The notes under the pieces were generated by a model that was not told the DNA's origin, did not search any database, and saw only the letters and a list, made by a program, of their open reading frames with translations. Source: Deltaproteobacteria bacterium (GTDB lineage: Bacteria > Myxococcota_A > UBA9160 > PR03). From it: DNA of 64,000 nt. Numbering within the stretch: position 1 is the stretch's first letter; each line of letters begins with the position of its first letter. This document shows positions 1-64,000 of this stretch, piece by piece. The position numbers and the translations under genes are program-made. Location: NCBI GenBank assembly GCA_035063765.1, contig JAPSFT010000020.1, positions 1-64,000 of the forward strand, in the 5' to 3' direction.

Positions 1-386
1 CTTCCCGACGCATCGATGTGTATGGTGGCCTCGCCGGTGCGCGGGCCGGCGGCGTGCGGCGGCGCGAGCGCCGCGCGCGGTGAGGTCGAGAGCGCGGCGT
101 CGAGCAGCGCGCCGCGCGCCGCGCGCTCGAGCGCGGGCGAGGCCGTCCGTACGCAGAGCTGTGCGCAGCGCGCGCGGGCGTGGGAGAGCGCGTCGCCCGC
201 CCGCACGCCCGCCCGCACCGCGGCCGGCGCCGCGGCCAGCACGATCCCGCGCGACCCCGGCTCCGAGGCGATCACGAGCGGCAGCCCGGCCAGCTCCGGC
301 CGGGCCCGCAGCGCCGCCGCCACCGGCAGGTCGGGCGCCAGCAGGCATGCCACCCGGCGGCTTCCGATGCGGGTGACGCCGGTCAC
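1..386 (-). CDS. imuB: ImuB-like Y-family DNA polymerase homologue, 5' part
   Basis: Only the first ~128 codons are in the window; the rest lies beyond base 1. The translation after the GTG at 386 reads VTGVTRIGSRRVACLLAPDL and continues with an alanine-rich stretch ending near ATIHIDASG. This matches the start of ImuB-type Y-family proteins: a beta strand with xACLLxPDLP in place of the usual catalytic DxDxFF, and a VxxDxSG motif at about residue 120. Known role of the family: a non-catalytic bridge protein that, with ImuA and DnaE2, carries out SOS mutagenesis and lesion bypass. A GTG at 353 is an alternative start. imuA lies on the same strand upstream but is separated by an opposite-strand gene, which is unusual. 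Confidence is moderate because the C-terminal half cannot be seen. Confidence 0.72.
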   Translation of the reverse strand, partial: MTGVTRIGSRRVACLLAPDLPVAAALRARPELAGLPLVIASEPGSRGIVLAAAPAAVRAGVRAGDALSHARARCAQLCVRTASPALERAARGALLDAALSTSPRAALAPPHAAGPRTGEATIHIDASG

Positions 387-433
387 CGGGCCGCCATCCC
401 GATGGCCGATGGGTTCCGCGGGAGGGGCGGGGG

Positions 434-1579
434 ATGGTGCGTGCACGCGGGATCGCCGCCCTGGTCGCGGCCGCCTGGCTGGCGCCCGCTGCCGGAGCCC
501 AGCAGGCCCCGGCGCCGGATCCGCCCCGGTTCGAGGGTGTGCCCGAGCCTGCGCCCCCGCTTCCCGCTCCGCGCGCGGGCGGCGGCAGCGCGGAGCTCCT
601 GGGCGAGTGGACCCTGCACAAGACCGCCGGCGGCACGCACCCCGACGGCGTCGAGCAGACCTACGTGTGGCTGATGAACCGCGCCCGCCAGGATCCACCG
701 GCCGAGGGCGTCTTCCTGGCCGGCCTCGACGAGTTCGGCGTGGCCCAGGCGGTCGTCTACTTCGGGGTGGACCTCGCGCTGCTGCAGCAGGAGTTCGCCG
801 CACTCGCGCCGAAGCCCCCGGCCGCCTTCGACGCGCGCCTCTACGAGGCCGCGCTCGCGCACTCCCTCGGCTTGATCGCGCGCGACGCCCAGGACCACCA
901 GGGGCAGTTCGACCGGGTCGAGGAGGCCGGCTTCCACGCCCAGGCCCTGCGCGGCAACGTGTTCTCCTACGCGCGCGAGGCGCTCTACGGCCACGCCGCC
1001 TTCAACATCGACTGGGGCGGCAGCGACGGCACCGGCATGCAGGCGGGGCGCGGCCATCGCAAGGCGATCATGAGCATCGACGGCGACTACACGAACGTCG
1101 GGATCGCCGCGGTGCCGGAGCTGGATCCCGTCACGCGGGTGGGCAGCTCGGTGGTGACGGGCAACTACGCCCGCGCCTCGACGGCGGCCGCCGACCACTA
1201 CAACCGCTTCCTGGTCGGGACGGTCTGGCAGGATCTCGACGAGGACGATCGCTACGACCCGGGCGAGGGCATCGAGGGCGTCACCGTCGTGCCGTCGCGC
1301 GGCCCCTGGTTCGCGGTGACCGCCGCCGGCGGCGGCTACGCGCTGCCGATCCTGGAGCCGGGCCCCGTGACGGTGGAGTTCTCGGGCGGCGGCGTCCCGC
1401 TCCACACGGTCCAGGCGACGGTGGGCGCGACGAGCCTGCTCGTCGACTACGACCTCGCGTCCGCCGTCGTGGTGCCTGCGCCGGGCAGCACCGCGTCGGG
1501 CCTGGGTGCCAGCCTCACCCTGGTCGTGCTGGCTGCGCGTGCCGCGCGGTTCCGTGCTCGCCGACACCGATTGCGGTAG
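434..1579 (+). CDS. secreted CAP-domain protein with prealbumin-like domain and PEP-CTERM-like tail
   Basis: A 381-residue exported protein. GGAGG at 421-425 sits 8 bases before the ATG. Residues 1-22 form a signal peptide ending in AGAQQ. Residues ~65-260 resemble a CAP/SCP domain: conserved NRARQDP near the start, an [16 protein letters not shown] helix, a GNVFSYA segment and [10 protein letters not shown] followed by YTNVGIAAV. Residues ~270-345 ([20 protein letters not shown]) look like an SdrD B-type / carboxypeptidase-regulatory-like beta domain with acidic calcium-loop residues. The C-terminus has VPAPGS, a hydrophobic helix and a basic end, like a PEP-CTERM exosortase signal with PAP for PEP. 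Function is unknown. A paralogue lies at 2834. The stop is 4 bases from the convergent imuA stop. Confidence 0.85.
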
Positions 1580-1583
1580 GAGG

Positions 1584-2327
1584 CTACGAGGCGTCCGCGC
1601 CGGGTTCGAGGGGATCACGGGCAACGGGGGGGACCTTCCAGCAGACGGGGGCGAAGCCGCCCCCGGTGGCTCCGGAACGGCGCCGCACCAGCGCCAGACG
1701 CGCCTCGAGCCCTTCGAGCCACGCCGGGCGCTCTGCGAAGCGCAGCCGGGTCACCCGCAGGTCCACGGCCAGTGCTGCGAAGGAGCCGAGCGCCGGCTCC
1801 CGGCCGAGCAGCACCAGCGCCGTCGCGCTCGCCGAGGCGCAGCGGGTGAGGCGCAGCCAGGCGCCGGTGCGGGCGCCGGGGACGTCGAGATCGAGGACGA
1901 CCAGGGCGAAGCCGCGCGCGAGCAGCAGGCGCTCGGCGCAGCGCAGCGCGTCGCCGGTCCGGGTGGGCCGCACCCAGAGCAGGCGCTCGCCGACGACGCC
2001 CGCCGCCTCCAGCGAGGCGGGGTCGAGCGCGTCGGAGGGGTCGATCCAGGCGACCACCTCGCCGGCGCGGGTGGCGGTGGCCGCGAGCGCCACGGCCAGC
2101 GAGGTGCGGCCCGAGGAGAGCGGACCCGTGATCTCGGCGAGCCGCCCGCGCAGGAAGCCGCCGCCGAGCAGGTGATCGACCGCGGCATGGCCGGTTGCCA
2201 GCCGGGGCGTCCGGGCCTGCTCGGCCAGGTCCTCGGCCAGCCGGCTGCCGGTGCGGAGCGTGGGGTGGAGCCGGACGAGCCGGGCCCGCCGGACGGAAGA
2301 ATCGGAGCGCGGCCCGGGCAACGACAT
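1584..2327 (-). CDS. imuA: ImuA-like RecA-fold protein (translesion mutasome)
   Basis: A 247-residue protein starting at the ATG at 2327. Residues ~25-80 read [19 protein letters not shown], then GPLSSGRTS, a relaxed Walker A/P-loop, then [13 protein letters not shown], the layout of the RecA/ImuA/SulA-like family. Known role: ImuA binds ImuB and helps load the error-prone DnaE2 polymerase during the SOS response. Its natural partner, imuB, begins at 386 on the same strand, but a complete opposite-strand gene sits between them. A TTTC-N7-TTTC direct repeat just upstream may be its SOS operator. The frame stays open further upstream, but that stretch overlaps gloA on the other strand and shows no family similarity, so the ATG is preferred. 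Confidence 0.82.
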
Positions 2328-2335
2328 GGCCGTAC

Positions 2336-2350
2336 TTTCGCTCTGTTTTC
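2336..2350 (-). promoter_or_regulatory. possible SOS-type operator (direct repeat TTTC-N7-TTTC)
   Basis: The direct repeat TTTC, seven bases, TTTC (GAAA-N7-GAAA on the imuA strand) lies 9 bases upstream of the imuA ATG, in the space shared with divergent gloA. Its geometry matches the GTTC-N7-GTTC LexA box known from Alphaproteobacteria, with one base changed in each half. Assignment to LexA is inference based on position and spacing only. Confidence 0.35.
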
Positions 2351-2417
2351 GCCATCCGTCAATCGATCTTCCCGACGGGTCGAGCGCTGCAACGCTGGGG
2401 CTAGACTCCCCCGGGCC

Positions 2418-2837
2418 ATGCGGCTGCTGCACACGATGCTCCGGGTCCGGGACCTCGACCGCGCGCTGCGCTTCTACTGCGACGGCCTCGGCATGGAGCT
2501 GCTGCGCCGCAAGGACTACCCGGGCGGCCGCTTCACCCTCGCCTTCGTCGGCTACGGCCCCGAGTCCGAGACCGCCGTCCTCGAGCTCACCTACAACTGG
2601 CCTGCGCAAGAGCGCTCCGCGGCGCAGGAGGGGGGCGCCCGCGACTACGAGCTCGGCACCGCCTTCGGCCACGTCGCGATCGGGGTTCCCGACATCCACG
2701 CCACCTGCGAGGCGCTGCGCGCGCGCGGTGTGCGGGTCACCCGCGAGCCGGGCCCGATGCGGCACGGGACCACGGTGATCGCCTTCGTCGAGGATCCCGA
2801 CGGCTACAAGGTCGAGCTGATCGAGGAGCGGACGTGA
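2418..2837 (+). CDS. gloA: glyoxalase I (lactoylglutathione lyase)
   Basis: A 139-residue single-domain protein that converts the methylglyoxal-glutathione hemithioacetal to S-lactoylglutathione in the cytoplasm. The N-terminus [20 protein letters not shown] and the C-terminal [15 protein letters not shown] are close to E. coli GloA. The four metal ligands expected for the nickel/cobalt class are present: His5, Glu56, His85 and Glu133. Compared with E. coli there is an insertion of about ten residues ([12 protein letters not shown]) after ELTYNW, just before the second metal-binding half. Its stop overlaps the GTG of the following CAP-domain gene in a GTGA arrangement, implying translational coupling even though the two products appear unrelated. 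Confidence 0.95.
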
Positions 2838-3859
2838 GGTCCGCCGCGGCGCTCCTCCTCGTCCTCGTCCCGTGCAGCGAGGCCGCCGCTGCGCCGCAGG
2901 TCGAGTGGGCGCTCCACCGGACGGCCGACGGTGCGCATCCCGACGGGCTCGAGCAGGCCTGGCTCTGGCAGATGAACCGCGCCCGCCAGGATCCCGCCGC
3001 CGAGGGCGCCCGGCTGCCTGCGCTCGACGACCCGCTGGTGCAGCTCTCCTACGACGTCTTCGCGACCGACCTCGACCTGCTCGAGGCCGAGCTCGCGGCG
3101 CTGCCGCCGAGCCCGCCGGCCGCCTTCGACCGCCGCCTGTGGACGGCGTCGCGCGACCACGCCCAGGCGATGATCGACGCCGACGCCGCCTTCGTGCCGG
3201 GCCAGCTCGACCGCATCCTGCCGGCGGGCTTCGTCTATCCCTCGATCGGAGCGGTCGCAGGCAACGCCTACGGCTTCGCGGCGAACCCCGTCCACGGCCA
3301 CGCCGCGTGGGCCGCCAACTGGGGCGCGGGCCCCGGCGGCATGGCCGACGGCCGCCCGAACCGCGCGATCCTGCTCGGCGCGCTCTCGAACGTCGGGATC
3401 GCCGTGCTCCCGGATCCGGACGCCGGCGACCTGCTCGGCCCGCTGGTCGCGGTGGCGAGCCACGCCGACGCGAACCCGCTGTTCGCGGACCACCACGACC
3501 GCTTCCTGGTCGGCACGGTCTGGGAGGACCTCGACGGCGACGGCGGCTACGACCCCGGCGAGGGCCTCGGCGGCGTCGGCGTCGTGCCCGACGCGGGCGG
3601 CTTCTTCGCCGTGACCGCCGCGGGCGGCGGCTTCGCGATCCCGGTGACGAGCCCCGGCACCTTCCAAGTCGCGTTCGCGGGCGCCGGCGTGCCGGCGCGC
3701 GTGCGCCAGGTCACGGTGGGCGAGGACAGCGTCCTCGTGGACTACCAGGTGCCCGAGCCCTCGCCGCCGCTCGCGGGGCTCGCGGCTGCGGGCGCGCTCG
3801 CGATGCTCGCCAGGCGAGCGGGATCCGCACGCCCCGTGTGCGGCGGGAGCCCGCGCTGA
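2834..3859 (+). CDS. secreted CAP-domain protein with prealbumin-like domain and PEP-CTERM sorting signal
   Basis: A 341-residue paralogue of the protein at 434, with the same order: signal peptide (1-19, ending EAAAA), the conserved [20 protein letters not shown] and NRARQDP blocks, a CAP-like region, then [20 protein letters not shown] and a beta domain. The CAP motif has diverged: the GHR of the first copy is GRPNRA here. The C-terminus shows a clear PEP-CTERM signal: VPEPSPP, hydrophobic [14 protein letters not shown], then RRAGSAR, followed by a short extra CGGSPR tail. Known: PEP-CTERM proteins are processed by an exosortase, often in exopolysaccharide producers; no exosortase is in this window. 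It starts with GTG overlapping the gloA stop, and ends 7 bases from the convergent purN stop. Confidence 0.85.
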
Positions 3860-3866
3860 GCTGGCC

Positions 3867-4490
3867 CTACGCGGGCGCGATGCGGGTGCGCCGGCCTTCG
3901 ATCGTGACCCGGCCCGCCGCGATCAGGCGGATCGCCTCGGGCACGAGGCGGCGCTCGACCGCCTGGACGCGCGCCGCCAGCGTGTCGGGGGTGTCGTCCT
4001 CGAGCACGGGCACGGCCTCCTGGAGCAGGATCGGGCCGCTGTCGTAGTGGTCGTCGGCGAAGTGGACGGTGGCGCCGGAGAGCTTCACGCCGGCGGCGAG
4101 CACCGCCTCGTGGACGCGGTGGCCGTACATGCCACGGCCGCAGAAGGCGGGGATCAGCGCGGGATGGACGTTGATGCAGCGGCCCTCGAAGCGGCCGCGC
4201 AGCTCGAAGATCGAGAGGAAGCCGAGCAGGGCCACGAGGTCCACCTCGTGGCGCGCGAGCTCGGCGTGGATCGCGTCGTCGAAGGCGCGCGCGTCCGGAA
4301 ACGACTTGCGCGGCAGCGCGCGCGCCGGGATCCCGCGCCGCGCCGCCCGGCGCAGCCCGCCGGCGTCCTCCTTCGACGCGATCACGACCACCACCCGGGC
4401 CGGTACCTCGCCGGCGTCGATACGCTCGCAGAGGCTCTCGAGGCTCGTGCCCTCCCCGGAGAGCAGCACGGCGATTCGCAGCGGCTTCAT
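3867..4490 (-). CDS. purN: phosphoribosylglycinamide formyltransferase
   Basis: A 207-residue enzyme of de novo purine synthesis that transfers a formyl group from 10-formyl-THF to GAR. The N-terminal RIAVLLSGEGTSLESLCERI is the phosphate-binding strand-loop. NVHPALIPAFCGRGMYGHRV contains the catalytic Asn and His, and ATVHFADDHYDSGPILLQ supplies the catalytic Asp. The folate-site GFLSI motif follows the VALL strand. Length fits the family. The start is the ATG at 4490, which overlaps the metF stop by four bases (ATGA), so the two folate-using genes are translationally coupled. Confidence 0.95.
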   Translation of the reverse strand: MKPLRIAVLLSGEGTSLESLCERIDAGEVPARVVVVIASKEDAGGLRRAARRGIPARALPRKSFPDARAFDDAIHAELARHEVDLVALLGFLSIFELRGRFEGRCINVHPALIPAFCGRGMYGHRVHEAVLAAGVKLSGATVHFADDHYDSGPILLQEAVPVLEDDTPDTLAARVQAVERRLVPEAIRLIAAGRVTIEGRRTRIAPA

Positions 4491-5353
4491 CGGCCGAACA
4501 GGTTCTCGTACACGCGGCGCGCCGCCGGCGAGCGGTTGAGCGTGTAGAAGTGCAGGCCCGGCACGCCGTGTTCGAGCAGGGTCCGGCATTGCTCGGTCGC
4601 CCATGCAACCCCGACCTCGAGCGTGGCGGCCTCGTCCTCGCCGGCGGCGGCGAGGCGTGCCTCGAGCGCCGGCGGGATCGCAGCGCCGTTCAGGCTCGCC
4701 ATGCGCCGGGCGTTGTGTGCCGAGATCACCGGCATGATGCCGGGCACGATCGGCACCTCGATGCCGGCGGCGCGGGCGCGCGCGACGAAGGCGAAGTAGT
4801 CGGCGGGGTCGAAGAAGAGCTGCGTGATCAGGAACTCGGCGCCCGCGTGGACCTTGCGGACCAGGTTCGCGAGATCGGCCTCGGGGCTCGCGGCCTCGGG
4901 ATGCGTCTCCGGGTAGCAGGCGCCGCCCAGGCAGAAGCCCCAGCGCGAGCGGACGAAGCGCAGGAGCTCGTCGGCGTAGGCGAAGCCGCCCGGGACGGGG
5001 CGGAAATCGGGCTGGTCGCGCGGGGGGTCGCCGCGCAGCGCGAGCAGGTTCTCGATGCCCTCGCGCGCCAGCGCGTCGAGGGTCTCGGCGAGCTCCTCCG
5101 CCGGCGAGCCGACGCAGGTCATGTGCGCCATCGCCGTGAGCCCGAGCTCGCGCTGGATCTGCACCACGAGCTCCGCGGTGCGCCGCCGCGTCGAGCCGCC
5201 CGCGCCCCAGGTCACCGACACGAAGCCCGGCCCGAGCCGCTTCAGGTCCGCGATCGTGCGGTAGAGCGAGTCGTAGCCCGCCTCGGTCTTCGGCGGGAAG
5301 AACTCGAAGGAGACGACCGGGCCGCCGCGGCGGTAGAGCTCCGAGATGCGCAC
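4487..5353 (-). CDS. metF: methylenetetrahydrofolate reductase
   Basis: A 288-residue flavoprotein that reduces 5,10-methylene-THF to 5-methyl-THF for methionine synthesis. The family opening VVSFEFFPPKTEAGYDSLY contains the catalytic Glu in EFFPPK. FVSVTWGAGGSTRRRTAEL and the DPADYFAFVARARAAGI region are also typical, and the C-terminal GVPGLHFYTLNRS is diagnostic. Translation starts at a GTG. The length matches bacterial MetF, which lacks the eukaryotic regulatory domain. It is first in a two-gene unit with purN, linking one-carbon supply to purine and methionine synthesis. Confidence 0.95.
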   Translation of the reverse strand: MRISELYRRGGPVVSFEFFPPKTEAGYDSLYRTIADLKRLGPGFVSVTWGAGGSTRRRTAELVVQIQRELGLTAMAHMTCVGSPAEELAETLDALAREGIENLLALRGDPPRDQPDFRPVPGGFAYADELLRFVRSRWGFCLGGACYPETHPEAASPEADLANLVRKVHAGAEFLITQLFFDPADYFAFVARARAAGIEVPIVPGIMPVISAHNARRMASLNGAAIPPALEARLAAAGEDEAATLEVGVAWATEQCRTLLEHGVPGLHFYTLNRSPAARRVYENLFGR

Positions 5354-5478
5354 GGGCGCAGTCTACCGGCGGCACCTCGGCTCCGCCGGGGGCGCCGGCG
5401 GCGGGCCCACGGGCACGAGCGCCCCTCTGGTTCCCGATGCCCGCGGCTGGCAGACTGCGCGGCTCGGAGGGCCCCGGC

Positions 5479-6417
5479 ATGTCGATCCTGATCACCGGCT
5501 CGCTCGCGATCGATCGCATCATGGTCTTCCAGGACCGCTTCAAGAACCACATCCTTCCCGAGAAGCTGCACATCCTGAGCATCAGCTTCCACGTGCCGAC
5601 GCTCGACGAGTTCCAGGGCGGCTGCGCCGGCAACATCGCCCACGGGGTGAAGCTCCTGGGCGGGGACCCGCTGATCGTCGCGGCGGCGGGGCGTGACTTC
5701 GGCCCCTACGCGCAGTCGCTCGATGCGCGCGGCATCCGCCGCGACGGGATCGCGGTCTTCGAGGATGCCTACACGGCGCAGTGCTTCATCACCACCGACC
5801 TCGACGACAACCAGATCGTCGCCTTCCACCCGGGCGCGATGGAGCGCGCGAGCGGGATCGACGTGGAGCGCTTCCTGCCGGGCGTGTCGGTGGCGCTGGT
5901 CGGGCCCGACGACAACCAGGCGATGCGCCGCCACGCGGCCACGTTGAAGGCGCGCGGGGTGCCGCTCGTCTGCGACCCGGGCCAGCAGCTCATCAACTTC
6001 GACGGTCCCGGACTCCTCGAGTTCCTGGCCGGCGCGCGCGTCTACGTCGTGAACGACTACGAGTGGGCGGTGACGCTCGACCGCACGGGCCTCGGCGAGC
6101 AGGCGCTGGCGGCGCGCGCGGGCGCGATCGTGGTGACGCGCGGCGCGGAGGGCTCGACGATCCTCGAGGGCGGTGCGCGCACGGACGTGCCGGCCGTGAA
6201 GGCCGCGCAAGTGGTGGATCCGACCGGCTGCGGCGACGCCTTCCGTGCCGGGCTCCTGGTCGGCCTCGAGCGCGGCCTGCCTCTCGAGACCGCGGCACGG
6301 CTCGGCAGCGTCATGGGGACGCTCGCGGTCGAGCAGCGCGGCACCCAGTCGGTGAGCGCGGATCTCGCGACGATCCGGGCGCGCTACGCGGGTGCCTTCG
6401 GCCCGGCGCCGCTCTAG
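5479..6417 (+). CDS. PfkB-family carbohydrate/adenosine kinase
   Basis: A 312-residue ribokinase-fold enzyme. GGAGG at 5466-5470 lies 8 bases before the ATG at 5479, which is preferred over a more upstream in-frame codon. Motifs: TGSLAIDRI at the N-terminus, GGCAGNIAHGVKLLGG (substrate-lid and phosphate region), the AGRDFGPY segment, and the C-terminal DPTGCGDAFRAGLL with the catalytic Asp and anion hole. Known: this subgroup of bacterial PfkB kinases is often annotated adenosine kinase. Substrate specificity is not readable from the motifs, so adenosine is a plausible inference only. The next gene follows 10 bases later, suggesting one transcript. Confidence 0.88.
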   Translation: MSILITGSLAIDRIMVFQDRFKNHILPEKLHILSISFHVPTLDEFQGGCAGNIAHGVKLLGGDPLIVAAAGRDFGPYAQSLDARGIRRDGIAVFEDAYTAQCFITTDLDDNQIVAFHPGAMERASGIDVERFLPGVSVALVGPDDNQAMRRHAATLKARGVPLVCDPGQQLINFDGPGLLEFLAGARVYVVNDYEWAVTLDRTGLGEQALAARAGAIVVTRGAEGSTILEGGARTDVPAVKAAQVVDPTGCGDAFRAGLLVGLERGLPLETAARLGSVMGTLAVEQRGTQSVSADLATIRARYAGAFGPAPL

Positions 6418-6427
6418 CCGGGGCCGG

Positions 6428-7582
6428 GTGCGGGCCGAGCTCGACGTCGCGATCGCCGGAGCGGGCGCCGTCGGGCTCGCGACGGCGGCGGCGCTGGCTG
6501 CGGCGGGGCACACGGTCGCGGTGCTGGAGCGGGGCGCGGGGATCGCCCGCGAGACCACCAGCCGCAGCTCGCAGGTCCTGCACGCGGGTCTCTACTACCC
6601 GGCTGGCTCGTGGAAGGCGCGCCTGTGCCGCGAGGGGCGCGAGCGCGTCTACGAGCGCTGCGAGCGGCTGCGCATCCCCTGCCGGCGCCTCGGCAAGCTG
6701 GTGGTGGCGGTGGAGGAGGGCGAGCGCGCGGCGCTCGAGCGGCTGCACGCGCTCGGCACCGCGAACGGTGCGCCCGGCCTCGAGCTCGTCGACGGCGCGG
6801 TGGTGCGCCGGCTCGAGCCGGCGGTGCGTGCGGTGGCGGCGCTGGTCTCGCCCGACACCGGGATCGTGGACGCGCACGCTCTCTGCCTGTCGTGGCTGGC
6901 CGAGGCCGAGGCCCATGGCGCCTGGCTGGCGCTCCGACACGAGGTCGTGTCGATCGAGAGGCACCCGGAGGGCTTCCGGGTCGAGGCGATCGACCCGGGT
7001 GGCCTGCGCGTCACGCTCTCGTGCGGGGCCCTCGTGAACGCGGCGGGGCTCGAGAGCGATCGCGTGGCGGCGCTCGCCGGCATCGACGTCGACGCGCGCG
7101 GCTGGCGGCTGCGACCCTGCAAGGGCGACTACTTCGCGCTGGCGCCCGGCGCGCCGCTGCGGGTGGGGCGGCTCGTCTATCCACTGCCGGCCGGCGCCGG
7201 CCTCGGCGTCCACGTGACCCTCGACCTCGGAGGTCGCATCCGCTTCGGGCCCGACGCCGAGTACGTCGAGCGCCCGCGCTACGACGTCGATCCGGCCAAG
7301 GCACAGGCCTTCGCGGCGGCCGCCGGCCGCTACCTGCCCGGCCTGCGCGCCGAGTGGCTGCGCCCCGACCAGGCCGGCGTTCGCCCGAAGCTCGCCGGGC
7401 CCGGTGAGGGCTTCCGCGACTTCGTCGTCGAGGAGGCGTCCGCCGACGGCCTGCCCGGCCTCGTCAACCTGATCGGGATCGAGTCCCCCGGCCTCACCGC
7501 CGCCCCCGCCATCGCCGCCCGCGTCGCCTCCCTGCTCCGGGGACAGTCCCGGCGATCCGGCGATTCCGGGGGCCCCGCCTAG
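6428..7582 (+). CDS. FAD-dependent oxidoreductase, L-2-hydroxyglutarate oxidase-like
   Basis: A 384-residue DAO-family flavoprotein. It begins with a GTG 10 bases after the kinase stop and has the dinucleotide-binding GAGAVGLATAAALAAAGH motif at residues ~10-30, followed by Glu at the ribose position (VLERG). SSQVLHAGLYY, GIVDAHALC, NAAGLESD and RPCKGDYF are signature blocks of the LhgO/L2HGDH branch, which oxidises L-2-hydroxyglutarate to 2-oxoglutarate and passes electrons to the quinone pool. The last ~15 codons run into a long inverted repeat, and its TAG shares a CTAG palindrome with the convergent phosphatase stop, so the two coding sequences overlap by four bases. Confidence 0.85.
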   Translation: MRAELDVAIAGAGAVGLATAAALAAAGHTVAVLERGAGIARETTSRSSQVLHAGLYYPAGSWKARLCREGRERVYERCERLRIPCRRLGKLVVAVEEGERAALERLHALGTANGAPGLELVDGAVVRRLEPAVRAVAALVSPDTGIVDAHALCLSWLAEAEAHGAWLALRHEVVSIERHPEGFRVEAIDPGGLRVTLSCGALVNAAGLESDRVAALAGIDVDARGWRLRPCKGDYFALAPGAPLRVGRLVYPLPAGAGLGVHVTLDLGGRIRFGPDAEYVERPRYDVDPAKAQAFAAAAGRYLPGLRAEWLRPDQAGVRPKLAGPGEGFRDFVVEEASADGLPGLVNLIGIESPGLTAAPAIAARVASLLRGQSRRSGDSGGPA

Positions 7583-7624
7583 GAGGGATCCGGCGAGAAT
7601 CGCCGGATCGCCGGGCCTGTCCCC
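7539..7624. repeat. 28-bp inverted repeat (REP-like) over two convergent stop codons
   Basis: Arms 7539-7566 and 7597-7624 are reverse complements over 28 bases with a single mismatch, separated by a 30-base centre. The outer part of the left arm is itself palindromic (GGGACAGTCCC). The element encodes the C-termini of the flanking convergent genes, and both stop codons (7579-7582) lie in its centre. It could act as a bidirectional terminator. The palindrome-within-palindrome design is also that of REP/BIME elements or small MITE remnants. Confidence 0.85.
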
Positions 7625-8409
7625 AGCCAGGCGCAGGCGACGGCGACGTTGTCGCCGGCGGCGTGGGCGCGGTGGGCGGCGAGGGCGGCGTCGACGACGC
7701 CGCGGGCGGCGGCGGCGGCGCGGCGGGCGGGCGGCTGCGGAGCGGCGGCGGCCACGGCGGCGAAGACGGCGCCGGCCGGGTCGGCGACGCCGATGGCGCG
7801 CTCGGAGAGGCCGTCGGTCGCCGCGACGATCGCGAGCGGGCGGTCGAGTGCCCGGACCCCGATCCGCGCGTGCTTCTCCGCCACCGAGGCGCGCAGCGGC
7901 CCCGCGCCGAGGAAGGTCGGCTTGCGCGCGCGCGGGATCTCCGCCGCGACGATCGCGTCGACCACGAAGAGGTGGCTGTCGCCGAGCGCCGCGTGCACGA
8001 GCAGGTCCTCCTCCGGACGTGCGAGCGCGAAGGACAGCGTCGTGCGCGCACGGGCCTTCTCGCGCTGCTCGGCCAGGACGGCGTCGTTGGCCAGCACCAG
8101 CGCGTGCAGCGCCGCCTGGTACCAGCCGTCGGTGCCGAGCGGCGGGCCGTCGAGCCACGCGCCCGCCGCCGCGAGCAGCGCCTCGAGCGCAGCCTCCGCG
8201 CCGCGGAACCCCCAGTGCCCGTCGGCCACCGCCACCAGCGCCCCGCGCGTGCCCCCGGCCACCAGGGCAGCGTCCTCGTTCGGGTCGGTGTGGGGGTAGG
8301 GCTTGACGGCGCCGCCGCGGGTGATCGCGGCTGCCACCCCCTCCGCGCCGGTCTCGCCGACCGCGTCGAGCGCGGGGTACTCGCGCCCGCGCAGCAGCAC
8401 CGCCCTCAT
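7579..8409 (-). CDS. PP2C-family serine/threonine phosphatase
   Basis: A 276-residue protein with the PP2C metal-binding layout: DPNEDAALV near residue 40, [14 protein letters not shown] (the DGHxG motif), GDSHLFVVD in the middle, AATDGLSE with the late acidic residue, and [12 protein letters not shown] near the end. These Asp residues hold the two catalytic Mn/Mg ions in the family. The start is the ATG at 8409, overlapping the stop of the upstream ferredoxin gene by four bases. There is no kinase in the window to pair with it. Its last codons and stop lie inside the 28-bp inverted repeat shared with the convergent oxidoreductase gene. Confidence 0.85.
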
Positions 8410-8858
8410 GCGCTCCCACCCGCCGGGGCGCCGGCGCTGCCCGGCGGCGCGGGCAGCGGGTTGCGCGCGATCACGAGCGCCTCCACGGGCCGGCCGCCGA
8501 TCAGGTGCTCCTGGAGGATCCGCTCGAGGTTCTCGGGCGTGCAGGCGCGATACCAGATCCCGTCGGGATAGACGAGCGCGATCGGACCGTCCCGGCAGAT
8601 GCGGAAGCAGCTGGCCCGGGTCCGGTAGACTCCGCCCGGCGCGCGCTCGAGGCCGAGCTCGCGCAGGCGTCGCTTCAGGTACTTCCACGACGTCCGGGCC
8701 TGCTCGTCGGAGGCGCAATCGCCATGGGTGCACAGGAACAGGTGGCGCCCGTAGCTGCCGATCCCGAGCCTCTCGACGACGCGGCGCACGTCCGGCTCGG
8801 GCGCGGCGCCGGCGTCGATCGGATCCGCGGGTCTCTCGTCGTCCCGGACGTCGCTCAT
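8406..8858 (-). CDS. thioredoxin-fold (2Fe-2S) ferredoxin
   Basis: A 150-residue protein with the four cysteines of thioredoxin-like [2Fe-2S] ferredoxins: [12 protein letters not shown] (C-x4-C) and [11 protein letters not shown] (C-x3-C), followed by the family-typical [19 protein letters not shown]. Known members are small electron carriers related to the NuoE/HoxE fold and to cobalamin-pathway ferredoxins. The first ~35 residues are an acidic, poorly conserved leader; the ATG at 8858 is chosen because upstream codons run into the divergent gene region. It is translationally coupled (ATGA) to the PP2C phosphatase downstream, an odd pairing whose meaning is not clear. The redox partner is unknown. 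Confidence 0.85.
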
Positions 8859-8878
8859 GAGCCGCGAAGGACTAGCAC

Positions 8879-10279
8879 TTGAGCGCTCCCAGCGCCGTCG
8901 TGATCGGTGCCGGCAACCGCGGCCGCCTCGTCTACGCACACTGGGCGCACCGGCACCCCGATCGGCTCCGCGTGGTCGCCGTCGCCGAGCCCGACGAGCA
9001 CAGCCGCGAGGCCGTCGCGACCGGGCACGGGATTCCTCCCGAGCGGTGCTTCCGCGACTGGGAGGAATGCCTCGGGTCGCCGCGCCTCGCGGACATCGCG
9101 ATCATCGCCACCAGCGACACGCTGCACGCCGAGCCGGCCCTGGCGGCGTTCGCGCGCGGCTACGACGTGCTGCTCGAGAAGCCGATCGCGCCGACCCCGG
9201 CCGAGTGCGTGCGGGTGGTGGAGGCCGCCGAGCGCGCGGGGCGGCTGCTCCAGATCGGCCACGTGCTCCGCTACACGCCCTTCTACGAGAAGGTCCACGA
9301 GATCGTCGCCTCGGGCGTGCTCGGCGAGCTGCTGCACCTCGACCTGAAGGAGCACGTGGCGGCTTGGCACATGACCCACTCCTTCGTGCGCGGCCGCTTC
9401 CGCAACCGCGCCATCGCGGCGCCGATCCTGCTCGCCAAGGCCTGCCACGACCTCGATCTGATCGCGTGGCTCGCCGGCCGGCCGGCGCGGCGCGTCGCCT
9501 CGTTCGGGGCACTTTCCCACTACCGGCCCGAGCAGGCGCCGCCGGGCGCGCCCGAGCGCTGCACCGACGATTGCCCGGCCAGGGAGCGCTGCCCCCACGA
9601 CGCCGTGCGCTTCTACGTCGACCCCGACGACGCGCTGGCGCGGCACTGGCCGTGGGTCGACGTGTCCGCGGATCCGAGCCGCGCGGCGCGCCGCCGCGCC
9701 CTCGAAGGGGGCCGCTACGGCCGCTGCGTGTACCGCTGCGACAACGACGTGCTCGACCATCAGGTCGTGGCGCTCGAGTTCGCAGGTGGCCTCACCGCGA
9801 GCTTCGCCCTGCACGGCCTCGCCGCCCGGGAGCAGCGCACGATCCGGGTGACCGGCACCCGCGGCGAGCTGCGCGGCCTGCTCGACGGCGGCGTGATCGA
9901 GGTTTCGCACCCGGGCGTGATCGGCGTCGAGCACCACGAGGTGGGCGGAGGCGTGCTCGGCCACTTCGGCGGCGACGAGGGGCTGATGGCGCACTTCAGC
10001 GCGCTGGTCGCCGGCGGCCGCCGCGACGCGGTGCGCGCGTCGGGCCGCTCCGCGCTCGGGAGCCACCTGATCGGCTTCGCGGCCGAGCGCGCGCGGGAGA
10101 CGGGCGCGGTCGTGGACGTCGAGGCGTTCCGAGCCGAGGCGTATGCGGACGCAGGGTGCGCAGCACCTGGCCCTCTGGGTCATGAGGCAGGGTGCGCAGC
10201 ACCTGGCCCTCTGGGTCATGACGCAGGGTGCGCAGCATCTGGCCCGCGGGGTCGCGAGGCGGAGCCGCCGGGCTCGTGA
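8879..10279 (+). CDS. Gfo/Idh/MocA-family oxidoreductase with repeat-encoded C-terminal tail
   Basis: A 466-residue NAD(P)-dependent oxidoreductase. The TTG start at 8879 has AAGGA at 8867-8871 in front of it. The N-terminal Rossmann motif is [37 protein letters not shown] carries the conserved EKP, and [16 protein letters not shown] holds the catalytic-region His/Asp of the family. An inserted segment with several cysteines ([14 protein letters not shown], later [10 protein letters not shown]) may bind metal, which I have inferred only from spacing. The last ~38 residues are three copies of an [11 protein letters not shown]-like unit read from a 36-bp tandem repeat and are probably not part of the fold. 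Substrate unknown. The stop overlaps the next gene's GTG. Confidence 0.87.
10151..10258. repeat. three tandem 36-bp repeats, each with a small palindrome
   Basis: Units lie at 10151-10186, 10187-10222 and 10223-10258. The first two differ only in the last base; the third has diverged in its second half. Each contains the hairpin-forming GGTGC-GCA-GCACC (third copy GCATC). The length is a multiple of three, so the array stays in frame and adds about 36 residues to the upstream oxidoreductase. There are no unique spacers, so this is not a CRISPR array. Confidence 0.95.
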
Positions 10280-11211
10280 GCGACGACCCGACGGCACGCG
10301 CGCGGCGCCGGCTCGTGGCCGGGGCGTTGGCCGGGGTGGTGCTGGCGGCGCTGGCGCTGCTCCGGGGCGGGCCGCCGGCTCCGCCGGGGACGGCGCCCGC
10401 ACCCGAGGATGACGCGGTCGCCTGGGTGGACGGCGAGCCGATCTCGCAGGAGGCCTTCGCGCGGCTCGCCGCGGCGGTGGCGAGCCAGCGCGGCGAGCTC
10501 GAGCTCGATGCCGCCGCGCGCCGGGAGCTCCTCGAGCGCCTGATCGACGAGGAGCTGCTGCTACGCGAGGGGCTGGCGCTCGGGCTCGCCCGGCGCGAGC
10601 CCACCGCCCGACGTGCGATCGTGTCGGCCGTGCTCGAGGGGATCGGCGCGCAGGGCGGCGGCCGGGAGCCCGACGACGCGGCGCTCGAGGCGCTCCATGC
10701 CGAGACCCGCGAGCAGTGGCGGCGGCCGGGTGGCTTGCAGGTGGAGGCGGCGCTGGTCCGGGTCGCGCCGGGCAGCGGGAGCACGGAGGAGGCCGCGGCC
10801 CGCGCCCGGGCTCTCGCGCTCGCCGGTCGCGCGCGTGCGGGCGAGGCGCTCGGCGCGCTGGCCGCGGCCGAAGGGGCGCAGCTCGATCCGCCGCTGCCGG
10901 CCGCGCCGCTTCCGCAGGCGCTGCTGCGCTCGCGGCTCGCGGCGCCGGCCGTCGAGGCGCTGGCGGGGCTCGCGCCCGGGGAGGTGAGCGAGCCCGTGCG
11001 CAGCGCTGAGGGCTGGTGGGTGCTCCGCGTCGTCGCGCGCGGCGACGGCGCGCTCCCGTCCTTCGAGGAGATCCGCCCCGAGCTGCGCAACCTCTGGCTG
11101 CAACGGGAGCACGAGCGCGCGGTCCGCGCGCACCTCGACGAGCTCCGCGCTCGCGTGCCGATCCGGGTCGCCGAGCCGCGCGATCCGCCGTCCGGCCAGG
11201 ACGGGCTCTAG
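10276..11211 (+). CDS. membrane-anchored or secreted parvulin-like peptidyl-prolyl isomerase
   Basis: A 311-residue protein starting at a GTG that overlaps the previous stop (GTGA). A hydrophobic segment at residues ~12-32 (LVAGALAGVVLAALALL) gives a signal anchor or signal peptide. Residues ~50-150 form a SurA/PpiD-type N-terminal helical region (VAWVDGEPISQEAF, ELLERLIDEELLLREGLALG), and residues ~165-290 the parvulin domain, ending APGEVSEPVRSAEGWWVLRV and a helix (FEEIRPELRNLWLQREHERA). Known role: folding of exported and outer-membrane proteins. The parvulin core is weakly conserved here, so catalytic activity is not certain. Confidence 0.75.
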   Translation: MSDDPTARARRRLVAGALAGVVLAALALLRGGPPAPPGTAPAPEDDAVAWVDGEPISQEAFARLAAAVASQRGELELDAAARRELLERLIDEELLLREGLALGLARREPTARRAIVSAVLEGIGAQGGGREPDDAALEALHAETREQWRRPGGLQVEAALVRVAPGSGSTEEAAARARALALAGRARAGEALGALAAAEGAQLDPPLPAAPLPQALLRSRLAAPAVEALAGLAPGEVSEPVRSAEGWWVLRVVARGDGALPSFEEIRPELRNLWLQREHERAVRAHLDELRARVPIRVAEPRDPPSGQDGL

Positions 11212-11290
11212 CCGCGGGGCCCAGAGGCCGCCGGCTGCGCTGCGTGTCTTCTCGAGCCTGCGACGCTCGGGCAGGGAGGGCGGCGCTGCG

Positions 11291-12409
<1,119 letters not shown>

Positions 12410-12428
12410 GCCCGAGGCTCCTGCCGGC

Positions 12429-13256
12429 TCACGCGGGTGTTCCGACCCCCAGCTCGCGCCGCCCGCGCAGCTTGAACATGTCGAAGCCGGGCGGCTGGTA
12501 GGTGATGACGCAGGCGCGGCGCGCGCGGTGCGAGCGGTTCGGCTGCGAGCCGTGGACGGTGTGGGGGCTGAAGAAGAGCAGGCTCCCGGCGGGCATCACC
12601 GCAGCGACCTGCTCGCGCTCGTCGAAGGCGTGCGGATCCGTGAAGAGGGGACCGAGCACACCGTCTCCCTGCCGGCCGGGCAGGAGCCCGCGCCGGTGGC
12701 TGCCGCGCACCACGCGCAGGCAGCCGTTGCCCTCGTCGGCGTCGTCGAGCGCGAGCATGAGGTTCGGGAGCCGGTCGAGATGGCGGCTCACGTGGGCCCA
12801 GTAGGGCGAGTCCTGGTGCCAGCGGAAGGCCGAGCCCTCCTCGGGCCGCTTGAAGTTGAGCTTGTCGGTCCACAGCGCCACGCGCTCGGCGCCGACCAGG
12901 CCGCACATCGGCTCGACGAGGCGGGGATCCGCGACGAGGTGCTCGAAGACGGGGTCGAGGTGATGGAAGGGCTCGACCACGCGCAGGGCCGGCGTGCCGC
13001 CGTGCCCCTTGGGACCGGAGCCGGGTCCGTGCTCGTACTGCACCGTCATGTCTCCGGCGTCGGCGTAGCGGTTGCCGTCGACCTCGTAGGCGCGGCCCTC
13101 GCTGGCGGCGATCCGGGCCGCGACGACGGCTACGCGCTCGGCGGCGGCGCGCAGCGTCTCGACCTCCTGTCCGGAGAAGACGCGCGCGCGCAGGAAGAAC
13201 CCGTCGCGCTCCCAGGAGCCTCGCTCGTCGTCGCGCAGCGCGAAGCCGTCGCTCAC
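12429..13256 (-). CDS. phytanoyl-CoA dioxygenase (PhyH) family protein
   Basis: A 275-residue Fe(II)/2-oxoglutarate-dependent dioxygenase. The jelly-roll metal site is visible as WHQDSPYW (His-x-Asp) near residue 145 and FFSPHTVHGSQPN near residue 235, the latter with the distal His and the basic co-substrate region. LALDDADEGNGCLRVVRGSH is characteristic of PhyH-like proteins. Known members hydroxylate lipids, halogenate or modify small molecules; the substrate cannot be read here. It starts with GTG, which overlaps the thrH stop by four bases, so it is co-translated with thrH. rfbB follows 19 bases downstream. Confidence 0.88.
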   Translation of the reverse strand: MSDGFALRDDERGSWERDGFFLRARVFSGQEVETLRAAAERVAVVAARIAASEGRAYEVDGNRYADAGDMTVQYEHGPGSGPKGHGGTPALRVVEPFHHLDPVFEHLVADPRLVEPMCGLVGAERVALWTDKLNFKRPEEGSAFRWHQDSPYWAHVSRHLDRLPNLMLALDDADEGNGCLRVVRGSHRRGLLPGRQGDGVLGPLFTDPHAFDEREQVAAVMPAGSLLFFSPHTVHGSQPNRSHRARRACVITYQPPGFDMFKLRGRRELGVGTPA

Positions 13257-13864
13257 GGGAACTCCGCCGTTGCCTTCTCGACGGCGGCGCGCAGCTCCGC
13301 GTAGTCGCGGGTCACCGGGAACCGGGGGAACTCGCGGATCACGTTGTCGGGCGGGCGGAACAGGATGCCGGCGTCGGCCTCGGCCAGCATGGCGGTGTCG
13401 TTGTAGGAGTCGCCGGCCGCGACCACGCGGAAGCGCAGGCCATGGAGGGCCCGCACCGCCTCGCGCTTCTGGTCGGGCTGGCGGAGCCGGTAGTCCGCGA
13501 TGCGGCCGTCCTCCGCCACGACCAGCCGGTGGCAGAGCAGGGTGGGCCAGCCGAGCGCCCGCATGAGCGGCCGGGCGAACTCGTAGAAGGTGTCGGACAG
13601 GATCAACACCTGGAGCCGCTCGCGCGCCCAGTCGAGGAAGTCGCGCGCGCCGGGCAGGGGCCCGAGCGCGTCGATCACGGCCTGGATGTCGGGGAGTCCC
13701 AGGCCCTCGCGCTCGAGGATCGCGAGGCGGCGGCGCATCAGCTTGTCGTAGTCGGGCTCGTCACGGGTGGTGACGCGCAGCTCGGCGATTCCCGTGCGCT
13801 CGGCGACGCCGATCCAGATCTCCGGGACGAGGACGCCCTCGAGGTCGAGGCAGAGCACGTGCAC
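13253..13864 (-). CDS. thrH: ThrH-like phosphoserine phosphatase / homoserine phosphotransferase
   Basis: A 203-residue HAD-superfamily enzyme. The nucleophile motif is VLCLDLEGVLVPEIW (DxE rather than DxD, as in ThrH). SDTFYEFARPLM provides motif II, QKREAVRAL the motif III Lys region, and VAAGDSYNDTAMLAEAD motif IV. Known: Pseudomonas ThrH dephosphorylates phosphoserine and can transfer the phosphate to homoserine. The start is the first of two near-adjacent GTG codons at 13864. A TATGAT hexamer at 13901-13906 on the same strand is a plausible -10 element, but no good -35 accompanies it. It is coupled to the PhyH gene downstream. Confidence 0.9.
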   Translation of the reverse strand: MHVLCLDLEGVLVPEIWIGVAERTGIAELRVTTRDEPDYDKLMRRRLAILEREGLGLPDIQAVIDALGPLPGARDFLDWARERLQVLILSDTFYEFARPLMRALGWPTLLCHRLVVAEDGRIADYRLRQPDQKREAVRALHGLRFRVVAAGDSYNDTAMLAEADAGILFRPPDNVIREFPRFPVTRDYAELRAAVEKATAEFP

Positions 13865-13982
13865 GGGAGCGGTGTACCTCCGGGGGGCGAGCGGCCGCGA
13901 ATCATAACGCGGGGGAGGCGGGTGGCCTCTTGCGTCCGCGGGATGGGGGGCGACCCGTGCGGGCCTTCGATAGCCTTGCCCC

Positions 13983-15140
13983 GTGTTCCACCTGGCACCG
14001 GGGGGCGCTCGGGTCGGCCCCCGCGGCGTGCCCCGCTCGGCACCTCCCCCTCCCGGCCTCCTCTCGGCGCTGGCGCTGGCGCTCGCGCTCGTGTGCGCCT
14101 GCGGGAGCGAGGAACCGGCGGCCGGCGCGTCGGGCGGGCCCGGGCCGCGTCCGCCCGCCGTCGAGGTGGTGACGCTGCGCCCCGAGCCGTTCCAGGAGAC
14201 GGCCGCGCTGCTCGGAGAGCTGCAGGCCGACGAGTGGGTGGTACTGAAGCCCGAGATCGCGGGCGTGGTCGAGACCGTGGGCTTCCGCGAGGGCGAGGCG
14301 GTGGAGCAGGGCGCGGTGCTCTTCCAGCTGCGGGACGACGAGCAGGCGGCCCGTCTCGACGAGGCGATCGCCGAGCGCGCGCTCGCCGAGGACGAGTTCC
14401 AGCGCACCCGGCGGCTCGCCAGCGAGAACGTCGCCGCCGAGATCCAGCTCGAGCGCGACCGCGCCGAGCTCGCCGTCGCGCGCGCCCGCGAGGAACGCTA
14501 CCGCGCCGAGCTCGAGCGCACGCGGGTCCGCGCGCCCTTCGACGGCCGGGTGGGCGCGCGCCTGGTGTCGCCCGGCGCGCGCGTGACGCCTGGCGACGAG
14601 CTGGTCCGGATCGACGCCGTCGATCCGATGGAGCTCGTCTTCACGATCCCCGAGGCGGTGCTGCCGCAGGTCCGGACCGGCGCCGGCTTCGAGCTCGAGG
14701 TGGCCGCGTACCCGGGGCGCCGCTTCCCGGGAACGATCTCGTTCGTCGCGCCGACCGTGGACAGCGCGAACCGGCGGATCCTGGTCAAGGGCCGCGTGCC
14801 GAACACCGAGCACCTGCTGCTGCCCGGGATGTTCGCGACCGTGCAGGCGCAGCTCGGCGTGCGCGAGGCGTTCCTAGTGCCGGAGGAGGCGGTCGTCAGC
14901 GATCCGGAGGGCTTCTACGTCTGGCGCATCGACAGCGACGACGGCGCCGAGCGCGTGCCCGTCGAGCTCGGCGGCCGCGCGGACGCGCGCGTCGAGATCA
15001 AGGCCGGGCTGCGCCCGGGCGACCGCATCGTCACGGCCGGCGTCCACAAGGTGCGCGCGGGCGAGAAGGTGACGCCGGTGGCCGCCAGCGGCGGGCCGGC
15101 CGCGCCGCGCGCCGCGGCGGGCGCGCCGGGCGGGGCCTGA
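13983..15140 (+). CDS. RND efflux periplasmic adaptor (membrane fusion lipoprotein)
   Basis: A 385-residue adaptor of a tripartite efflux pump. A GTG start is followed by a long leader and hydrophobic LLSALALALALVCACG, which could be a lipobox with acylated Cys. The barrel-sandwich hybrid follows (EWVVLKPEIAGVVETVGFRE and, after the hairpin, RTRVRAPFDGRVGARLVSPGARV), with a coiled-coil hairpin at residues ~120-180 (RLDEAIAERALAEDEFQRTR). The beta-barrel includes FVAPTVDSANRRILVKGRVP. Known role: links the inner-membrane RND pump to an outer-membrane channel. No TolC-like gene is in the window. The pump gene follows 4 bases after the stop. Confidence 0.92.
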   Translation: MFHLAPGGARVGPRGVPRSAPPPPGLLSALALALALVCACGSEEPAAGASGGPGPRPPAVEVVTLRPEPFQETAALLGELQADEWVVLKPEIAGVVETVGFREGEAVEQGAVLFQLRDDEQAARLDEAIAERALAEDEFQRTRRLASENVAAEIQLERDRAELAVARAREERYRAELERTRVRAPFDGRVGARLVSPGARVTPGDELVRIDAVDPMELVFTIPEAVLPQVRTGAGFELEVAAYPGRRFPGTISFVAPTVDSANRRILVKGRVPNTEHLLLPGMFATVQAQLGVREAFLVPEEAVVSDPEGFYVWRIDSDDGAERVPVELGGRADARVEIKAGLRPGDRIVTAGVHKVRAGEKVTPVAASGGPAAPRAAAGAPGGA

Positions 15141-15144
15141 ACGC

Positions 15145-18100
15145 GTGCGGCTCTCCGAGATCTGCGTCGAGCGCCCGGTCTTCGCGAGCGTGCTCTCGAT
15201 CCTGATCACGCTGCTCGGGGGGATCGCGCTCTGGCGCCTGCCCAACCGCGAGCTGCCCGACGTCGACGCCCCGGTCGTGTCGGTCACGACCGTCTACCCG
15301 GGCGCGGCATCCGAGGTCGTCGAGGCGTCGGTGACGGAGCCGCTCGAGGACGAGCTGATCGGCATCGAGGGCATCGATCACCTGACCTCGAACTCCCGTG
15401 AGCAGGTCTCCAGCATCACGATCGAGTTCGAGCTCTCGCGCGATCCCGACCTGGCCGCCGCCGACGTACGCGACCGGGTGGCGCGCGCGCGCAGCCGGCT
15501 GCCCGAGGACGTCGACGAGCCGATCGTCGCCAAGCAGGACGCCGACGCGAGCCCGGTGGTGTGGCTGGCGCTCCACGGCGGCAGGGACCAGATCGAGCTC
15601 ACCCACATCGCGGAGAACCTGGTCCAGGACCGGCTCGCCAAGCTGCCCGGCGTCGGCGTCGTGATGATCGCCGGCGAGCGCCGCCGCTCGATGCGGATCT
15701 GGATCGACAACGACCGGCTCACCTCCTACCAGCTCACGGTGGCCGACGTGACGGCGGCGTTGCGCCGCGAGAACGTGGACATCCCGTCGGGCCGGATCGA
15801 AGGCAGCGAGCGCGAGTTCACGGTCCGTACGCTCGGCGAGCTCGACACGGCGGCGGCCTTCGAGGAGCTGATCATCGCCGACGTGGAGGGCTGGCCGGTC
15901 CGCCTGCGCGACCTGGCGCGGGTCGAGGTCGGTCCCGAGACGGAGCGCAAGATCGTGCGCTTCAACGGCAAGCCGGCCGTGGGCCTGGGCGTCGTGAAGC
16001 TCGCGAAGGCCAACACGGTGGCCGTGGCGGACGAGGTGCACGCGGAGCTCGAGCGGCTGGCCTCGGAGCTCCCGCCCGGCGTCGAGCTCACGGTCGCCTT
16101 CGACGGCTCGACCTTCATCCGCGACTCGATCGCGGGCGTGATCCACGCGCTGGTCGAGGCGGTCGTCCTGGTCCTGGTCGTGATCTGGCTGTTCCTGCGC
16201 ACCCTGCGCGCCACGATCGTCCCCGCCGTCGCGATCCCGGTCTCGATCCTCGGCAGCTTCTCGATCCTCTACTTCGCGGGCTTCACGATCAACGTGCTGA
16301 CGCTGATGGGGCTCACGCTCTCGATCGGCCTGGTGGTGGACGACGCGATCATCGTGCTCGAGAACATCGTGCGCTGGATCGAGGCCGGCACGCCGCCGCG
16401 CGAGGCGGCGGTGAAGGGCATGCGCGAGATCTCCTTCGCGGTCGTCGCCGCGACGGTGTCGGTGGTCGCGGTGTTCCTGCCGCTCGCGTACCTGAGCGAC
16501 ACGACGGGGCAGCTGTTCGGGGAGTTCGGGGTCACGGTCGCGGCCGCCGTCGCGATCTCGGGCTTCGTGGCGCTGACGCTCTCGCCCGCCCTGTGCGCGC
16601 GCGTGCTTCGTGCGGCCGAGCCCGAGCGAGGCGTGACGCGGGCGCTGGCGCGCGCTTCGCAGGGGCTCGAGGACCTCTACACCACGACGCTGCGCACGAG
16701 CTTCCGCCGGCGCGGGCTCACGATCGCGGTCGGTGGACTCTGGTTCCTGCTCGGGCTGCTGATGCTCTTCGCCGGCGCGGTGGAGCGCGAGTTCATCCCG
16801 GCCAGCGACCGCGGCGGCTTCATGATCTTCACGCGTGCGCCCGAGGGCAGCACCATCGAGTACACGAACCGCTACCAGCGCCAGGTCGAGGAGGTGGCGC
16901 AGGCAGCGACCCCGGAGATGGACCGCTACTTCTCGGTGATCGCGCTCGGGATCGGCGCGCCGGGGCTCGTCAACGAGGGGATCGTGATGGCCTCGCTCTC
17001 GGAGGAGCGCGAGCGCAGCGCCCGGGAGATCGTCGAATCGCTGCGCGGCGAGCTGTGGTCGGTGACTGGCAGCCAGGCCTTCCCGACCGAGTTCCCCTCG
17101 CTCGGGCGGGGCTTCGGCGCCGCTCCCGTCGCGCTGGTCGTGCAGGGTCCCGAGATCGCGGGCCTGGCCGGCTACGCGGACGAGATCGCCCGCCGCATCA
17201 CGGGCGAGATGCCGGGCGCCTTCAACGTGCGCAGCAACCTGTTGCTCAACAAGCCGCAGCTCGACATCGAGATCGACCGCAACCGCGCAAGCGACCTCGG
17301 GGTCGGCGTGCGAGACGTCGCCACCACGCTCCAGGCCCTGCTCGGCGACGACGACGTCTCGACCTTCAAGGTGGACGGCCAGACCTACGACGTGATCGTC
17401 CAGCTCGAGAGCGACGAGCGCGCGCGGCCGGGCGACATCCCTCTGCTCTACGTGCACGGGCGCGACGGGGAGCTGATTCCGCTCTCCTCGGTCGTGACGA
17501 TCCGCGAGACGACGGCGGCCCGCGGCGTCCCGCACTTCGACCGCCTGCGCGCGGCCACCATCACCGCCAACCTCGGCGAGGGCATCGCGCAAGGCGACGC
17601 GCTGGAACGCATCGAGGCGATCGCCAGCGAGGTTCTGCCCGCGGGCGGCGGCTACGGCACCACCTGGTCGGGCGAGTCCGAGCAGTTCTACGAGTCGGGG
17701 CAGGCGATCGTCTTCGCCTACCTGCTCGCGATCGTGATCATCTACCTGGTGCTGGCCGCGCAGTTCGAGAGCTTCGTCCATCCGCTCACGATCCTGATCG
17801 CGGTCGCCTTCTCCTTCACGGGCGCACTCGTGACGCTCTGGGCGCTCGGCCAGACGCTGAACCTCTTCAGCCAGATCGGGCTCGTGATGCTGGTCGGCAT
17901 CGTCAGCAAGAACTCGATCCTGATCGTCGAGTTCGCCAACCAGCTCCGCGAGCGCGGCCAGGGCGTCGTCGAAGCCGGCTTCGAGGCCGCCCGCGTGCGC
18001 TTCCGCCCGATCCTGATGACGGCGCTCTCGACGATGGTCGGCATGCTGCCGGTGGCGCTCGGCGGCAGCCGCGAGCTCGGCCGCCTGCTCGGAGTCGGGA

Positions 18101-18279
18101 CCGGCGGCGACCTGCGCGCCCCGCTCGGCATCGCCGTCGTGGGCGGCGTGCTCTTCTCGACGCTCTTCACCTTCCTGGTCGTGCCGGCCGCGTGGGTGGC
18201 CGTGGAGACGCTGCGCGAGCGCTGGGTGGCGCGCGTCGAGCCCGCGCGCGGTGACGCGAAGGCAGCAGCCGCGCGCTGA
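15145..18279 (+). CDS. RND-family inner-membrane multidrug efflux transporter (AcrB/HAE1 type)
   Basis: A 1044-residue proton-driven exporter. The N-terminal VERPVFASVLSILITLLGGI and LPDVDAPVVSVTTVYPGAA match HAE1 pumps. The TM4 proton-relay motif is GLVVDDAIIVLENIVRWIE (adjacent Asp pair). Other family marks are GEFGVTVAAAVAISGFVALT, and in the second half GLVMLVGIVSKNSILIVEFA and MTALSTMVGMLPVALGG. Length and the duplicated porter-domain architecture are normal. It starts at a GTG 4 bases after the adaptor gene. Substrate is unknown; efflux of hydrophobic compounds is the usual role. Confidence 0.95.
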   Translation: MRLSEICVERPVFASVLSILITLLGGIALWRLPNRELPDVDAPVVSVTTVYPGAASEVVEASVTEPLEDELIGIEGIDHLTSNSREQVSSITIEFELSRDPDLAAADVRDRVARARSRLPEDVDEPIVAKQDADASPVVWLALHGGRDQIELTHIAENLVQDRLAKLPGVGVVMIAGERRRSMRIWIDNDRLTSYQLTVADVTAALRRENVDIPSGRIEGSEREFTVRTLGELDTAAAFEELIIADVEGWPVRLRDLARVEVGPETERKIVRFNGKPAVGLGVVKLAKANTVAVADEVHAELERLASELPPGVELTVAFDGSTFIRDSIAGVIHALVEAVVLVLVVIWLFLRTLRATIVPAVAIPVSILGSFSILYFAGFTINVLTLMGLTLSIGLVVDDAIIVLENIVRWIEAGTPPREAAVKGMREISFAVVAATVSVVAVFLPLAYLSDTTGQLFGEFGVTVAAAVAISGFVALTLSPALCARVLRAAEPERGVTRALARASQGLEDLYTTTLRTSFRRRGLTIAVGGLWFLLGLLMLFAGAVEREFIPASDRGGFMIFTRAPEGSTIEYTNRYQRQVEEVAQAATPEMDRYFSVIALGIGAPGLVNEGIVMASLSEERERSAREIVESLRGELWSVTGSQAFPTEFPSLGRGFGAAPVALVVQGPEIAGLAGYADEIARRITGEMPGAFNVRSNLLLNKPQLDIEIDRNRASDLGVGVRDVATTLQALLGDDDVSTFKVDGQTYDVIVQLESDERARPGDIPLLYVHGRDGELIPLSSVVTIRETTAARGVPHFDRLRAATITANLGEGIAQGDALERIEAIASEVLPAGGGYGTTWSGESEQFYESGQAIVFAYLLAIVIIYLVLAAQFESFVHPLTILIAVAFSFTGALVTLWALGQTLNLFSQIGLVMLVGIVSKNSILIVEFANQLRERGQGVVEAGFEAARVRFRPILMTALSTMVGMLPVALGGSRELGRLLGVGTGGDLRAPLGIAVVGGVLFSTLFTFLVVPAAWVAVETLRERWVARVEPARGDAKAAAAR

Positions 18280-18325
18280 TGCCCTCCGACCGGCGGGGGG
18301 ATCGTTACCAGCGCAGCCGGTGCCG

Positions 18326-18345
18326 CCGGGCGGGAGGCCGCCCGG
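18326..18345. terminator. GC hairpin between convergent genes
   Basis: A perfect 8-bp stem (CCGGGCGG / CCGCCCGG) with a GAGG loop lies between the convergent stops of the RND pump and the sigma factor. There is no U-tract, so termination in either direction is inferred from position. Confidence 0.5.
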
Positions 18346-18372
18346 TGCCACGGGCCGGCGAAGCCCGACCGG

Positions 18373-19752
18373 CTACGGCTCGAGGATCGGGTGCAGGCGC
18401 TGGGCGGGCATCGTCTCGCGCAGCTTCTTGAGAGCGCGGGCCTCGAGCTGGCGCACGCGCTCGCGCGAGAGGCCGAGCGACTGCCCGATCTGCTCGAGGG
18501 TGTGCTCCTCCTCGCCCCCCAGGCCGTAGCGCAGGCGCAGGATCAGCTGCTCGCGGTCCGTGAGGCTCGAGATCAGCGTGCCGACGCCCGAGCGCATCCG
18601 GTCGCTGTCGATGCCGCCGTCCGGGGTCAGCGCGTCCGGGTTGGCCACGAACTCCTCGAGCCGCTTCTCGGTGCCCGCCACCGACGACTCGAGCGAGATC
18701 GCCTCGCGCGAGAGCCGGTCGAGGGACTCGAGCGAGTCGATGTCGGTGCCGAGCGCAGGCGCGAGCTCCGCGGCGGTGGGCTCGCGGCCGAGCTTGCCGG
18801 TCAGCTCCGCCCGCACGCGCTGGCTGCGCTGCAGCCGGTCGTGCACGTGGGAGGGCAGGCGGATCGTGCGCGAGTGGTTCTGGATCGCCCGCACCAGCGC
18901 CTGGCGGATCCACCACACGGCATAGGTCGAGAACTTGAAGCCGCGCCGGTGGTCGAACTTCTCGACCGCCCGGATCAGGCCCAGGTTGCCCTCCTGGATC
19001 AGGTCGGGGAACGAGAGGCCCAGGTTCCGGTAGTCCTTCGCGATCGCCACCACGAGCTTCAGGTTGTGCTCGATGAAGCGGTTCTTGACCCGCGTCATGC
19101 GCTCGTGCGCGTCGAGCACCAGCTCGACCCGCTCGATCATCAGGAGCTTCGGCAGGCCGGCCTCGTTCTCGAGCTCCGCGAGCCGCCTGGTCTTCCGCTT
19201 CTCCTTCTTCATCTCCTCGGCGATCGCGACGGCGCGGTCGCGCAGCTCGGCGAGCAGGGCCAGCGAGAGCTGGGCCTTGTCGAGCTCGGCGGCGATCTTC
19301 TGGTCCGCCTTCTCGAGCGTCTTCTGCGAGACGTTCCGCTTCACCGACCTCTCGCGCTCGCGCAGCAGGTCGCGCAGCCGCTTGACGGCACGCTCGACGC
19401 GGGCCGCGATCTCGCCGGTCTCCTCGTCGCCCATCGACTCCGAGAGCTTGGCCCCCGTGTGCGAGAGCGCGCGCAGCGAGTCCCAGCGCTCGACCACGTG
19501 GCGCGGCGAGCAGGGCAGCAGGTACAGGGCCGTGCGCAGGGCCTGGGTCGACGCCTCGAGCTCCTTCGCGAGGTACACCTCCTCCTCGCGGCGCAGCGTG
19601 CGGGTCCCGCCGATCTCCTGGAAATACGACTCGAGCGGCCGTCGCTCCCGCCCCGGGTCGAGGTCCTCCGCGGCGTAGGCCGCAGTGGCTCCGGTCGGAC
19701 CGCGGGAATCGACCTCCACCATCGCCGTCGTCTGCCGATCGTCCAGCTTCAC
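18373..19752 (-). CDS. rpoD: RpoD-like sigma-70 family factor
   Basis: A 459-residue sigma factor. The GTG start at 19752 has a purine-rich GGAGAGGG directly upstream. Region 1.2 is [21 protein letters not shown] ~120-residue Lys/Glu-rich non-conserved helical insert separates it from region 2. Regions 2.1-2.4 are intact: [38 protein letters not shown] and [18 protein letters not shown]. Region 3 is [16 protein letters not shown]. Region 4 ends [19 protein letters not shown] and [20 protein letters not shown]. Known: group 1/2 factors recognise TTGACA/TATAAT. It is shorter than classical RpoD and lacks a clear region 1.1, so a group-2 (RpoS-like) factor is possible. It ends convergently with the pump gene. 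Confidence 0.85.
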
Positions 19753-20273
19753 TCCCTCTCCTCTAGGGGACCTCGGGTGGGCACCCCGGGGGCTACTCAC
19801 AACCATCGATGGCCGTCGCCTCGTCCCTCGGGCCGCGCTCGGTGGAGAATCGGCGCGGTGTCCGGCTTGCGACGGGGAGTCCGGGGCGGCCCGCACGCTC
19901 TTCGCGCTTGGGACGGCCTCTTCTCTCCGGCTGTTCGGGGGGCGTCCGAGCAGCCCGGCATTCTCTCCAGATCGAGCGGCCATTTCCACAACTTTTTTGG
20001 GTCCGGTGACGATCCGTCACCCTTTTTCGGGCCCGGCAAGCTCCTTTCCGGCGCTCCGCGCGGCAGACCCTGCCTCCGGGGAGCTTCGGAAGCCGTATCG
20101 GAAGGCGGTTCCGGCGACCGTAGGGAAGCCGATACAGTGGCAGGAGCCTCCATATGGTAGGTACCCGATCCAGCAGGAGCGGTTGCATCTGGGCTCGAGG
20201 GCGGCGCAGCCGGGCCTGCGCCTGCGGGTTCGATGCCGGTGAAGGAGGGCCGGATGCGCCACAATGCGCGGCC
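19753..20273. other. 521-base gap between divergent rpoD-like and argA-like genes
   Basis: No convincing coding region lies here: the open frames have no recognisable domains and differ in composition from the neighbours. The centre (about 19980-20030) is AT-richer than its surroundings, with a TTTTTT run and an intrinsic-terminator-like hairpin. A dyad GTATCGG ... CCGATAC lies near 20092-20137. It must contain the promoters of both divergent genes, but I cannot place them with confidence. Confidence 0.6.
20005..20027 (+). terminator. intrinsic terminator hairpin without an upstream annotated gene
   Basis: A 7-bp perfect stem GGTGACG / CGTCACC with a three-base ATC loop is followed by CTTTTT, a textbook Rho-independent terminator on the plus strand. 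No plus-strand gene precedes it, so it may end a small RNA or act as a leader attenuator before the argA-like gene at 20274. Confidence 0.6.
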
Positions 20274-21374
20274 GTGATCCACCCGGGCGAGGGCGCCGGC
20301 TTCTCCGAGCGCGAGTTCTACCTGCAGGGCTTCCGGGGACGGACCCTCGCCATCGCCTGCCCCCACCAGAAGCTGCTCCGGGAGCCCGAGGCCGTGGGGG
20401 CGGTGGTCTCGACCCTGGCCCGCAACGGCAGCCGGGTCCTGCTGATCTCCTCGCGCCGGGCCGCCCTCGACGGGCTGGCGGGCGAGCGGGTGATCCCGGC
20501 CTCCACCCGTGCCCTCGAGACCGTGGTCTGGCGCAGCCTGCGGCAGTCCGCGCGGGTGGGGATCGTGGCCGGAGGGCGGGAGCCCTTTGCCAGACAGGTC
20601 CGGGAGCTCGCGCTCCGGCTCGGGGTCTGCAAGCTGGTGTGGATCGACCCGGGCGGGGGGTTCCGGGACCGGAGCGGACGCCGGCTCTCCTTCGTGCACC
20701 TCGACGAGCTGCACGAGCTCCTGGCGGCAAGCCGGCGCCTGGCGAAGCGCCGGCGCGCCCTCCTGCGCGAGATCGCCGCGATGGTCGAGGGGGGGGTGCC
20801 GGCGGTGAACGTCTGCGACGCGGCCGGCCTCGACCGCGAGCTCTTCACCTACGCCGGCGCGGGGACGCTCTTCACGCGCAAGCGCTACGTGGTGGTGCGC
20901 GAGCTCGGCCTCGACGACTTCGACGCCGCCTACGACCTGATCGGCCGCGGCGTCGCGGAGGGATACCTGGCGCCGCGCCCGGCGCGCGCCGTCGACGAGG
21001 TGCTGGCCCACGGCTTCGGCGCCTTCGTGGAGGGCACGCACCTGGCCGGCATCGGCGCGCTGCTCACCTTCCCCGACGCGCCCCGGACTGGCGAGATCGC
21101 GGCGCTCTACACGCTGACGCGCTTCCTGGGCGAGGGCGTGGGCCAGCACCTCGTCGCCTTCGCCCTGCGCCGCGCGCGCGCGCAGAAGCTGCACTCGGTC
21201 TACGGGCTCACGACCCAGGCGCGCGTCGGCGCCTTCTTCGAACGCCTCGGCTTCGAGCAGGTGCCCCTCGACGGGGTGCCGGCGAGCCGCTGGCGCGGCT
21301 ACGACCGCCGCCGGCGGGGCCGGCTGCTCTGCTACCAGCGCGACGTGCGGCGCCGGCGGGCGCCGCACGCCTGA
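20274..21374 (+). CDS. ArgA-like N-acetylglutamate synthase (AAK-like plus GNAT domain)
   Basis: A 366-residue protein starting at GTG 20274. The first ~190 residues resemble a shortened amino-acid-kinase-like domain (LAIACPHQKLLREPEAVGAV, then VHLDELHELLAASRRLAKRR and VPAVNVCDAAGLDRELFTYA), which in ArgA binds arginine rather than catalysing. The last ~150 are a GNAT acetyltransferase: YVVVRELGLDDFDAAYDLI, the acetyl-CoA-binding GEIAALYTLTRFLGEGVGQH, then GLTTQARVGAFFERLGFEQV. Known: ArgA makes N-acetylglutamate for arginine synthesis. It is about 75 residues shorter than classical ArgA, mainly in the kinase-like part, so feedback control may differ. The start is uncertain; several upstream in-frame codons exist. 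Confidence 0.78.
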   Translation: MIHPGEGAGFSEREFYLQGFRGRTLAIACPHQKLLREPEAVGAVVSTLARNGSRVLLISSRRAALDGLAGERVIPASTRALETVVWRSLRQSARVGIVAGGREPFARQVRELALRLGVCKLVWIDPGGGFRDRSGRRLSFVHLDELHELLAASRRLAKRRRALLREIAAMVEGGVPAVNVCDAAGLDRELFTYAGAGTLFTRKRYVVVRELGLDDFDAAYDLIGRGVAEGYLAPRPARAVDEVLAHGFGAFVEGTHLAGIGALLTFPDAPRTGEIAALYTLTRFLGEGVGQHLVAFALRRARAQKLHSVYGLTTQARVGAFFERLGFEQVPLDGVPASRWRGYDRRRRGRLLCYQRDVRRRRAPHA

Positions 21375-21377
21375 CCC

Positions 21378-22439
21378 TCACGCCCGATCCCGGGACCAGG
21401 TGTTCGGGAACGCCGCGAAGGCCTGCGGGATGCGCCGCAGATCCTGCACCAGCTCGCGCGCGAGGCCCTCGGGCGTGCCTTCGCCGAAGCCGAGCGCGAT
21501 CGCGTCGACGAGTCCCCCGAAGCGCTTCTCGACGGCGCCCACCAGCCGGTCGTAGGGTGCGGCCGCGGCGAACTCGTGCACCACCTCGTCGGGCACCTCC
21601 GCCGCCATCTGGCTCCACTGCCCGCGCTTCGACATCGCGTGGAGCTTCGCGGCGAGCTCGTCCCAGCCGTGCAACGACAGCACCGGCGAGTAGGTGCGGG
21701 TCGAGCCGTAGAAGGCGATCCGGTAGCGGCACCACTCGAGCTGCTTCGCCACCTCGTCGGCGTTCGGGCCGGTCGCGACGAAGCCGCCACCCCAGACCTC
21801 GAAGTGCTCGCGGTCGCGCCCGGACTGCGCGAGCCCGTCGTGGAGCTGCGGCAGCGCCACCTCCTCGAGGTAGCGGCGCGTGCAGAAGCCGTGCAGGCGC
21901 ACGCCGTCGCACACGCGGCCCGCGAGCCGGATCATGTCCCGGCCGACCGCGGCGATCGTGATCGGCACGGGCGCCAGGCCGCTCCTCGGTGGTGAGAACT
22001 CGGGCGTCATCAGCGTGAAGCGGTAGTGCTCGCCCTCGTAGCGCAGCGGCTCGCCGAGCTCCCAGCAGCGCCAGATCGCCCGCAGCGACTCGACGTACTC
22101 GCGCATGCGCGGCACCGGCGCGCTCCACGGCACGCTGAAGCGCCGCTCGTTGTGGCCCTTCACCTGCGGGCCGAGCCCGAGCACGAAGCGCCCGCGCGAC
22201 TCGACCTGGAGATCCCAGGCGAGGTTCGCGGTCACCATGGGGCTGCGCGGGAAGGCCACCGCGATCGCGGTGCCGAGCTGGAGCCGCTCGGTCGCGAGCG
22301 CGGCGAGCGCGAGCGGGACGAAGGGGTCGTTGGCGATCTCGGGGGTGGTGACCCCATCGAAGCCGAGCGCCTCGGCGCGCTGCGCCGCAGCGGCGACGCG
22401 GCGCCAGTCGCCGAGCGGGATCACGGTCTCGATGCGCAT
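21378..22439 (-). CDS. LLM-class (probably F420-dependent) oxidoreductase
   Basis: A 353-residue luciferase-like monooxygenase-fold protein. Seen: the N-terminal strand RIETVIPLGDWRRVAAAAQR, AEALGFDGVTTPEIANDPFV, LQLGTAIAVAFPRSPMVTA, GRFVLGLGPQVKGHNERRFS, and RMREYVESLRAIWRCWELGE followed by Y-x-GEHYRF. These are typical of the actinobacterial/deltaproteobacterial TIGR03617-type F420 enzymes. The cofactor is inferred from family resemblance rather than proven. The gene is divergent from the HEAGH membrane protein and convergent with the argA-like gene, with 3 bases between stops. Substrate unknown. Confidence 0.88.
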   Translation of the reverse strand: MRIETVIPLGDWRRVAAAAQRAEALGFDGVTTPEIANDPFVPLALAALATERLQLGTAIAVAFPRSPMVTANLAWDLQVESRGRFVLGLGPQVKGHNERRFSVPWSAPVPRMREYVESLRAIWRCWELGEPLRYEGEHYRFTLMTPEFSPPRSGLAPVPITIAAVGRDMIRLAGRVCDGVRLHGFCTRRYLEEVALPQLHDGLAQSGRDREHFEVWGGGFVATGPNADEVAKQLEWCRYRIAFYGSTRTYSPVLSLHGWDELAAKLHAMSKRGQWSQMAAEVPDEVVHEFAAAAPYDRLVGAVEKRFGGLVDAIALGFGEGTPEGLARELVQDLRRIPQAFAAFPNTWSRDRA

Positions 22440-22537
22440 GGGGACCTCCGGGAGGAGCCCAGTATACGCGTCGGCACGGCGGGGCTCGGGTGCGCGCGGC
22501 TCTCACGGCAACCTGTCGGCGGACCGAAGACGGAGGC

Positions 22538-23044
22538 ATGGCGCAGACCCTGCTCACCGCCGGGCTCGTCCTCTACGGCGTCTGGCTGGTGCTCGCCTAC
22601 CAGTGGCACTTCGTGGACGGCGCGAACCTGCTCTTCCACGAAGCAGGGCACGTCTTCTTCGGCGTGTTCGGGACCACGATCGGAATCCTGGGAGGGACCC
22701 TCGGGCAGCTCGTCTTCCCGGTCGCCAGCCTCGTGCACTTCCTGCTCCGGCGCAGCGTCGTGGAGGCGGCCGCCGCCGCCGTCTGGCTCGGCGAGAACCT
22801 GATGAACGTGGCCCTGTACGTGGCGGATGCGCGCGCCCGGGTGCTGCCCCGCGTCGGGGGGGAGATCCACGACTGGCACTGGCTGCTGTCCCGCAGCGGG
22901 CTGCTCGAGCACGACGCCGGCGTGGCGCGGGGGTTCCACGCCCTCGGCGCACTCGTGGTCGTCGCGGGCGTGGTGGCCGCCGTCGTCGCGACGGGGTCGC
23001 GACGACGGCGGGCCTCGCAGGCCGCGACCGGAGCTGGCCTGTAA
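22538..23044 (+). CDS. small HEAGH-motif membrane protein (possible metallopeptidase)
   Basis: A 168-residue integral membrane protein. An N-terminal TM (TLLTAGLVLYGVWLVLAYQW) is followed by NLLFHEAGHVFFGVFG, a HExxH zinc-site motif at the start of a helix, as in M50-type intramembrane proteases. Two more hydrophobic segments follow (GQLVFPVASLVHFLLRR and the C-terminal LGALVVVAGVVAAVVA). A second metal-ligand motif such as NPDG is not seen, so it may be a non-catalytic relative. GGAGG is only one base from the ATG at 22538, so a GTG at 22490 is an alternative start. Its last ~20 bases overlap, on the opposite strand, the 3' arm of helix P1 of rnpB. Confidence 0.65.
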   Translation: MAQTLLTAGLVLYGVWLVLAYQWHFVDGANLLFHEAGHVFFGVFGTTIGILGGTLGQLVFPVASLVHFLLRRSVVEAAAAAVWLGENLMNVALYVADARARVLPRVGGEIHDWHWLLSRSGLLEHDAGVARGFHALGALVVVAGVVAAVVATGSRRRRASQAATGAGL

Positions 23045-23493
23045 GCCGGGTCCTGTCCCGGCGCCGGATCGCTCCGGCACCGGTGAGGATCATTCGTCTA
23101 GGCGGCGCATTGCTGCGCCGCTCGAGCGCTCTCACCCGGACGCCGGTCCCCTCCGAGAGCCGCCACCGCGAGGCGGCGGCCGCGGGCGGGGCCTCGGGCG
23201 GGCCACCCTCGGCGACGTCCCTATTCGAGCTTGCTCCGGGAGGGGTTTGCACCGCCGCCGGTCGCCCGGACGGCGCGTGGGCTCTTACCCCACGATTTCA
23301 CCCTTGCCTGTGCCTCCCCCGCGAGCCCTCACCAGGCCCGCGGCTTCGACGGCCATCGGCGGTGTGTTTCTGTTGCACTTTCCCTCGGGTCACCCCGGGT
23401 CGCCGTTAGCGACCTCCCTGCCCTGTGGAGCCCGGACTTTCCTCCCGTGGGCGGTCGTTGCCCACCGGCGATCCTCCGTCCAGCTCCGGTCGC
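23024..23493 (-). ncRNA. rnpB: RNase P RNA (bacterial class A)
   Basis: On the minus strand the region holds the diagnostic conserved segments in order: GAGGAAAGTCCGGGCTCC just after the 5' helix, AGTGCAACAGAAA-type P4-proximal sequence, a GGGTGAAATCGTGGGGTAAG-like stretch, and near the 3' end AGACGAATGATCCTCACCGG followed by an ACCCGGCTTACAGG-type tail. The 14 bases at 23480-23493 and 23024-23037 are exactly complementary and form helix P1, which sets the ends. The length of about 470 bases is at the long end for class A. RNase P RNA is the catalytic subunit that removes 5' leaders from tRNA precursors. The 3' end lies under the last codons of the convergent HEAGH gene. Confidence 0.97.
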
Positions 23494-23553
23494 CGGCCAA
23501 GGTAGGCGCACGCCCACCGCTGGCCAGCCCCGGGGCCCGCCCGCACCGGCACC

Positions 23554-23585
23554 TTGACAGCAGCCCAGTATCAAGTGAATACTGG
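23554..23585 (+). promoter_or_regulatory. promoter/operator of the HxlR-type regulator
   Basis: A consensus -35 TTGACA lies at 23554-23559. It overlaps downstream with a perfect inverted repeat, CCAGTAT (23565-23571), seven bases, ATACTGG (23579-23585). The right arm covers the expected -10 position, where GAATAC at 23577-23582 is a weak match at 17-base spacing. A dyad between -35 and -10, directly before a winged-helix regulator gene, is the usual site of autorepression. Binding by this HxlR protein is inferred. Confidence 0.6.
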
Positions 23586-23589
23586 TGCC

Positions 23590-24345
23590 GTGCCCTCCAA
23601 GGAATCTCCTATCGCACCTCCCGGAGAGCGCGAGGTTCCCCGCCCGGGCCAGATCTTCGACCCGGTGGCGCGCGCGCTCGAGCGCATCGGCGACCGCTGG
23701 ACGCTGGTCCTGATCCGCCACCTGCTCGGCGGGCCGAAGGGCTTCCAGGAGCTGCGCCAGCGCACCGGGATCGCGCCGCGCGTGCTCTCGGCGCGGCTGC
23801 AGAAGCTCGCCGACGAGGGCTGGGTCGAGCCCGTCGCCGCCGGCGCCCGCTCGCTCTACGCGGTGACCGCGCGCGGCCGCACGCTCGAGCCGATCGTGGC
23901 GGCGATCGCCCGCTGGTGGGTGCACCACGCGATGGAGGACCACGTGGCCGACGTGGGCCCCTTCAGCGAGACCTCGGCGCAGTCGATCCTCGAGTCGCTG
24001 CCGTTCCTGCTGCGCGAGGAGAACGCGCGCGGCGCCGACGTCACCTTCGAGATCCGCCTCTCGGGCGCGGGCGGCGGGGTCTGGACGGTACGCATCGCCG
24101 ATGGGCACTGCACGGTATCGCGCGGCTTCGCCGAGGCGGCTGACGTCCGCTACACGGCCGAGGCGCGCGTCTGGTGCGGCGTCGCGCTGGGACTCCTCGA
24201 CCCGCGCGACGCGGTCAAGCGCGGCCTGCTCACCAAGGATGGCGGCCGCGAGGCCCTCGACCACTACTTCCACCAGATCCCCCGCCCGCAGCCCGGCGAT
24301 CGTCCGGGCGCGGGGCGCGGCCGGAGCAGAAGGAGAACCCCGTGA
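23590..24345 (+). CDS. HxlR-family transcriptional regulator with C-terminal SCP2-like domain
   Basis: A 251-residue regulator. Residues ~15-110 are the HxlR winged helix: DPVARALERIGDRWTLVLIR, HLLGGPKGFQELRQRTGIAP and VLSARLQKLADEGWVE, then a YAVTARGRTL wing and a dimerisation helix. Residues ~135-240 look like an SCP2 sterol-carrier-like domain (VTFEIRLSGAGGGVWTVRIA, VSRGFAEAADVRYTAEA), suggesting a lipid or acyl-CoA ligand. The start is ambiguous: a TTG at 23554 would lie inside the -35 box, so the GTG at 23590 is preferred and the mRNA may be leaderless. The stop overlaps the acyl-CoA dehydrogenase GTG (GTGA), so it probably controls this operon. Confidence 0.87.
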   Translation: MPSKESPIAPPGEREVPRPGQIFDPVARALERIGDRWTLVLIRHLLGGPKGFQELRQRTGIAPRVLSARLQKLADEGWVEPVAAGARSLYAVTARGRTLEPIVAAIARWWVHHAMEDHVADVGPFSETSAQSILESLPFLLREENARGADVTFEIRLSGAGGGVWTVRIADGHCTVSRGFAEAADVRYTAEARVWCGVALGLLDPRDAVKRGLLTKDGGREALDHYFHQIPRPQPGDRPGAGRGRSRRRTP

Positions 24346-25451
24346 TCTCGTTCGGACCCACCGAGGAGCAGGACGTCGCGCGCGAGGCGATGCGCGAGTT
24401 CGCCGCCAGCGCGATGCGCCCGCAGGCACGCGCGAGCGACGAGGCGGGCGCGGTGCCCGCGGAGTTCCTGGAGCAGGCCTGGCAGCTCGGCCTCACGTCG
24501 ACCCAGATCCCCGAGGCCTTCGGCGGCGGCGGCGAGGCGCGCTCGCCCGTCACGAACGCGCTGGTGCTCGAGGAGCTGGCCCACGGCGACGCCGGGCTCG
24601 CGCTGGCGGCGCTGGCGCCGTCGCTCTTCGCGATGCCGGTCGTCGAGTTCGGGAGCCCGGCGCAGCAGCGCGAGCTGCTGCCGCTCTTCTGCGGCGAGCG
24701 CTACCACGCGGCGTCGCTGGCGCTCGTCGAGCCGGGCCCCTGCTTCGACCCGATCGGGCTGCGCACGGTGGCCGAGCGCAAGGGCGACGGCTGGGTGCTC
24801 TCGGGCGCCAAGGGCTTCGTCCCGATGGCGGACCGCGCGAGCCACTTCTTGGTGCTCGCACGCGCCGGTGACGGGGCGGGCCTCGACGCCGTGCAGGCCT
24901 TCGTGGTCCCGCGCGACGCGGCCGGGCTCGTGATCTCGGCGCCCGAGCCGAAGCTCGGCCTGAAGGCGCTGCCCACGGGCTCGCTCGCGCTCGAGCGGGT
25001 CGAGCTGCCGGGCAGTGCGAAACTCGGCGGCGACGCCGGCTGCGACGCGCGGCGCATCCTGAACCTCTCGCGCACGGCACTCGGCGCGGTGCTGGTCGGG
25101 ATCTCGCGTGCCGTCCTCGAGTACGCGATCCCCTACGCGAAGGAGCGCGAGGCCTTCGACGAGGCGATCGCGAGGAAGCAGGCGATCGCGTTCACGCTGG
25201 CCGACATGCGCATCGAGGTCGACGCGATGCGCTGGCTGGTCTGGAAGGCGGCGAGCCGGCTCGAGCAGGGCCAGGACGCCACGCGCGAGGCGCACCTCGC
25301 GCGCGGCTACTGCGCTCGCCAGGCGATGAAGATCGCCGACGACGGCGTGCAGGTGCTCGGCGGCCACGGCTTCATCCGCGAGCACCCGGTCGAGCTCTGG
25401 TACCGAAACGCCCGCACCCTCGGCGTCCTCGAAGGCGCCGTCACGCTCTAG
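24342..25451 (+). CDS. acyl-CoA dehydrogenase
   Basis: A 369-residue flavoprotein catalysing alpha,beta-dehydrogenation of an acyl-CoA. AAGGAG precedes the GTG start by about 7 bases. Seen: an N-terminal helical domain (TEEQDVAREAMREFAASAMR), the middle beta-domain (ASLALVEPGPCFDP, KGDGWVLSGAKGFVPMAD) and the C-terminal helical domain (DGVQVLGGHGFIREHPVELW). NARTLGVLEGAV carries a Glu at the catalytic-base position. The serine/threonine loop contacting FAD is less standard than usual, hinting at an unusual substrate or a partner subunit. It is translationally coupled to the HxlR/SCP2 regulator and followed 10 bases later by a second acyl-CoA dehydrogenase. Confidence 0.88.
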   Translation: MISFGPTEEQDVAREAMREFAASAMRPQARASDEAGAVPAEFLEQAWQLGLTSTQIPEAFGGGGEARSPVTNALVLEELAHGDAGLALAALAPSLFAMPVVEFGSPAQQRELLPLFCGERYHAASLALVEPGPCFDPIGLRTVAERKGDGWVLSGAKGFVPMADRASHFLVLARAGDGAGLDAVQAFVVPRDAAGLVISAPEPKLGLKALPTGSLALERVELPGSAKLGGDAGCDARRILNLSRTALGAVLVGISRAVLEYAIPYAKEREAFDEAIARKQAIAFTLADMRIEVDAMRWLVWKAASRLEQGQDATREAHLARGYCARQAMKIADDGVQVLGGHGFIREHPVELWYRNARTLGVLEGAVTL

Positions 25452-25461
25452 GAGACCCCCG

Positions 25462-26640
25462 ATGATCGACTTCAGCCTCACGCCGAACGACCGCAAGGTG
25501 CTCGACGAGCTGCGCCGCGAGGCGCTCGTGTGCCGCTCCTACGCGCGCCACTACGACGAGAACGAACACGAGTTCCCGCCCGACGAGCTGCCCGAGGCCA
25601 AGGACTTCGCGCCGCTGATGAGCCTGTTCGCGGGCCGCAGCGCCGAGGACACCGGGCTCGGCACGATGAGCATGCTGGTGGCCGCGGCCCAGAGCTGGGG
25701 CGACTACTCGGTGCGCATGCGGCGCGGCAAGGGCGGCCTCGGCAACGCCGCGCTGCGAGCCGCCGGCACCCCCGAGCAGCAGCAGCAGTGGGGGGAGCTC
25801 ACGCTCGCGATGGCGATCACCGAGCCCGGCTGCGGCTCCGATCCCTCACGCGTCCAGATGACCGCGGTGCTCGACGAGCAGGCGAACGAGTGGGTCCTGA
25901 ACGGCGAGAAGATCTTCGTCACCACCGGCTGCCGCGCCGACGGGGTCGTCGTGTGGGCCACGCTCGACCGGAGCGCCGGCCGCGCCGGCATCAAGTCGTT
26001 CCTGGTCGAGAAGGGCGCACCGGGCTTCGTCGTCGCGCACAAGGAGAAGAAGCTCGGGATCCGCGCCGACGACACGGCGGCCTACGTGTTCCAGGATTGC
26101 CGGATCCCGCGTGGCAACCTGCTGGGCGGCAACGAGGAGATCCCGAAGCAGAGCTCGGGTGGCTTCCGGGGCGTCATGAAGACCTTCAACATGACACGGC
26201 CCGGGGTGGCGGCGATCGGGCTCGGGATCGCCGAGGCGGCGCTCGACTTCACGCGTGACGCGCTGCGCGCGGCGGGCGTGGCGATCGAGTACGGACCCGG
26301 CATCGCGGCCCAGTCGGCGGCGGCGCAGCGCTTCCTCGAGCTCGAGGCGCTCTACGAGGCTGCCATGCTGACGGTGCTGCGCGCCACCTGGCTCTCCGAC
26401 AACGGCAAGCCCAACAACCTCGAGGCCTCGATCTGCAAGGCCAAGGCGGGCGCCGCGGTCCGCGAGATCACCCAGGGCTGCATCGAGCTGGTCGGACCGA
26501 TGGCGGCGTCGCGCGAACACCTGCTCGAGAAGTGGTTCCGGGACGTGCGCATCACCGACATCTACGAAGGCACGGGCCAGATCCAGCGCCTCATCATCGC
26601 GCGCGACATCCTCGGCTACGGCCGCAACGAGCTCAAGTGA
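25462..26640 (+). CDS. acyl-CoA dehydrogenase
   Basis: A 392-residue acyl-CoA dehydrogenase. ATG start 10 bases after the preceding one. Seen: MAITEPGCGSDPSRVQMTAV (FAD/substrate contact), WVLNGEKIFVTTGCRADGVV, IKSFLVEKGAPGFVVAHKEK with LGIRADDTAAYVFQDCRIP, and the C-terminal LLEKWFRDVRITDIYEGTGQ with the catalytic Glu in IYEGTGQ. All catalytic-family motifs are intact. An N-terminal stretch (CRSYARHYDENEHEFPPDEL) differs from short-chain enzymes and resembles paralogues in aromatic or complex-lipid catabolism. With its neighbour and the regulator it forms a three-gene unit. A terminator-like hairpin follows. Confidence 0.92.
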   Translation: MIDFSLTPNDRKVLDELRREALVCRSYARHYDENEHEFPPDELPEAKDFAPLMSLFAGRSAEDTGLGTMSMLVAAAQSWGDYSVRMRRGKGGLGNAALRAAGTPEQQQQWGELTLAMAITEPGCGSDPSRVQMTAVLDEQANEWVLNGEKIFVTTGCRADGVVVWATLDRSAGRAGIKSFLVEKGAPGFVVAHKEKKLGIRADDTAAYVFQDCRIPRGNLLGGNEEIPKQSSGGFRGVMKTFNMTRPGVAAIGLGIAEAALDFTRDALRAAGVAIEYGPGIAAQSAAAQRFLELEALYEAAMLTVLRATWLSDNGKPNNLEASICKAKAGAAVREITQGCIELVGPMAASREHLLEKWFRDVRITDIYEGTGQIQRLIIARDILGYGRNELK

Positions 26641-26646
26641 TCGGAC

Positions 26647-26676
26647 GGCCCGCGGGGCGCCGCGGCTCCGCGGGCC
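26647..26676. terminator. GC hairpin after the acyl-CoA dehydrogenase operon
   Basis: A perfect 9-bp stem (GGCCCGCGG / CCGCGGGCC) with a 12-base loop starts 6 bases after the operon stop and lies before the convergent membrane-protein gene. No U-tract is present. Its role as a terminator is inferred from strength and position. Confidence 0.55.
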
Positions 26677-26712
26677 ACCCTCGCGCGGGGGTGGACCGAT
26701 GCCTCCCGTCCT

Positions 26713-27468
26713 CTAGTCCGTGCGGAGGCCCGTCGCCGCGCGCAGGCGCGCCTGGTACCAGGCGGGCGGCAGGATCGCGAGCAGCATGGCTCCCGACGCG
26801 ACCGGGGCGAGCAGGCCCGCCGGCAGCACGACCACCAGCGAGGTCGCGATGTTGCGCTCGAGCACCACGGCCGCCGCGTTGGCGAGCGAGATGCCGGTGC
26901 AGGCGACTCCGTAGATCGCGATGAGCGCGAAGCGATTCGTGACGACGGGATCGGCGAGCCCGAGCGCCAGGCGCCGCCGGGCGCGCCCGAAGTGGGCGAA
27001 GGCCTCGATCGCCGTCCACACGAAGGCCCCCGCGTAGCCGAGGTGGCAGACGAGCAGCCAGGCGCCGGTGGCGGCGACCGAGAGCGTTCCGGGCGGTGCG
27101 GCGGCGAGGCCGCGTAGGGCCCCGGCAAGGGCGATCGGCATGACGAGCGCCGCCGCTCCGACGATCCCCCGCGCCCAGCCGACGGCGGGACGGAAGGTCT
27201 GCTGCGCGAAGCCGTACAGGCAGAGGATCCCGACCTGCGTGATCAGCTCGGAGACGCCCCACAGGCCGACGTGGACGCGGTCCGCGGCGCCACCGAAGCC
27301 CGACGCCAGGCTCAGCGGCAGCGAGACGGTCGTGACGAGCAGGACGCCGGCGCCGAGCAGGAGCTCGGGCGCCCGCCTCGTGCGGCGCACGACCCAGAGC
27401 AGGCGCGCGCTGCACGCCGTGGCCGACAGCACGTAGAGGAGGAGGAGCGAGCCTGCGAGGATGAGCAT
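26713..27468 (-). CDS. seven-helix integral membrane protein of unknown function
   Basis: A 251-residue hydrophobic protein with about seven transmembrane segments: LILAGSLLLLYVLSATA, LLLGAGVLLVTTVSLPLSLA, a helix around QVGILCLYGF, IVGAAALVMPIALAGALRGL, a helix around AATGAWLLVCHLGYAGAF, FALIAIYGVACTGISLANAA and VVVLPAGLLAPVASGAMLLA. I recognise no catalytic motif or named family. The basic loop HFGRARRRLA places that loop in the cytoplasm. It lies alone on the minus strand between an acyl-CoA dehydrogenase operon and a GST gene. Confidence 0.7.
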   Translation of the reverse strand: MLILAGSLLLLYVLSATACSARLLWVVRRTRRAPELLLGAGVLLVTTVSLPLSLASGFGGAADRVHVGLWGVSELITQVGILCLYGFAQQTFRPAVGWARGIVGAAALVMPIALAGALRGLAAAPPGTLSVAATGAWLLVCHLGYAGAFVWTAIEAFAHFGRARRRLALGLADPVVTNRFALIAIYGVACTGISLANAAAVVLERNIATSLVVVLPAGLLAPVASGAMLLAILPPAWYQARLRAATGLRTD

Positions 27469-27544
27469 GCGGTTCCCCGGCGCTCCCTATCGGCCGCGAG
27501 GGATCCTCCCTTGAGGCCCGGAGCGCCGAGGCCGTGGCGGGTGG

Positions 27545-28321
27545 TCAGCGGACGGAGCGAGGGAGCACGGCGCGGCCCGCTGCGAGCTCGGCCCGGAACC
27601 AGTCCGCGAATCCCTGCGCGAGCAGCCACTCGATGCGATCCCCGCGCCAGACCACCCGCTCCGCCTCGTACGGCGAGGCGCCCGCGCCGAACGTCTCGCT
27701 CACGCTCCGCTTCACGTGGTCGAGATCCGCGCGCACGGCGGGAAGCGTACGCATCCGCCGGCTCCACGCACGCACGCGCGCGAAGGGGTCGAGCGCCACG
27801 CCGAGGAGCCCGAGCGACGAGACGTGCGGGAAGAGCGCGAGGTCCGCGATCGAGAGCTCGCCGCCGCAGACGAAGCCCTCCGCGCCGAGCGATCCGTCGA
27901 GGCGAGCGAGGAGCGCTCCGAGGTCGCGGCGCCCGGCCTCGACGAGGCCGGCAGGCGGCGCGTCGGCCCGCGCGTGGGTGGGCCAGATCCAGAGTGAGAT
28001 GTCGTGCACGATCGCGTCCAGCACCGTGTCGGCGATCCGCTGCCAGTATCGTGCTCGGGCGCGCAACGCGGGCGAACGCGGCAGCAAGGGCGGCTCCGGG
28101 AAGCGGTCCTCGAGGTAGGCTGCGATGTCGGCGGAGTCGACGATGACGAGGTCCCCGTCGGCGAGCACCGGGACCTCGGCGCGTACGTTCACCGCGGCCA
28201 GCCGGTCGCGTTCCGCGAGCGCGAGCGCGTCGATCGACTCGAACGCGACGCCCTTCCAGGACAGCGCCATGCGGATCTTGCGTGCGAAGGGACTGAAGGG
28301 GTTGTCGTAGAGCGTGAGCAC
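27545..28321 (-). CDS. glutathione S-transferase family protein
   Basis: A 258-residue protein starting at GTG 28321. The N-terminal thioredoxin-like domain reads VLTLYDNPFSPFARKIRMAL, with Ser/Phe in place of a catalytic Cys or Tyr, and continues RAEVPVLADGDLVIVDSADI, the cis-Pro loop and the glutathione-binding Ser-Asp pair. The C-terminal helical domain contains GGELSIADLALFPHVSSLGL, the N-capping motif of the GST core. Known members conjugate or isomerise electrophiles; this one has no obvious substrate. A c-type cytochrome gene is immediately upstream on the same strand. Confidence 0.87.
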   Translation of the reverse strand: MLTLYDNPFSPFARKIRMALSWKGVAFESIDALALAERDRLAAVNVRAEVPVLADGDLVIVDSADIAAYLEDRFPEPPLLPRSPALRARARYWQRIADTVLDAIVHDISLWIWPTHARADAPPAGLVEAGRRDLGALLARLDGSLGAEGFVCGGELSIADLALFPHVSSLGLLGVALDPFARVRAWSRRMRTLPAVRADLDHVKRSVSETFGAGASPYEAERVVWRGDRIEWLLAQGFADWFRAELAAGRAVLPRSVR

Positions 28322-28350
28322 GCGGGGTCCTCCGATCGGCGCGCCGTCGG

Positions 28351-28836
28351 TCAGTGCCGATGGTCGCCGGCAGCCGGCGCGAGCCCGGGGAAGCGCGTGG
28401 GCGCGTACTGCGCATGACACCCGAGGCAGCTCTCGACGAGCTGGTGGACGCGAAAGGCCGCGAGCTCGGGATCGCCGGCTGCCGCGGCGTCGGCGAGCCG
28501 CTCCGCCTGCGTGTGGAAGCGGCGATCGAGCGCGAGGAAGGGGGCGGGGAGGGCCCTGTGCAGCTCGGCCCGCTGCTCGGGAGCGAGCCGCTGCTCCAGG
28601 ATGAAGGAGCCCCGGATCTCGCGGGCGGTGCGCTCGAGGGCCGGCCAGTCGGCTCGCGCGAGCGCCGACACGGCGCGCTGGAGGCCGCCGTCGAGGTGCT
28701 GCATCTCGGCCACGAGCGCGGCACGCAGCGGCGGGGAGAGGGCCGCGGTCACCCCGGCCGTGTCCGCGCGTGCGAGCGCGGCTCCGGCGCAGCAGCCGAG
28801 GGCGACCAGGAGCGAGGGGAGCACGCGTGACGCCAT
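28351..28836 (-). CDS. periplasmic c-type cytochrome (class II-like)
   Basis: A 161-residue exported protein. Residues 1-24 form a signal peptide (RVLPSLLVALGCCAGAALA, cleavage near ARA). The rest is predominantly helical. A single haem-attachment motif CLGCH lies near the C-terminus (VHQLVESCLGCHAQYAPTRF), the arrangement of four-helix cytochrome c' / class II proteins. The conserved helix MQHLDGGLQRAVSALARADW precedes it. The C-terminus ends AGDHRH. Likely role: periplasmic electron transfer. It is followed by the GST gene 29 bases downstream. Confidence 0.82.
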   Translation of the reverse strand: MASRVLPSLLVALGCCAGAALARADTAGVTAALSPPLRAALVAEMQHLDGGLQRAVSALARADWPALERTAREIRGSFILEQRLAPEQRAELHRALPAPFLALDRRFHTQAERLADAAAAGDPELAAFRVHQLVESCLGCHAQYAPTRFPGLAPAAGDHRH

Positions 28837-28948
28837 CGGGTTGCCTCCGCCTGCGGCCGCGCGACAAGGTACCCGCCTGCCGCCGACATCCCGCCCGTCC
28901 CCCCGGCGCTGGCCCCGCTCGCGGCGCTGGCGCTATGCTGCGGCCGCC

Positions 28949-28964
28949 TTGACTCCAGAGTCAA
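28949..28964. promoter_or_regulatory. perfect palindrome upstream of acyl-CoA dehydrogenase pair
   Basis: TTGACTCCAGAGTCAA has two 7-base arms around a CA centre and lies 67 bases before the ATG at 29031. Its size and symmetry suit a TetR- or FadR-type dimer, as commonly found before fatty-acid catabolic genes. No regulator gene is adjacent, so the binding protein is unknown. Confidence 0.5.
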
Positions 28965-28980
28965 CCGACCCGGGGTCGAC

Positions 28981-29010
28981 CGCCCGGGAGCCGATCGCCC
29001 GGGAGCCGAT
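28981..29010. repeat. two tandem copies of a 15-base unit in the 5' leader
   Basis: The unit CGCCCGGGAGCCGAT occurs at 28981-28995 and 28996-29010, followed by a partial third copy. It lies between the palindrome and the ribosome-binding site AGGAG (29019-29023) of the acyl-CoA dehydrogenase gene. Confidence 0.8.
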
Positions 29011-29030
29011 CGCCGACAGGAGCCACCCGC

Positions 29031-30170
29031 ATGAACCTCGAGTTCTCCGAGGACCAGAAGTTCGTCCAGCACACGGCCCGCGAGTTCCTGACCAAGAACG
29101 CAGGCCTCGACGTGTGCCGCAAGGTCCTCGAGACGAAGGACGCGACCCACGACCCGGGTCTGTGGAAGGGCGTCGCCGAGATGGGCTGGCTCGGCGCGGC
29201 GGTGCCCGAGGCGCACGGCGGCGCGGGGCTCGGCCATCTGGAGCTCGTGCTGATCGCCGAGGAGATCGGCCGCGCGCTCGCGCCGATCCCCTTCGCCTCG
29301 TCGGTGGCGCTCTGCACCGAGGCGATCCTCCAGTTCGGCAGCGAGGCGCAGAAGCAGAAGTGGCTGCCGCGGCTCGCGGCCGGCGAGGCGATCGGCACCT
29401 TCGCGCTCGCCGAGGGGCCCGGCGACGCCGACGTCGCCTCGCTGGCGACGCGCTTCGCGAGCGGCAGGCTCACCGGGACCAAGCTCCCGGTCCTCGATGG
29501 CGAGGCGGCCGGCCTGGCCGTCGTCGTCGCCCAGGGCGAGCGGGGTCCCGTGCTCGCGCTCCTCGACCTCTCGGCGAAGGGCGTGACCCGCACGCGGGTC
29601 GAGTCCTTCGACCCGTCGCACTCGCTGGCCAGGCTCGAGCTGCGCGACGCCGGCGCCGAGCTGCTGGGCGGTGCGGACGGCGGCGCCGAGCGCGTCGCGA
29701 CCCTGCTCGACCGCGCCGCGGTCGTGATCGGCTTCGAGCAGCTCGGGGGCGCGACGCGCGCGCTCGAGATCACGCGGGAGTTCGCGCTCGGCCGCTACGC
29801 CTTCGGCCGCCCGATCGCGTCGTTCCAGGCGCTCAAGCACCGGCTCGCCGACCTCTACGCGAAGATCGAGATCGCGCGCTCGAACGGCTACTACGCGGCC
29901 TGGGCGCTGAGCAGCGGCAACGACGAGCTCGCCCTTGCCGCGTGCAGCTTCCGCGCCGCGGCGAGCGACGCCTTCGAGTCCGCCGCGCAGGAGATGATCC
30001 AGATCCACGGCGGCGTCGGCTTCACCTGGGAGTACGACTGCCACCTGTTCTACCGGCGCGCGCGCTGGCTGGCGGCGTCGATCGGCACGGCGAGCAGCTG
30101 GCGCGATCTGCTGATCACGCGCCTGGTCGCGCGCCAGGGCCAGGGCGGCGGCGACGCCCACGCCGAGTAG
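29031..30170 (+). CDS. acyl-CoA dehydrogenase, possible alpha/beta partner subunit
   Basis: A 379-residue acyl-CoA dehydrogenase with the ATG at 29031 preceded by AGGAG at 8-base spacing. Seen: MNLEFSEDQKFVQHTAREFL, GWLGAAVPEAHGGAGLGHLE, IPFASSVALCTEAILQFGSE, and the C-terminal MIQIHGGVGFTWEYDCHLFY. The middle domain is short and lacks the usual FAD-contacting Thr/Ser motif. The C-terminal position normally held by the catalytic Glu is not obvious, as in mycobacterial FadE subunits that work as heterotetramers with a second FadE. The next gene, 41 bases on, is the likely partner. Substrate could be steroid, branched or other complex acyl-CoA (inference). Confidence 0.85.
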   Translation: MNLEFSEDQKFVQHTAREFLTKNAGLDVCRKVLETKDATHDPGLWKGVAEMGWLGAAVPEAHGGAGLGHLELVLIAEEIGRALAPIPFASSVALCTEAILQFGSEAQKQKWLPRLAAGEAIGTFALAEGPGDADVASLATRFASGRLTGTKLPVLDGEAAGLAVVVAQGERGPVLALLDLSAKGVTRTRVESFDPSHSLARLELRDAGAELLGGADGGAERVATLLDRAAVVIGFEQLGGATRALEITREFALGRYAFGRPIASFQALKHRLADLYAKIEIARSNGYYAAWALSSGNDELALAACSFRAAASDAFESAAQEMIQIHGGVGFTWEYDCHLFYRRARWLAASIGTASSWRDLLITRLVARQGQGGGDAHAE

Positions 30171-30211
30171 TCCGTCCCTTCTCCAACGCGAAGCGAGCGA
30201 GGAACCCCGCC

Positions 30212-31456
30212 ATGGACTTCGACGACACCCCGCAGGAGGCTGCCTTCCGCGCCAAGGCGCGCGCCTGGCTCGAGCAGCACGCGAAGCCGCGCGACCCGAA
30301 CGCGATCGCCCCGAACCTGCTCGGCGAGCGCGAGAGCGCCGACGTGATCCAGAAGGCGAAGGACTGGCAGGCCACCAAGTTCGACGCGGGCTGGGCGTGC
30401 CTCACCTGGCCGAAGGAGTACGGCGGGCAGGGCCTCGGGCGCCTCGAGGCCGTGGTGTGGGGCCAGGAGGAGGGGAAGTTCGAGACCCCGCCGAACATCT
30501 ACGGGATCGGCCACGGCATGCTCGGGCCGACCCTGATGGCGCACGGCAGCGAGGAGCAGAAGCAGAAGTACATCCGCGAGATGGCGCGCGGCCAGGTGGT
30601 CTGGTGCCAGCTCTTCAGCGAGCCCGATGCCGGCAGCGACCTGGCGGGCCTGCGCACGAGCGCCGTGAAGGACGGCGGCGACTGGGTGCTCAACGGCCAG
30701 AAGATCTGGAGCACCGGGGCGCACTTCTGCGACTGGGGCATGATCGTGACGCGCACCGACCCGAACGCCGCGAAGCACGCCGGCCTCACCTACTTCATCG
30801 TCGACATGCACGCGAAGGGCGTCGAGGTGCGCCCGATCAAGCAGATCAACGGCGGCTCGGGCTTCAACGAGGTGTTCTTCACCGACGTGCGCGTTCCCGA
30901 CGCGAACCGCCTGGGCGCGGTCGGCGACGGCTGGCGCGTCGCGATCACGACGCTCATGAACGAGCGCGTCGCGATCGGCGCGGGCGGCGGCGCAGGGCGC
31001 TATCGCGACCTGATCAAGCTCGCGCAGGAGACGCGCCGCAACGGACGCCCGGCGATCGAGGACTCGGCGGTGCGCCAGAAGCTGGCCGACTTCTACATCC
31101 AGTCGAAGGGTCTCCAGTTCACGAGCTACCGCACGCTCTCGGCGCTCTCGCGCGGCGCCACGCCCGGGCCGGAGGGGGCGATCGGCAAGGCGGTGGGCGC
31201 GCCGATGGGCCAGGAGATGGCGCACTTCGCGCTCGAGCTGCAGGGCGCGATGGGCGCCGTCGCCGACGCGGCGATCGCGCCGCAGGACGCGGTCTGGCAG
31301 GAGATGTACCTGGGCACCCCGGGCCTGCGCATCGCGGGCGGCACCGACGAGATCCTGAAGAACATCATCGCCGAGCGCGTGCTGCGGCTGCCGCCCGAGA
31401 TCCGCGTCGACAAGGACCGGCCGTTCCGCGAGATCCCGACCGGATCGGTGAAGTAG
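30212..31456 (+). CDS. acyl-CoA dehydrogenase, FadE29-like
   Basis: A 414-residue acyl-CoA dehydrogenase starting at ATG 30212. Seen: FDAGWACLTWPKEYGGQGLG, WCQLFSEPDAGSDLAGLRTS (FAD/substrate loop), WVLNGQKIWSTGAHFCDWGM, VRPIKQINGGSGFNEVFFTD, and C-terminal PGLRIAGGTDEILKNIIAER. The INGGSGFNEVFF block is characteristic of the subfamily found in steroid-side-chain and complex-lipid degradation. The preceding gene encodes a divergent partner, so an alpha2beta2 enzyme is plausible. The longer in-frame upstream reading through the previous gene is a GC-rich artefact and is not used. Confidence 0.9.
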   Translation: MDFDDTPQEAAFRAKARAWLEQHAKPRDPNAIAPNLLGERESADVIQKAKDWQATKFDAGWACLTWPKEYGGQGLGRLEAVVWGQEEGKFETPPNIYGIGHGMLGPTLMAHGSEEQKQKYIREMARGQVVWCQLFSEPDAGSDLAGLRTSAVKDGGDWVLNGQKIWSTGAHFCDWGMIVTRTDPNAAKHAGLTYFIVDMHAKGVEVRPIKQINGGSGFNEVFFTDVRVPDANRLGAVGDGWRVAITTLMNERVAIGAGGGAGRYRDLIKLAQETRRNGRPAIEDSAVRQKLADFYIQSKGLQFTSYRTLSALSRGATPGPEGAIGKAVGAPMGQEMAHFALELQGAMGAVADAAIAPQDAVWQEMYLGTPGLRIAGGTDEILKNIIAERVLRLPPEIRVDKDRPFREIPTGSVK

Positions 31457-31470
31457 GGGCCCAGGGCGGA

Positions 31471-32895
31471 TCAGCGGCAGGGCTTGCCGAGCGCGGCCAG
31501 CACGTCGCAGGCGGCGGGCAACAGGGCGGGCTCCGCGCCGGGCGCCTCGCTGCGCGCCTGTGCCGCTTCGAAGAACGCGGCGCGCGCCGCACGCGCGTCG
31601 CCGCTCGCGGCGATCGCGAGCGCCAGGACTCCGCTTGCGTGCGCGGCCGCGAGGCTGGTTCCGTCGCCGAAGGCGAAGCCCTCGCCCGGCACCGTCGAGA
31701 GCACCTCGACGCCGGGCGCGAGGATCTCGACCGACGCGCCGCGGTTGCCGCGCGCGTAGGGCGCGCCGTTGCGGTCGACGGCGCCGACCCCGATCACCGA
31801 GGGGTAGGCGGCCGGATAGCGGGGCTCCGCGACCCCCTCGTTGCCGGCCGCGGCGACCACCACCACACCGAGCTCGTCCATGCGGTCCATCGCCTTGCGC
31901 AGCAGGCGGTTCGGAGGGCCCACCAGCGACAGGTTGAGGAGCTGCGCGCCCTGGCCCCAGGCGACGTCGACCCCGCGCAGGAGCTCGAAGAGCCGGCACT
32001 CGTCGGCGGCGCTCGCGCCGCGCGGGCGGCAGACGGGGATCCCGACCAGCTCCGCTCCCGGCGCGATCCCCGCGATGCCGAAGCCGTTGCTTGCGACCGC
32101 GCGCACGACGCCGGCCATCAAGGTGCCGTGGGTGCCGGGGCCCGCGGGAGCCGGGGCGCCGGGCGCGTCGGACAGCGGCGCGAGACGGACGCCTGCGAGA
32201 TCGCGATGGCCCACGTCCGGCGCGGAGTCGAGGAGGGCCACGCGCGCACCGCGCCCGTCGCTCGTCGGCCAGGCGCGCTCGGCGCCGCTCCGGTCGAGGC
32301 CCCACTGGAGGGGGCGATAGGGGTCGTCACCCGCCGCCGGCGCGAGCGGACGCAGCTCTGCCTGCGCGCCGGTGTAGACGTCGTTGGGAACCGTCACCGC
32401 CTCGCCGGGGGCATCCGTCACCAGCGCGGCCGGATCGAGCCCGGGTGGCCCCGACACGTGCACGACCGTCGCGCACAGGATCGGGCTGAAGTACGAGCTC
32501 GCGACCGAGGCGCCCGGCGCCAGCTCGAAGTCGGTCGGGACCTTGCCGTCGGGCCCCTTCGGCAGGACCAGCAGGACCTCGCTCGGGGGCTCTGCCGCCG
32601 GCTCTGCGACGGGACGCGTGGCCGGCAGCGGGACGATTGCGCCCGGGCCCCCGCTGCGTTCGCCGGTGCTCGAGGGCTGGACGCCAGGCTCCCTGGGAGC
32701 CGCTGCGAGGGCCCCGGTGTCGTCGCGAGCCGCGGTGGGGTCCGCGGCGTCCTCGGGCGGGATCGGCCCGCACCCGTCGGGCGCGCCGGCCGCCGCCGGT
32801 GAGGACGCCGCCGGTACGTGCGGCGCCCCACGCGCGCCGGGGCTCGCGGCCGAGGCGCTTCCGGCGAGGAGCAGCGCCAGCAGCGCTGCTCCCAT
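31471..32895 (-). CDS. secreted subtilisin-like (S8) serine protease
   Basis: A 474-residue exported protease starting at ATG 32895. Residues 1-17 form a signal peptide (GAALLALLLAGSASAAS). A Pro/Ala-rich linker runs to ~105. A propeptide-like segment follows at ~105-174, ending LVTDAPGEAVTVPNDVY. The S8 catalytic domain covers ~190-450 with Asp223 (VALLDSAPD), His256 (GPGTHGTLMAGVV), oxyanion Asn352 (VVAAAGNEG) and Ser414 (FGDGTSLAAAHASGVLAL). Four cysteines (C141, C289, C300 and one near the C-terminus) could form disulfides. It is last in a minus-strand series with an ECF sigma factor and a membrane anti-sigma factor whose periplasmic domain also looks like an S8 propeptide. Confidence 0.93.
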   Translation of the reverse strand: MGAALLALLLAGSASAASPGARGAPHVPAASSPAAAGAPDGCGPIPPEDAADPTAARDDTGALAAAPREPGVQPSSTGERSGGPGAIVPLPATRPVAEPAAEPPSEVLLVLPKGPDGKVPTDFELAPGASVASSYFSPILCATVVHVSGPPGLDPAALVTDAPGEAVTVPNDVYTGAQAELRPLAPAAGDDPYRPLQWGLDRSGAERAWPTSDGRGARVALLDSAPDVGHRDLAGVRLAPLSDAPGAPAPAGPGTHGTLMAGVVRAVASNGFGIAGIAPGAELVGIPVCRPRGASAADECRLFELLRGVDVAWGQGAQLLNLSLVGPPNRLLRKAMDRMDELGVVVVAAAGNEGVAEPRYPAAYPSVIGVGAVDRNGAPYARGNRGASVEILAPGVEVLSTVPGEGFAFGDGTSLAAAHASGVLALAIAASGDARAARAAFFEAAQARSEAPGAEPALLPAACDVLAALGKPCR

Positions 32896-32950
32896 GGATC
32901 CACCGGCGCACGCGCGCCGGCGCGTCCGCCCCGCCCCCGTGCGCCGCGCG

Positions 32951-33637
32951 CTAGGGCCGCAACGGTTCGGCGAAGGACGCGACACCCGTCCCCTCGGCGC
33001 GCAGCAACGCCGCCGCCGCGCTCGCGTCCGCGCCCGGCGGCAGCTCGACCTGGTAGCGCCCGAGCGGGGACGGTCCCGAGACCAGCTCGGCGCCGAGCCC
33101 GCGCAGCGAAGTCTGGATGCGTTCGGCCGTGGCGTCGCTGCGGAAGACCACGTCGAGCGCGACCGCGCCCTCGGCCGCGAGCGGGGTCTCGCCGGCCACC
33201 GTGTAGACCGGCTCGCCGCCCAGCCAATCGCGCCCGACCCAGCCGCCGAGCCCGCCCGCCAGCACCGCCAGGCCCACGCTGGCGGCGATCTGCACGCCGC
33301 TCCTCATCCACACCGAACGGCGTCGGCGTACCGGCGCCTCGAGCCGGGGTGCGGGCGCGTGCACCGACAGGGGCGCCCGGGAGGCGGCGAGCGGCGCCGA
33401 CTCGATCCCGTCCGCCTCGACCAGCGCGAGCACGCGGGCGAAGAGCTGCTCGGGGTCGGCGGGCGTCACGGACGCTTCGGCGCGGCCGGCGAGCACCGCG
33501 ATCTCCTCCCGGCACGCCGCACACACCGCCGCGTGTGCCTCGACCGCACCGCGCTGCGCGTCGCCCAGGGCTTCGGGGTACCAGGCGATCCATTCGAGGA
33601 TCTCGGCCGGGCAGGTGTCGGGCGAACGGTCCGTCAT
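32951..33637 (-). CDS. membrane anti-sigma factor with zinc-finger and propeptide-like periplasmic domain
   Basis: A 228-residue protein. The N-terminal cytoplasmic domain has the anti-sigma zinc-finger pattern His35-x3-Cys39-x2-Cys42 (EAHAAVCAACREEI), with Cys9 as the probable fourth ligand. One TM helix lies at ~113-135 (GVQIAASVGLAVLAGGLGGW). The periplasmic domain (~155-228) reads LRGLGAELVSGPSPLGRYQV, then ELPPGADASAAAALLRAE and GVASFAEPLRP. This matches the fold pattern of subtilase (I9 / fervidolysin-type) propeptides, including the xxxAEP ending. The gene overlaps the ECF sigma stop by four bases. Known: such anti-sigmas hold the sigma factor at the membrane. The propeptide likeness is my own reading. 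Confidence 0.85.
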   Translation of the reverse strand: MTDRSPDTCPAEILEWIAWYPEALGDAQRGAVEAHAAVCAACREEIAVLAGRAEASVTPADPEQLFARVLALVEADGIESAPLAASRAPLSVHAPAPRLEAPVRRRRSVWMRSGVQIAASVGLAVLAGGLGGWVGRDWLGGEPVYTVAGETPLAAEGAVALDVVFRSDATAERIQTSLRGLGAELVSGPSPLGRYQVELPPGADASAAAALLRAEGTGVASFAEPLRP

Positions 33638-34248
33638 CGGCCGGCGTCCTCCACCCCGCGCCGCTCGAGGCCACGGCGCAGCCGGGCGCGGGCCCGGGAC
33701 ACGCGGGTCTTGACCGTGCCCTCCGGGACGCCGAGCCGGCGCGCGATCTCGTCGTAGGCGAGGCCTTCGACCACCGCGAGCTCGAGCAGCTCGCGCTGCT
33801 CGCCCGGCATCTCGTCGAGGGCGCGATGGACGATCCGCAGCTCGTCGCGGGCGAGCAGGCGCCCGTCGGCGTCGCCGTCATCGGCGACCCGGTGCAGCGA
33901 CTCGACCTTGGTCGGTACCACCGCGGCGCGCTTCAGGCGCGAGCGGTCGCGATGCGCGCCGGTCGCCTTGAAGTTCGCGATCCCGAAGATCCAGGTGGAA
34001 GGCCGCGAGGCGCCCTGGAAGCGGTCGATGCTGCGCCAGACCTCGAAGAACACGTCGGCCACCACCTCTTCGGCGAGCCCGGGATCGTGGAGCCTGCGCA
34101 TGACGAAGTGGAACATCCTCCCCTGGTAGCGCTGGAACAGCGCCCGCAGGGCGCCGCTGTCGCGCTCGCGGATGCGCGCCAGGAGGACCTCGTCGCTCGC
34201 GACGGACGGGTCCGCCCCGGGATGCACGGAGAGCCGGCGTTCGCTCAT
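33634..34248 (-). CDS. ECF-type RNA polymerase sigma factor
   Basis: A 204-residue extracytoplasmic-function sigma factor with ATG at 34248. Region 2: LRALFQRYQGRMFHFVMRRL, HDPGLAEEVVADVFFEVWRS and WIFGIANFKATGAHR. A short variable linker follows. Region 4: LDEMPGEQRELLELAVVEGL, YDEIARRLGVPEGTVKTRVS and RARARLRRGL. Regions 1 and 3 are absent, as expected. The start of the anti-sigma gene overlaps its stop (ATGA), the standard sigma/anti-sigma pairing. The protease gene follows. The regulon is unknown; the adjacent proline-rich and TPR/beta-barrel genes on the same strand are candidates. Confidence 0.95.
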   Translation of the reverse strand: MSERRLSVHPGADPSVASDEVLLARIRERDSGALRALFQRYQGRMFHFVMRRLHDPGLAEEVVADVFFEVWRSIDRFQGASRPSTWIFGIANFKATGAHRDRSRLKRAAVVPTKVESLHRVADDGDADGRLLARDELRIVHRALDEMPGEQRELLELAVVEGLAYDEIARRLGVPEGTVKTRVSRARARLRRGLERRGVEDAGR

Positions 34249-34311
34249 GGCTGTCCCGTGTGTCGCCCCTCGGCCGAGGGCGGTTTCCCCGGGCTCCTGG
34301 GGGGCATGACG

Positions 34312-34812
34312 CTACGGCAATCCGGGCAGGGTCCCCGGTCCGACCGGCGGCTCGACCACCGTCGGAGGCGACGGGGCGGGAGGGGCCGGCGGCAGCGCCG
34401 GTGGCGGGGGCGGCGCGACGGCCGGGGGACCCGCCGGGCTCGGAGCGGCGGGCGGGGGCTGCACCGGAGGGCTCCCGGCGACCTGCGTCGGCTCCGCCGG
34501 CCTGCCGCACGGGGTGCCCGGGTCCGCGCACGAGCCCGGGCCCGGGAAGAACTCGGCCTCGGGCGGAGCCGCACCGCCCCCGCCGGGCCGGGCCGCGACG
34601 TCGGCCGGATCGAAGCGGCTTCGGGCCGGGGCCGGTGAGGATGCGCAGGCACCCCCGGCGCAGGGGTCGCGGACCAGGCTCTCGGCGCAGGGCCCGGCCG
34701 GCGCCACCTGCCAGCGGCGGGGACCCGCGGCCCCTGCGGCGGCGGCGAGCGACAGGCCGAACACGAGCGCTCCGACCAGCGCGAGACGGGATTGGAACGG
34801 TGCGGGCTGCAT
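34312..34812 (-). CDS. secreted proline-rich low-complexity protein
   Basis: A 166-residue protein starting at ATG 34812. A signal peptide (FQSRLALVGALVFGLSLAAA, cleavage after AGA) is followed by a segment with six cysteines in three pairs (PCAESLVRDPCAGGACASS, then GSCADPGTPCG), which could form disulfides. The C-terminal half is almost pure Pro/Ala/Gly (PPPPPALPPAPPAPSPP). No enzymatic domain is visible. Proline-rich tails of this kind often span peptidoglycan or act as flexible spacers. Low-complexity sequence makes any assignment weak. It lies 63 bases upstream of the ECF sigma gene and just downstream of a 14-bp minisatellite. Confidence 0.65.
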   Translation of the reverse strand: MQPAPFQSRLALVGALVFGLSLAAAAGAAGPRRWQVAPAGPCAESLVRDPCAGGACASSPAPARSRFDPADVAARPGGGGAAPPEAEFFPGPGSCADPGTPCGRPAEPTQVAGSPPVQPPPAAPSPAGPPAVAPPPPPALPPAPPAPSPPTVVEPPVGPGTLPGLP

Positions 34813-34876
34813 CGGGATCCCTCCGGCCCTGGCCCTTCGCCAGGTCCTCGTCAGTGCCCCCAACCCCAGGCTTCGT

Positions 34877-34988
34877 GTCCCAGGGTCCACGTCCCAGGGT
34901 CCAGGTCCCAGGGTCCAGGTCCCAGGGTCCGCGTCCCAGGGTCCAGGTCCGAGGATCCAGGTCCCGGGGTCCAGGTCCCAGGGTCCTC
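34877..34988. repeat. 14-bp minisatellite, eight tandem copies
   Basis: Eight head-to-tail units of GTCCCAGGGTCCAG (variants at one to three positions) fill 34877-34988. Units 2, 3 and 5 are identical. The 14-base period is not a multiple of three and the array lies in the gap between the TPR/beta-barrel stop (35003) and the proline-rich gene start (34812), so it is non-coding. Each unit contains overlapping CCCAGGG and GGGTCC near-palindromes. Copy number is likely to vary between strains. Confidence 0.95.
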
Positions 34989-35002
34989 GTCCGCAGCCCG
35001 GG

Positions 35003-36601
35003 TCAGTTTCCCCAGGCCCACGTCAGATACGCGCCGAACACCTGCCGACGATAGTCGAAGACCTCGACGTTCGAATGGTTCCGCTCCCAGCGCCAGCCGG
35101 CCGACGCGACGAGCCCGCGGCCGATCGGCCGGGCGAGGGCCAACCCGACCCCGGTGTAGCGCTCGTCGCGGTCGTCGTCGCCGAGCCCGTACTCGACGTC
35201 GTAGATCGGCGCCGGCGGGTCCGGGAAGGTGCTCGGGTGGTCGAAGGGCCGCCAGGTGACGACGCCCGAGGCGTCGAGGTCGAGCTGCCAGGGCAGGGCG
35301 ACCTGGACGCCGGCGGCCAGCGAGTGCGCCCGGAACGAGTACTCGCTGCCCCGCGCGTCGAAGCGCTCGAACTCGTAGCCGAGCCGGAACGTGCTGCGCA
35401 GGAGCGGCACCCCGATCGAATGGCGGGCGCCGGCCACCCAGGAGGATCCGTCGCGCTCGCGCTCGTGCCGCTCGTCCAGGCCGGGGGGGCCGCAGATCGG
35501 GATCCCCCCGCACGAAGCGCCGGGGGTCCCCGGGCCGCCCGGTACGTCGTCCGAGTGCACGAAGTACTCGTCGACCCGGAAGCGCGCGTAGAGCTCGCTC
35601 GCGCCGCGCGCCTCCCAGGAGCGCAGCAGGGTCAGGCTCGTGCGTCCGGTCGCGAAGAACGAGTCCTCGTCGACCCACGCGTAGCCGCCGTCGACACTGC
35701 CGCGCAGGGTGGTGGCCTCGTCGAGGCGGCGATCGAGCCAGAGCGCGAGCACGGGGTAGTGCGAGTCGAAGCTGGTGATGTCGACGTAGGCCGTGCCGCT
35801 GTAGCCGAGCAGCGCGCCGGCCGACCAATGCGGTGTGCGAAACAGCTCCGCACCCGCCTCGCCGGACCAGAGGCCCCGCCAGTCGCCGGCGTTCGAGATG
35901 TCCTCCGGGAGCGGTGCGCCTGCGCCCTGCAGGACCGCGTTGTCGTCGTATTCGACTCCCACCCGCAGGCGCACCCAGCGCCGCAGCCGGGCGAGGGCGA
36001 GCGCGCTGCGCAGCCGCCCGGCCTCGGCCGCCCAGCTCGTCCCGGGCCATTCCTCGACGACGCGCGCGAGCGCCGCCTCGGCCCGTTCCCTCTCCCGCGC
36101 CCGGCTCCAGGCGAGGCCCGCGTAGTAGGACGCGACCGGCTCGACGGTGCGCGGATCGCGAGCCCGCGCCGCCTCGAGCGTCTCGGCCGCGGCGGCGTCG
36201 TGCTGCGCCTCGAGCAGCAGCAGGCCCCGGTAGAGGAGGACCTCCGCATGCTCCTCGCCGAGCGCCGCGGCCGCCGTAGCGAGCTCGGCGCGCGCGCCGG
36301 CCAGGTCGCCCTGGTGATAGAGCGCGATCGCGAGCCGCAGGTGCGCCTCGCCGAGGCCGGGCTCGCGCGCGAGCGCCTCGCGCAGCAGGGCGGCGGCTTC
36401 GTCGTAGCGGCGCACCTGGCTCGCGCAGGTGCCGCCGACCACCAGGAGCCCTGCATCCACGGTGCCGGTAGCCCGCAGCTCGGAGATCGCATCGAGCGCC
36501 GCGGCGCAGCGGCCCTCGGCGGCCAGCCGCTCGGCCTGCGCGCGCAGGACGTGCTGGTCGGCGGCAGGCTCGCTGCCGAGGGCCGAGCGGCCGGCAAGCA
36601 C
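35003..36601 (-). CDS. TPR-plus-beta-barrel outer-membrane protein
   Basis: At least 532 residues. Residues ~10-200 are TPR-like helical repeats (AAALLREALAREPGLGEAHL, LRLAIALYHQGDLAGARAEL, LLLLEAQHDAAAAETLEAAR). From ~210 to the end is an amphipathic beta-barrel with aromatic-rich strands (WVRLRVGVEYDDNAVLQGAG ... FGAYLTWAWGN) ending in a polar residue rather than Phe. The organisation resembles SLAM-like or polysaccharide-secretion TPR-barrel proteins. The coordinates use the only conventional start (GTG 36601), but an excellent signal peptide continues upstream in frame (RARRIRLRAAPLLGAGLVLV), with GGGAGG at 36682-36687 spaced 8 bases before an ATC at 36673. The true start is therefore probably non-canonical or hidden by a base error. 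Confidence 0.75.
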   Translation of the reverse strand: MLAGRSALGSEPAADQHVLRAQAERLAAEGRCAAALDAISELRATGTVDAGLLVVGGTCASQVRRYDEAAALLREALAREPGLGEAHLRLAIALYHQGDLAGARAELATAAAALGEEHAEVLLYRGLLLLEAQHDAAAAETLEAARARDPRTVEPVASYYAGLAWSRARERERAEAALARVVEEWPGTSWAAEAGRLRSALALARLRRWVRLRVGVEYDDNAVLQGAGAPLPEDISNAGDWRGLWSGEAGAELFRTPHWSAGALLGYSGTAYVDITSFDSHYPVLALWLDRRLDEATTLRGSVDGGYAWVDEDSFFATGRTSLTLLRSWEARGASELYARFRVDEYFVHSDDVPGGPGTPGASCGGIPICGPPGLDERHERERDGSSWVAGARHSIGVPLLRSTFRLGYEFERFDARGSEYSFRAHSLAAGVQVALPWQLDLDASGVVTWRPFDHPSTFPDPPAPIYDVEYGLGDDDRDERYTGVGLALARPIGRGLVASAGWRWERNHSNVEVFDYRRQVFGAYLTWAWGN

Positions 36602-36944
36602 CAGGACGAGGCCTGCCCCGAGGAGGGGGGCGGCGCGGAGGCGGATCCGGCGAGCGCGAGCGGTTGCGGCGATGGGCAGCGCCTCCCGAGCGACTCCGGG
36701 CCACCGGGCGCGGGGTCCATCCTAGGGCCTACGGAGTCGGATGGTCCCCGGATCGCTGCCCGCGCGCCATCGTCCGGCCGCCATCCGGCGGGAACCGGAT
36801 CGGCTCGAGAGGTGACAGAGAGGCACGGCAGCGGAGCGGTCGACGCAGCAGGGCGGCGGCAGCGGCGCGAGAGACTTCCGGGCAGCGTCGAGCCCGGCTC
36901 TCCCGCCCCTCGGCGGGCCAGCACCCGCCCGCCGAGGCCTGCCG
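36602..36944. other. 343-base gap upstream of the TPR/beta-barrel gene
   Basis: Bases 36602-36679 probably encode the signal peptide of the adjacent gene from a non-canonical start, and an in-frame TAG lies at about 36724. I see no other gene. A strong hairpin at 36908-36937 closes the sensor-kinase unit. The remainder must carry the promoter of the TPR/beta-barrel gene, which I cannot place. Confidence 0.6.
36908..36937 (-). terminator. hairpin after the sensor-kinase gene
   Basis: A perfect 10-bp stem (CCTCGGCGGG / CCCGCCGAGG) with a 10-base loop begins 7 bases downstream of the kinase stop codon. It lacks a U-tract, so function as a terminator is inferred. Confidence 0.55.
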
Positions 36945-39602
36945 TCAGGACGGCTCCGGCTCGGCGGCGGGCCCGGTCGTGTCGGCAGCGGGCGGTCCCG
37001 CAGCGCCGTCGAGCCCGGCGCGCACCCGATCCGCGAGGTCGTCGGGCCCGAAGGGCTTTGCCAGCAGCTGCGTCCGCTCGGGCCAGCCGCCGTCCGGGAC
37101 CGCGTCGACCCGGCCCGTCATGACGACGGCGGGCAGCCCCGGCGCGGCCGCACGCATCGCGCGCAGCGCCTCGAGCCCGCTGCGCCGTGGCATCGAGACG
37201 TCGAGCAGGGCCAGCGCGATCTCGGCGCGATGCGCCTCGAAGAGCGCAACGGCTGCCTCGCCGTCCTCGGCCTCGAGCACGCGAAAGCCGCGCCGCTCGA
37301 GGGTGAGGCGCGCCAGCCGCCGGATCGCGGGCTCGTCTTCGGCGAGGAGCACGGTCTCGCCGCCGCCTCGCTCGGCCGGCGCCGGCGCCCCCGCGCCCGC
37401 GGATGCCCCTGCGGCCGCCGGCCAGACGAGCCGGAACGCGGCCCCCTGGCCAGGCGCGCTCTCGACCTCCACCGTGGCGCCGTGGGCCTCGGCGAGCGCG
37501 TAGACGATCGCGAGCCCGAGCCCGGTGCCACGACCCGCGGGCTTGGTCGTGAAGAACGGGTCGAAGATCTGCTCGAGCGTGCGTGCGTCCATCCCGGGGC
37601 CGCTGTCGCGCACCTCGATCACGACGCGCGGAGGCGCACCGGGTGCAGCCTCGAGGTTGCGCGCGGCGAGTACGATCGTCCCACGCGCGCCGACCGCGTC
37701 GCGTGCGTTCCCGGCCAGGTTCATGAGGACGCGGCGTAGCTGCACGGGATCGGCCCGCACCGGCCAGGGCCCGGGCGCGATCGCGAGCTCGACGCGCACC
37801 TCGGGCACCAGCGTGGCGCGCAGGGCGCTCTCGACCTCGCGTAGCGCCTTCTCGAGGTCGACGGCACGCGGCTCGGGCCGGGTGGGGCGCGCGAAGTCGA
37901 GCAGGCCGCTCGTGAGCTCGGCGCAGTGCTCCGCGGCGCGCTCGACCTCGAGCAATGCAGGCGGCGGCTCCGGCCCCGCGTCCTCGAGCAGGGCGCGGGC
38001 ATGGGCCAGGATCACGGCGAGCTGGCCGTTGAAATCGTGGGCGACGCCGCCGGCCAGGGTCCCGAGCAGCTCCATGCGCTGGGCGCGCTGGAGGCGCTCG
38101 GCGAGGCGTCGCTCGGCGGTGACGTCGCGGCTCACCCAGAGCTGGCCGAGCCGCTCGCCCTCCTCCGCGCGCACCTCCCGCAAGGTGAGCTCGAGCACGC
38201 GCTCCTCGGGGGTCACGAAGTGCAGCTCGAAGCTCTCGACGTCGCCGGGATCCCAGGCGAAGCGGGCCAGCAGCCGGCGCGCCTCGCCCGGCGCGAGCCG
38301 GGAGGCGTAGTGCTCGAAGGAGGCGCGCACCGTGCGTCCGATCCAGACCTCCGGATCGAGGCCGAACTGCTCGGCGCCGATCCGGGAGAGCGTGGTGATC
38401 CGGCTGTCGCGGTCGACGAGGCAGATGCCCGCTGGCACCGCTTCGATCAGTGCGCGCAGGGTCCGGCGCTCGGCGTCGAGCGCCGCCCGCTCGCGGGCGC
38501 GCGCGGCGAGTACGCGCGCGTGCACGAGCACCCGCGTGATCTCCTGCGCGAGCCTCGCGAGCAGCCGCCGGTCGGACGCGTCGAAGTGCCGGCGCGGGCC
38601 GACCGCGGCGAAGATCGTGCCGAGGACGCTGCCGTCCCCGGTGCGCAGCGGCACCACCGCCGCCTCCCCGATCCGCAGCCGCTCGGCCCGGCGGCGCAGG
38701 GTCTCGCCCTCGCGGCGCATGTCGAGGATCGTGACCGGGTCCTCACCGGCGAGGGCGCGGGCGAGGACCGGGTCGTCGATCGGGACCGGCCGCTGGTAGC
38801 TCGGGGCGTCCACCCGGCGCAGCCGTGCCGCCACCTCGAAGTGGCGGCCCTCGTCGTCGAGGAGCCAGACGCCGAAGCCGTCGAGGCTCGCGAGCAGGGC
38901 CACCTCGCTCACGATCGACTCGAGGGCCGCGCGCGCGTCGCGCGGCTCGCTCGCGGCGAGCCGGGCGACGCGGTAGAGCAGGTCGCGCTCGTCGCCGAGG
39001 CGGCGCTCGCGCGCGCGGGCCCGCTCGACGAAGGCGCCGATCTGGAGCATCGCCGCCACCAGCGAGGTCCCCATCCAGGCGAGCACGAGCGGCAGCGTGG
39101 GGAGCGCGAGCGCCCGCGCCAGCGGGTCCGCGGCGTTGAGCAGGGCCAGCAGCACGAGCGTGGGGCCGAGCATCTGCTCGGGAAACGAGCGCGGCCGCTC
39201 GAAGGCCGCGTGCCAGGCGAGGCCGGCAGCCCCGAGCGTGAGCGGGAGCTCGCAGAGGATCTCGACCGAGATCGCGAGGTCGGGCCGGCCTCCCTCGAGG
39301 AAGGCGGCCCGTGCGGCGCCGATCAGGAGGCCCAGCGCGATCGGCCAGGACGCGAAGCGGCCGCGGTGGAAGGCGAAGGAGCCGGCCAGCAGCAGGCCCG
39401 GGAACAGCGAGCCGACGAGCGGCGAGAGCAGCAGGGCCAGGCGCGAGGGCTCGTCGAGGGTCGAGATCGCGCCCGCCAGGTACGCCGCGAGCCAGGCGCC
39501 GCCCCAGGCGGTCGCCGCCGGACCGTCGGACAGCCGCCGCAGGTACAGGAAGGCCAGCACCGCCAACCCGCCGAGGGGCGCGACGAGCACGAACTCGCTC
39601 AA
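36945..39602 (-). CDS. hybrid sensor histidine kinase with 7TM, GAF, PAS and receiver domains
   Basis: An 885-residue signalling protein. Residues 1-190 hold about seven hydrophobic helices. A GAF domain covers ~210-360 (ALLASLDGFGVWLLDDEGRH) and a PAS domain ~385-500 (IEAVPAGICLVDRDSRITTL). The dimerisation/phosphoacceptor helix contains His522 (LAGGVAHDFNGQLAVILAHA). The ATPase domain has N-box LMNLAGNARDAVG, G1 DSGPGMD, FDPFFTTKPAGRGTGLGLAI. The C-terminal receiver has the acidic pocket AEDEP and phospho-acceptor Asp801 (LALLDVSMPRRSG), with Thr and Lys at VVMTG and LLAKPFG. NtrB-like AHDFN chemistry is typical of deltaproteobacterial hybrids. No cognate DNA-binding regulator is adjacent. 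Ligand unknown. Confidence 0.93.
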   Translation of the reverse strand: MSEFVLVAPLGGLAVLAFLYLRRLSDGPAATAWGGAWLAAYLAGAISTLDEPSRLALLLSPLVGSLFPGLLLAGSFAFHRGRFASWPIALGLLIGAARAAFLEGGRPDLAISVEILCELPLTLGAAGLAWHAAFERPRSFPEQMLGPTLVLLALLNAADPLARALALPTLPLVLAWMGTSLVAAMLQIGAFVERARARERRLGDERDLLYRVARLAASEPRDARAALESIVSEVALLASLDGFGVWLLDDEGRHFEVAARLRRVDAPSYQRPVPIDDPVLARALAGEDPVTILDMRREGETLRRRAERLRIGEAAVVPLRTGDGSVLGTIFAAVGPRRHFDASDRRLLARLAQEITRVLVHARVLAARARERAALDAERRTLRALIEAVPAGICLVDRDSRITTLSRIGAEQFGLDPEVWIGRTVRASFEHYASRLAPGEARRLLARFAWDPGDVESFELHFVTPEERVLELTLREVRAEEGERLGQLWVSRDVTAERRLAERLQRAQRMELLGTLAGGVAHDFNGQLAVILAHARALLEDAGPEPPPALLEVERAAEHCAELTSGLLDFARPTRPEPRAVDLEKALREVESALRATLVPEVRVELAIAPGPWPVRADPVQLRRVLMNLAGNARDAVGARGTIVLAARNLEAAPGAPPRVVIEVRDSGPGMDARTLEQIFDPFFTTKPAGRGTGLGLAIVYALAEAHGATVEVESAPGQGAAFRLVWPAAAGASAGAGAPAPAERGGGETVLLAEDEPAIRRLARLTLERRGFRVLEAEDGEAAVALFEAHRAEIALALLDVSMPRRSGLEALRAMRAAAPGLPAVVMTGRVDAVPDGGWPERTQLLAKPFGPDDLADRVRAGLDGAAGPPAADTTGPAAEPEPS

Positions 39603-39658
39603 ACGGCAGGGGCCTCCCGTAGGGCGTGCGCGGCGCCTCTCGGGTAGGTTCGGCCGCC

Positions 39659-40639
39659 GTGAAGGCAGTCTTGAACGACCGTTCCGGCGACGAGAGCGTC
39701 CTGCGCATCGGCGAGGCGGCTGCTCCCCTGCTCGGGCCCGGCGAGCTGCGCCTGCGGGTCGCTGCGACGGCGGTGAACCGGGCCGACCTGCTCCAGCGCC
39801 AGGGCTTCTATCCGCCCCCGCCCGGGGCCTCCCCGATCCTCGGGCTCGAGTGCGCCGGCACCGTCACGGAGCTGGGGGAGGGCGTCACGGGCTGGCAGCT
39901 CGGCGAGCGCGCGATGGCGCTCCTGCCCGGCGGCGGGTACGCGGAGGAGGTGGCGGTCCACGCCGGCTCCGCGATGGCGGTCCCCGAGACCCTCTCGCTC
40001 GAGGAGGCCGCCGCGGTCCCCGAGGTCTTCCTCACCGCGTACCTGAACCTCTTCGGGCTCGGCCGGCTCGGGAGCGGTGGGATCGCGCTCGTCCACGGCG
40101 GCGGCAGCGGCGTCGGCACCGCGGCGATCCAGCTCTGCCGCGCCGCCGGCGCGCGCGTCCTCGTGACGGCCGGCTCGGACGAGAAGGGCGCTCGCTGCCG
40201 CGCGCTCGGCGCCGAGCTCGCGATCAACTACCGGACCGAGCCCTGGGCCTCGCGCGTGCGCGAGGCCACCGGCGGGCGCGGGGTCGACGTCGTCCTCGAC
40301 CCGATCGGCGCCGCCTATCTCGCCGACAACCTGGCCTCGCTGGCGGTCGGTGGCCGGCTCGTGCTGATCGGCCTGATGGGCGGGGCCAGGGCCGAGATCG
40401 GCCTCGCGGCGCTCCTCGCGCGCCGGCTCTCCGTGATCGGCTCGACGCTGCGGACCCGCAGCGTCGAGGAGAAGGCGGCGCTCGTCGCAGGCTTCCAGGC
40501 CCGCTTCGGGGCCGACCTCGCCGCGGGCCGGATCCGCCCGGTCGTCGACCGCGTGCTCCCGCTCGAGGCCGTGGCCGACGCCCACCGCGCGATGAAGGCG
40601 AGCGAGCACTTCGGGAAGATCGTCCTCCGGGTCGGCTGA
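39659..40639 (+). CDS. NAD(P)H quinone oxidoreductase, PIG3/zinc-independent MDR family
   Basis: A 326-residue medium-chain dehydrogenase/reductase starting at GTG 39659. Seen: LRLRVAATAVNRADLLQRQG, FYPPPPGASPILGLECAGTV, the lid region YAEEVAVHAGSAMAVPE, the cofactor motif LVHGGGSGVGTAAIQLCRAA, and GVDVVLDPIGAAYLADNLAS. The zinc-binding cysteines of alcohol dehydrogenases are absent, as in quinone oxidoreductases of the PIG3 (TIGR02824) group, which also carries the PPPPG motif. It reduces quinones or enals with NADPH in known members. It lies divergent from the sensor kinase and upstream of ndk. Confidence 0.92.
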   Translation: MKAVLNDRSGDESVLRIGEAAAPLLGPGELRLRVAATAVNRADLLQRQGFYPPPPGASPILGLECAGTVTELGEGVTGWQLGERAMALLPGGGYAEEVAVHAGSAMAVPETLSLEEAAAVPEVFLTAYLNLFGLGRLGSGGIALVHGGGSGVGTAAIQLCRAAGARVLVTAGSDEKGARCRALGAELAINYRTEPWASRVREATGGRGVDVVLDPIGAAYLADNLASLAVGGRLVLIGLMGGARAEIGLAALLARRLSVIGSTLRTRSVEEKAALVAGFQARFGADLAAGRIRPVVDRVLPLEAVADAHRAMKASEHFGKIVLRVG

Positions 40640-40701
40640 GCCGCTGGACGAGCGGCGGGACGGTTCCCTAGGTTGCGCCCCCCGCCGAGGAGGAACGACG
40701 C

Positions 40702-41142
40702 ATGGCCGTGGAGCGCACGCTCTCGATCGTCAAGCCGGACGCCGTCGCGAAGGGCGCCGTGGGGGCGATCCTCGCGACCTTCGAGAAGGCGGGGCTGCGG
40801 CCGATCGCGCTCAAGATGATCCAGCTCACCGAGCAGCAGGCGCGCGGCTTCTACGCGGTCCACAAGGCGCGCCCGTTCTACGGCGACCTCGTGAAGTTCA
40901 TGACCTCGGGACCGGTGGTGGTGAGCGTGCTCGAGGGCGAGAACGCGATCGCCCGCAACCGGGAGCTGATGGGAGCCACCGACCCCGCCAAGGCGGCGCC
41001 CGGGACGATCCGGGCCGCGTGGGCCAGCGACATCGAGCGCAACGCCGTCCACGGCTCCGACGCCGCGCAGACGGCGAGGATCGAGATCGCCTACTTCTTC
41101 GACGCGACCGAGATCCAGGGCCCCGTCGAGGCGCTGCCCTGA
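40702..41142 (+). CDS. ndk: nucleoside diphosphate kinase
   Basis: A 146-residue enzyme that balances NTP and dNTP pools. [20 protein letters not shown] is the family N-terminus, [20 protein letters not shown] and [20 protein letters not shown] are the nucleotide-binding blocks, and the catalytic phospho-His is His117 in [10 protein letters not shown]. Length and sequence are canonical. AGGAGG lies ~7 bases before the ATG. It is followed on the opposite strand, after 34 bases, by a small membrane-protein gene. Confidence 0.97.
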
Positions 41143-41176
41143 CTCCCGGCCCGGGTTTCCGGGTCCGGAGTCCCGG

Positions 41177-41335
41177 TCAGGAGTAGGCGCGCGCGAGGAG
41201 CAGCAGCACCGCGAAGTAGCCGACGGTGAGCCAGAGCTGTTGGCTGCGGATGGCCCGGACCACGATCCCTCCGACGGGAGCCGCTTCGATCACCGGCCCT
41301 TGGAAATCGCCGAGCTCGGTCTCCCGTCCACTCAT
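41177..41335 (-). CDS. 52-residue single-pass membrane protein
   Basis: A small open frame from ATG 41335 to TGA 41177. The protein begins MSGRETELGDFQGP, continues through GGIVVRAIRSQQLWLTVGYF and ends in a hydrophobic AVLLLLARAYS. A G-rich stretch (GGGGGG) lies ~10 bases upstream as a possible ribosome-binding site. It has one C-terminal transmembrane helix with a basic/aromatic flank (RAIRSQQLW) and a short acidic cytoplasmic N-terminus. The codons use G/C at the third position strongly, as in neighbouring genes. No family is recognised. Location next to ndk and an enoyl-CoA hydratase gives no functional clue. Confidence 0.55.
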   Translation of the reverse strand: MSGRETELGDFQGPVIEAAPVGGIVVRAIRSQQLWLTVGYFAVLLLLARAYS

Positions 41336-41472
41336 TCGACCCGGTCCCCCCACATCTTGAGTGCCCCGCGCGGTTGCTTCTCGTGCGAGCGCCCGCCTGG
41401 CTCCTCACGAACTCCACAGACACGTGCAGGCGACGCGCAGGCTAACCGCGGGGCAGGCCGCGTCCAGCTCCG

Positions 41473-42300
41473 TCATCGCCCGGTGAAGTGCGCCGTGCGC
41501 CGCTCGCGCGCGGCGGCGAGGCCCTCGGCGAGATCAGCGGTCTCGTAGGAGAGCGCCTGCTGCTCGGCCTCGCGGTCGAGCTGCTCGTCGAGCGAAGCGG
41601 TGGCGGCCGCGCGCAGCGCGCGCCGGGTGCCCCGCACCGCGTGCGGCGCACAGCCGGCGATCGCGGCGGCGGTGGCGAGGGCGTGCGGCAGCAGCTCGCC
41701 AGCCGGGAGGGCGCGGCTCACGAGCCCGATCCGCTCGGCCTCGAGGCCGTCGATGATCCGGCCCGTGAGCAGCAGGTCTGCGGCGTGGGCGGGCCCCACC
41801 AGGCGTGGCAGCGTCCAGGTCGCGCCCATTCCGGGATGGATGCCGAGGCGGGTGAAGTTGAGACCGAGGCGCGCCTCGCAGGCGGCGAAGCGCAGGTCGC
41901 AGGCGAGGGCGACCGCCAGGCCGGCCCCGATGGCGGCACCGTTGATCGCCGCGATGGTCGGCTGGGGCAGCTCGCGCACGGCCAGGAACAGGCCGTAGAA
42001 GCCGCGCATGAAGGCGCGGCTGCGGCTGCGCTGCGGCTCGCCCGGCGCGGCTCGCCCGGCGCGCGCCTGCTCCTCGATCATGGCCAGGTCGCCGCCCGCC
42101 GAGAAGGCGGCCCCGGCACCGGTCAGGACGACGGCGCGGACGGCGTCGTCGCCCGCGAGGCGCCCGACGGCGGCGGCGAGGGCGCGGCCCATCGCCTCCG
42201 TCATCGCGTTGCGCCGCTCCGGGTCGTCGAGGACGAGCAGCGCGACCGCGTCGCGCTGCTCGACGCGAAGCCCCCCCGCCGTGACGCCCTCCGAGCCCAC
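41473..42300 (-). CDS. enoyl-CoA hydratase/isomerase family protein
   Basis: A 275-residue crotonase-fold enzyme starting at GTG 42300. Seen: VALLVLDDPERRNAMTEAMG, VVLTGAGAAFSAGGDLAMIE (first oxyanion-hole strand), QPTIAAINGAAIGAGLAVAL with ACDLRFAACEARLGLNFTRL (second oxyanion-hole and catalytic-Glu region), and GIHPGMGATWTLPRLVGPAH. At the two catalytic-Glu positions the residues are not both clearly Glu, so it may be an isomerase, hydrolase or other crotonase rather than a hydratase. It follows ftsZ by 30 bases on the same strand and may be read through from the dcw operon, although its function is unrelated. Confidence 0.88.
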   Translation of the reverse strand: MGSEGVTAGGLRVEQRDAVALLVLDDPERRNAMTEAMGRALAAAVGRLAGDDAVRAVVLTGAGAAFSAGGDLAMIEEQARAGRAAPGEPQRSRSRAFMRGFYGLFLAVRELPQPTIAAINGAAIGAGLAVALACDLRFAACEARLGLNFTRLGIHPGMGATWTLPRLVGPAHAADLLLTGRIIDGLEAERIGLVSRALPAGELLPHALATAAAIAGCAPHAVRGTRRALRAAATASLDEQLDREAEQQALSYETADLAEGLAAARERRTAHFTGR

Positions 42301-42330
42301 CGCTGTGCAGCCCTCCGGAGCCGCCGGCGG

Positions 42331-43791
42331 TCAGTCGGCGGATCGGCGCAGGAAGGCCGGCGTCTCGCGGTCCGCCCCGGGCTCGGCGCGCGCGGCCTTC
42401 TTGCGGAGGAACGCCGGCGTGTCGTACTCGTCGTCGAAGGGCGACGCGAAGGCCTCGTCGCGAGCCGGCGCCGGCGGCAGCTCGCCGCTCCAGTCCTCGA
42501 CCTCCACGGCGACGTCCGCCTCCGGCTCCGGGGCCGCGGCCACCGCGGCCGGGGCGGCCGCCCGGCCGGCGTCGGCGTCGCGCCGGATCGGCCGCAGGCT
42601 CGGCGCGAAGTCGCGCTCCTCGCGGTCGCGACCGCGGCCGATCCGGCCGTCGTCGAGGCCGGTGGCGATCACGGTGACGCGCATCTCGGCGTTCTGCTCC
42701 AGGCGCTCGTCGATCACCGCCCCGAAGATGATGTTCGCCTCCTCGTGCGAGGCGTCCTGGATCAGCTTGGCGGCCTCCTCGACCTCGAAGAGCGTCATGT
42801 CCGGACCGCCCGTGAAGTTGATCAGCACGCCCCGGGCCCCCTGCATCGAGAGGTCCTCGAGCAGCGGGTTCGAGATGGCCGAACGCGCGGCGTCGACGGC
42901 GCGGCTCTCACCGCGGCCGAGGCCGGTGCCCATCAGCGCCATGCCCATCTCGTTCATGATCGTGCGGACGTCGTTGAAGTCGAGGTTGATGAGCCCGTGG
43001 CCCGTGATCAGGTCCGAGATGCCGCGCACCGCGCCGAGCAGCACGTCGTCGGCGAGCCGGAAGGCGTCCTTCATGCGCGCGTTCTTGCCGGCCACGGCCA
43101 GCAGGCGCTGGTTCGGGATCGTGATCAGCGTGTCCACCACCCGGTGCAGCTCGTCGAGGCCGCGCTCGGCGTGCTTCGAGCGGGGCTTGCCCTCGAAGGT
43201 GAAGGGCTTGGTGACGACCGCCACCGTGAGCGCACCGACCTCGCGGGCCACCTCGGCGATGATCGGCGCCGCGCCGGTGCCGGTGCCGCCGCCGAGGCCG
43301 GCCGTCACGAAGACCATGTCGGCGCCGATCAGGAGCTCGCGGATCCGGTCGCGGGCCTCGAGCGCGGCCTCGCGGCCCTTCTCGGGGTTGGCGCCGCAGC
43401 CGAGCCCGCGGGTCACCTCGCTGCCGAGCTGGAGGCGGAGCGGGGCCAGGCTGTGCTGGAGCGCCTGGTTGTCGGTGTTGGCGGCGATGAACTCCACGCC
43501 CGACAGGCCGCCGGCGATCATGGTGTTGAGGGCGTTGCCGCCCCCGCCTCCCACGCCGACCACCTTGATGACGGCCTGGAGCTTCGAGGGGCTCTCGAAC
43601 TCGAGGAGGTCGTCGCTGCCGTCGCCGATCTCGAGCAGCTCGAGCGACTGCGGCGCCGGGCCCCCGCCCGGTGCCCGGCCCGGGCCCGACTCGGCCGCCT
43701 CGGCCAGCACCGGCGACACGGAGGCCGGAGAGACGGACGTCGAAGAGACGGAAGGATCTCCCTCCCGCGGATCGCGGTGGCGCGGCGCCAT
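42331..43791 (-). CDS. ftsZ: cell-division GTPase FtsZ with N-terminal extension and duplicated C-terminal peptide
   Basis: A 486-residue tubulin homologue forming the Z-ring. AAAGGGGGG lies just ahead of the ATG at 43791, supporting a ~70-residue acidic/Pro-rich N-terminal extension before the usual start of the fold ([17 protein letters not shown]). The GTP signature is [10 protein letters not shown] (167-176), and the T7 synergy loop [11 protein letters not shown] is at 269-279. After a linker (~395-455), two versions of the conserved C-terminal partner-binding peptide occur: [10 protein letters not shown] at 457-466 and [11 protein letters not shown] at 476-486. Most FtsZ proteins have one. 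Known: this peptide binds FtsA, ZipA and other partners. It is the last gene of the dcw cluster. Confidence 0.97.
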
Positions 43792-43832
43792 GACTCACCC
43801 CCCTTTGGCTGTCATCGCGGTATGTGGCCCGC

Positions 43833-43838
43833 AGTCTA
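43833..43838 (-). promoter_or_regulatory. possible extended -10 element of a local ftsZ promoter
   Basis: In the 134-base ftsA-ftsZ gap the minus strand reads TGTAGACT, with TAGACT at 43833-43838 as a -10-like hexamer. The corresponding -35 region is poor, so this would have to work as an extended -10 promoter. Local ftsZ promoters are common in other bacteria; this one is a weak call. Confidence 0.3.
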
Positions 43839-43925
43839 CACGAAAGATTCCGGAAAGCAGCGGGTTTCGAGCTCGATTTGCGAGTCCGGATGACCTCCCG
43901 GTGACCCCGGGGTCCGGCCTGCGGC

Positions 43926-45164
43926 TCAGTCGAACTCCCCGTAGAACCACTCCCGCATCCGCTGCCGGACGCGCCGGAAGATCGACTCGTCGCGGATCCG
44001 GAAGCGGCTCGGGCCGAGCCCGCTGTCCTGGCTCGCCCCGTAGAGCACGAGCCCGACGCCGGTCGCGTACATCGGGTCCTTCACCACGTCCTGCAGGCCG
44101 CCCACGTTCTGGGGCGTGCCGAGGCGGACCGGCGCCTCGAACACCTCCTCGGCCAGCTCCGTGATCCCGGCCAGCGCCGAGCAGCCGCCCGAGAGCGCGA
44201 CGCCGCACGGGATCCGGTCCTCGAGCCCGGCCTTCGCGAGCTCGCCGCGCGCCAGCGACAGGATCTCTTCCATGCGCGGCTCGATGATCTCGCACAGCAG
44301 CTTGCGCGAGACGTCGCGCGGCCGGCGCCCGCCGACACTGGGAACGGTCAGGATGTCGTCGCTGCCGAGCAGCCGTGCCGAGGCGACACCGAACTTCTTC
44401 TTGATCCGCTCCGCCTCCTCGAAGGGCGTGCGCAGCCCCACCGCGATGTCGTTCGAGATGTGGTTGCCGCCGAGCGCCAGCACCGAGGTGTGGGTGATCG
44501 CACCGTCGGCGAAGACGGCGAGGTCCGTCGTGCCGCCGCCGATGTCGATCAGGCACACGCCGAGGTCGCGCTCGTCGCGCGAGAGCACCGCCTCCGCCGA
44601 GGCCAGCGGCTCGAGCACGATGTCGATCACGTTGAGGCCCGCCTTGTTGGCGCACTTCACGATGTTCTGCGCGCTGGTGACGGCCGCGGTCACGATGTGG
44701 ATCTTCGCCTCCAGGCGCACGCCGCTCATCCCGAGCGGCTCGCGGATCCCGTCCTGCTCGTCGACGACGAACTCCTGCGGGATCACGTGGATCACCTCCC
44801 GGTCCATCGGGATCGCCACGGCCTTGGCGGCGTCGATCACGCGCCGCACGTCGCCCTCGGATACCTCGCGGTCGCGCACCGCCACGTTGCCGTGCGAGTT
44901 GAAGCCGCGGATGTGTCCGCCCGCGATGCCGGCGTACACCGAGGTGATCTCGCAATCGCCCATCAGCTCCGCCTCCTCGACGGCGTGCTTGATGGACTCG
45001 ACGGTGGCGTCGATGTCGACGACCACTCCCTTGCGCAGCCCGCGCGAGGGGTGGGTGCCGATCCCGACGACGTCGACGCCGCCCTCGGTCTGCTCGGCCA
45101 CCACGACGCCGATCTTGGTGGTGCCGATGTCGAGCCCGACGACCAGGTTCTCCTTGCGCGCCAT
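43926..45164 (-). CDS. ftsA: cell-division actin-like protein FtsA
   Basis: A 412-residue actin/Hsp70-fold membrane tether for FtsZ. ATP-binding motifs: VVGLDIGTTKIGVVVAEQTE (phosphate 1), VCLIDIGGGTTDLAVFADGA (phosphate 2) and VALSGGCSALAGITELAEEV (adenosine). The FtsA-specific 1C domain is near VRRVIDAAKAVAIPMDREVI. SAQNIVKCANKAGLNVIDIV is also typical. The C-terminal amphipathic membrane-targeting helix is present (RRVRQRMREWFYGEFD). The start is ATG 45164, with GGGAGAGGGAG immediately before it. It is separated from ftsQ by 32 bases and from ftsZ by 134. Confidence 0.97.
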   Translation of the reverse strand: MARKENLVVGLDIGTTKIGVVVAEQTEGGVDVVGIGTHPSRGLRKGVVVDIDATVESIKHAVEEAELMGDCEITSVYAGIAGGHIRGFNSHGNVAVRDREVSEGDVRRVIDAAKAVAIPMDREVIHVIPQEFVVDEQDGIREPLGMSGVRLEAKIHIVTAAVTSAQNIVKCANKAGLNVIDIVLEPLASAEAVLSRDERDLGVCLIDIGGGTTDLAVFADGAITHTSVLALGGNHISNDIAVGLRTPFEEAERIKKKFGVASARLLGSDDILTVPSVGGRRPRDVSRKLLCEIIEPRMEEILSLARGELAKAGLEDRIPCGVALSGGCSALAGITELAEEVFEAPVRLGTPQNVGGLQDVVKDPMYATGVGLVLYGASQDSGLGPSRFRIRDESIFRRVRQRMREWFYGEFD

Positions 45165-45196
45165 CTCCCTCTCCCCCCTTGTGTGGCCCGCCGGCG

Positions 45197-46162
45197 CTAG
45201 CCCGCGCGGCCTCCGGTTCCGGGCGCTGCCGGGCCCCCACCCGGCACCGCCTCGTCCGCCGCCTCCGTCTCCGGAGGGGGCGGCCGCAACACGACCTGTC
45301 CCGCGAAGCGCAGGTCGATCTCCGCGGCCGCGCGGCTGGCCGGCACGTCGGCCAGCACCCGCGTCAGGCGCTCGAGCTGGGTCGCGAGATCGCCGCCGCC
45401 GAGCAGCACGCGCGGCGCGACCCCGGCGAGGTGGAGCACGGGCAGCGCGCGGGGGTCGGGCCCGTCGAGCTCGATCTCGGGCTGGACGAAGCCGGCGCGC
45501 TCGACCGCGCGCGCGAGGCCGACGCCGGCGGCGAGCCGCGCGTCGGGTGTGCACGGGGTCTCCGCCCCCGCCGCGCAGGGTCCGGCGGCGAGCGCCGCGA
45601 GGCGCAGGCGCGGCAGGTCCGGGTCCGGCGGCCCCGTGGGCCCGGCGCCGGGGCCGGTCGGTGCAAAAGGGGTCCCCGCGGCGTCGACCAGCCAGGCGCC
45701 TTCGCTGCCCACCCAGATCGCGGCCGGCACGCGCTCGACCACGCGCACCACCAGGGTATCGGGCGACACGCGCGCGGCGCGCGCTCCGGCGATCCACGGG
45801 TGGCGCGCGAGTCGCGCCACGAGCTCCTCGGGCGCCAGCGACTCCGCCGCCGCGAGCCCGGCGGCGCGCGCCACCTCGGCGGCGTCGAGCTGTGCCGCGC
45901 CGGTGATCGCGAGCCGGCGCACGGCGAACAGCTCCGGCCGCGCCGCGGCGCCCGCGCGCAGCAGGGGGGGCGCGACCAGCGCGCCGAGCGCGAAGGCGAG
46001 CAGCGCCGCGAGCGGGGCGAGGCGCCGCACGAGCGCCTGGCGGCGTTCCTCGGCGCCCTGCTTCCGCAGCCGGTCGCGGACGCTCTCCAGCGCGGCGTGC
46101 CGCTCCTCCCAGGTGGGCCGGAGGTCGTTGCCCCTTCGCCGCGATCGCCAGGGCGCGCTCAC
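45197..46162 (-). CDS. ftsQ: cell-division protein FtsQ
   Basis: A 321-residue bitopic divisome protein. A basic cytoplasmic N-terminus is followed by one TM (LAPLAALLAFALGALVAPPL), then the POTRA domain (LFAVRRLAITGAAQLDAAEV, LARHPWIAGARAARVSPDTL, VVERVPAAIWVGSEGAWLVD) and a beta domain with Pro/Gly-rich insertions. The sequence outside POTRA is poorly conserved, as usual. The GTG start overlaps the murB stop by four bases. Known role: bridges early and late divisome proteins with FtsB and FtsL. In many bacteria ddl lies just before ftsQ; here it is missing. Confidence 0.92.
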   Translation of the reverse strand: MSAPWRSRRRGNDLRPTWEERHAALESVRDRLRKQGAEERRQALVRRLAPLAALLAFALGALVAPPLLRAGAAARPELFAVRRLAITGAAQLDAAEVARAAGLAAAESLAPEELVARLARHPWIAGARAARVSPDTLVVRVVERVPAAIWVGSEGAWLVDAAGTPFAPTGPGAGPTGPPDPDLPRLRLAALAAGPCAAGAETPCTPDARLAAGVGLARAVERAGFVQPEIELDGPDPRALPVLHLAGVAPRVLLGGGDLATQLERLTRVLADVPASRAAAEIDLRFAGQVVLRPPPPETEAADEAVPGGGPAAPGTGGRAG

Positions 46163-47076
46163 GACGCCCTTCCCACGATCCGCACCTCCGGCTCGAGCCC
46201 GATGCCGGTGCGCTCGCGCACGGCCTCCTGCGCGCGCGCCATCAGCGCCAGCACGTCGGCTGCCGTCGCGCCGCCGAGGTTCACGATGAAGTTCGCGTGC
46301 ACCGACGAGATCTGGGCGCCGCCGATCCGCAGGCCCTTGAGGCCCGCCAGCTCGACGAGCCGCCCGGCGCGCTCGCCGGGCGGGTTCACGAACACGGAGC
46401 CGAAGGAGGGCTGGTCGATCGGCTGGGTGGCGCGCCGGTGTGCGAGATGGCGGTCGATCGCCGCGCGCACGGCAGCGGGGGTGCTCGGGCGCAGCGCGAA
46501 GCGCGCCGCCAGCACCACCTCGCCGGGCGCGAGCCCGCGCGCGCCGCGGTAGGCGAAGCCCATCTCGGCGTGCGCCCGCGTGCGCCGGACCTTCCCGGGG
46601 CCCGCGGTCTCGACGTCGCGCACCACGGCGCCCACCTCGGCGCCGGGAACGCCCGCGTTCATCGCGATCCAGCCCCCGACCGTGCCCGGCACGCCGGCGC
46701 CGAACTCGAGCCCTGCGAGCCCGCGCTCCGCGCACAGCCGCACGACCTGGGAGTGCGAGACGCCGGCCTCGGCGCGCAGCGTCGTGCCGTCGGGCTCGAG
46801 CGCGAGCGCGCGCAGCCGGTGGCTGCGCACCGCGACGCCGTCGAGCCCGCCGTCGAGGACGACGGTGTTGAAGCCGCCGCCGAGCACGTGCAGCGGGAGG
46901 CCGTGCTCCGCGGCGAGCGCCACCAGCGCCGCCAGCTCGTCCGTGCTCGCGGGGGCGGCGAGCGCGTCGGCCGGCCCGCCGACCCCGAGCGGGACGTGGC
47001 GGGCGAGCGGCGCGTCGAAGGCGACCCGCGGGCCGAGCAGCCCCTCGAGCGCGCGCCGTGCCGCCGCCGGGATCAC
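46159..47076 (-). CDS. murB: UDP-N-acetylenolpyruvoylglucosamine reductase
   Basis: A 305-residue FAD enzyme that reduces enolpyruvyl-UDP-GlcNAc to UDP-MurNAc with NADPH. Seen: VPLGVGGPADALAAPASTDE, LPLHVLGGGFNTVVLDGGLD (FAD-binding VLGxGxN with Phe instead of Ser), GLEFGAGVPGTVGGWIAMNA, and near the C-terminus IDQPSFGSVFVNPPGERAGR with the catalytic Ser, then LIxxxGLKGLRIGGAQISSVHAN-type sequence. The pattern fits the type II (S. aureus-like) enzymes. GTG start overlapping the murC stop; the stop overlaps the ftsQ GTG. Confidence 0.95.
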   Translation of the reverse strand: MIPAAARRALEGLLGPRVAFDAPLARHVPLGVGGPADALAAPASTDELAALVALAAEHGLPLHVLGGGFNTVVLDGGLDGVAVRSHRLRALALEPDGTTLRAEAGVSHSQVVRLCAERGLAGLEFGAGVPGTVGGWIAMNAGVPGAEVGAVVRDVETAGPGKVRRTRAHAEMGFAYRGARGLAPGEVVLAARFALRPSTPAAVRAAIDRHLAHRRATQPIDQPSFGSVFVNPPGERAGRLVELAGLKGLRIGGAQISSVHANFIVNLGGATAADVLALMARAQEAVRERTGIGLEPEVRIVGRAS

Positions 47077-48476
47077 GAGCGCCGCTCCACCCGCGGCGGC
47101 CGCTCCCCGAGCGCCGCGAGCAGGCGCGGCCCGAGCGCCGACACGTTGCCGGCGCCGAGCGTGATGACGAGGTCGCCGGGCGCCAGCACCGCCGCCAGCT
47201 CGGCGGGCACCGCGTCGAGGTCCGGCGCGAAACGCACCTCGCGCTGGCCGTGGGCGCGGATCGCGTCGGCGAGCGCGCGGCCGTCGACGCCCGGGAGCTT
47301 GTCCTCGCCCGCGGCGTAGATCTCGGTCACCCAGAGCACGTCGGCCTGGTGGAAGGCGGTGGCGAAGTCGTCGAAGAGGAGCTGGGTGCGCGAGTAGCGG
47401 TGCGGCTGGAAGACCACCACGACCCGACCGGGATGGAGCTGGCGAGCCGCCGCGAGCGTGGCGCGGATCTCGGCCGGGTGGTGGCCGTAGTCGTCGACGA
47501 CCCGCACGCCGGCCGCCTCGCCCTTGGTCTCGAAGCGCCGCTCGATACCGGGGAAGCGCGCCATCGCAGAGGCGACCTCCGCGAAGGGCACCTCGAGCTC
47601 GAGCGCCACCGCGAGCGCCGCGAGCGCGTTGCGCACGTTGTGCTCGCCGGCCAGCGCGACGTGCAGCTCCCCCAGGAGCTCCCCGCGCCGGCGCACGAGG
47701 AAGCGCATGCCCCCGTCGTCCAGCCGCGCCTCGTCGGCCATCAGGTCCGCCTGCGGCGAGAAGCCGTAGGTGACGGTGCGGCGCGTGAGGCGCGGCAGGA
47801 TCGCCTGCACGCCCGGATGGTCGAGGCAGACCACGGCGAGGCCCCAGAACGGAACCCGGTTCGCGAAGGCCACGAAGGCTTCGTGGAGCGCCTCGACCGA
47901 CCCGTAGTGGTCGAGGTGCTCGGGATCGATGTTGGTGACGACCGCGATCACCGGCGCCAGCCGCAGGAACGAGCCGTCGCTCTCGTCGGCCTCGGCGATC
48001 AGCAGCGGGCCCGCGCCGAGGCGCGCGGTCGAGCGCCCGCCCGGGTGGAGCACGCGCCCGCCGATCACGGCGGTGGGGTCGAGGCCGGCGGCGTCGAGCA
48101 CGTGGGCGACCAGCGAGGTGGTGGTGGTCTTGCCGTGGCTGCCGCCCACCGCGATGCCGTCCTTGAGCCGCATCAGCTCGGCCAGCATCTCGGCGCGCGG
48201 GATCACCGGGATCTTGCGCCGCTCGGCCTCGACGAGCTCGGGGTTGCCGGGTCGCACCGCCGACGAGAAGACGACCACGTCCGCTTCGCCCACGTGCCCC
48301 TGCGCGTGCCCGATCGCCACCGGCACGCCGAGGCTGCGCAGGCGCGCCACGCTCGGGCCCTCGCGCAGGTCGGAGCCCGACACGCGGATTCCCTGGTGGT
48401 GCAGGAGCTCCGCGATGCCGCACATGCCGATGCCGCCGATGCCGACGAAGTGCACGCGCTGGATGCGCCGGTACAT
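47073..48476 (-). CDS. murC: UDP-N-acetylmuramate--L-alanine ligase
   Basis: A 467-residue ATP-dependent ligase that adds L-Ala to UDP-MurNAc. N-terminal Rossmann-like domain (VHFVGIGGIGMCGIAELLHH, GSDLREGPSVARL), central P-loop GIAVGGSHGKTTTTSLVAHV, the ADESDGSFLRLAP metal region, NIDPEHLDHYGSVEALHEAF, and the C-terminal domain with YGHHPAEIRATL and HRYSRTQLLFDDFATAFH. Motifs are fully conserved. ATG start shares one base with the murG stop (TGATG). It is the first of the four amino-acid ligases in the pathway, though not the first in gene order. Confidence 0.97.
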   Translation of the reverse strand: MYRRIQRVHFVGIGGIGMCGIAELLHHQGIRVSGSDLREGPSVARLRSLGVPVAIGHAQGHVGEADVVVFSSAVRPGNPELVEAERRKIPVIPRAEMLAELMRLKDGIAVGGSHGKTTTTSLVAHVLDAAGLDPTAVIGGRVLHPGGRSTARLGAGPLLIAEADESDGSFLRLAPVIAVVTNIDPEHLDHYGSVEALHEAFVAFANRVPFWGLAVVCLDHPGVQAILPRLTRRTVTYGFSPQADLMADEARLDDGGMRFLVRRRGELLGELHVALAGEHNVRNALAALAVALELEVPFAEVASAMARFPGIERRFETKGEAAGVRVVDDYGHHPAEIRATLAAARQLHPGRVVVVFQPHRYSRTQLLFDDFATAFHQADVLWVTEIYAAGEDKLPGVDGRALADAIRAHGQREVRFAPDLDAVPAELAAVLAPGDLVITLGAGNVSALGPRLLAALGERPPRVERRS

Positions 48477-49591
48477 CAGGCCTCCCGCCCGGCGCCGGGC
48501 AGGGCGCGCGCGGCCTCGACGATGCGCCGGGCCGCGTCGGGCCGCGCCAGCGCGCGCGCGCGGCGGCCCATCTCGAGCAGCGCCGCGGGGCGCTCGAAGA
48601 GCGCGTCGAGCGCCTCCACGAGCAGCTTGGCGTCGAAGCGTGCCGGGTCGAGCAGCCGGCCGGCTCCCGCCTCCTCGAGCGCGCGCGCGTTGGCGCGCTG
48701 GTGGTCGTCGGCGGCGTGCGGGTACGGCACCAGCAGGGCCGGCAGGCCCGCCATCGCGAGCTCGGCCACCGTCAGCGCTCCGGCGCGGCAGAGGGCGACA
48801 TCGGCCCACTGATAACGGCTCGCGAGCGCGGCGTCGAAGTCGACCACCTCGGCCTGCAGGCCGGCGCGCGCGTAGGCCTCGGCGACGCGCGCGCGGTCCG
48901 CGGGGCCCGTCTGGTGGTAGACCTCGAGCCGCGCCGGGTCGAAGCCGGGCAGCGCGGCGAGCATCGCGTCGTTGAGCTGGCGTGCGCCCTGGCTGCCGCC
49001 GACGACCAGGAGCCGGAAGGGCGGCGCCGGGGTGCGCCGCGGCGCGGCGGCGGCGAAGGCCTCGAGCAGGGCGCGGCGCAGCGGCGCGCCCGTGGTCTCG
49101 ACCGGTGCGCGGCCGGCGAAGGCCGGCTCGGCAGCCGCGAAGGCGGTGAAGACGCGCTGGGCGAGGCGCGCCATCCAGAGGTTCGTACGGCCCGGGACCG
49201 CGTTGGGCTCGACGATCGCGAGCGGCCGGCGCAGCGCGATCGCGGCGGCGGCGGCCGGTGCGGCCGCGTAGCCACCCACGGAGAGGACGACGTCGATCCG
49301 GCGCCGGCGCAGGAGCGCGATGGCGGCGCGCGTGGCGCGCGCGAACGCGAGGAGCGCGCCGAGCTTCGCGGCGGGTCCGCGGCCGGCCAGGGGCTGCGCC
49401 GCGAGCGTCACGAGCTCGAAGCCGGCCGGCGCCACCAGCTTCGCCTCGAGCCCGCGCTCGGAGCCCACGAACAGCACCGGGTCGCCGCAGCGCGCGATCT
49501 CCTCGCCGAGCGCGAGCGCGAGCGTCACGTGGCCGCCCGTCCCACCCCCGGCGAGCACCCAGCGCACGCGCTCCGCGCCCGTCCCGTTCAC
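48476..49591 (-). CDS. murG: lipid II synthase MurG (GlcNAc transferase)
   Basis: A 371-residue GT-B glycosyltransferase at the inner face of the membrane that adds GlcNAc to lipid I, giving lipid II. Seen: VLAGGGTGGHVTLALALGEE (GGTGGH loop; the usual Pro after HV is Thr), LVAPAGFELVTLAAQPLAGR, VVLSVGGYAAAPAAAAA, IVEPNAVPGRTNLWMARLAQ, LLVVGGSQGARQLNDAML, and the donor site CRAGALTVAELAMAGLPALL with PYPHAADDHQRANA. GTG start, coupled to ftsW upstream (four-base overlap) and murC downstream (one base). Confidence 0.96.
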   Translation of the reverse strand: MNGTGAERVRWVLAGGGTGGHVTLALALGEEIARCGDPVLFVGSERGLEAKLVAPAGFELVTLAAQPLAGRGPAAKLGALLAFARATRAAIALLRRRRIDVVLSVGGYAAAPAAAAAIALRRPLAIVEPNAVPGRTNLWMARLAQRVFTAFAAAEPAFAGRAPVETTGAPLRRALLEAFAAAAPRRTPAPPFRLLVVGGSQGARQLNDAMLAALPGFDPARLEVYHQTGPADRARVAEAYARAGLQAEVVDFDAALASRYQWADVALCRAGALTVAELAMAGLPALLVPYPHAADDHQRANARALEEAGAGRLLDPARFDAKLLVEALDALFERPAALLEMGRRARALARPDAARRIVEAARALPGAGREA

Positions 49592-50784
49592 CCTCGCCGT
49601 ACTCCCTTGCGCGCGGCGCGTACCGGCGCCTCCTCGCGGCGCGCGCCTTCGCGCCGGCTGATGCCGAGCAGGATCCCGACGGCCGCGAACGAGACGAGGA
49701 GCGACGAACGGCCGTAGGACACGAAGGGCAGGGTGAGGCCCGTGGGCGGCACCATGCCCATCACGACCGCGGCGTTGATCGCTCCGGGAACCGCCACCAG
49801 CGCCGTCATGCTGAAGGCGACCAGGAAGGCGAAGCGGGTGCGCGCGCGCGCGGCCACGCGCACGCCGGCCGCCAGCAGCGCGGCGAAGCAGCCCAGCACC
49901 AGCGCCACCCCGACCAGCCCGAGCTCCTCGGCCACCACCGAGAGCACGAAGTCGGTGTGTGCCTCGGGCAGGTAGAAGAGCTTCTGGCGGCCGTCGCCGA
50001 GGCCCACGCCCGCGAGCCCGCCGCGCCCGAAGGCGACGAAGGACTGCACGAGCTGGAAGCCCTGCGCCTGGGCGTTCGCCCAGGGATCGAGGAAGGCCAC
50101 GATGCGGTTCTGCACGTGCGGGTAGATCGCGAGCGCGACCGCGAAGACGGCCGCGAGCCCCGCCGCCGGCACCGCGAAGAAGAGCAACGGGGTGCCGGCG
50201 ACGAAGAGCTGGAGCCCGACCAGGATCAGCAGCAGCGCGGCGCCCTTGGTGTCGGGCTGGACGAAGACCAGCGCCGCGGGCAGCGCGACGAGCCCGAGGG
50301 CGAGGCCGCGGACCGGCAGCCGCAGGCGGCCGTGGCGGCTCGCGCCCGGCTCGCGCGCGAGCGCCGCGGCCGTTGCCAGCAGGGTCGCCCACTTGGCGAT
50401 CTCGACCGGCTGGAGGACCGGCCCGAGGCCGGGGAGCGAGAGCCAGCGCTGGGCGCCGTTCACGGTCGTGCCGGCCACGAGCGTGAGGCCGAGCAGGGCC
50501 ACGGACAGCGCCCAGAGCGGGAGCGCGAGCCGCCGCCAGGCCGCGAGCGGCAGCGTCATGCAGCCGAACGCGAGCCCCACGCCGAGGGCGAGGCCCGCGA
50601 GGTGGCGGGCGAAGTGCGGCGGCACGCGGGACTCGATCGCGAGCGGCGCCGTGGCGCTCCAGACCATCACGAGGCCGATGCCGGCCAGCACCGCGGTCGC
50701 GGCCACCACGCCGCCGTGGGGCGGCGCCAGCCGGCCCCCGCCCGCCGCCGCGGCGCTGCCCGCCGGGAGCCCCGCCATGCTCAT
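49588..50784 (-). CDS. ftsW: SEDS peptidoglycan polymerase FtsW
   Basis: A 398-residue polytopic protein with about ten TM helices that polymerises lipid II at the septum together with FtsI. Seen: GIGLVMVWSATAPLAIESR, LPGLGPVLQPVEIAKWATLL, FVQPDTKGAALLLILVGLQL with the essential Asp of the SEDS family, AQAQGFQLVQSFVAFGRGGL, GVGLGDGRQKLFYLPEAHTD and FVLSVVAEELGLVGVALVLG, then MGMVPPTGLTLPFVSYGRSS. All SEDS signatures are present. ATG start at 50784 (a second ATG two codons later is possible). Overlaps both neighbours by four bases. Confidence 0.96.
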   Translation of the reverse strand: MSMAGLPAGSAAAAGGGRLAPPHGGVVAATAVLAGIGLVMVWSATAPLAIESRVPPHFARHLAGLALGVGLAFGCMTLPLAAWRRLALPLWALSVALLGLTLVAGTTVNGAQRWLSLPGLGPVLQPVEIAKWATLLATAAALAREPGASRHGRLRLPVRGLALGLVALPAALVFVQPDTKGAALLLILVGLQLFVAGTPLLFFAVPAAGLAAVFAVALAIYPHVQNRIVAFLDPWANAQAQGFQLVQSFVAFGRGGLAGVGLGDGRQKLFYLPEAHTDFVLSVVAEELGLVGVALVLGCFAALLAAGVRVAARARTRFAFLVAFSMTALVAVPGAINAAVVMGMVPPTGLTLPFVSYGRSSLLVSFAAVGILLGISRREGARREEAPVRAARKGVRRG

Positions 50785-52181
50785 CGCCTGCCCTCCTCCT
50801 GGGGACCCGGCCGGGCCGCGATCCAGTCGTGGACCGCCTCGCGGAAGCGCGCGCCCCGCTCCTCGTAGTTGCGGAACTGGTCGAAGCTCGCGCAGGCCGG
50901 CGACAGCAGGACGGTGTCTCCGGGCCGGGCCAGCGCACCGGCCGCGGCCACCGCAGCCGTGAGGTCGGCCGCGCGCTGCACGGGCGCGCGGCCGGCGATC
51001 GCCGCCTCGAGCGCCGGCGCCTCCTCGCCGAGGAACACGCACGCGCGCACGCGCGGGACCGCGACGTCGGCGAGCGGGCGCAGGTCGAGGCCCTTGCCGC
51101 GCCCGCCGGCGATCCAGACCGCGGGGCCCGGCAGCGCCGCGAGCGCGAGCGCCGCGGCCGCGGGGTTGGTGGCCTTCGAGTCGTTCACCCAGGCGACGCC
51201 GGCGTGCTCCGCCACGAGCTCGCGCCGGTGCGGCGGCGGCCTGAAGCCGAGCAGGCCCTCCGCGGCCTTCGCGACGTCGGCGCCGAGCGCGCGGACCGCG
51301 AGCAGCGCCGCCAGCACGTCGTCGACGGGCGGCGCCGCGGCGCCGGCCGCGGCGAGCGCGTCGAGGCCCACGCGCAGGGTCTCGCCGCCCTCGTGGCCCA
51401 GGGCGCGGAGCGCCGGGCCGGCGGGATCGCGGAAGACCGCCTGGCCCGCGTCCCACCAGGCGCCGGCCGGGACCGGGCCACCGGTGCGGAAGAGCCAGCG
51501 CCGCCCGCCGCTGCGTGCGACGAGCGCCGCGGCGTGGGGGTCGTCGCCGTTGCCGATCGCGGTGTCGCCCGCACCCTGGCGCACGAAGAGCTGCGCCTTG
51601 GCCTCGGCGTAGGCCGCGAAGGAGCCGTGGCGGTCGAGGTGGTCGGGCTCGAGGTTGAGGACGACCGCGACGCGCGGCCGGAAGGCCTCGACCGCCTCCA
51701 TCTGGAAGGACGACACCTCGAGCACCGCGGCGTCGAGCGGCCGCCCCACCAGCTCGAGCGCCGGGCGCCCGATGTTGCCCGCGGCCTCGGCGCGCAGGCC
51801 GGCGGCGCAGAGCAGGCGCGCGGTCAGCTCGGTCGTCGTGGTCTTGCCGTTGGTGCCGGTGATCGCGACCACCGGCACCGGGAGCGCGCGCCAGGCCAGC
51901 TCGACGTCGCCGAGCGCACGGCGCGCGCGCCCGGCCCAGCGCGCGCGCGGCACGCCGGGGCTCGGGACCACCAGGTCGAAGCCGCCGGGATCGGGGAAGG
52001 GTGCGCCGCCGCGCAGCTCGACCGGCGTGCCGCGCAGCGCCTCGGCGGCCTCCCGGGCGACGGCCTCGTTCTCCTCGGCCGCCACGACGCGCGCGCCGCG
52101 CGCCGCGAGCCAGCGCGCGGCGCTGCGCCCCGAGCGGCCCAGGCCCAGCACCAGCACCCGCGCTCCGCTGAGCTCGTCCAC
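50781..52181 (-). CDS. murD: UDP-N-acetylmuramoylalanine--D-glutamate ligase
   Basis: A 466-residue ligase adding D-Glu. N-terminal domain VLVLGLGRSGRSAARWLAAR, then VPSPGVPRARWAGRAR and P-loop VVAITGTNGKTTTTELTARL, AVLEVSSFQMEAVEAFRPRV, LNLEPDHLDRHGSFAAYAEA (carbamylated-Lys region) and C-terminal WVNDSKATNPAAAALALAAL with IAGGRGKGLDLRPLADVA and LLSPACASFDQFRNYEERG. These are complete and canonical. GTG start, one base from the mraY stop; the stop overlaps the ftsW ATG by four bases. Confidence 0.97.
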   Translation of the reverse strand: MDELSGARVLVLGLGRSGRSAARWLAARGARVVAAEENEAVAREAAEALRGTPVELRGGAPFPDPGGFDLVVPSPGVPRARWAGRARRALGDVELAWRALPVPVVAITGTNGKTTTTELTARLLCAAGLRAEAAGNIGRPALELVGRPLDAAVLEVSSFQMEAVEAFRPRVAVVLNLEPDHLDRHGSFAAYAEAKAQLFVRQGAGDTAIGNGDDPHAAALVARSGGRRWLFRTGGPVPAGAWWDAGQAVFRDPAGPALRALGHEGGETLRVGLDALAAAGAAAPPVDDVLAALLAVRALGADVAKAAEGLLGFRPPPHRRELVAEHAGVAWVNDSKATNPAAAALALAALPGPAVWIAGGRGKGLDLRPLADVAVPRVRACVFLGEEAPALEAAIAGRAPVQRAADLTAAVAAAGALARPGDTVLLSPACASFDQFRNYEERGARFREAVHDWIAARPGPQEEGRR

Positions 52182-52182
52182 G

Positions 52183-53259
52183 TCAGCGCAGCTTCAGCGA
52201 GGAGAGGGCGACCAGGGCGAGGATGATCGAGAGGATCCAGAAGCGGACCACGATCTTCTGCTCGGCCCAGCCGGCCTTCTCGAAGTGGTGGTGGATCGGT
52301 GCCATCAGGAACACGCGCCGGCCGGTCGCCTTGAACCAGGCGACCTGGATCATCACCGAGAGCGCCTCGACCACGAAGACGCCGCCGATCACGGCCAGCA
52401 GGATCTCCTGGCGGATCAGGACGGCGATCGTGCCGAGCGCGCCTCCCAGCGCCAGCGAGCCGACGTCGCCCATGAAGAGCTGGGCCGGGTAGCTGTTGAA
52501 CCACAGGAAGCCGAGCCCGCCGCCGACCAGCGCGCCGCAGAAGATCGGGAGCTGGTCGGCGCCCGGCACGAACTTGATCGCGAGGTACTCGGCGATCCCG
52601 GCGTGGCCGGCGGCGTAGGAGAGCAGCAGGAAGGTCCCCGACGCGATCATCACGGGTCCGATCGCGAGCCCGTCGAGCCCGTCGGTCAGGTTCACGCCGT
52701 TGCTCGTGCCCACGATGATGAGGACGGCGAGCGGGACGTAGAGCCAGCCGAGGTGCGGCGTGAAGTCCTTGAAGAAGGGGACCGCGAGCTCCTTGTCGAA
52801 GCTCGGATCCGTGTAGATCGCGATCGCCACGGCCAGCGCGATCGCGACCTGGAAGCCCAGCTTCGCGCGCCCCGAGAGGCCCGCCTCGTTGCGCTTGCGG
52901 GTCACCTTCCGGTAGTCGTCGAGGAAGCCGAGCATCCCGTAGCCCACGGTGACGCCGATCACGATCCAGACCAGGCGGTTCGCGAGGTTCGACCAGAGCA
53001 GCACGCTCGTGAGCAGCGAGAGCAGGATCAAGAGGCCGCCCATCGTCGGTGTGCCGGCCTTGTCCTGGTGCGCGGGGCCGATCTCGCGGATCGGCTGGCC
53101 GGCGCGCAGGGCGGCGAGCCGGCGGATCAGGGGCGGCCCGACCAGGAAGGAGAGGAAGAGCGCGGTCAGCGTGGCAGCGGCGGTGCGGAAGGTGACGTAG
53201 CGCACCACGTTGAGCGCCGAGAACTCCGCGGCCAGCGGGAAGAGCAGGTGGTAGAGCAT
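52183..53259 (-). CDS. mraY: phospho-N-acetylmuramoyl-pentapeptide transferase
   Basis: A 358-residue polytopic enzyme that moves phospho-MurNAc-pentapeptide from UDP to undecaprenyl phosphate, forming lipid I. Seen: LAALRAGQPIREIGPAHQDK, AGTPTMGGLLILLSLLTSVL, GMLGFLDDYRKVTRKRNEAG (first acidic pair), GTSNGVNLTDGLDGLAIGPV (NLTDGLDGLA), GALVGGGLGFLWFNSYPAQL, FMGDVGSLALGGALGTIAVL and FLMAPIHHHFEKAGWAEQKI (HHHFE). Length and helices are normal. Its ATG shares one base with the murF stop. Confidence 0.98.
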   Translation of the reverse strand: MLYHLLFPLAAEFSALNVVRYVTFRTAAATLTALFLSFLVGPPLIRRLAALRAGQPIREIGPAHQDKAGTPTMGGLLILLSLLTSVLLWSNLANRLVWIVIGVTVGYGMLGFLDDYRKVTRKRNEAGLSGRAKLGFQVAIALAVAIAIYTDPSFDKELAVPFFKDFTPHLGWLYVPLAVLIIVGTSNGVNLTDGLDGLAIGPVMIASGTFLLLSYAAGHAGIAEYLAIKFVPGADQLPIFCGALVGGGLGFLWFNSYPAQLFMGDVGSLALGGALGTIAVLIRQEILLAVIGGVFVVEALSVMIQVAWFKATGRRVFLMAPIHHHFEKAGWAEQKIVVRFWILSIILALVALSSLKLR

Positions 53260-54701
53260 CAGTGCGTCTCCGCGGCGCCGCCCGCCGTCGGGTCGGCCAG
53301 GGCCTGCACGATGCGCTCCATCCGCATCGAGCGCGAGCCCTTGACCAGCACGCGGTCGCCCGCGTGCAGGGCCTCGCGCAGGCGCGCCGCCAGCTCGGCC
53401 GGGTCCTTGCCGGCGAAGACGCGCGCCGGCGCGAGGCCCGCCTCGATCGCCCCCGCCGCGACCTCGCCCGCGTGCTCACCCAGCGCGAAGAGCCCGTCGA
53501 GCCGCAGCTCCGCCGCGAGCCGGCCGGCGCCGCGGTGGGCGGCCGGCGCGGCGTCCCCGAGCTCGCCCATGTCACCGAGCACCGCGAGGCGCCGGCCCGT
53601 GCCCGCGAGTGCCGCGAGGCTGCGCAGGGCCACCTCCATCGACTGCGGGTTCGCGTTGTAGCTGTCGTCGAGCACCGTGACGCCGTCGGCCAGGGCGAGC
53701 CGCTGCAGGCGGCCGGCCGGGGGGCGCCAGGCCGCGAGCCCGGTCGCCACCTCCTCGAGCGCGGCGCCCGCGGCCAGTGCGCCCGCGGCGGCGGCGAGGG
53801 CGTTGATCGCCTGCACGGTGCCGACCCCGTGCACGCGTACCGCGAGGCGCCCGCCCGGCGTCACCAGCTCGAAGCCCACGCCGCCGTCTTCGAGCGCACG
53901 CTCGTGCTCGGCTCGTACGTCGGCGTCCCGCGAGCGCCCGAAGCGCAGCGGGCGCGCGCGGGTGCGGGCGAGCTGCGCCAGCACGCGCGGGTCGTCGGCG
54001 TTGGCGACGGCGACGGCGTCCGGGCCGAGCGCCGCGAAGAGCGCGCCCTTCTCGCAGGCGATCCCCTCCTGGCTGCCCAGGTGTTCGATGTGCGCCGTCC
54101 CCACGTTGGTGACGACCCCCACGGTCGGGGCCGCGACGGCCGCCAGCGGCGCGATCTCGCCCGGGTGGTTCATGCCGATCTCGACCACCGCGGCGTGGTG
54201 CTCGGGCGCGAGCCGGAGCAGCGTGAGCGGCAGGCCGAACTGGTTGTTCAGGTTGCCCTCCGTCTTCAGGCAGGGCGCCCGCACGGCCAGGATCGCCGCC
54301 GTCATCTCCTTGGTCGTCGTCTTGCCGTTGCTGCCGGTGATCGCGATCACCGGCCCCGCGAAGCGGCGCCGGTGTCCGGCCGCGAGGGCCGCGAGGGCCG
54401 CGGTCGTGTCGGGCACGCCGATCACCGCTACGGGCGGCGCTGCCGGGGCGGGCAGGGCGCGCGCGCCGCCGGCCGCGGCGAAGGCCCCCGGCTCGACGAG
54501 CAGCGCCACCGCGCCGGCGCGCACCGTGTCGGCGAGGAAGCGGTGGGCGTCGTGGCGCGGGCCCCGGATCGCCACGAAGAGCGCCCCCGGCCCGACCCGG
54601 CGCGAGTCGATCGAGACGCTGCCGAAATGGCCGTCGGCCGGGCCGCCGAGCAGGGTACCGCCCGTCCAGCGCAGCGCGTCGGCGACCGCGATCCCGCTCA
54701 C
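53259..54701 (-). CDS. murF: UDP-MurNAc-tripeptide--D-Ala-D-Ala ligase
   Basis: A 480-residue ligase that adds D-Ala-D-Ala to complete the pentapeptide precursor. Seen: VSIDSRRVGPGALFVAIRGP, AGPVIAITGSNGKTTTKEMT (P-loop), LKTEGNLNNQFGLPLTLLRL (diagnostic for MurF), VVEIGMNHPGEIAPLAAVA, TNVGTAHIEHLGSQEGIACE, VTVLDDSYNANPQSMEVALR and VLGDMGELGDAAPAAHRGAG. GTG start overlapping the murE stop by four bases. Its substrate D-Ala-D-Ala must come from a ddl gene elsewhere, since none is in the cluster. Confidence 0.97.
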   Translation of the reverse strand: MSGIAVADALRWTGGTLLGGPADGHFGSVSIDSRRVGPGALFVAIRGPRHDAHRFLADTVRAGAVALLVEPGAFAAAGGARALPAPAAPPVAVIGVPDTTAALAALAAGHRRRFAGPVIAITGSNGKTTTKEMTAAILAVRAPCLKTEGNLNNQFGLPLTLLRLAPEHHAAVVEIGMNHPGEIAPLAAVAAPTVGVVTNVGTAHIEHLGSQEGIACEKGALFAALGPDAVAVANADDPRVLAQLARTRARPLRFGRSRDADVRAEHERALEDGGVGFELVTPGGRLAVRVHGVGTVQAINALAAAAGALAAGAALEEVATGLAAWRPPAGRLQRLALADGVTVLDDSYNANPQSMEVALRSLAALAGTGRRLAVLGDMGELGDAAPAAHRGAGRLAAELRLDGLFALGEHAGEVAAGAIEAGLAPARVFAGKDPAELAARLREALHAGDRVLVKGSRSMRMERIVQALADPTAGGAAETH

Positions 54702-56263
54702 GCGCCCGCCTCCGTCCCGGCCGCGGGCCGGTGGGCGAGCGCGCGGCGCGCCTCGCTGCGGTCGTCGAAGGGCAGCCGCTCGCGGCCGACGATCTGGTAG
54801 TCCTCGTGGCCCTTGCCGGCGATCACCACCGTGTCCTCCGGGCGGGCGAGCGCCACCGCGAGCGCGATCGCCTCGTGGCGGTCGGCGATCCGGGCGTAGC
54901 CGCGCTCGGCGCCGTCGAGGGCGCCGGCCGCGACGGCACGCAGCCCCGTGAGGCCGGCCACCACGTCGTCGAGGATGCGCTCGGGGTCCTCGCGCCGCGG
55001 GTTGTCGCTCGTGACGATGACGCGGTCGCTCCAGCGCGCCACCGCCTCCGCCATCGGGACCCGCTTGCTGCGGTCCCGCTCTCCGCCGCAGCCGAAGACG
55101 GTGACGAGGCGCCCCTGCGCGAGCGGCCGCACCGTGCGCAGGAGCTTGTCGACGGCGTCGGGGGTGTGCGCGTAGTCGACGAGCACGGTGGGCACGCCGG
55201 GGCGGTTCGGGTCGACGCGCTCGATCCGGCCGGGCACCTGCGCGCACTCCGCAGCGCCCCGCGCGATCGCCTCGGGGCCGAGCCCGAGCGCCACGGCGCA
55301 GCCCGCCGCCACGAGCAGGTTCTCGAGATTGAAGTCGCCGAGCAGCGGCAGCGTGAGCGCGAGCGGTCCCCCGGGCAGCCGCAGCCGCGCGTGGCTTCCC
55401 TCGAGCGCGACGCGGGCGTCCTCGAGCGCGACGTCGACACCCGGCCCGGGCTTGCGCGACACGCGCAGCAGGCGGGCGCCGGCCTGGCGGGCAGCCGCCT
55501 CGAAGTGCGGCGCGCTCGGGTCGTCGGCGTTCACCACGGCCGCCGCGCCCGGCCGCAGCCGCTCGCCGAACAGCCGCAGCTTGGCGTCGCGGTAGGCCTC
55601 CATCGTGCCGTGGAAGTCGAGATGGTCCTGGGTGACGTTCGTCACGCCGGCCACCGCGAAGCGGCACTCGTCGGTGCGGCCCATGGCGAGGGCGTGGGAC
55701 GAGACCTCCATCGCCACGGCGTCGACGCCGCGCGTGCGCATCGCCCGCAGGATGCGCTGGAGCTCGAGGCTCTCGGGGGTGGTGTTGAGCGTGCGCTGGC
55801 GCTCGCCGGCGTAGCGCACCTCGACGGTGCCGATCACACCGGGCCGGCGGCCGGCGGCGGCGAGCATCGCCTCGAGCAGGTAGGTGGTGCTGGTCTTGCC
55901 GTTGGTGCCGGTGATCCCGACGAGCTCGAGCTCCTCGGAGGGGTGGCCGTAGAAGCGCGCGGCCAGCGGCGCCAGCGCGCGGCGCGTGTCGGCCACGAGC
56001 ACCGCCGGCCGGCCGCCGCGCTCGAGCCCGGCCGGCAGCTCCTCGACCACCAGCGCGGCCGCGCCGAGCGCGAGCGCCTGGCCGAGGTGCCGGTGCGCAT
56101 CCACCTGCGCCCCGCGCAGCGCGACGAAGAGGTCGCCCGGCACGACCGCGCGCGAGTCGATCGCGACCCCCCGGATCGGGACACCGAGCGCCGCGTCGCC
56201 GCCTTCGATGCGCAGCGCCTCGCGTCCCGCCGGAAGTGCTGCGAGGAGCTCGCCGAGCCTCAT
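54698..56263 (-). CDS. murE: UDP-MurNAc-L-Ala-D-Glu--diamino-acid ligase
   Basis: A 521-residue ligase that adds the third-position residue. Seen: VAIDSRAVVPGDLFVALRGA, ELVGITGTNGKTSTTYLLEA, RTLNTTPESLELQRILRAMR, MEVSSHALAMGRTDECRFAV and FTNVTQDHLDFHGTMEAYRD-type sequence (VTNVTQDHLDFHGTMEAY here), LVDYAHTPDAVDKLLRTVRP, GCGGERDRSKRVPMAEAVAR, and VTSDNPRREDPERILDDVVA. The DNPR motif is the marker for meso-diaminopimelate specificity, so the peptidoglycan is probably mDAP type, as in most Gram-negatives. The ATG start lies 4 bases after the ftsI stop. Confidence 0.97.
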   Translation of the reverse strand: MRLGELLAALPAGREALRIEGGDAALGVPIRGVAIDSRAVVPGDLFVALRGAQVDAHRHLGQALALGAAALVVEELPAGLERGGRPAVLVADTRRALAPLAARFYGHPSEELELVGITGTNGKTSTTYLLEAMLAAAGRRPGVIGTVEVRYAGERQRTLNTTPESLELQRILRAMRTRGVDAVAMEVSSHALAMGRTDECRFAVAGVTNVTQDHLDFHGTMEAYRDAKLRLFGERLRPGAAAVVNADDPSAPHFEAAARQAGARLLRVSRKPGPGVDVALEDARVALEGSHARLRLPGGPLALTLPLLGDFNLENLLVAAGCAVALGLGPEAIARGAAECAQVPGRIERVDPNRPGVPTVLVDYAHTPDAVDKLLRTVRPLAQGRLVTVFGCGGERDRSKRVPMAEAVARWSDRVIVTSDNPRREDPERILDDVVAGLTGLRAVAAGALDGAERGYARIADRHEAIALAVALARPEDTVVIAGKGHEDYQIVGRERLPFDDRSEARRALAHRPAAGTEAGA

Positions 56264-56267
56264 GACG

Positions 56268-58223
56268 TCAGCCTCGACCTCCCGCCGGCGCGAAGCGCAC
56301 CCGCAACGTCTCGCGTCCGGCCGTGACGATCGTGCCGGGCACGGGCTCCTGTGTCACGGCCCGCCCGTGCCCGGTCAGCTCGAGCCGCAGGGCGGTGCGC
56401 GCGGTGCGCTCCACCACCTCCGCGACGGTGAGCCCGCGCAGGTCCGGCACCAGCACGCGGTCGCCCTGGCTCGCGACCCCTCCGGCCCGCGCGGGGACCG
56501 CCGCGGTCCGCGTGGCGGGCGCCGTCGGATCCAGCCACTCGGGCTCGGTCGGGATCCCGAGCTGGGTCAGGTGCGCCGCCGCCACCTTTGCGAAGACGGG
56601 CGCGGCCACGATGCCGCCGGTGTGCAGGCCCGTCGGCTCGTCGATCGCCACCGCGATCGCCACCCGCGGGTCGTCGGCCGGCGCGAGCCCCACGAACCAG
56701 CCGATGTAGCGCTTCTGCGAGTAGCGGCCGTTCGGCTCGAGCTTCTGCGCGGTGCCGGTCTTGCCGGCGACCGCGAGTCCGCGCAGCCGCGCGCGCCGGC
56801 CGGTGCCGCCTTCCACGTGTACGACGCCGGCCAGCATGTCCATCACGGCCGCCGCTGCCTCCGGCGACACCGCGCGGCGTCCCGTGCCGAGGGGCAGCGC
56901 CTGCCAGGCGCCCCCCGGCGCGCGGCGCGCGCGGACGAGGCGCGGCGGCATCCAGACCCCGCCGTTGCCCAGCGCCGCGACCGCTGCCGCGAGCTGCACC
57001 GGCGTGACCGAGATGCCCTGCCCGAAGGTCGCGGTGGCGGCGTCGACCGGACGCCAGCGCGACACGTCGCGCAGCAGCCCGCTCGACTCCCCCGGGAAGC
57101 CGCTGCCCGTGCCCGCGCCGAAGCCGAAGCGCCGCAGCGTCTCGTAGTGGCGGCGCGCGCCCACCCGCTGGCCGATGATCACGGCTCCGACGTTGCTCGA
57201 GACGCGCAGGATGCCGGCCACGTCGAGGCTCGGCTTCGGGTGCAGATCGCGGATCGTCTTGCCCGGCACGCGCAGGCCGCCGCGCAGGTCGAAGACCTCG
57301 TGGCTCTTCACCGCGCCCGCGTCGAGCGCGGCCGCGATGACGAAGGTCTTGAAGGTGGAGCCGGGCTCGAAGGCGTCGCTGAACGCGCGCGAGCGGGTGT
57401 CGCCGAACGGGAGGGTGCGGAAGTGGTTCGGGTCGAAGCCGGGGCTCTCGGCGAGCGCCAGCACGTCGCCCGTGCGCGGATCGAGCGAGACCACGAAGCC
57501 GCCCTTCGCACGGGCCTTCGCGACGCCCTCCGCGAGCGCCGCCTCGGCGTCGGCCTGGAAGTGGAGGTCGAGGGTGAGCGCCACGTCGCCGCCAGCCGTG
57601 GCGTTCCGGTCGAGGCCCGGCCCGAGCAGCAGGCGGCCGCGCGCATCGCGCTCGACGGCGACGCGCTGCGGGCGGCCTACCAGGAACGCGTTCTCCATCT
57701 GCTCGACGCCGCGCACGCCCTGGCCGTCGATGTTGGCGAAGCCGACGAGGCGCGCGGCGAGCGCGCCGTGCGGGTAGGCCCGGCGCGGCTCGCTCACGGT
57801 CCCGATCCCGGCCAGGTCGAGCGCTCGCACCCGCTCCGCCCGTTCCTCGTCGACCCAGCGCTTCACGAACACGAAGGGCCGCCGCCGGGCGAGCCGCTCA
57901 CGCAACCGCGCGGCGTCGAGATCGAGGAGCGCGCCGAGCTGCTGCGCGGTCGCGTCGGGATCCGTGATCTCCGAAGGCACCGCGTAGACCGACGCGACGC
58001 CCACCGTGAGCGCCAGATCCACCCCCTCGCGGTCGACGATGCGGCCGCGCTCGGGCGCGAGCTCGAGCGCGCTGAGGAGCTGGCTGCGGCCGCGCTCGGT
58101 GCTGCGGCCGGCGAGCAGCGTGAGCTGCGCCGCGCGCACCGTGAGGCTCGCGAAGGCGAGCAGCAGCAGTGCGTAGACGATCCGCAGGCGCAGGCGGAGC
58201 GGACCCAGGTCGGGCGCCCTCAC
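56268..58223 (-). CDS. ftsI: septal transpeptidase FtsI (PBP3-like) with C-terminal PASTA domain
   Basis: A 651-residue class B penicillin-binding protein that cross-links septal peptidoglycan with FtsW. One TM lies at ~14-34 (RIVYALLLLAFASLTVRAAQ). The non-catalytic module begins RGRIVDREGVDLALTVGVAS. The transpeptidase domain has Ser289-x-x-Lys292 (EPGSTFKTFVI), Ser342-x-Asn344 (RVSSNVGAVIIG) and Lys488-Thr-Gly (AVAGKTGTAQKLE). Residues ~590-646 (VLVPDLRGLTVAEVVERTAR, then EPVPGTIVTAG) form a PASTA domain, common in SpoVD and Gram-positive PBPs but unusual in classical proteobacterial FtsI. GTG start at 58223 overlaps the ftsL stop by four bases. Confidence 0.95.
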   Translation of the reverse strand: MRAPDLGPLRLRLRIVYALLLLAFASLTVRAAQLTLLAGRSTERGRSQLLSALELAPERGRIVDREGVDLALTVGVASVYAVPSEITDPDATAQQLGALLDLDAARLRERLARRRPFVFVKRWVDEERAERVRALDLAGIGTVSEPRRAYPHGALAARLVGFANIDGQGVRGVEQMENAFLVGRPQRVAVERDARGRLLLGPGLDRNATAGGDVALTLDLHFQADAEAALAEGVAKARAKGGFVVSLDPRTGDVLALAESPGFDPNHFRTLPFGDTRSRAFSDAFEPGSTFKTFVIAAALDAGAVKSHEVFDLRGGLRVPGKTIRDLHPKPSLDVAGILRVSSNVGAVIIGQRVGARRHYETLRRFGFGAGTGSGFPGESSGLLRDVSRWRPVDAATATFGQGISVTPVQLAAAVAALGNGGVWMPPRLVRARRAPGGAWQALPLGTGRRAVSPEAAAAVMDMLAGVVHVEGGTGRRARLRGLAVAGKTGTAQKLEPNGRYSQKRYIGWFVGLAPADDPRVAIAVAIDEPTGLHTGGIVAAPVFAKVAAAHLTQLGIPTEPEWLDPTAPATRTAAVPARAGGVASQGDRVLVPDLRGLTVAEVVERTARTALRLELTGHGRAVTQEPVPGTIVTAGRETLRVRFAPAGGRG

Positions 58224-58669
58224 GGGGCCGGCTCCGGGCACGCGCGCGGGTGGTCGAGGTCGACGAGACAGGCGGCCGGCGCGAGCCCGAGCTCGCCGGC
58301 CAGCGCCTCGAGCCGGCGCGGGTCGCGCAGGTGGCGCACCTGCACGATCAGGCGGCGCTGCTGGTCGAGCAGCTCCTGCTCGGCACGCACGGCGTCGGCC
58401 AGCGCGTAGCGCAGGCGGATCGAGTCCATGCGCAGCGAGACGAGCAACAGTGCTGCGCACACGGCGCCCGCCGCGAGGGCACCGAGCGCCGCCGGCCGCG
58501 GCCAGGCGAGACGCCGGTGCGCGGGCGGAGGTGCCGAGACGTCGCGCCCGGTCAGGATCCAGGGCTGGGGGGGCTGCCCGCGCCGGCCGCGCCCGAAGCG
58601 CGGCGAGCGCGGTCCCCCGGCCGGGCGCGGAAGCGGAGGCAGCGACGGACGGCGGAGCGGGATCGACAT
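58220..58669 (-). CDS. ftsL: cell-division protein FtsL
   Basis: A 149-residue bitopic protein identified mainly by position and topology. A basic/Pro-rich cytoplasmic N-terminus of ~60 residues precedes one TM (AALGALAAGAVCAALLLVSL), followed by a short periplasmic helical coiled-coil (LRYALADAVRAEQELLDQQR, then LRDPRRLEALAGELGLAPA) matching the FtsL leucine-zipper region and its final DPxRxExLAxxxLGL motif. Known role: forms a complex with FtsB and FtsQ and activates FtsW/FtsI. ATG start shares bases with the rsmH stop (TGATG). The cytoplasmic part is longer than in E. coli. Confidence 0.88.
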   Translation of the reverse strand: MSIPLRRPSLPPLPRPAGGPRSPRFGRGRRGQPPQPWILTGRDVSAPPPAHRRLAWPRPAALGALAAGAVCAALLLVSLRMDSIRLRYALADAVRAEQELLDQQRRLIVQVRHLRDPRRLEALAGELGLAPAACLVDLDHPRACPEPAP

Positions 58670-59664
58670 CAGGCGGCCTCCGATTCGGCGCGCAGCCGGC
58701 CGGCGCCCGAGGGGTCGGCGAGGCGTTCGGCGGCGCGGAGGCGGGCGGAACGCGCCCGCGGGTTGCTGTGCACCTCGTGCTCGGAGGGTCGCACGGCGCG
58801 CCGCGTGAGCAGGCGCAGCCGGGGCCGCCGCCCGCAGGTGCAGACAGGCTGGCGCGGCGGGCAGACGCAGCCGCGCGCCTCGGCGCGCAGCCGCTCCTTC
58901 ACGATCCGGTCCTCGAGCGAGTGGTAGGCGATCACGACCAGGCGGCCGCGCGGCGCGAGCGCCTCGATTGCGGCCTCGAGGCCCTCCTCGAGCGCGGCCA
59001 GCTCGTCGTTGACGGCGATGCGCAGGGCCTGGAAGACGAGCGTCGCGGGATGGTGTCGGCGTCCCCCGCCGACCCGCGCGCGCGCCACGACCGCCAGCAG
59101 GTCGCGGGCCGTGCGCAGGGGGGCGGTCCGGCGCGCCTCCACGATCGCCTCCGCGAGACGCCGGGCACCCGGCAGCTCGCCGTACTCGCGGAACCAGCGC
59201 TCGAGCTCCGCGGGAGGTGCCTCGGCGAGCAGGCGCGCCGCCGTGTCCGGACTGCGCGCATCCATCCGCATGTCGAGGGCCGTCACGTCCGCGCTCTCCT
59301 CGGCGAAACGGAAACCGCGTTGCGGGGCGTCGAGCTGCCGCGAGGAGACGCCGAGATCGAGCAGCACCGCATCCACCCGGGTGACCCCCCGCGCCTCGAG
59401 GACCCGACCGAGCTCCCGGAACGAGGCGCGCTCGAGGTGCACGCGATCCCCGAAGCAGGCCAGCCGCGCGGCGCAGGCCTCGAGCGCCTCCTCGTCGACG
59501 TCGAGTCCGATCAAGCTTCCGCTGGGAGCGATCGCCTGGAGAATCGCCTCGGCGTGGCCGCCGCCGCCGACCGTGCCGTCCACCACCCGGGAGCCGGGCC
59601 GGAGGGCGAGCGACGCGAGGCTCTCGTCGAGAAGGACCGGCCGGTGATAGTCGGACCCGGCCAA
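58669..59664 (-). CDS. rsmH: 16S rRNA (cytosine-1402-N4) methyltransferase
   Basis: A 331-residue SAM-dependent methyltransferase (MraW) modifying C1402 of 16S rRNA. TTG start at 59664, with GGGAG 7 bases upstream. Seen: YHRPVLLDESLASLALRPGS, VVDGTVGGGGHAEAILQAIA (SAM motif I), DLGVSSRQLDAPQRGFRF, DMRMDARSPDTAARLLAEAP, FQALRIAVNDELAALEEGLE, and VIAYHSLEDRIVKERLRAEA. A cysteine cluster CVCPPRQPVCTCG is near the C-terminus, as in many RsmH proteins. The frame stays open back to the mraZ stop, but that part has no family similarity. Its stop overlaps the ftsL ATG. Confidence 0.95.
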   Translation of the reverse strand: MAGSDYHRPVLLDESLASLALRPGSRVVDGTVGGGGHAEAILQAIAPSGSLIGLDVDEEALEACAARLACFGDRVHLERASFRELGRVLEARGVTRVDAVLLDLGVSSRQLDAPQRGFRFAEESADVTALDMRMDARSPDTAARLLAEAPPAELERWFREYGELPGARRLAEAIVEARRTAPLRTARDLLAVVARARVGGGRRHHPATLVFQALRIAVNDELAALEEGLEAAIEALAPRGRLVVIAYHSLEDRIVKERLRAEARGCVCPPRQPVCTCGRRPRLRLLTRRAVRPSEHEVHSNPRARSARLRAAERLADPSGAGRLRAESEAA

Positions 59665-59743
59665 CCGGATTCTCCCGCCTCGTGACTCTGCGGGCCAGGC
59701 GCCTTGCACCCTGCCCGACCGAGCAGGCCAGGTTCTCCTGCTG

Positions 59744-59890
59744 TCTCCCGGCGGCCTCCGCCGCCGGGAGAAAAGGGGTGCCTCGGAGCTCCAGGAAGGG
59801 AACGGTTCGCACCCCCCTTTGCTCCCCGCTCCCTCGACTAAGGAGCTCCGAGGACACCCCCTCTCAATCGGAGGCCATCCGGCCTCCGAT
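59744..59890 (-). other. strongly folded mraZ-rsmH intergenic leader
   Basis: This 246-base gap (59665-59910) contains three perfect inverted repeats. (1) 59744-59755 with 59760-59771: 12-bp stem, 4-base loop. (2) CCTCGGAGCTCC at 59781-59792 with GGAGCTCCGAGG at 59842-59853: 12-bp stem, 49-base interior. (3) 59867-59876 with 59881-59890: 10-bp stem, ATCC loop. A fourth pairing (AAAGGGGTGC with GCACCCCCCTTT at 59809-59820) would cross pairing 2, so alternative structures or a pseudoknot are possible. Lying between mraZ and the rest of the dcw operon, it could be an attenuator, a processing site or another cis-acting RNA. No known riboswitch is recognised. Confidence 0.6.
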
Positions 59891-59910
59891 CCCCCCAGCA
59901 TCGAATCCAA

Positions 59911-60351
59911 TCAGTGCCCAAGCTTCGAGACCTCCGCGGAGATCTCGCCGAAGCGCGCCAGCGTCCGCTGATGACCTTCTTCGAAGCGGCGCCGGTCCCA
60001 GATCTCGATCCAGTTGCCGACGCCCGCGATCACCACTTCCTTCTCGATCTGGGCGTGCTCGCGCATGTGGGCCGGGATCAGGATCCGGCCCTGCGAGTCC
60101 GGCGCGCACGCCTCGCTGTGGGCGATGAAGAAGCGGGCGAGCTCCTGACCCTGGAGATGGAGCGGGTCGACCGCCATCAGCCGGTCCGCGAACGCCTGGA
60201 AGTCCTCGTGCGCGAAGAGCGCGAGATGATCCGGCCGGATCGTCAGGGTCGGCGCGAGCTGGCTGCGGCGCTGGAGCTCCATCCGGATCCCCGCCGGGAT
60301 GCTCACCCGGCCCTTCGCATCGATCTGGTGGACGAACCGGCCCTGGAACAT
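59911..60351 (-). CDS. mraZ: transcriptional regulator MraZ
   Basis: A 146-residue DNA-binding protein with two SpoVT/AbrB-like MraZ domains. The first is MFQGRFVHQIDAKGRVSIPA (DAKGR motif). The second is EACAPDSQGRILIPAHMREH (the matching DxxGR), followed by EVVIAGVGNWIEIWDRRRFE. The ATG at 60351 has GGAAGAG 8 bases upstream. Known: MraZ forms a ring-shaped oligomer, binds TGGGN repeats and represses the dcw operon. Exactly such repeats lie 42-66 bases before this start. It is the first gene of the cluster. Confidence 0.96.
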   Translation of the reverse strand: MFQGRFVHQIDAKGRVSIPAGIRMELQRRSQLAPTLTIRPDHLALFAHEDFQAFADRLMAVDPLHLQGQELARFFIAHSEACAPDSQGRILIPAHMREHAQIEKEVVIAGVGNWIEIWDRRRFEEGHQRTLARFGEISAEVSKLGH

Positions 60352-60392
60352 CGAGTCTCTTCCGGTTCGCAGTGGGCTCGGTCGGAGGTGAT

Positions 60393-60417
60393 TCCCACTT
60401 TCTCCCACCTGTCCCCA
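60393..60417 (-). promoter_or_regulatory. MraZ operator, three TGGGN repeats with 10-bp period
   Basis: On the minus strand the sequence is TGGGG, five bases, TGGGA, five bases, TGGGA (complements at 60413-60417, 60403-60407 and 60393-60397). This is the published MraZ-box architecture. A fourth TGGGG lies at 60434-60438, off-register by one base, within the promoter spacer. Confidence 0.92.
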
Positions 60418-60427
60418 CCGAGACGCA

Positions 60428-60457
60428 CTTCTACCCCACCAGGCCGGGGGCGGTCAA
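60428..60457 (-). promoter_or_regulatory. sigma-70 promoter of the dcw cluster
   Basis: On the minus strand, TTGACC (60452-60457) and TAGAAG (60428-60433) form a -35/-10 pair with an 18-base spacer. Transcription would begin near 60421, immediately before the MraZ boxes, so bound MraZ would block initiation or early elongation, in line with known MraZ autorepression. Confidence 0.65.
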
Positions 60458-60522
60458 GCAAGAAAAGCGCGGAACCCGTTGGAATCGCGAAAATTTTTCT
60501 GGTGGGAGGAGGATCCGGAGGC

Positions 60523-60542
60523 AACCCCAACATCTTGGGGTT
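60523..60542 (-). terminator. hairpin between the HDAC gene and the dcw promoter
   Basis: AACCCCAA-CATC-TTGGGGTT is a perfect 8-bp stem with a 4-base loop, about 50 bases after the HDAC-family gene stop and before the mraZ promoter on the same strand. No U-tract follows directly. It probably insulates the dcw operon from read-through. Confidence 0.45.
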
Positions 60543-60592
60543 CATGATCCGGATGCCTACGAGATATCGACCCGCGGGGGTCGGGAGCCGGC

Positions 60593-61648
60593 TCAGGCCG
60601 AGCCGACCCCGTGGTGGAAGCGGCGCTGGACGGCGGCCACGCGGTCCACGACGTGGGCGAGCGTGCTGCCCGGCTCGAGTCGCGGGCAGGGCTCCGGATC
60701 CCCGGGATCGTGGGCGAGCAGCGCGTCGAGCACGGCGCCGGCGCCCTCGCGCAGGCCGCTCCCCGCGTAGCCGCCCTCGAGCACGAACGCGACGCGCCCG
60801 CCGCAGGCATCGTCCGCGAGCGCGCGCACGATCCGCGTCATCTCCCTGAAACCGTGTTGCGTCACTTCCATCGACGCGAGCGGGTCGTCGCGATGCGCGT
60901 CGAACCCGCATGACACGAGAATAAGTTGAGGGCGGAACGAAGCGGTGACCGGCACCAGCACCCGGTGCAGGACGCCCAGGTACTCGGCGTTCCCGCAGCC
61001 GCCGGGCAGCGGGACGTTGACGGTGGCGCCGAGGCCCGCCCCCACGCCGGCCTCGCCGAAGTCGCCGGTTCCCGGGTAGAACGGGAACTGGTGGGTCGAG
61101 CAGTAGAGCAGGTCGCGCTCGGCCTCGAAGAGGTGCTGCGTGCCGTTGCCGTGATGCACGTCCCAGTCGAGGATCAGGATCCGCTCCACGCCGTCCGCCC
61201 GCAGGGCGCGGGCGGCGATCGCCACGTTGTTGAAGAGGCAGAAGCCCATCGCGCGCTCGGCCTCGGCGTGGTGGCCCGGCGGGCGCACGGCTGCGAACGC
61301 GGCATCGGCGTCACCACGCGCCACGGCGCGTGCGGCCTCGATCGCCCCGCCGGCGGCGAGGAGCGCCACCTCGTAGCTCTCCGGCGACACGAAGGTGTCG
61401 GCGTCGAGGGGGGCGGGCGCCCGGCGCGCCGCGGCTGCGATGCGCTCGAGGTGCGCGCGCGGATGCACGGCGAGGATCTCCTCGGGCGTGGCGGGCCGCA
61501 CCGGCCGGGCGAGCAGCCGCTCGCGTCTCGCCGCGAGCGCGTCCCCCACGGCGGCGAGCCGCTCCGGCCGCTCCGGATGGCCGGGGGGCGAGCGGTGCTC
61601 CCGGTAGCGCGCGTCGTCGAACACGGCGATGCGGCGCGTGACGGGCAT
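60593..61648 (-). CDS. histone deacetylase / acetoin utilisation-like family hydrolase
   Basis: A 351-residue zinc-dependent deacetylase-fold enzyme with ATG at 61648. Seen: HPERPERLAAVGDALAARRE, FAAVRPPGHHAEAERAMGFC (active-site His pair), LFNNVAIAARALRADGVERI, ILDWDVHHGNGTQHLFEAER (zinc-binding Asp-x-His), TVNVPLPGGCGNAEYLGVLH, LILVSCGFDAHRDDPLASME (second zinc Asp), and FVLEGGYAGSGLREGAGAVL with the transition-state Tyr. Bacterial members deacetylate polyamines, acetylated small molecules or proteins; the substrate here is unknown. It precedes the dcw cluster on the same strand but is separated by a hairpin and its own spacing. Confidence 0.94.
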   Translation of the reverse strand: MPVTRRIAVFDDARYREHRSPPGHPERPERLAAVGDALAARRERLLARPVRPATPEEILAVHPRAHLERIAAAARRAPAPLDADTFVSPESYEVALLAAGGAIEAARAVARGDADAAFAAVRPPGHHAEAERAMGFCLFNNVAIAARALRADGVERILILDWDVHHGNGTQHLFEAERDLLYCSTHQFPFYPGTGDFGEAGVGAGLGATVNVPLPGGCGNAEYLGVLHRVLVPVTASFRPQLILVSCGFDAHRDDPLASMEVTQHGFREMTRIVRALADDACGGRVAFVLEGGYAGSGLREGAGAVLDALLAHDPGDPEPCPRLEPGSTLAHVVDRVAAVQRRFHHGVGSA

Positions 61649-61736
61649 CGGGGCGCATGGTATCCCGTGGGCCTGGGCGGCGCCGACGCGCGGGGCCGCG
61701 GAGGCGTCGCAAGGGCGTGAGCGCGAGGGTGGCTTG

Positions 61737-62705
61737 ATGCACGCGCCGGGTTGCGTGGCGATCACGGGGCTGCGCAGCTTCGTCGGGCAGCGCCTCGCCG
61801 AGCGCCTCAGCGCGCGCGGGCACGGGCTGCGCGTGCTCGGCATCGACCTGCGGCGACCCTGGCGCCTCGAGCGCCGCGTCCCCTTCGAGCGCGTCGACCT
61901 GACCGATCCGAGCGCCAACGCCAGGCTCGCCGAGCTGTTCGCACGCGAGCGCGTCGAGGCGGTGGTGCACACCGCCTTCCGCCGCGACCCGACTCCCGAC
62001 CTCGAGGCCGACCACGAGCTCGAGACGATCGGCACCTTGCACCTGCTCCACGCCTGCGCGGCGGCCAAGGTGTCGCGGCTGGTCGTGGCGTCGAGCACGA
62101 TGCTCTACGGGCCGCGCCCGGACAACCCGCAGTACCTGTCCGAGTCCCATCCGCTGCGCGGCCATCCCGACGCGCACTGCATCCGCAACCGGGTCGAGAT
62201 GGAGGAGCTGGTCGCCGAGTGGGGCCGCAAGCGCCCCGACGCCGACGTCACCGTCCTGCGCTGCGCCTGGGTCATGGGCCCGAGCCATTGGGACCGCGTG
62301 GTGCGCCATTTCGCAGGCTCGCTCGTCACGACCGTGCTCGGCTACGACCCGCTGCTGCAGTTCGTGCACGAGGACGACTGCCTCGATGCCTTCGAGCAGG
62401 CGGTTCTCGAGCGGCGCCGAGGCGTGTACAACGTGGTGGCGCCCGGGGCGCTGCCGCTCTCGATGCTGCTGCGGCTCGCGGGCAAGACGGCGCTGCCGGC
62501 CCCGGCGCCGCTCCTCTACCGGATCCGGGACCTGGCGTCGCGTACCCAGACCGGGGACCCCCCCGCGGCCTTCTACGACTACCTGCGCTGGCTCTGGCTT
62601 GCGGAGGGCGAACGCGCCTGGAACGCGTTCGGCGAGCCGGTCTACAGCACGCGCGAGGCCTGGATCTCGTTCGTCGCGTCGCGCCGCATGCGGCAGTACC
62701 GCTGA
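61737..62705 (+). CDS. NAD-dependent epimerase/dehydratase family protein
   Basis: A 322-residue extended SDR protein with ATG at 61737. The cofactor motif is VAITGLRSFVGQRLAERLSA (TGxxSFxG rather than TGxxGFIG). VEAVVHTAFRRDPTPDLEAD, ETIGTLHLLHACAAAKVSRL and VVASSTMLYGPRPDNPQYLS follow the pattern of sugar-nucleotide epimerases. The usual catalytic YxxxK is replaced by a region around HCIRNRVEMEELVAEW, so the protein may be non-catalytic or use a different site. The C-terminal part (LLYRIRDLASRTQTG, FYDYLRWLWLAEGERAW) recalls SDR proteins next to lipid acyltransferases, and an acyltransferase gene follows 20 bases on. Confidence 0.8.
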   Translation: MHAPGCVAITGLRSFVGQRLAERLSARGHGLRVLGIDLRRPWRLERRVPFERVDLTDPSANARLAELFARERVEAVVHTAFRRDPTPDLEADHELETIGTLHLLHACAAAKVSRLVVASSTMLYGPRPDNPQYLSESHPLRGHPDAHCIRNRVEMEELVAEWGRKRPDADVTVLRCAWVMGPSHWDRVVRHFAGSLVTTVLGYDPLLQFVHEDDCLDAFEQAVLERRRGVYNVVAPGALPLSMLLRLAGKTALPAPAPLLYRIRDLASRTQTGDPPAAFYDYLRWLWLAEGERAWNAFGEPVYSTREAWISFVASRRMRQYR

Positions 62706-62725
62706 CGCAGGCTAGGATCGTCCCC

Positions 62726-63739
62726 GTGAGCGAGCCGCACCTGCCCGAGTCCGGCGAGGACGCTCCGGCGCCCGATCCCGAGGGAGCCGCGGCCGAGGCG
62801 CGCGCGCGGCGGCGCCTCGAGGGCGGGCTGCTGCAGGAGGCGCTCGGCGCCCTGCGCGCCGAGCTCTCCGCGCGGCTGCCCTCCGGCGAGCACGGTGTCG
62901 ACTGGATGGCGCTCTTCGACTCGCTGCGGCGCCGGCTCGGCTCGACGGGCATGCGCAGCCTGCCCGCCGAGGTCGACGAGTTCGGCCTGGACCGGGCGGC
63001 CCTCGAACGCGCGCGGCCCTGGCTCGACGCGCTCCTCGACCGCTGGTGGCGCGTCGAAGTGTCGGGTGCCGACGCCCTGCCGCGCGGCCAGCCGTGCCTC
63101 TTCGTCGCCAACCACTCGGGCCTGCTGCCGTGGGACGGCCTCGTGATCTGTCACGCGCTCGGGCGCGAGCGGCTCGCGCCCGAGGCGCCGCGCTTCCTGG
63201 TCGAGGACTGGCTGCTCGGGCTGCCCTTCGCCCAGCCCTTCCTGACCCGGCTCGGCGGGGTCCGCGCCTGCCGCGAGAACGCCGAGCGGCTGTTGCGCAC
63301 GCGGCGCTCGGTGGTGGCCTTCCCGGAAGGCGCCAAGGGTGCCACCAAGGTGTTCCGGCAGCGCTACCGGGTGCAGCGCTTCGGCCGCGGCGGCGTGGTC
63401 CGCACCGCGATCGCCACCCGCGTGCCGCTGGTGCCGGTCGCGGTGGTGGGCGCCGAGGAGGCGCACCCGGTGCTGTTCAAGGTCGAGTCGGCGGCCCGTG
63501 CGATCGGGCTTCCCTTCGTGCCCGTGACGCCCACCTTCCCGTGGCTGGGACCGCTCGGCCTCGTGCCGCTCCCCTCCAAGTGGTGGATCGGCTTCGGCGA
63601 GCCGGTCCGCACCGACGAACTCGTGCCCGAGGCCGAGCAGGACGAGCTCCTGGTCTCGCGTCTCAACGAGCAGCTGCGTGCCGCGGTGCAGGAGCGGCTC
63701 GACGAGGGCCTGCGGGCGCGGCCATCGGTCTGGGGCTGA
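62726..63739 (+). CDS. PlsC-like 1-acylglycerol-3-phosphate acyltransferase family protein
   Basis: A 337-residue protein starting at GTG 62726. The N-terminal ~110 residues are acidic/helical and of unknown role. The acyltransferase domain has block I CLFVANHSGLLPWDGLVICH (an HX6D version of the usual HX4D), FAQPFLTRLGGVRACRENAE, block III RRSVVAFPEGAKGATKVFRQ and block IV RVPLVPVAVVGAEEAHPVLF. This long-N-terminus, NHSGxLPxDG type is known from actinobacteria and deltaproteobacteria. It probably acylates a lysophospholipid or glycerol-phosphate at the inner membrane. It follows the SDR gene by 20 bases and is probably co-transcribed. Confidence 0.85.
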   Translation: MSEPHLPESGEDAPAPDPEGAAAEARARRRLEGGLLQEALGALRAELSARLPSGEHGVDWMALFDSLRRRLGSTGMRSLPAEVDEFGLDRAALERARPWLDALLDRWWRVEVSGADALPRGQPCLFVANHSGLLPWDGLVICHALGRERLAPEAPRFLVEDWLLGLPFAQPFLTRLGGVRACRENAERLLRTRRSVVAFPEGAKGATKVFRQRYRVQRFGRGGVVRTAIATRVPLVPVAVVGAEEAHPVLFKVESAARAIGLPFVPVTPTFPWLGPLGLVPLPSKWWIGFGEPVRTDELVPEAEQDELLVSRLNEQLRAAVQERLDEGLRARPSVWG

Positions 63740-63780
63740 GGCGCGACCCCTCCCGGGCCCGCGCAATCGCCGGGCGCCGC

Positions 63781-64000
63781 TCAGCCGGTGCCGCGATCCA
63801 GGGATGCGTCGTCGTCTTCTTCGTCGTCGATGTCGCGCACGGGGTGCGCGGGCGGGCGCGGCGCGCGCGGGAGCGGCGGGGCGCCGAGCAGCTCCGAGAG
63901 CCGGTCGAGGCGCTGCTCGAGGGCCTCGAGGTCCTGGCGGGTCGGCAGGTCGAGGGCGTGCAGCACCCGCTCGACGGCGCGCTGCACCATGCGGTCGAGG
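63781..64000 (-). CDS. phasin / PHA-granule-like protein, C-terminal part
   Basis: Only the last ~72 codons are visible; the gene continues past the window end. The reading LDRMVQRAVERVLHALDLPT, RQDLEALEQRLDRLSELLG resembles the C-terminal helix of polyhydroxyalkanoate granule-associated (PhaF/phasin-like) proteins, where a LxIPTRxDVxxLxxRLDxL segment is typical. It is followed by a Pro-rich linker and an acidic tail (DIDDEEDDDASLDRGTG). The assignment rests on one motif and is tentative. Confidence 0.55.
   Translation of the reverse strand, partial: LDRMVQRAVERVLHALDLPTRQDLEALEQRLDRLSELLGAPPLPRAPRPPAHPVRDIDDEEDDDASLDRGTG

Follow-up and report, generated by a model that had tools for sequence, protein, structure and literature searches.

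The locus described here raises the question of how a membrane anti-sigma factor could respond to a secreted protease encoded beside it. The window (the whole 64,000-nucleotide stretch of DNA that was analysed) holds, on one strand, genes for an ECF sigma factor, an anti-sigma factor (ASF) and an S8 protease, and the outer end of the ASF resembles the prodomain of such proteases. We propose that the mature protease docks on this prodomain mimic and cuts the adjoining linker as a site-1 protease, after which RseP would free the sigma factor, a reading to which we give an even chance.

Organisation of the locus

33634..34248 (-): ECF sigma factor gene, 204 aa (Sigma70_r2 1.1e-13, Sigma70_r4_2 4.4e-19, sigma70-ECF superfamily 8.8e-28)
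32951..33637 (-): ASF gene, 228 aa (zf-HC2), overlapping the sigma gene
31471..32895 (-): secreted S8 protease gene, 474 aa, ATG at 32895 (Peptidase_S8, PF00082, 1.3e-31)

The preliminary description of this DNA had reported a four-base overlap of the sigma and ASF genes and an S8 gene 55 bases past the ASF on the same strand. The overlap is present at 33634-33637 on the minus strand, the spacing is confirmed, and the peptides then quoted are all found, namely LRGLGAELVSGPSPLGRYQV, PPGADASAAAALLRAE, GVASFAEPLRP at the end of the ASF and VTVPNDVY in the protease. The ASF comprises, in order, a cytoplasmic zinc-finger domain, one transmembrane helix, a linker and a prodomain-like C-terminal domain, with the following features.

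33512..33535 (-): zinc-binding motif HxxxCxxC (HAAVCAAC, residues 35-42), from the sequence
33224..33292 (-): predicted transmembrane segment, residues 116-138, from hydropathy
33191..33205 (-): juxtamembrane linker motif YTVAG, residues 145-149, from the leave-one-out search
32954..33166 (-): prodomain-like C-terminal domain, residues 158-228 (PF22148 E 0.0024; structural matches to subtilisin propeptides)

The zf-HC2 match of the window ASF is below the Pfam threshold (E 0.016); the family is matched by 28 of 28 ASF relatives at E ≤ 1 (best 5.4e-9), and H35, C39 and C42 are invariant across 23 relatives. The sequence mark of a Class I (ZAS) anti-sigma factor, an HxxxCxxC motif in a protein encoded beside an ECF sigma gene, is present, and the window ASF is predicted to hold its sigma factor as a member of this class. 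A sigma gene lies upstream of the ASF at nearly all loci with the domain. The top hydropathy window of the ASF begins at residue 117, and the structure model has a helix at 124-138 with low confidence.

A prodomain-like domain that ends at about P5

As judged from profile matches, the C-terminal ~70 residues of the ASF are shown to be homologous to fervidolysin-type S8 prodomains (PF22148), the match of the window copy being weak, and the likeness is beyond chance. For the isolated domain PF22148 is the sole Pfam match (E 0.0024, 18.6 bits against a cut-off of 21); the family is matched by 12 of the 28 relatives (best 2.1e-5), and an alphaproteobacterial relative (L205) exceeds the cut-off with 25.8 bits. 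The pattern had initially been described as of the I9/fervidolysin type; the second half of that label stands, and PF05922 (I9) is not reported, so the match is limited to the fervidolysin type. When the sequences of solved structures were searched with a profile of the domain, nothing meaningful was matched, and a profile-profile comparison of the domain with the whole-protease alignment found no detectable similarity to the cognate protease's own prodomain.

The AF2 model of the domain (pLDDT 92-98) has strands at 159-165, 184-187, 195-199 and 220-225, with helices at 171-181 and 205-212. It matches the Tk-subtilisin propeptide (Z 6.6, rmsd 2.2-2.5), the PCSK1 prodomain (Z 6.6) and the BPN' prosegment (Z 6.1), and the unrelated ferredoxin-like domains RRM, ACT and EF1-beta tie structurally with these propeptides. 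Residue 228, the last of the ASF, aligns with residue 73 of the BPN' prosegment and residue 65 of the Tk propeptide, which corresponds to ~P5; the domain thus ends near the point at which a prodomain runs into the active site, a feature that the preliminary description did not predict. Since it is C-terminal, is followed by no S8 catalytic domain and has no cleavable tail, the domain is homologous to prodomains proper and is not one of them. The idea of a propeptide mimic is therefore upheld as regards homology and unsupported for the inhibitory tail, and the domain, ending at ~P5, resembles a mimic for exosite docking, with the active site left free.

In BPN', the acidic pair that caps the helices is Glu69/Asp71. 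By the VIA end-point offset, ASF Glu224 corresponds to Glu69; it is invariant in 23 zinc-finger relatives, and Glu occupies this position in 35 of 62 domains, and the Asp71 position is not conserved. The retention of this Glu would also suit an arrangement with negative feedback, in which the ASF domain acts on the protease like an inhibitory prodomain and tethers it to the membrane; the trigger would then be free ASF domain, or protease drawn off by substrates, leading to a conformational change of the ASF or to its exposure to another site-1 protease. Such inhibition has precedents: the stand-alone prodomain-like proteins so far known, among them Plasmodium SUB1-ProM, the proteinase B inhibitor of yeast and Arabidopsis SPI-1, are inhibitors, and the SUB1-ProM gene adjoins subtilase genes (PMC6993865). 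Toxoplasma MIC5 is a further subtilisin propeptide-like protein of this group. The propeptide tail of PfSUB1 is dispensable for inhibition, so a tail-less ASF mimic could still inhibit (PMC6993865). As in that group, a prodomain fold stands in trans to an S8 protease, on which it presumably acts; those proteins are soluble inhibitors, whereas the ASF domain forms the C-terminal end of an anti-sigma factor in the membrane, with most of the active-site tail missing. We consider the inhibitory arrangement unlikely, given that the domain ends at ~P5 without residues for S4-S1 and that the arrangement does not foresee the motif shared by linker and protease junction that is described below.

The cognate protease

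32845..32895 (-): signal peptide (MGAALLALLLAGSASAA), from sequence and hydropathy
32377..32589 (-): the protease's own prodomain, residues 103-173, from the structure model
32362..32376 (-): pro/mature junction motif YTGAQ, residues 174-178, beginning with Y174 (consensus Y-x-T-A-A)

The protease carries the triad D223/H256/S414 and the oxyanion N352 that characterise Peptidase S8, set within a subtilase fold, and all four residues are invariant in 25 relatives. Its model matches pro-Tk-subtilisin over residues 103-471 (Z 39.5). The Pfam search of its own prodomain returned no prodomain match and the model has no helix at the expected site of the first prodomain helix; as modelled, this prodomain is degenerate.

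S8 prodomains are intramolecular chaperones, and the degeneracy of this one invites the suggestion that the ASF domain serves as an intermolecular chaperone, protease folding being coupled to sigma release without cleavage. This seems highly improbable to us: the protease retains a prodomain of its own, predicted to be docked as in pro-Tk-subtilisin, and the sole protease without a prodomain is also without an ASF.

Linkage across genomes

The three-gene order, whose recurrence had been proposed as a check, is found in most relatives. An S8 gene lies beside the ASF in 47 of 57 assessable loci from Myxococcota_A, Alpha- and Gammaproteobacteria, a count that includes locus L039 as re-scored. Conversely, the clade of the cognate protease is ASF-linked wherever contigs allow, the exception being one copy without its prodomain. 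A chance neighbourhood is rejected by this two-way linkage and by the background of 5 S8 genes in the 4.4-Mb source genome. A broader profile (A7) gave 17 matches in 229 gammaproteobacterial genomes, of which 14 were ASF C-termini and 3 S8 prodomains; in 199 Acidobacteriota genomes there were six, namely 2 ASFs, 3 S8 prodomains and 1 unrelated protein, and the ASF/S8 arrangement also occurs in that phylum. The rest of the phylum beyond the class yielded one weak match, in a long frame. Scanning genome contigs with the single ASF protein gave no match, the whole-ASF alignment was too diverged for scanning, and a scan with the protease alignment returned mostly unrelated S8 genes, which form an unbiased test set. 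An unrelated fold, or a domain never linked to S8, had been named in advance as grounds for discarding the prodomain reading; neither is the case, because homology ties the domain to S8 prodomains and such ASFs are shown to be S8-linked in several deep lineages.

At the remaining 10 of the 57 loci the ASF carries the domain but no S8 gene adjoins it; three small secreted proteins accompany one group and a caspase-family gene another. Together with the structural tie with other ferredoxin-like folds, these loci could indicate a sensor of another ligand, anciently recruited from an S8 prodomain, the protease being a regulon member linked for co-expression. We regard this as rather improbable, since the two-way linkage is near-exclusive in the zinc-finger clade, persists over Alphaproteobacteria, Gammaproteobacteria and Acidobacteriota, and extends at one locus (L049) to a non-orthologous S8; the shared motif also speaks against it.

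A motif shared by the ASF linker and the protease junction

The family consensus of the ASF linker motif is Y-x-T-A-[SA], and Y174 of the protease junction is invariant in the family. In a leave-one-out search with protease windows against the ASF, in which relatives stayed in the set, the protease window 174-178 found the ASF linker in 19 of 21 loci, the best of 379 protease windows (median 2). The junction window was again the top one in an independent alphaproteobacterial set (4 of 5 loci, best of 382); in 13 gamma-type loci the transfer was not reproduced and the best window lay elsewhere. Matched ASF/protease pairs resembled each other more than shuffled pairs did (p=0.012) in a covariation test that ignores phylogeny. 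At the level of sequence, the linker motif of the ASF matches the protease's own pro/mature junction, which the preliminary description had not foreseen. The presence of this apparent junction copy favours cleavage by the cognate protease, and YTVAG is proposed as the site-1 cleavage region.

Proposed mechanism

We infer docking, linker cleavage, sigma release and autoregulation. The zinc-finger domain of the ASF would keep the sigma factor in the cytoplasm, its outer, S8-prodomain-derived domain facing outside. The co-expressed protease would be exported and shed its own prodomain, and the prodomain-binding surface thus freed on the mature enzyme could dock on the ASF domain. Because that domain stops at ~P5, no tail would fill the active site and the nearby junction-like juxtamembrane linker could enter it and be cut, the S8 enzyme acting as site-1 protease. 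The ASF stub, having lost its periplasmic domain, would become a substrate of RseP, and the sigma factor would be released. The signal would therefore be how much mature protease is free, and the system would stay off where the prodomain is retained or where inhibitors or other substrates compete for the enzyme.

The site-2 protease RseP is encoded in the genome (TIGR00054, 339.2 bits joined, cut-off 147.55). The earlier suggestion of a departure from the usual site-1/site-2 proteolysis finds nothing that points to it; more likely, the S8 enzyme takes the place of DegS.

Relation to known systems

In the RseA/DegS/RseP (sigma-E) and MucA/AlgW systems, an anti-sigma factor with one membrane helix is cut at site 1 and then by RseP, and the ASF described here has the same one-helix design and proposed order of cutting. 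The site-1 proteases that have been reviewed are DegS, DegP, SipS/SipT and Prc, with no S8 subtilase and no docking through a prodomain mimic described among them (PMC7593790); the one proposed here, by contrast, is an S8 subtilase that would dock in this way. A parallel in sensing is RsiV/sigma-V of Bacillus subtilis, in which the membrane anti-sigma factor binds lysozyme directly through its outer domain and is then cut at site 1 and within the membrane (PMC4183432, PMC7593790). Direct binding of a secreted enzyme followed by site-1 cleavage is likewise proposed here. The ligand of RsiV is a host enzyme and signal peptidase makes the site-1 cut, whereas here the presumed ligand is the bacterium's own co-encoded protease and the presumed site-1 protease as well; unlike that of RsiV, the outer domain derives from the prodomain of the ligand's enzyme class. 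Linkage of a sigma gene to a subtilase gene is also known from ECF54, which has subtilase, carboxypeptidase and CHAT neighbours and no anti-sigma factor, degradation of the sigma factor itself being proposed (PMC8999054); the present system differs in having an anti-sigma factor, the proposed target of cleavage.

In the literature searched, no published description of such an ASF/S8 system was found; the ECF reclassification may mention the neighbourhood. It is possible, at somewhat below an even chance in our estimation, that these loci represent a widespread undescribed class whose signal and site-1 protease are one and the same secreted subtilase, its prodomain having been copied onto the ASF for docking and its junction motif into the ASF stalk, with a readout of free mature protease and a self-amplifying loop. 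Were this so, subtilases would join the few site-1 proteases that serve ECF sigma factors, sequence would allow prediction of the ligand of many uncharacterised anti-sigma factors, of their cleavage site and of an entry point into the regulon, and a clear evolutionary path would lead from enzyme prodomain to receptor. If the protease does cut the ASF, the bacterium may turn on genes in response to its own secreted subtilase.

A further gene upstream

34312..34812 (-): small secreted proline-rich protein, 166 aa, 63 bases before the sigma gene

A Pfam search with this 166-aa protein gave zero matches, and a simple scan of the DNA upstream of the sigma genes for ECF-type promoters yielded no consistent result. 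The protein is a possible operon member; a same-genus homologue lies at the equivalent position (E 1.7e-28), and at two other loci (L037 and L041) other proline-rich proteins occupy it.

Gene unit and protein architecture

The unit consists of three consecutive genes.

34248-33634, minus strand: ECF sigma factor
33637-32951, minus strand: anti-sigma factor (ASF)
32895-31471, minus strand: secreted S8 protease, ATG at 32895

These coordinates agree with the four-base overlap of the sigma and ASF genes and the spacing of 55 bases between ASF and the same-strand protease given in the preliminary description, and domain searches confirm both the sigma factor and the protease. The unit ends with the latter, since the next gene, acyl-CoA dehydrogenase-like and ending at 31456, lies on the opposite strand. 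The window ASF matches zf-HC2 below threshold; all 28 relatives match this model at E<=1, and none of the 23 zinc-finger relatives departs from the H/C/C residues of the finger. There is one hydrophobic segment (residues ~116-138), and the ASF C-terminus should therefore be periplasmic, as judged from sequence. The protease carries a signal peptide and its own prodomain, and its triad D223/H256/S414, with N352, is invariant. Two pro-region cysteines, C42 and C141, are invariant in 16 aligned cognate proteases, where a disulfide perhaps holds the pro-region together.

Upstream of sigma by 63 bases, a small secreted proline-rich protein (34312-34812, minus strand) is encoded. A homologue occupies this position at L036, from the same genus (E 1.7e-28), and at loci L037 and L041 different proline-rich proteins are encoded ahead of sigma. 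The window protein is possibly a protease substrate or a regulon member. Farther upstream on the minus strand lie a TPR/beta-barrel-like secreted protein (35003-36601) and a hybrid histidine kinase (36945-39602).

Homology of the periplasmic domain to S8 prodomains

The resemblance of the ASF periplasmic domain to an S8 propeptide, first read from the sequence, is borne out by profile searches: the sole Pfam family matched by the isolated domain is PF22148, the fervidolysin N-terminal prodomain (E 0.0024, 18.6 bits, cut-off 21). This family is matched by 12 of the 28 ASF relatives (best 2.1e-5), and an alphaproteobacterial ASF (L205) exceeds the curated cut-off with 25.8 bits. As an unbiased reverse test, the ASF-domain profile was searched against the surroundings of unrelated S8 genes (4,798 reading frames); another anti-sigma C-terminus (L073) ranked highest, followed by S8 prodomains. 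A broader profile gave 17 matches in 229 gammaproteobacterial genomes (14 ASF C-termini and three S8 prodomains) and six in 199 Acidobacteriota genomes (two ASFs, three S8 prodomains and one unrelated frame). Subtilisin propeptides are among the best structural matches (Z 6.1-6.6), but structure alone is not decisive, because other ferredoxin-like domains tie with them. We class the domain as a homologue of a prodomain and not as a prodomain itself.

Linkage to S8 genes

The three-gene arrangement recurs across genomes. Within the taxonomic order of the host, ASF relatives lie in sigma-ASF-S8 order on one strand with almost no exceptions. Loci of other lineages, found via the ASF domain profile, show the same arrangement in Alphaproteobacteria (7/7, the S8 gene being upstream in a Methylocapsa plasmid), Gammaproteobacteria (nine loci) and Acidobacteriota (two, the S8 gene being divergent in one). 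Across the host phylum, Alpha- and Gammaproteobacteria, an S8 gene adjoins the ASF in 47 of 57 loci with enough flanking sequence, L039 being counted as linked and six further loci ending at a contig edge being left out. The host genome holds only five S8 genes in its 4.4 Mb. Cognate-clade proteases, present in 26 genomes, are linked to an ASF wherever the contig permits this to be seen, except in genome G010, whose protease (L209, 5445-6425 in reverse-complement coordinates, minus strand) also lacks the prodomain region entirely.

A linker motif shared with the protease junction

The linker joining the membrane helix to the domain, itself variable, contains a short conserved motif, Y-x-T-A-[SA] (YTVAG in the window), and the protease has Y-x-T-A-A directly after its prodomain (YTGAQ, residues 174-178). 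Because 174-178 follows the final strand of the prodomain, we infer that autoprocessing takes place there. The likeness was first noticed by eye and then tested: the protease alignment yielded 379 windows of five residues, and the leave-one-out scoring matrix made from each was run along every ASF in full length. For window 174-178, the best match falls in the ASF linker at 19 of 21 loci, against 2 loci for the median window and 11 for the best non-overlapping one; ranked within each ASF, the linker comes first in 21/24. At five separate alphaproteobacterial loci the junction window is first of 382 (4/5), and the same test did not reproduce the match in 13 gamma-type loci. Matched ASF/protease pairs are more alike than shuffled ones (p=0.012; third position p=0.005), values uncorrected for phylogeny.

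Proposed mechanism

We propose that the mature protease would dock on the ASF domain via its prodomain-binding face and, as a site-1 protease, cut the adjacent linker at a site like its own junction, after which RseP would release sigma. Docking, cleavage, release and the feedback they would entail are the simplest reading of what is directly observed, namely homology, linkage, active-site integrity, the common motif and the presence of RseP. The preliminary description set the module apart from the site-1/site-2 scheme; this would hold for the first step, with the S8 enzyme as the proposed site-1 protease, and probably not for the second, RseP being encoded in the host genome.

In structural alignment, the last ASF residue (228) falls opposite position 73 in the BPN' prosegment and position 65 in the Tk propeptide; as these end at 77 and 69, the ASF domain stops at ~P5. 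Most of 62 domains compared end five or fewer residues from the conserved Glu column. Two helix-capping residues, one of them BPN' Glu69, have been described for propeptide docking (PMC6993865). By the same alignment offset, Glu224 of ASF corresponds to Glu69, and all 23 zinc-finger relatives share it; at the other capping position the residue is not acidic. Given the ~P5 end and the invariant Glu224, the domain seems to have kept the body of the docking surface and dropped the active-site tail. It might alternatively serve as an inhibitor-type anchor of the protease, a model still in play because the propeptide tail is dispensable for inhibition in PfSUB1 (PMC6993865).

Among known systems, the closest in concept is RsiV: this anti-sigma binds lysozyme, after which signal peptidase cleaves it (PMC4183432). 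The site-1 proteases listed in a 2020 review are DegS, DegP, SipS/T and Prc (PMC7593790), and stand-alone propeptide mimics are known as inhibitors (PMC6993865). ECF54 shares the subtilase neighbour but, unlike the module, has no anti-sigma (PMC8999054). A full-text literature search, whose reach excluded the main ECF reclassification paper, returned no paper on anti-sigmas bearing a subtilase prodomain domain. We regard the module as a new form of RIP-type ECF signalling.

Exceptions and partner exchange

Domain-bearing ASFs without an S8 neighbour occur at L050, L062, L179, L230, L233, L180 and in a paralogous group (L061, L183-L185) of a single genus, g35, where three small secreted proteins without a confident Pfam match follow. 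At L180 (5322-6195, plus strand), the ASF precedes a caspase-family gene (Peptidase_C14, 2.9e-39), which suggests partner exchange between protease classes. At L049 (3107-6068, plus strand), the cognate S8 is gone and a large S8 of a different clade lies 1.3 kb downstream of the zinc-finger ASF, an apparent partner replacement.

The g35 secreted set is conserved, and one of its proteins has a stretch rich in N-x-N-G that recalls the repeats of functional amyloids; the same paralogous ASF is found at L186, where the contig stops after the first small secreted protein. At L073 (Rhizobiales; 4243-4830, plus strand), the ASF and S8 genes are separated by one for a small glycine/proline-rich secreted protein. 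The Acidobacteriota S8 proteases of L252 and L253 begin with lipobox-like signal peptides (...TAGGSGC and ...LSQVAC), which suggests that they may be membrane-anchored.
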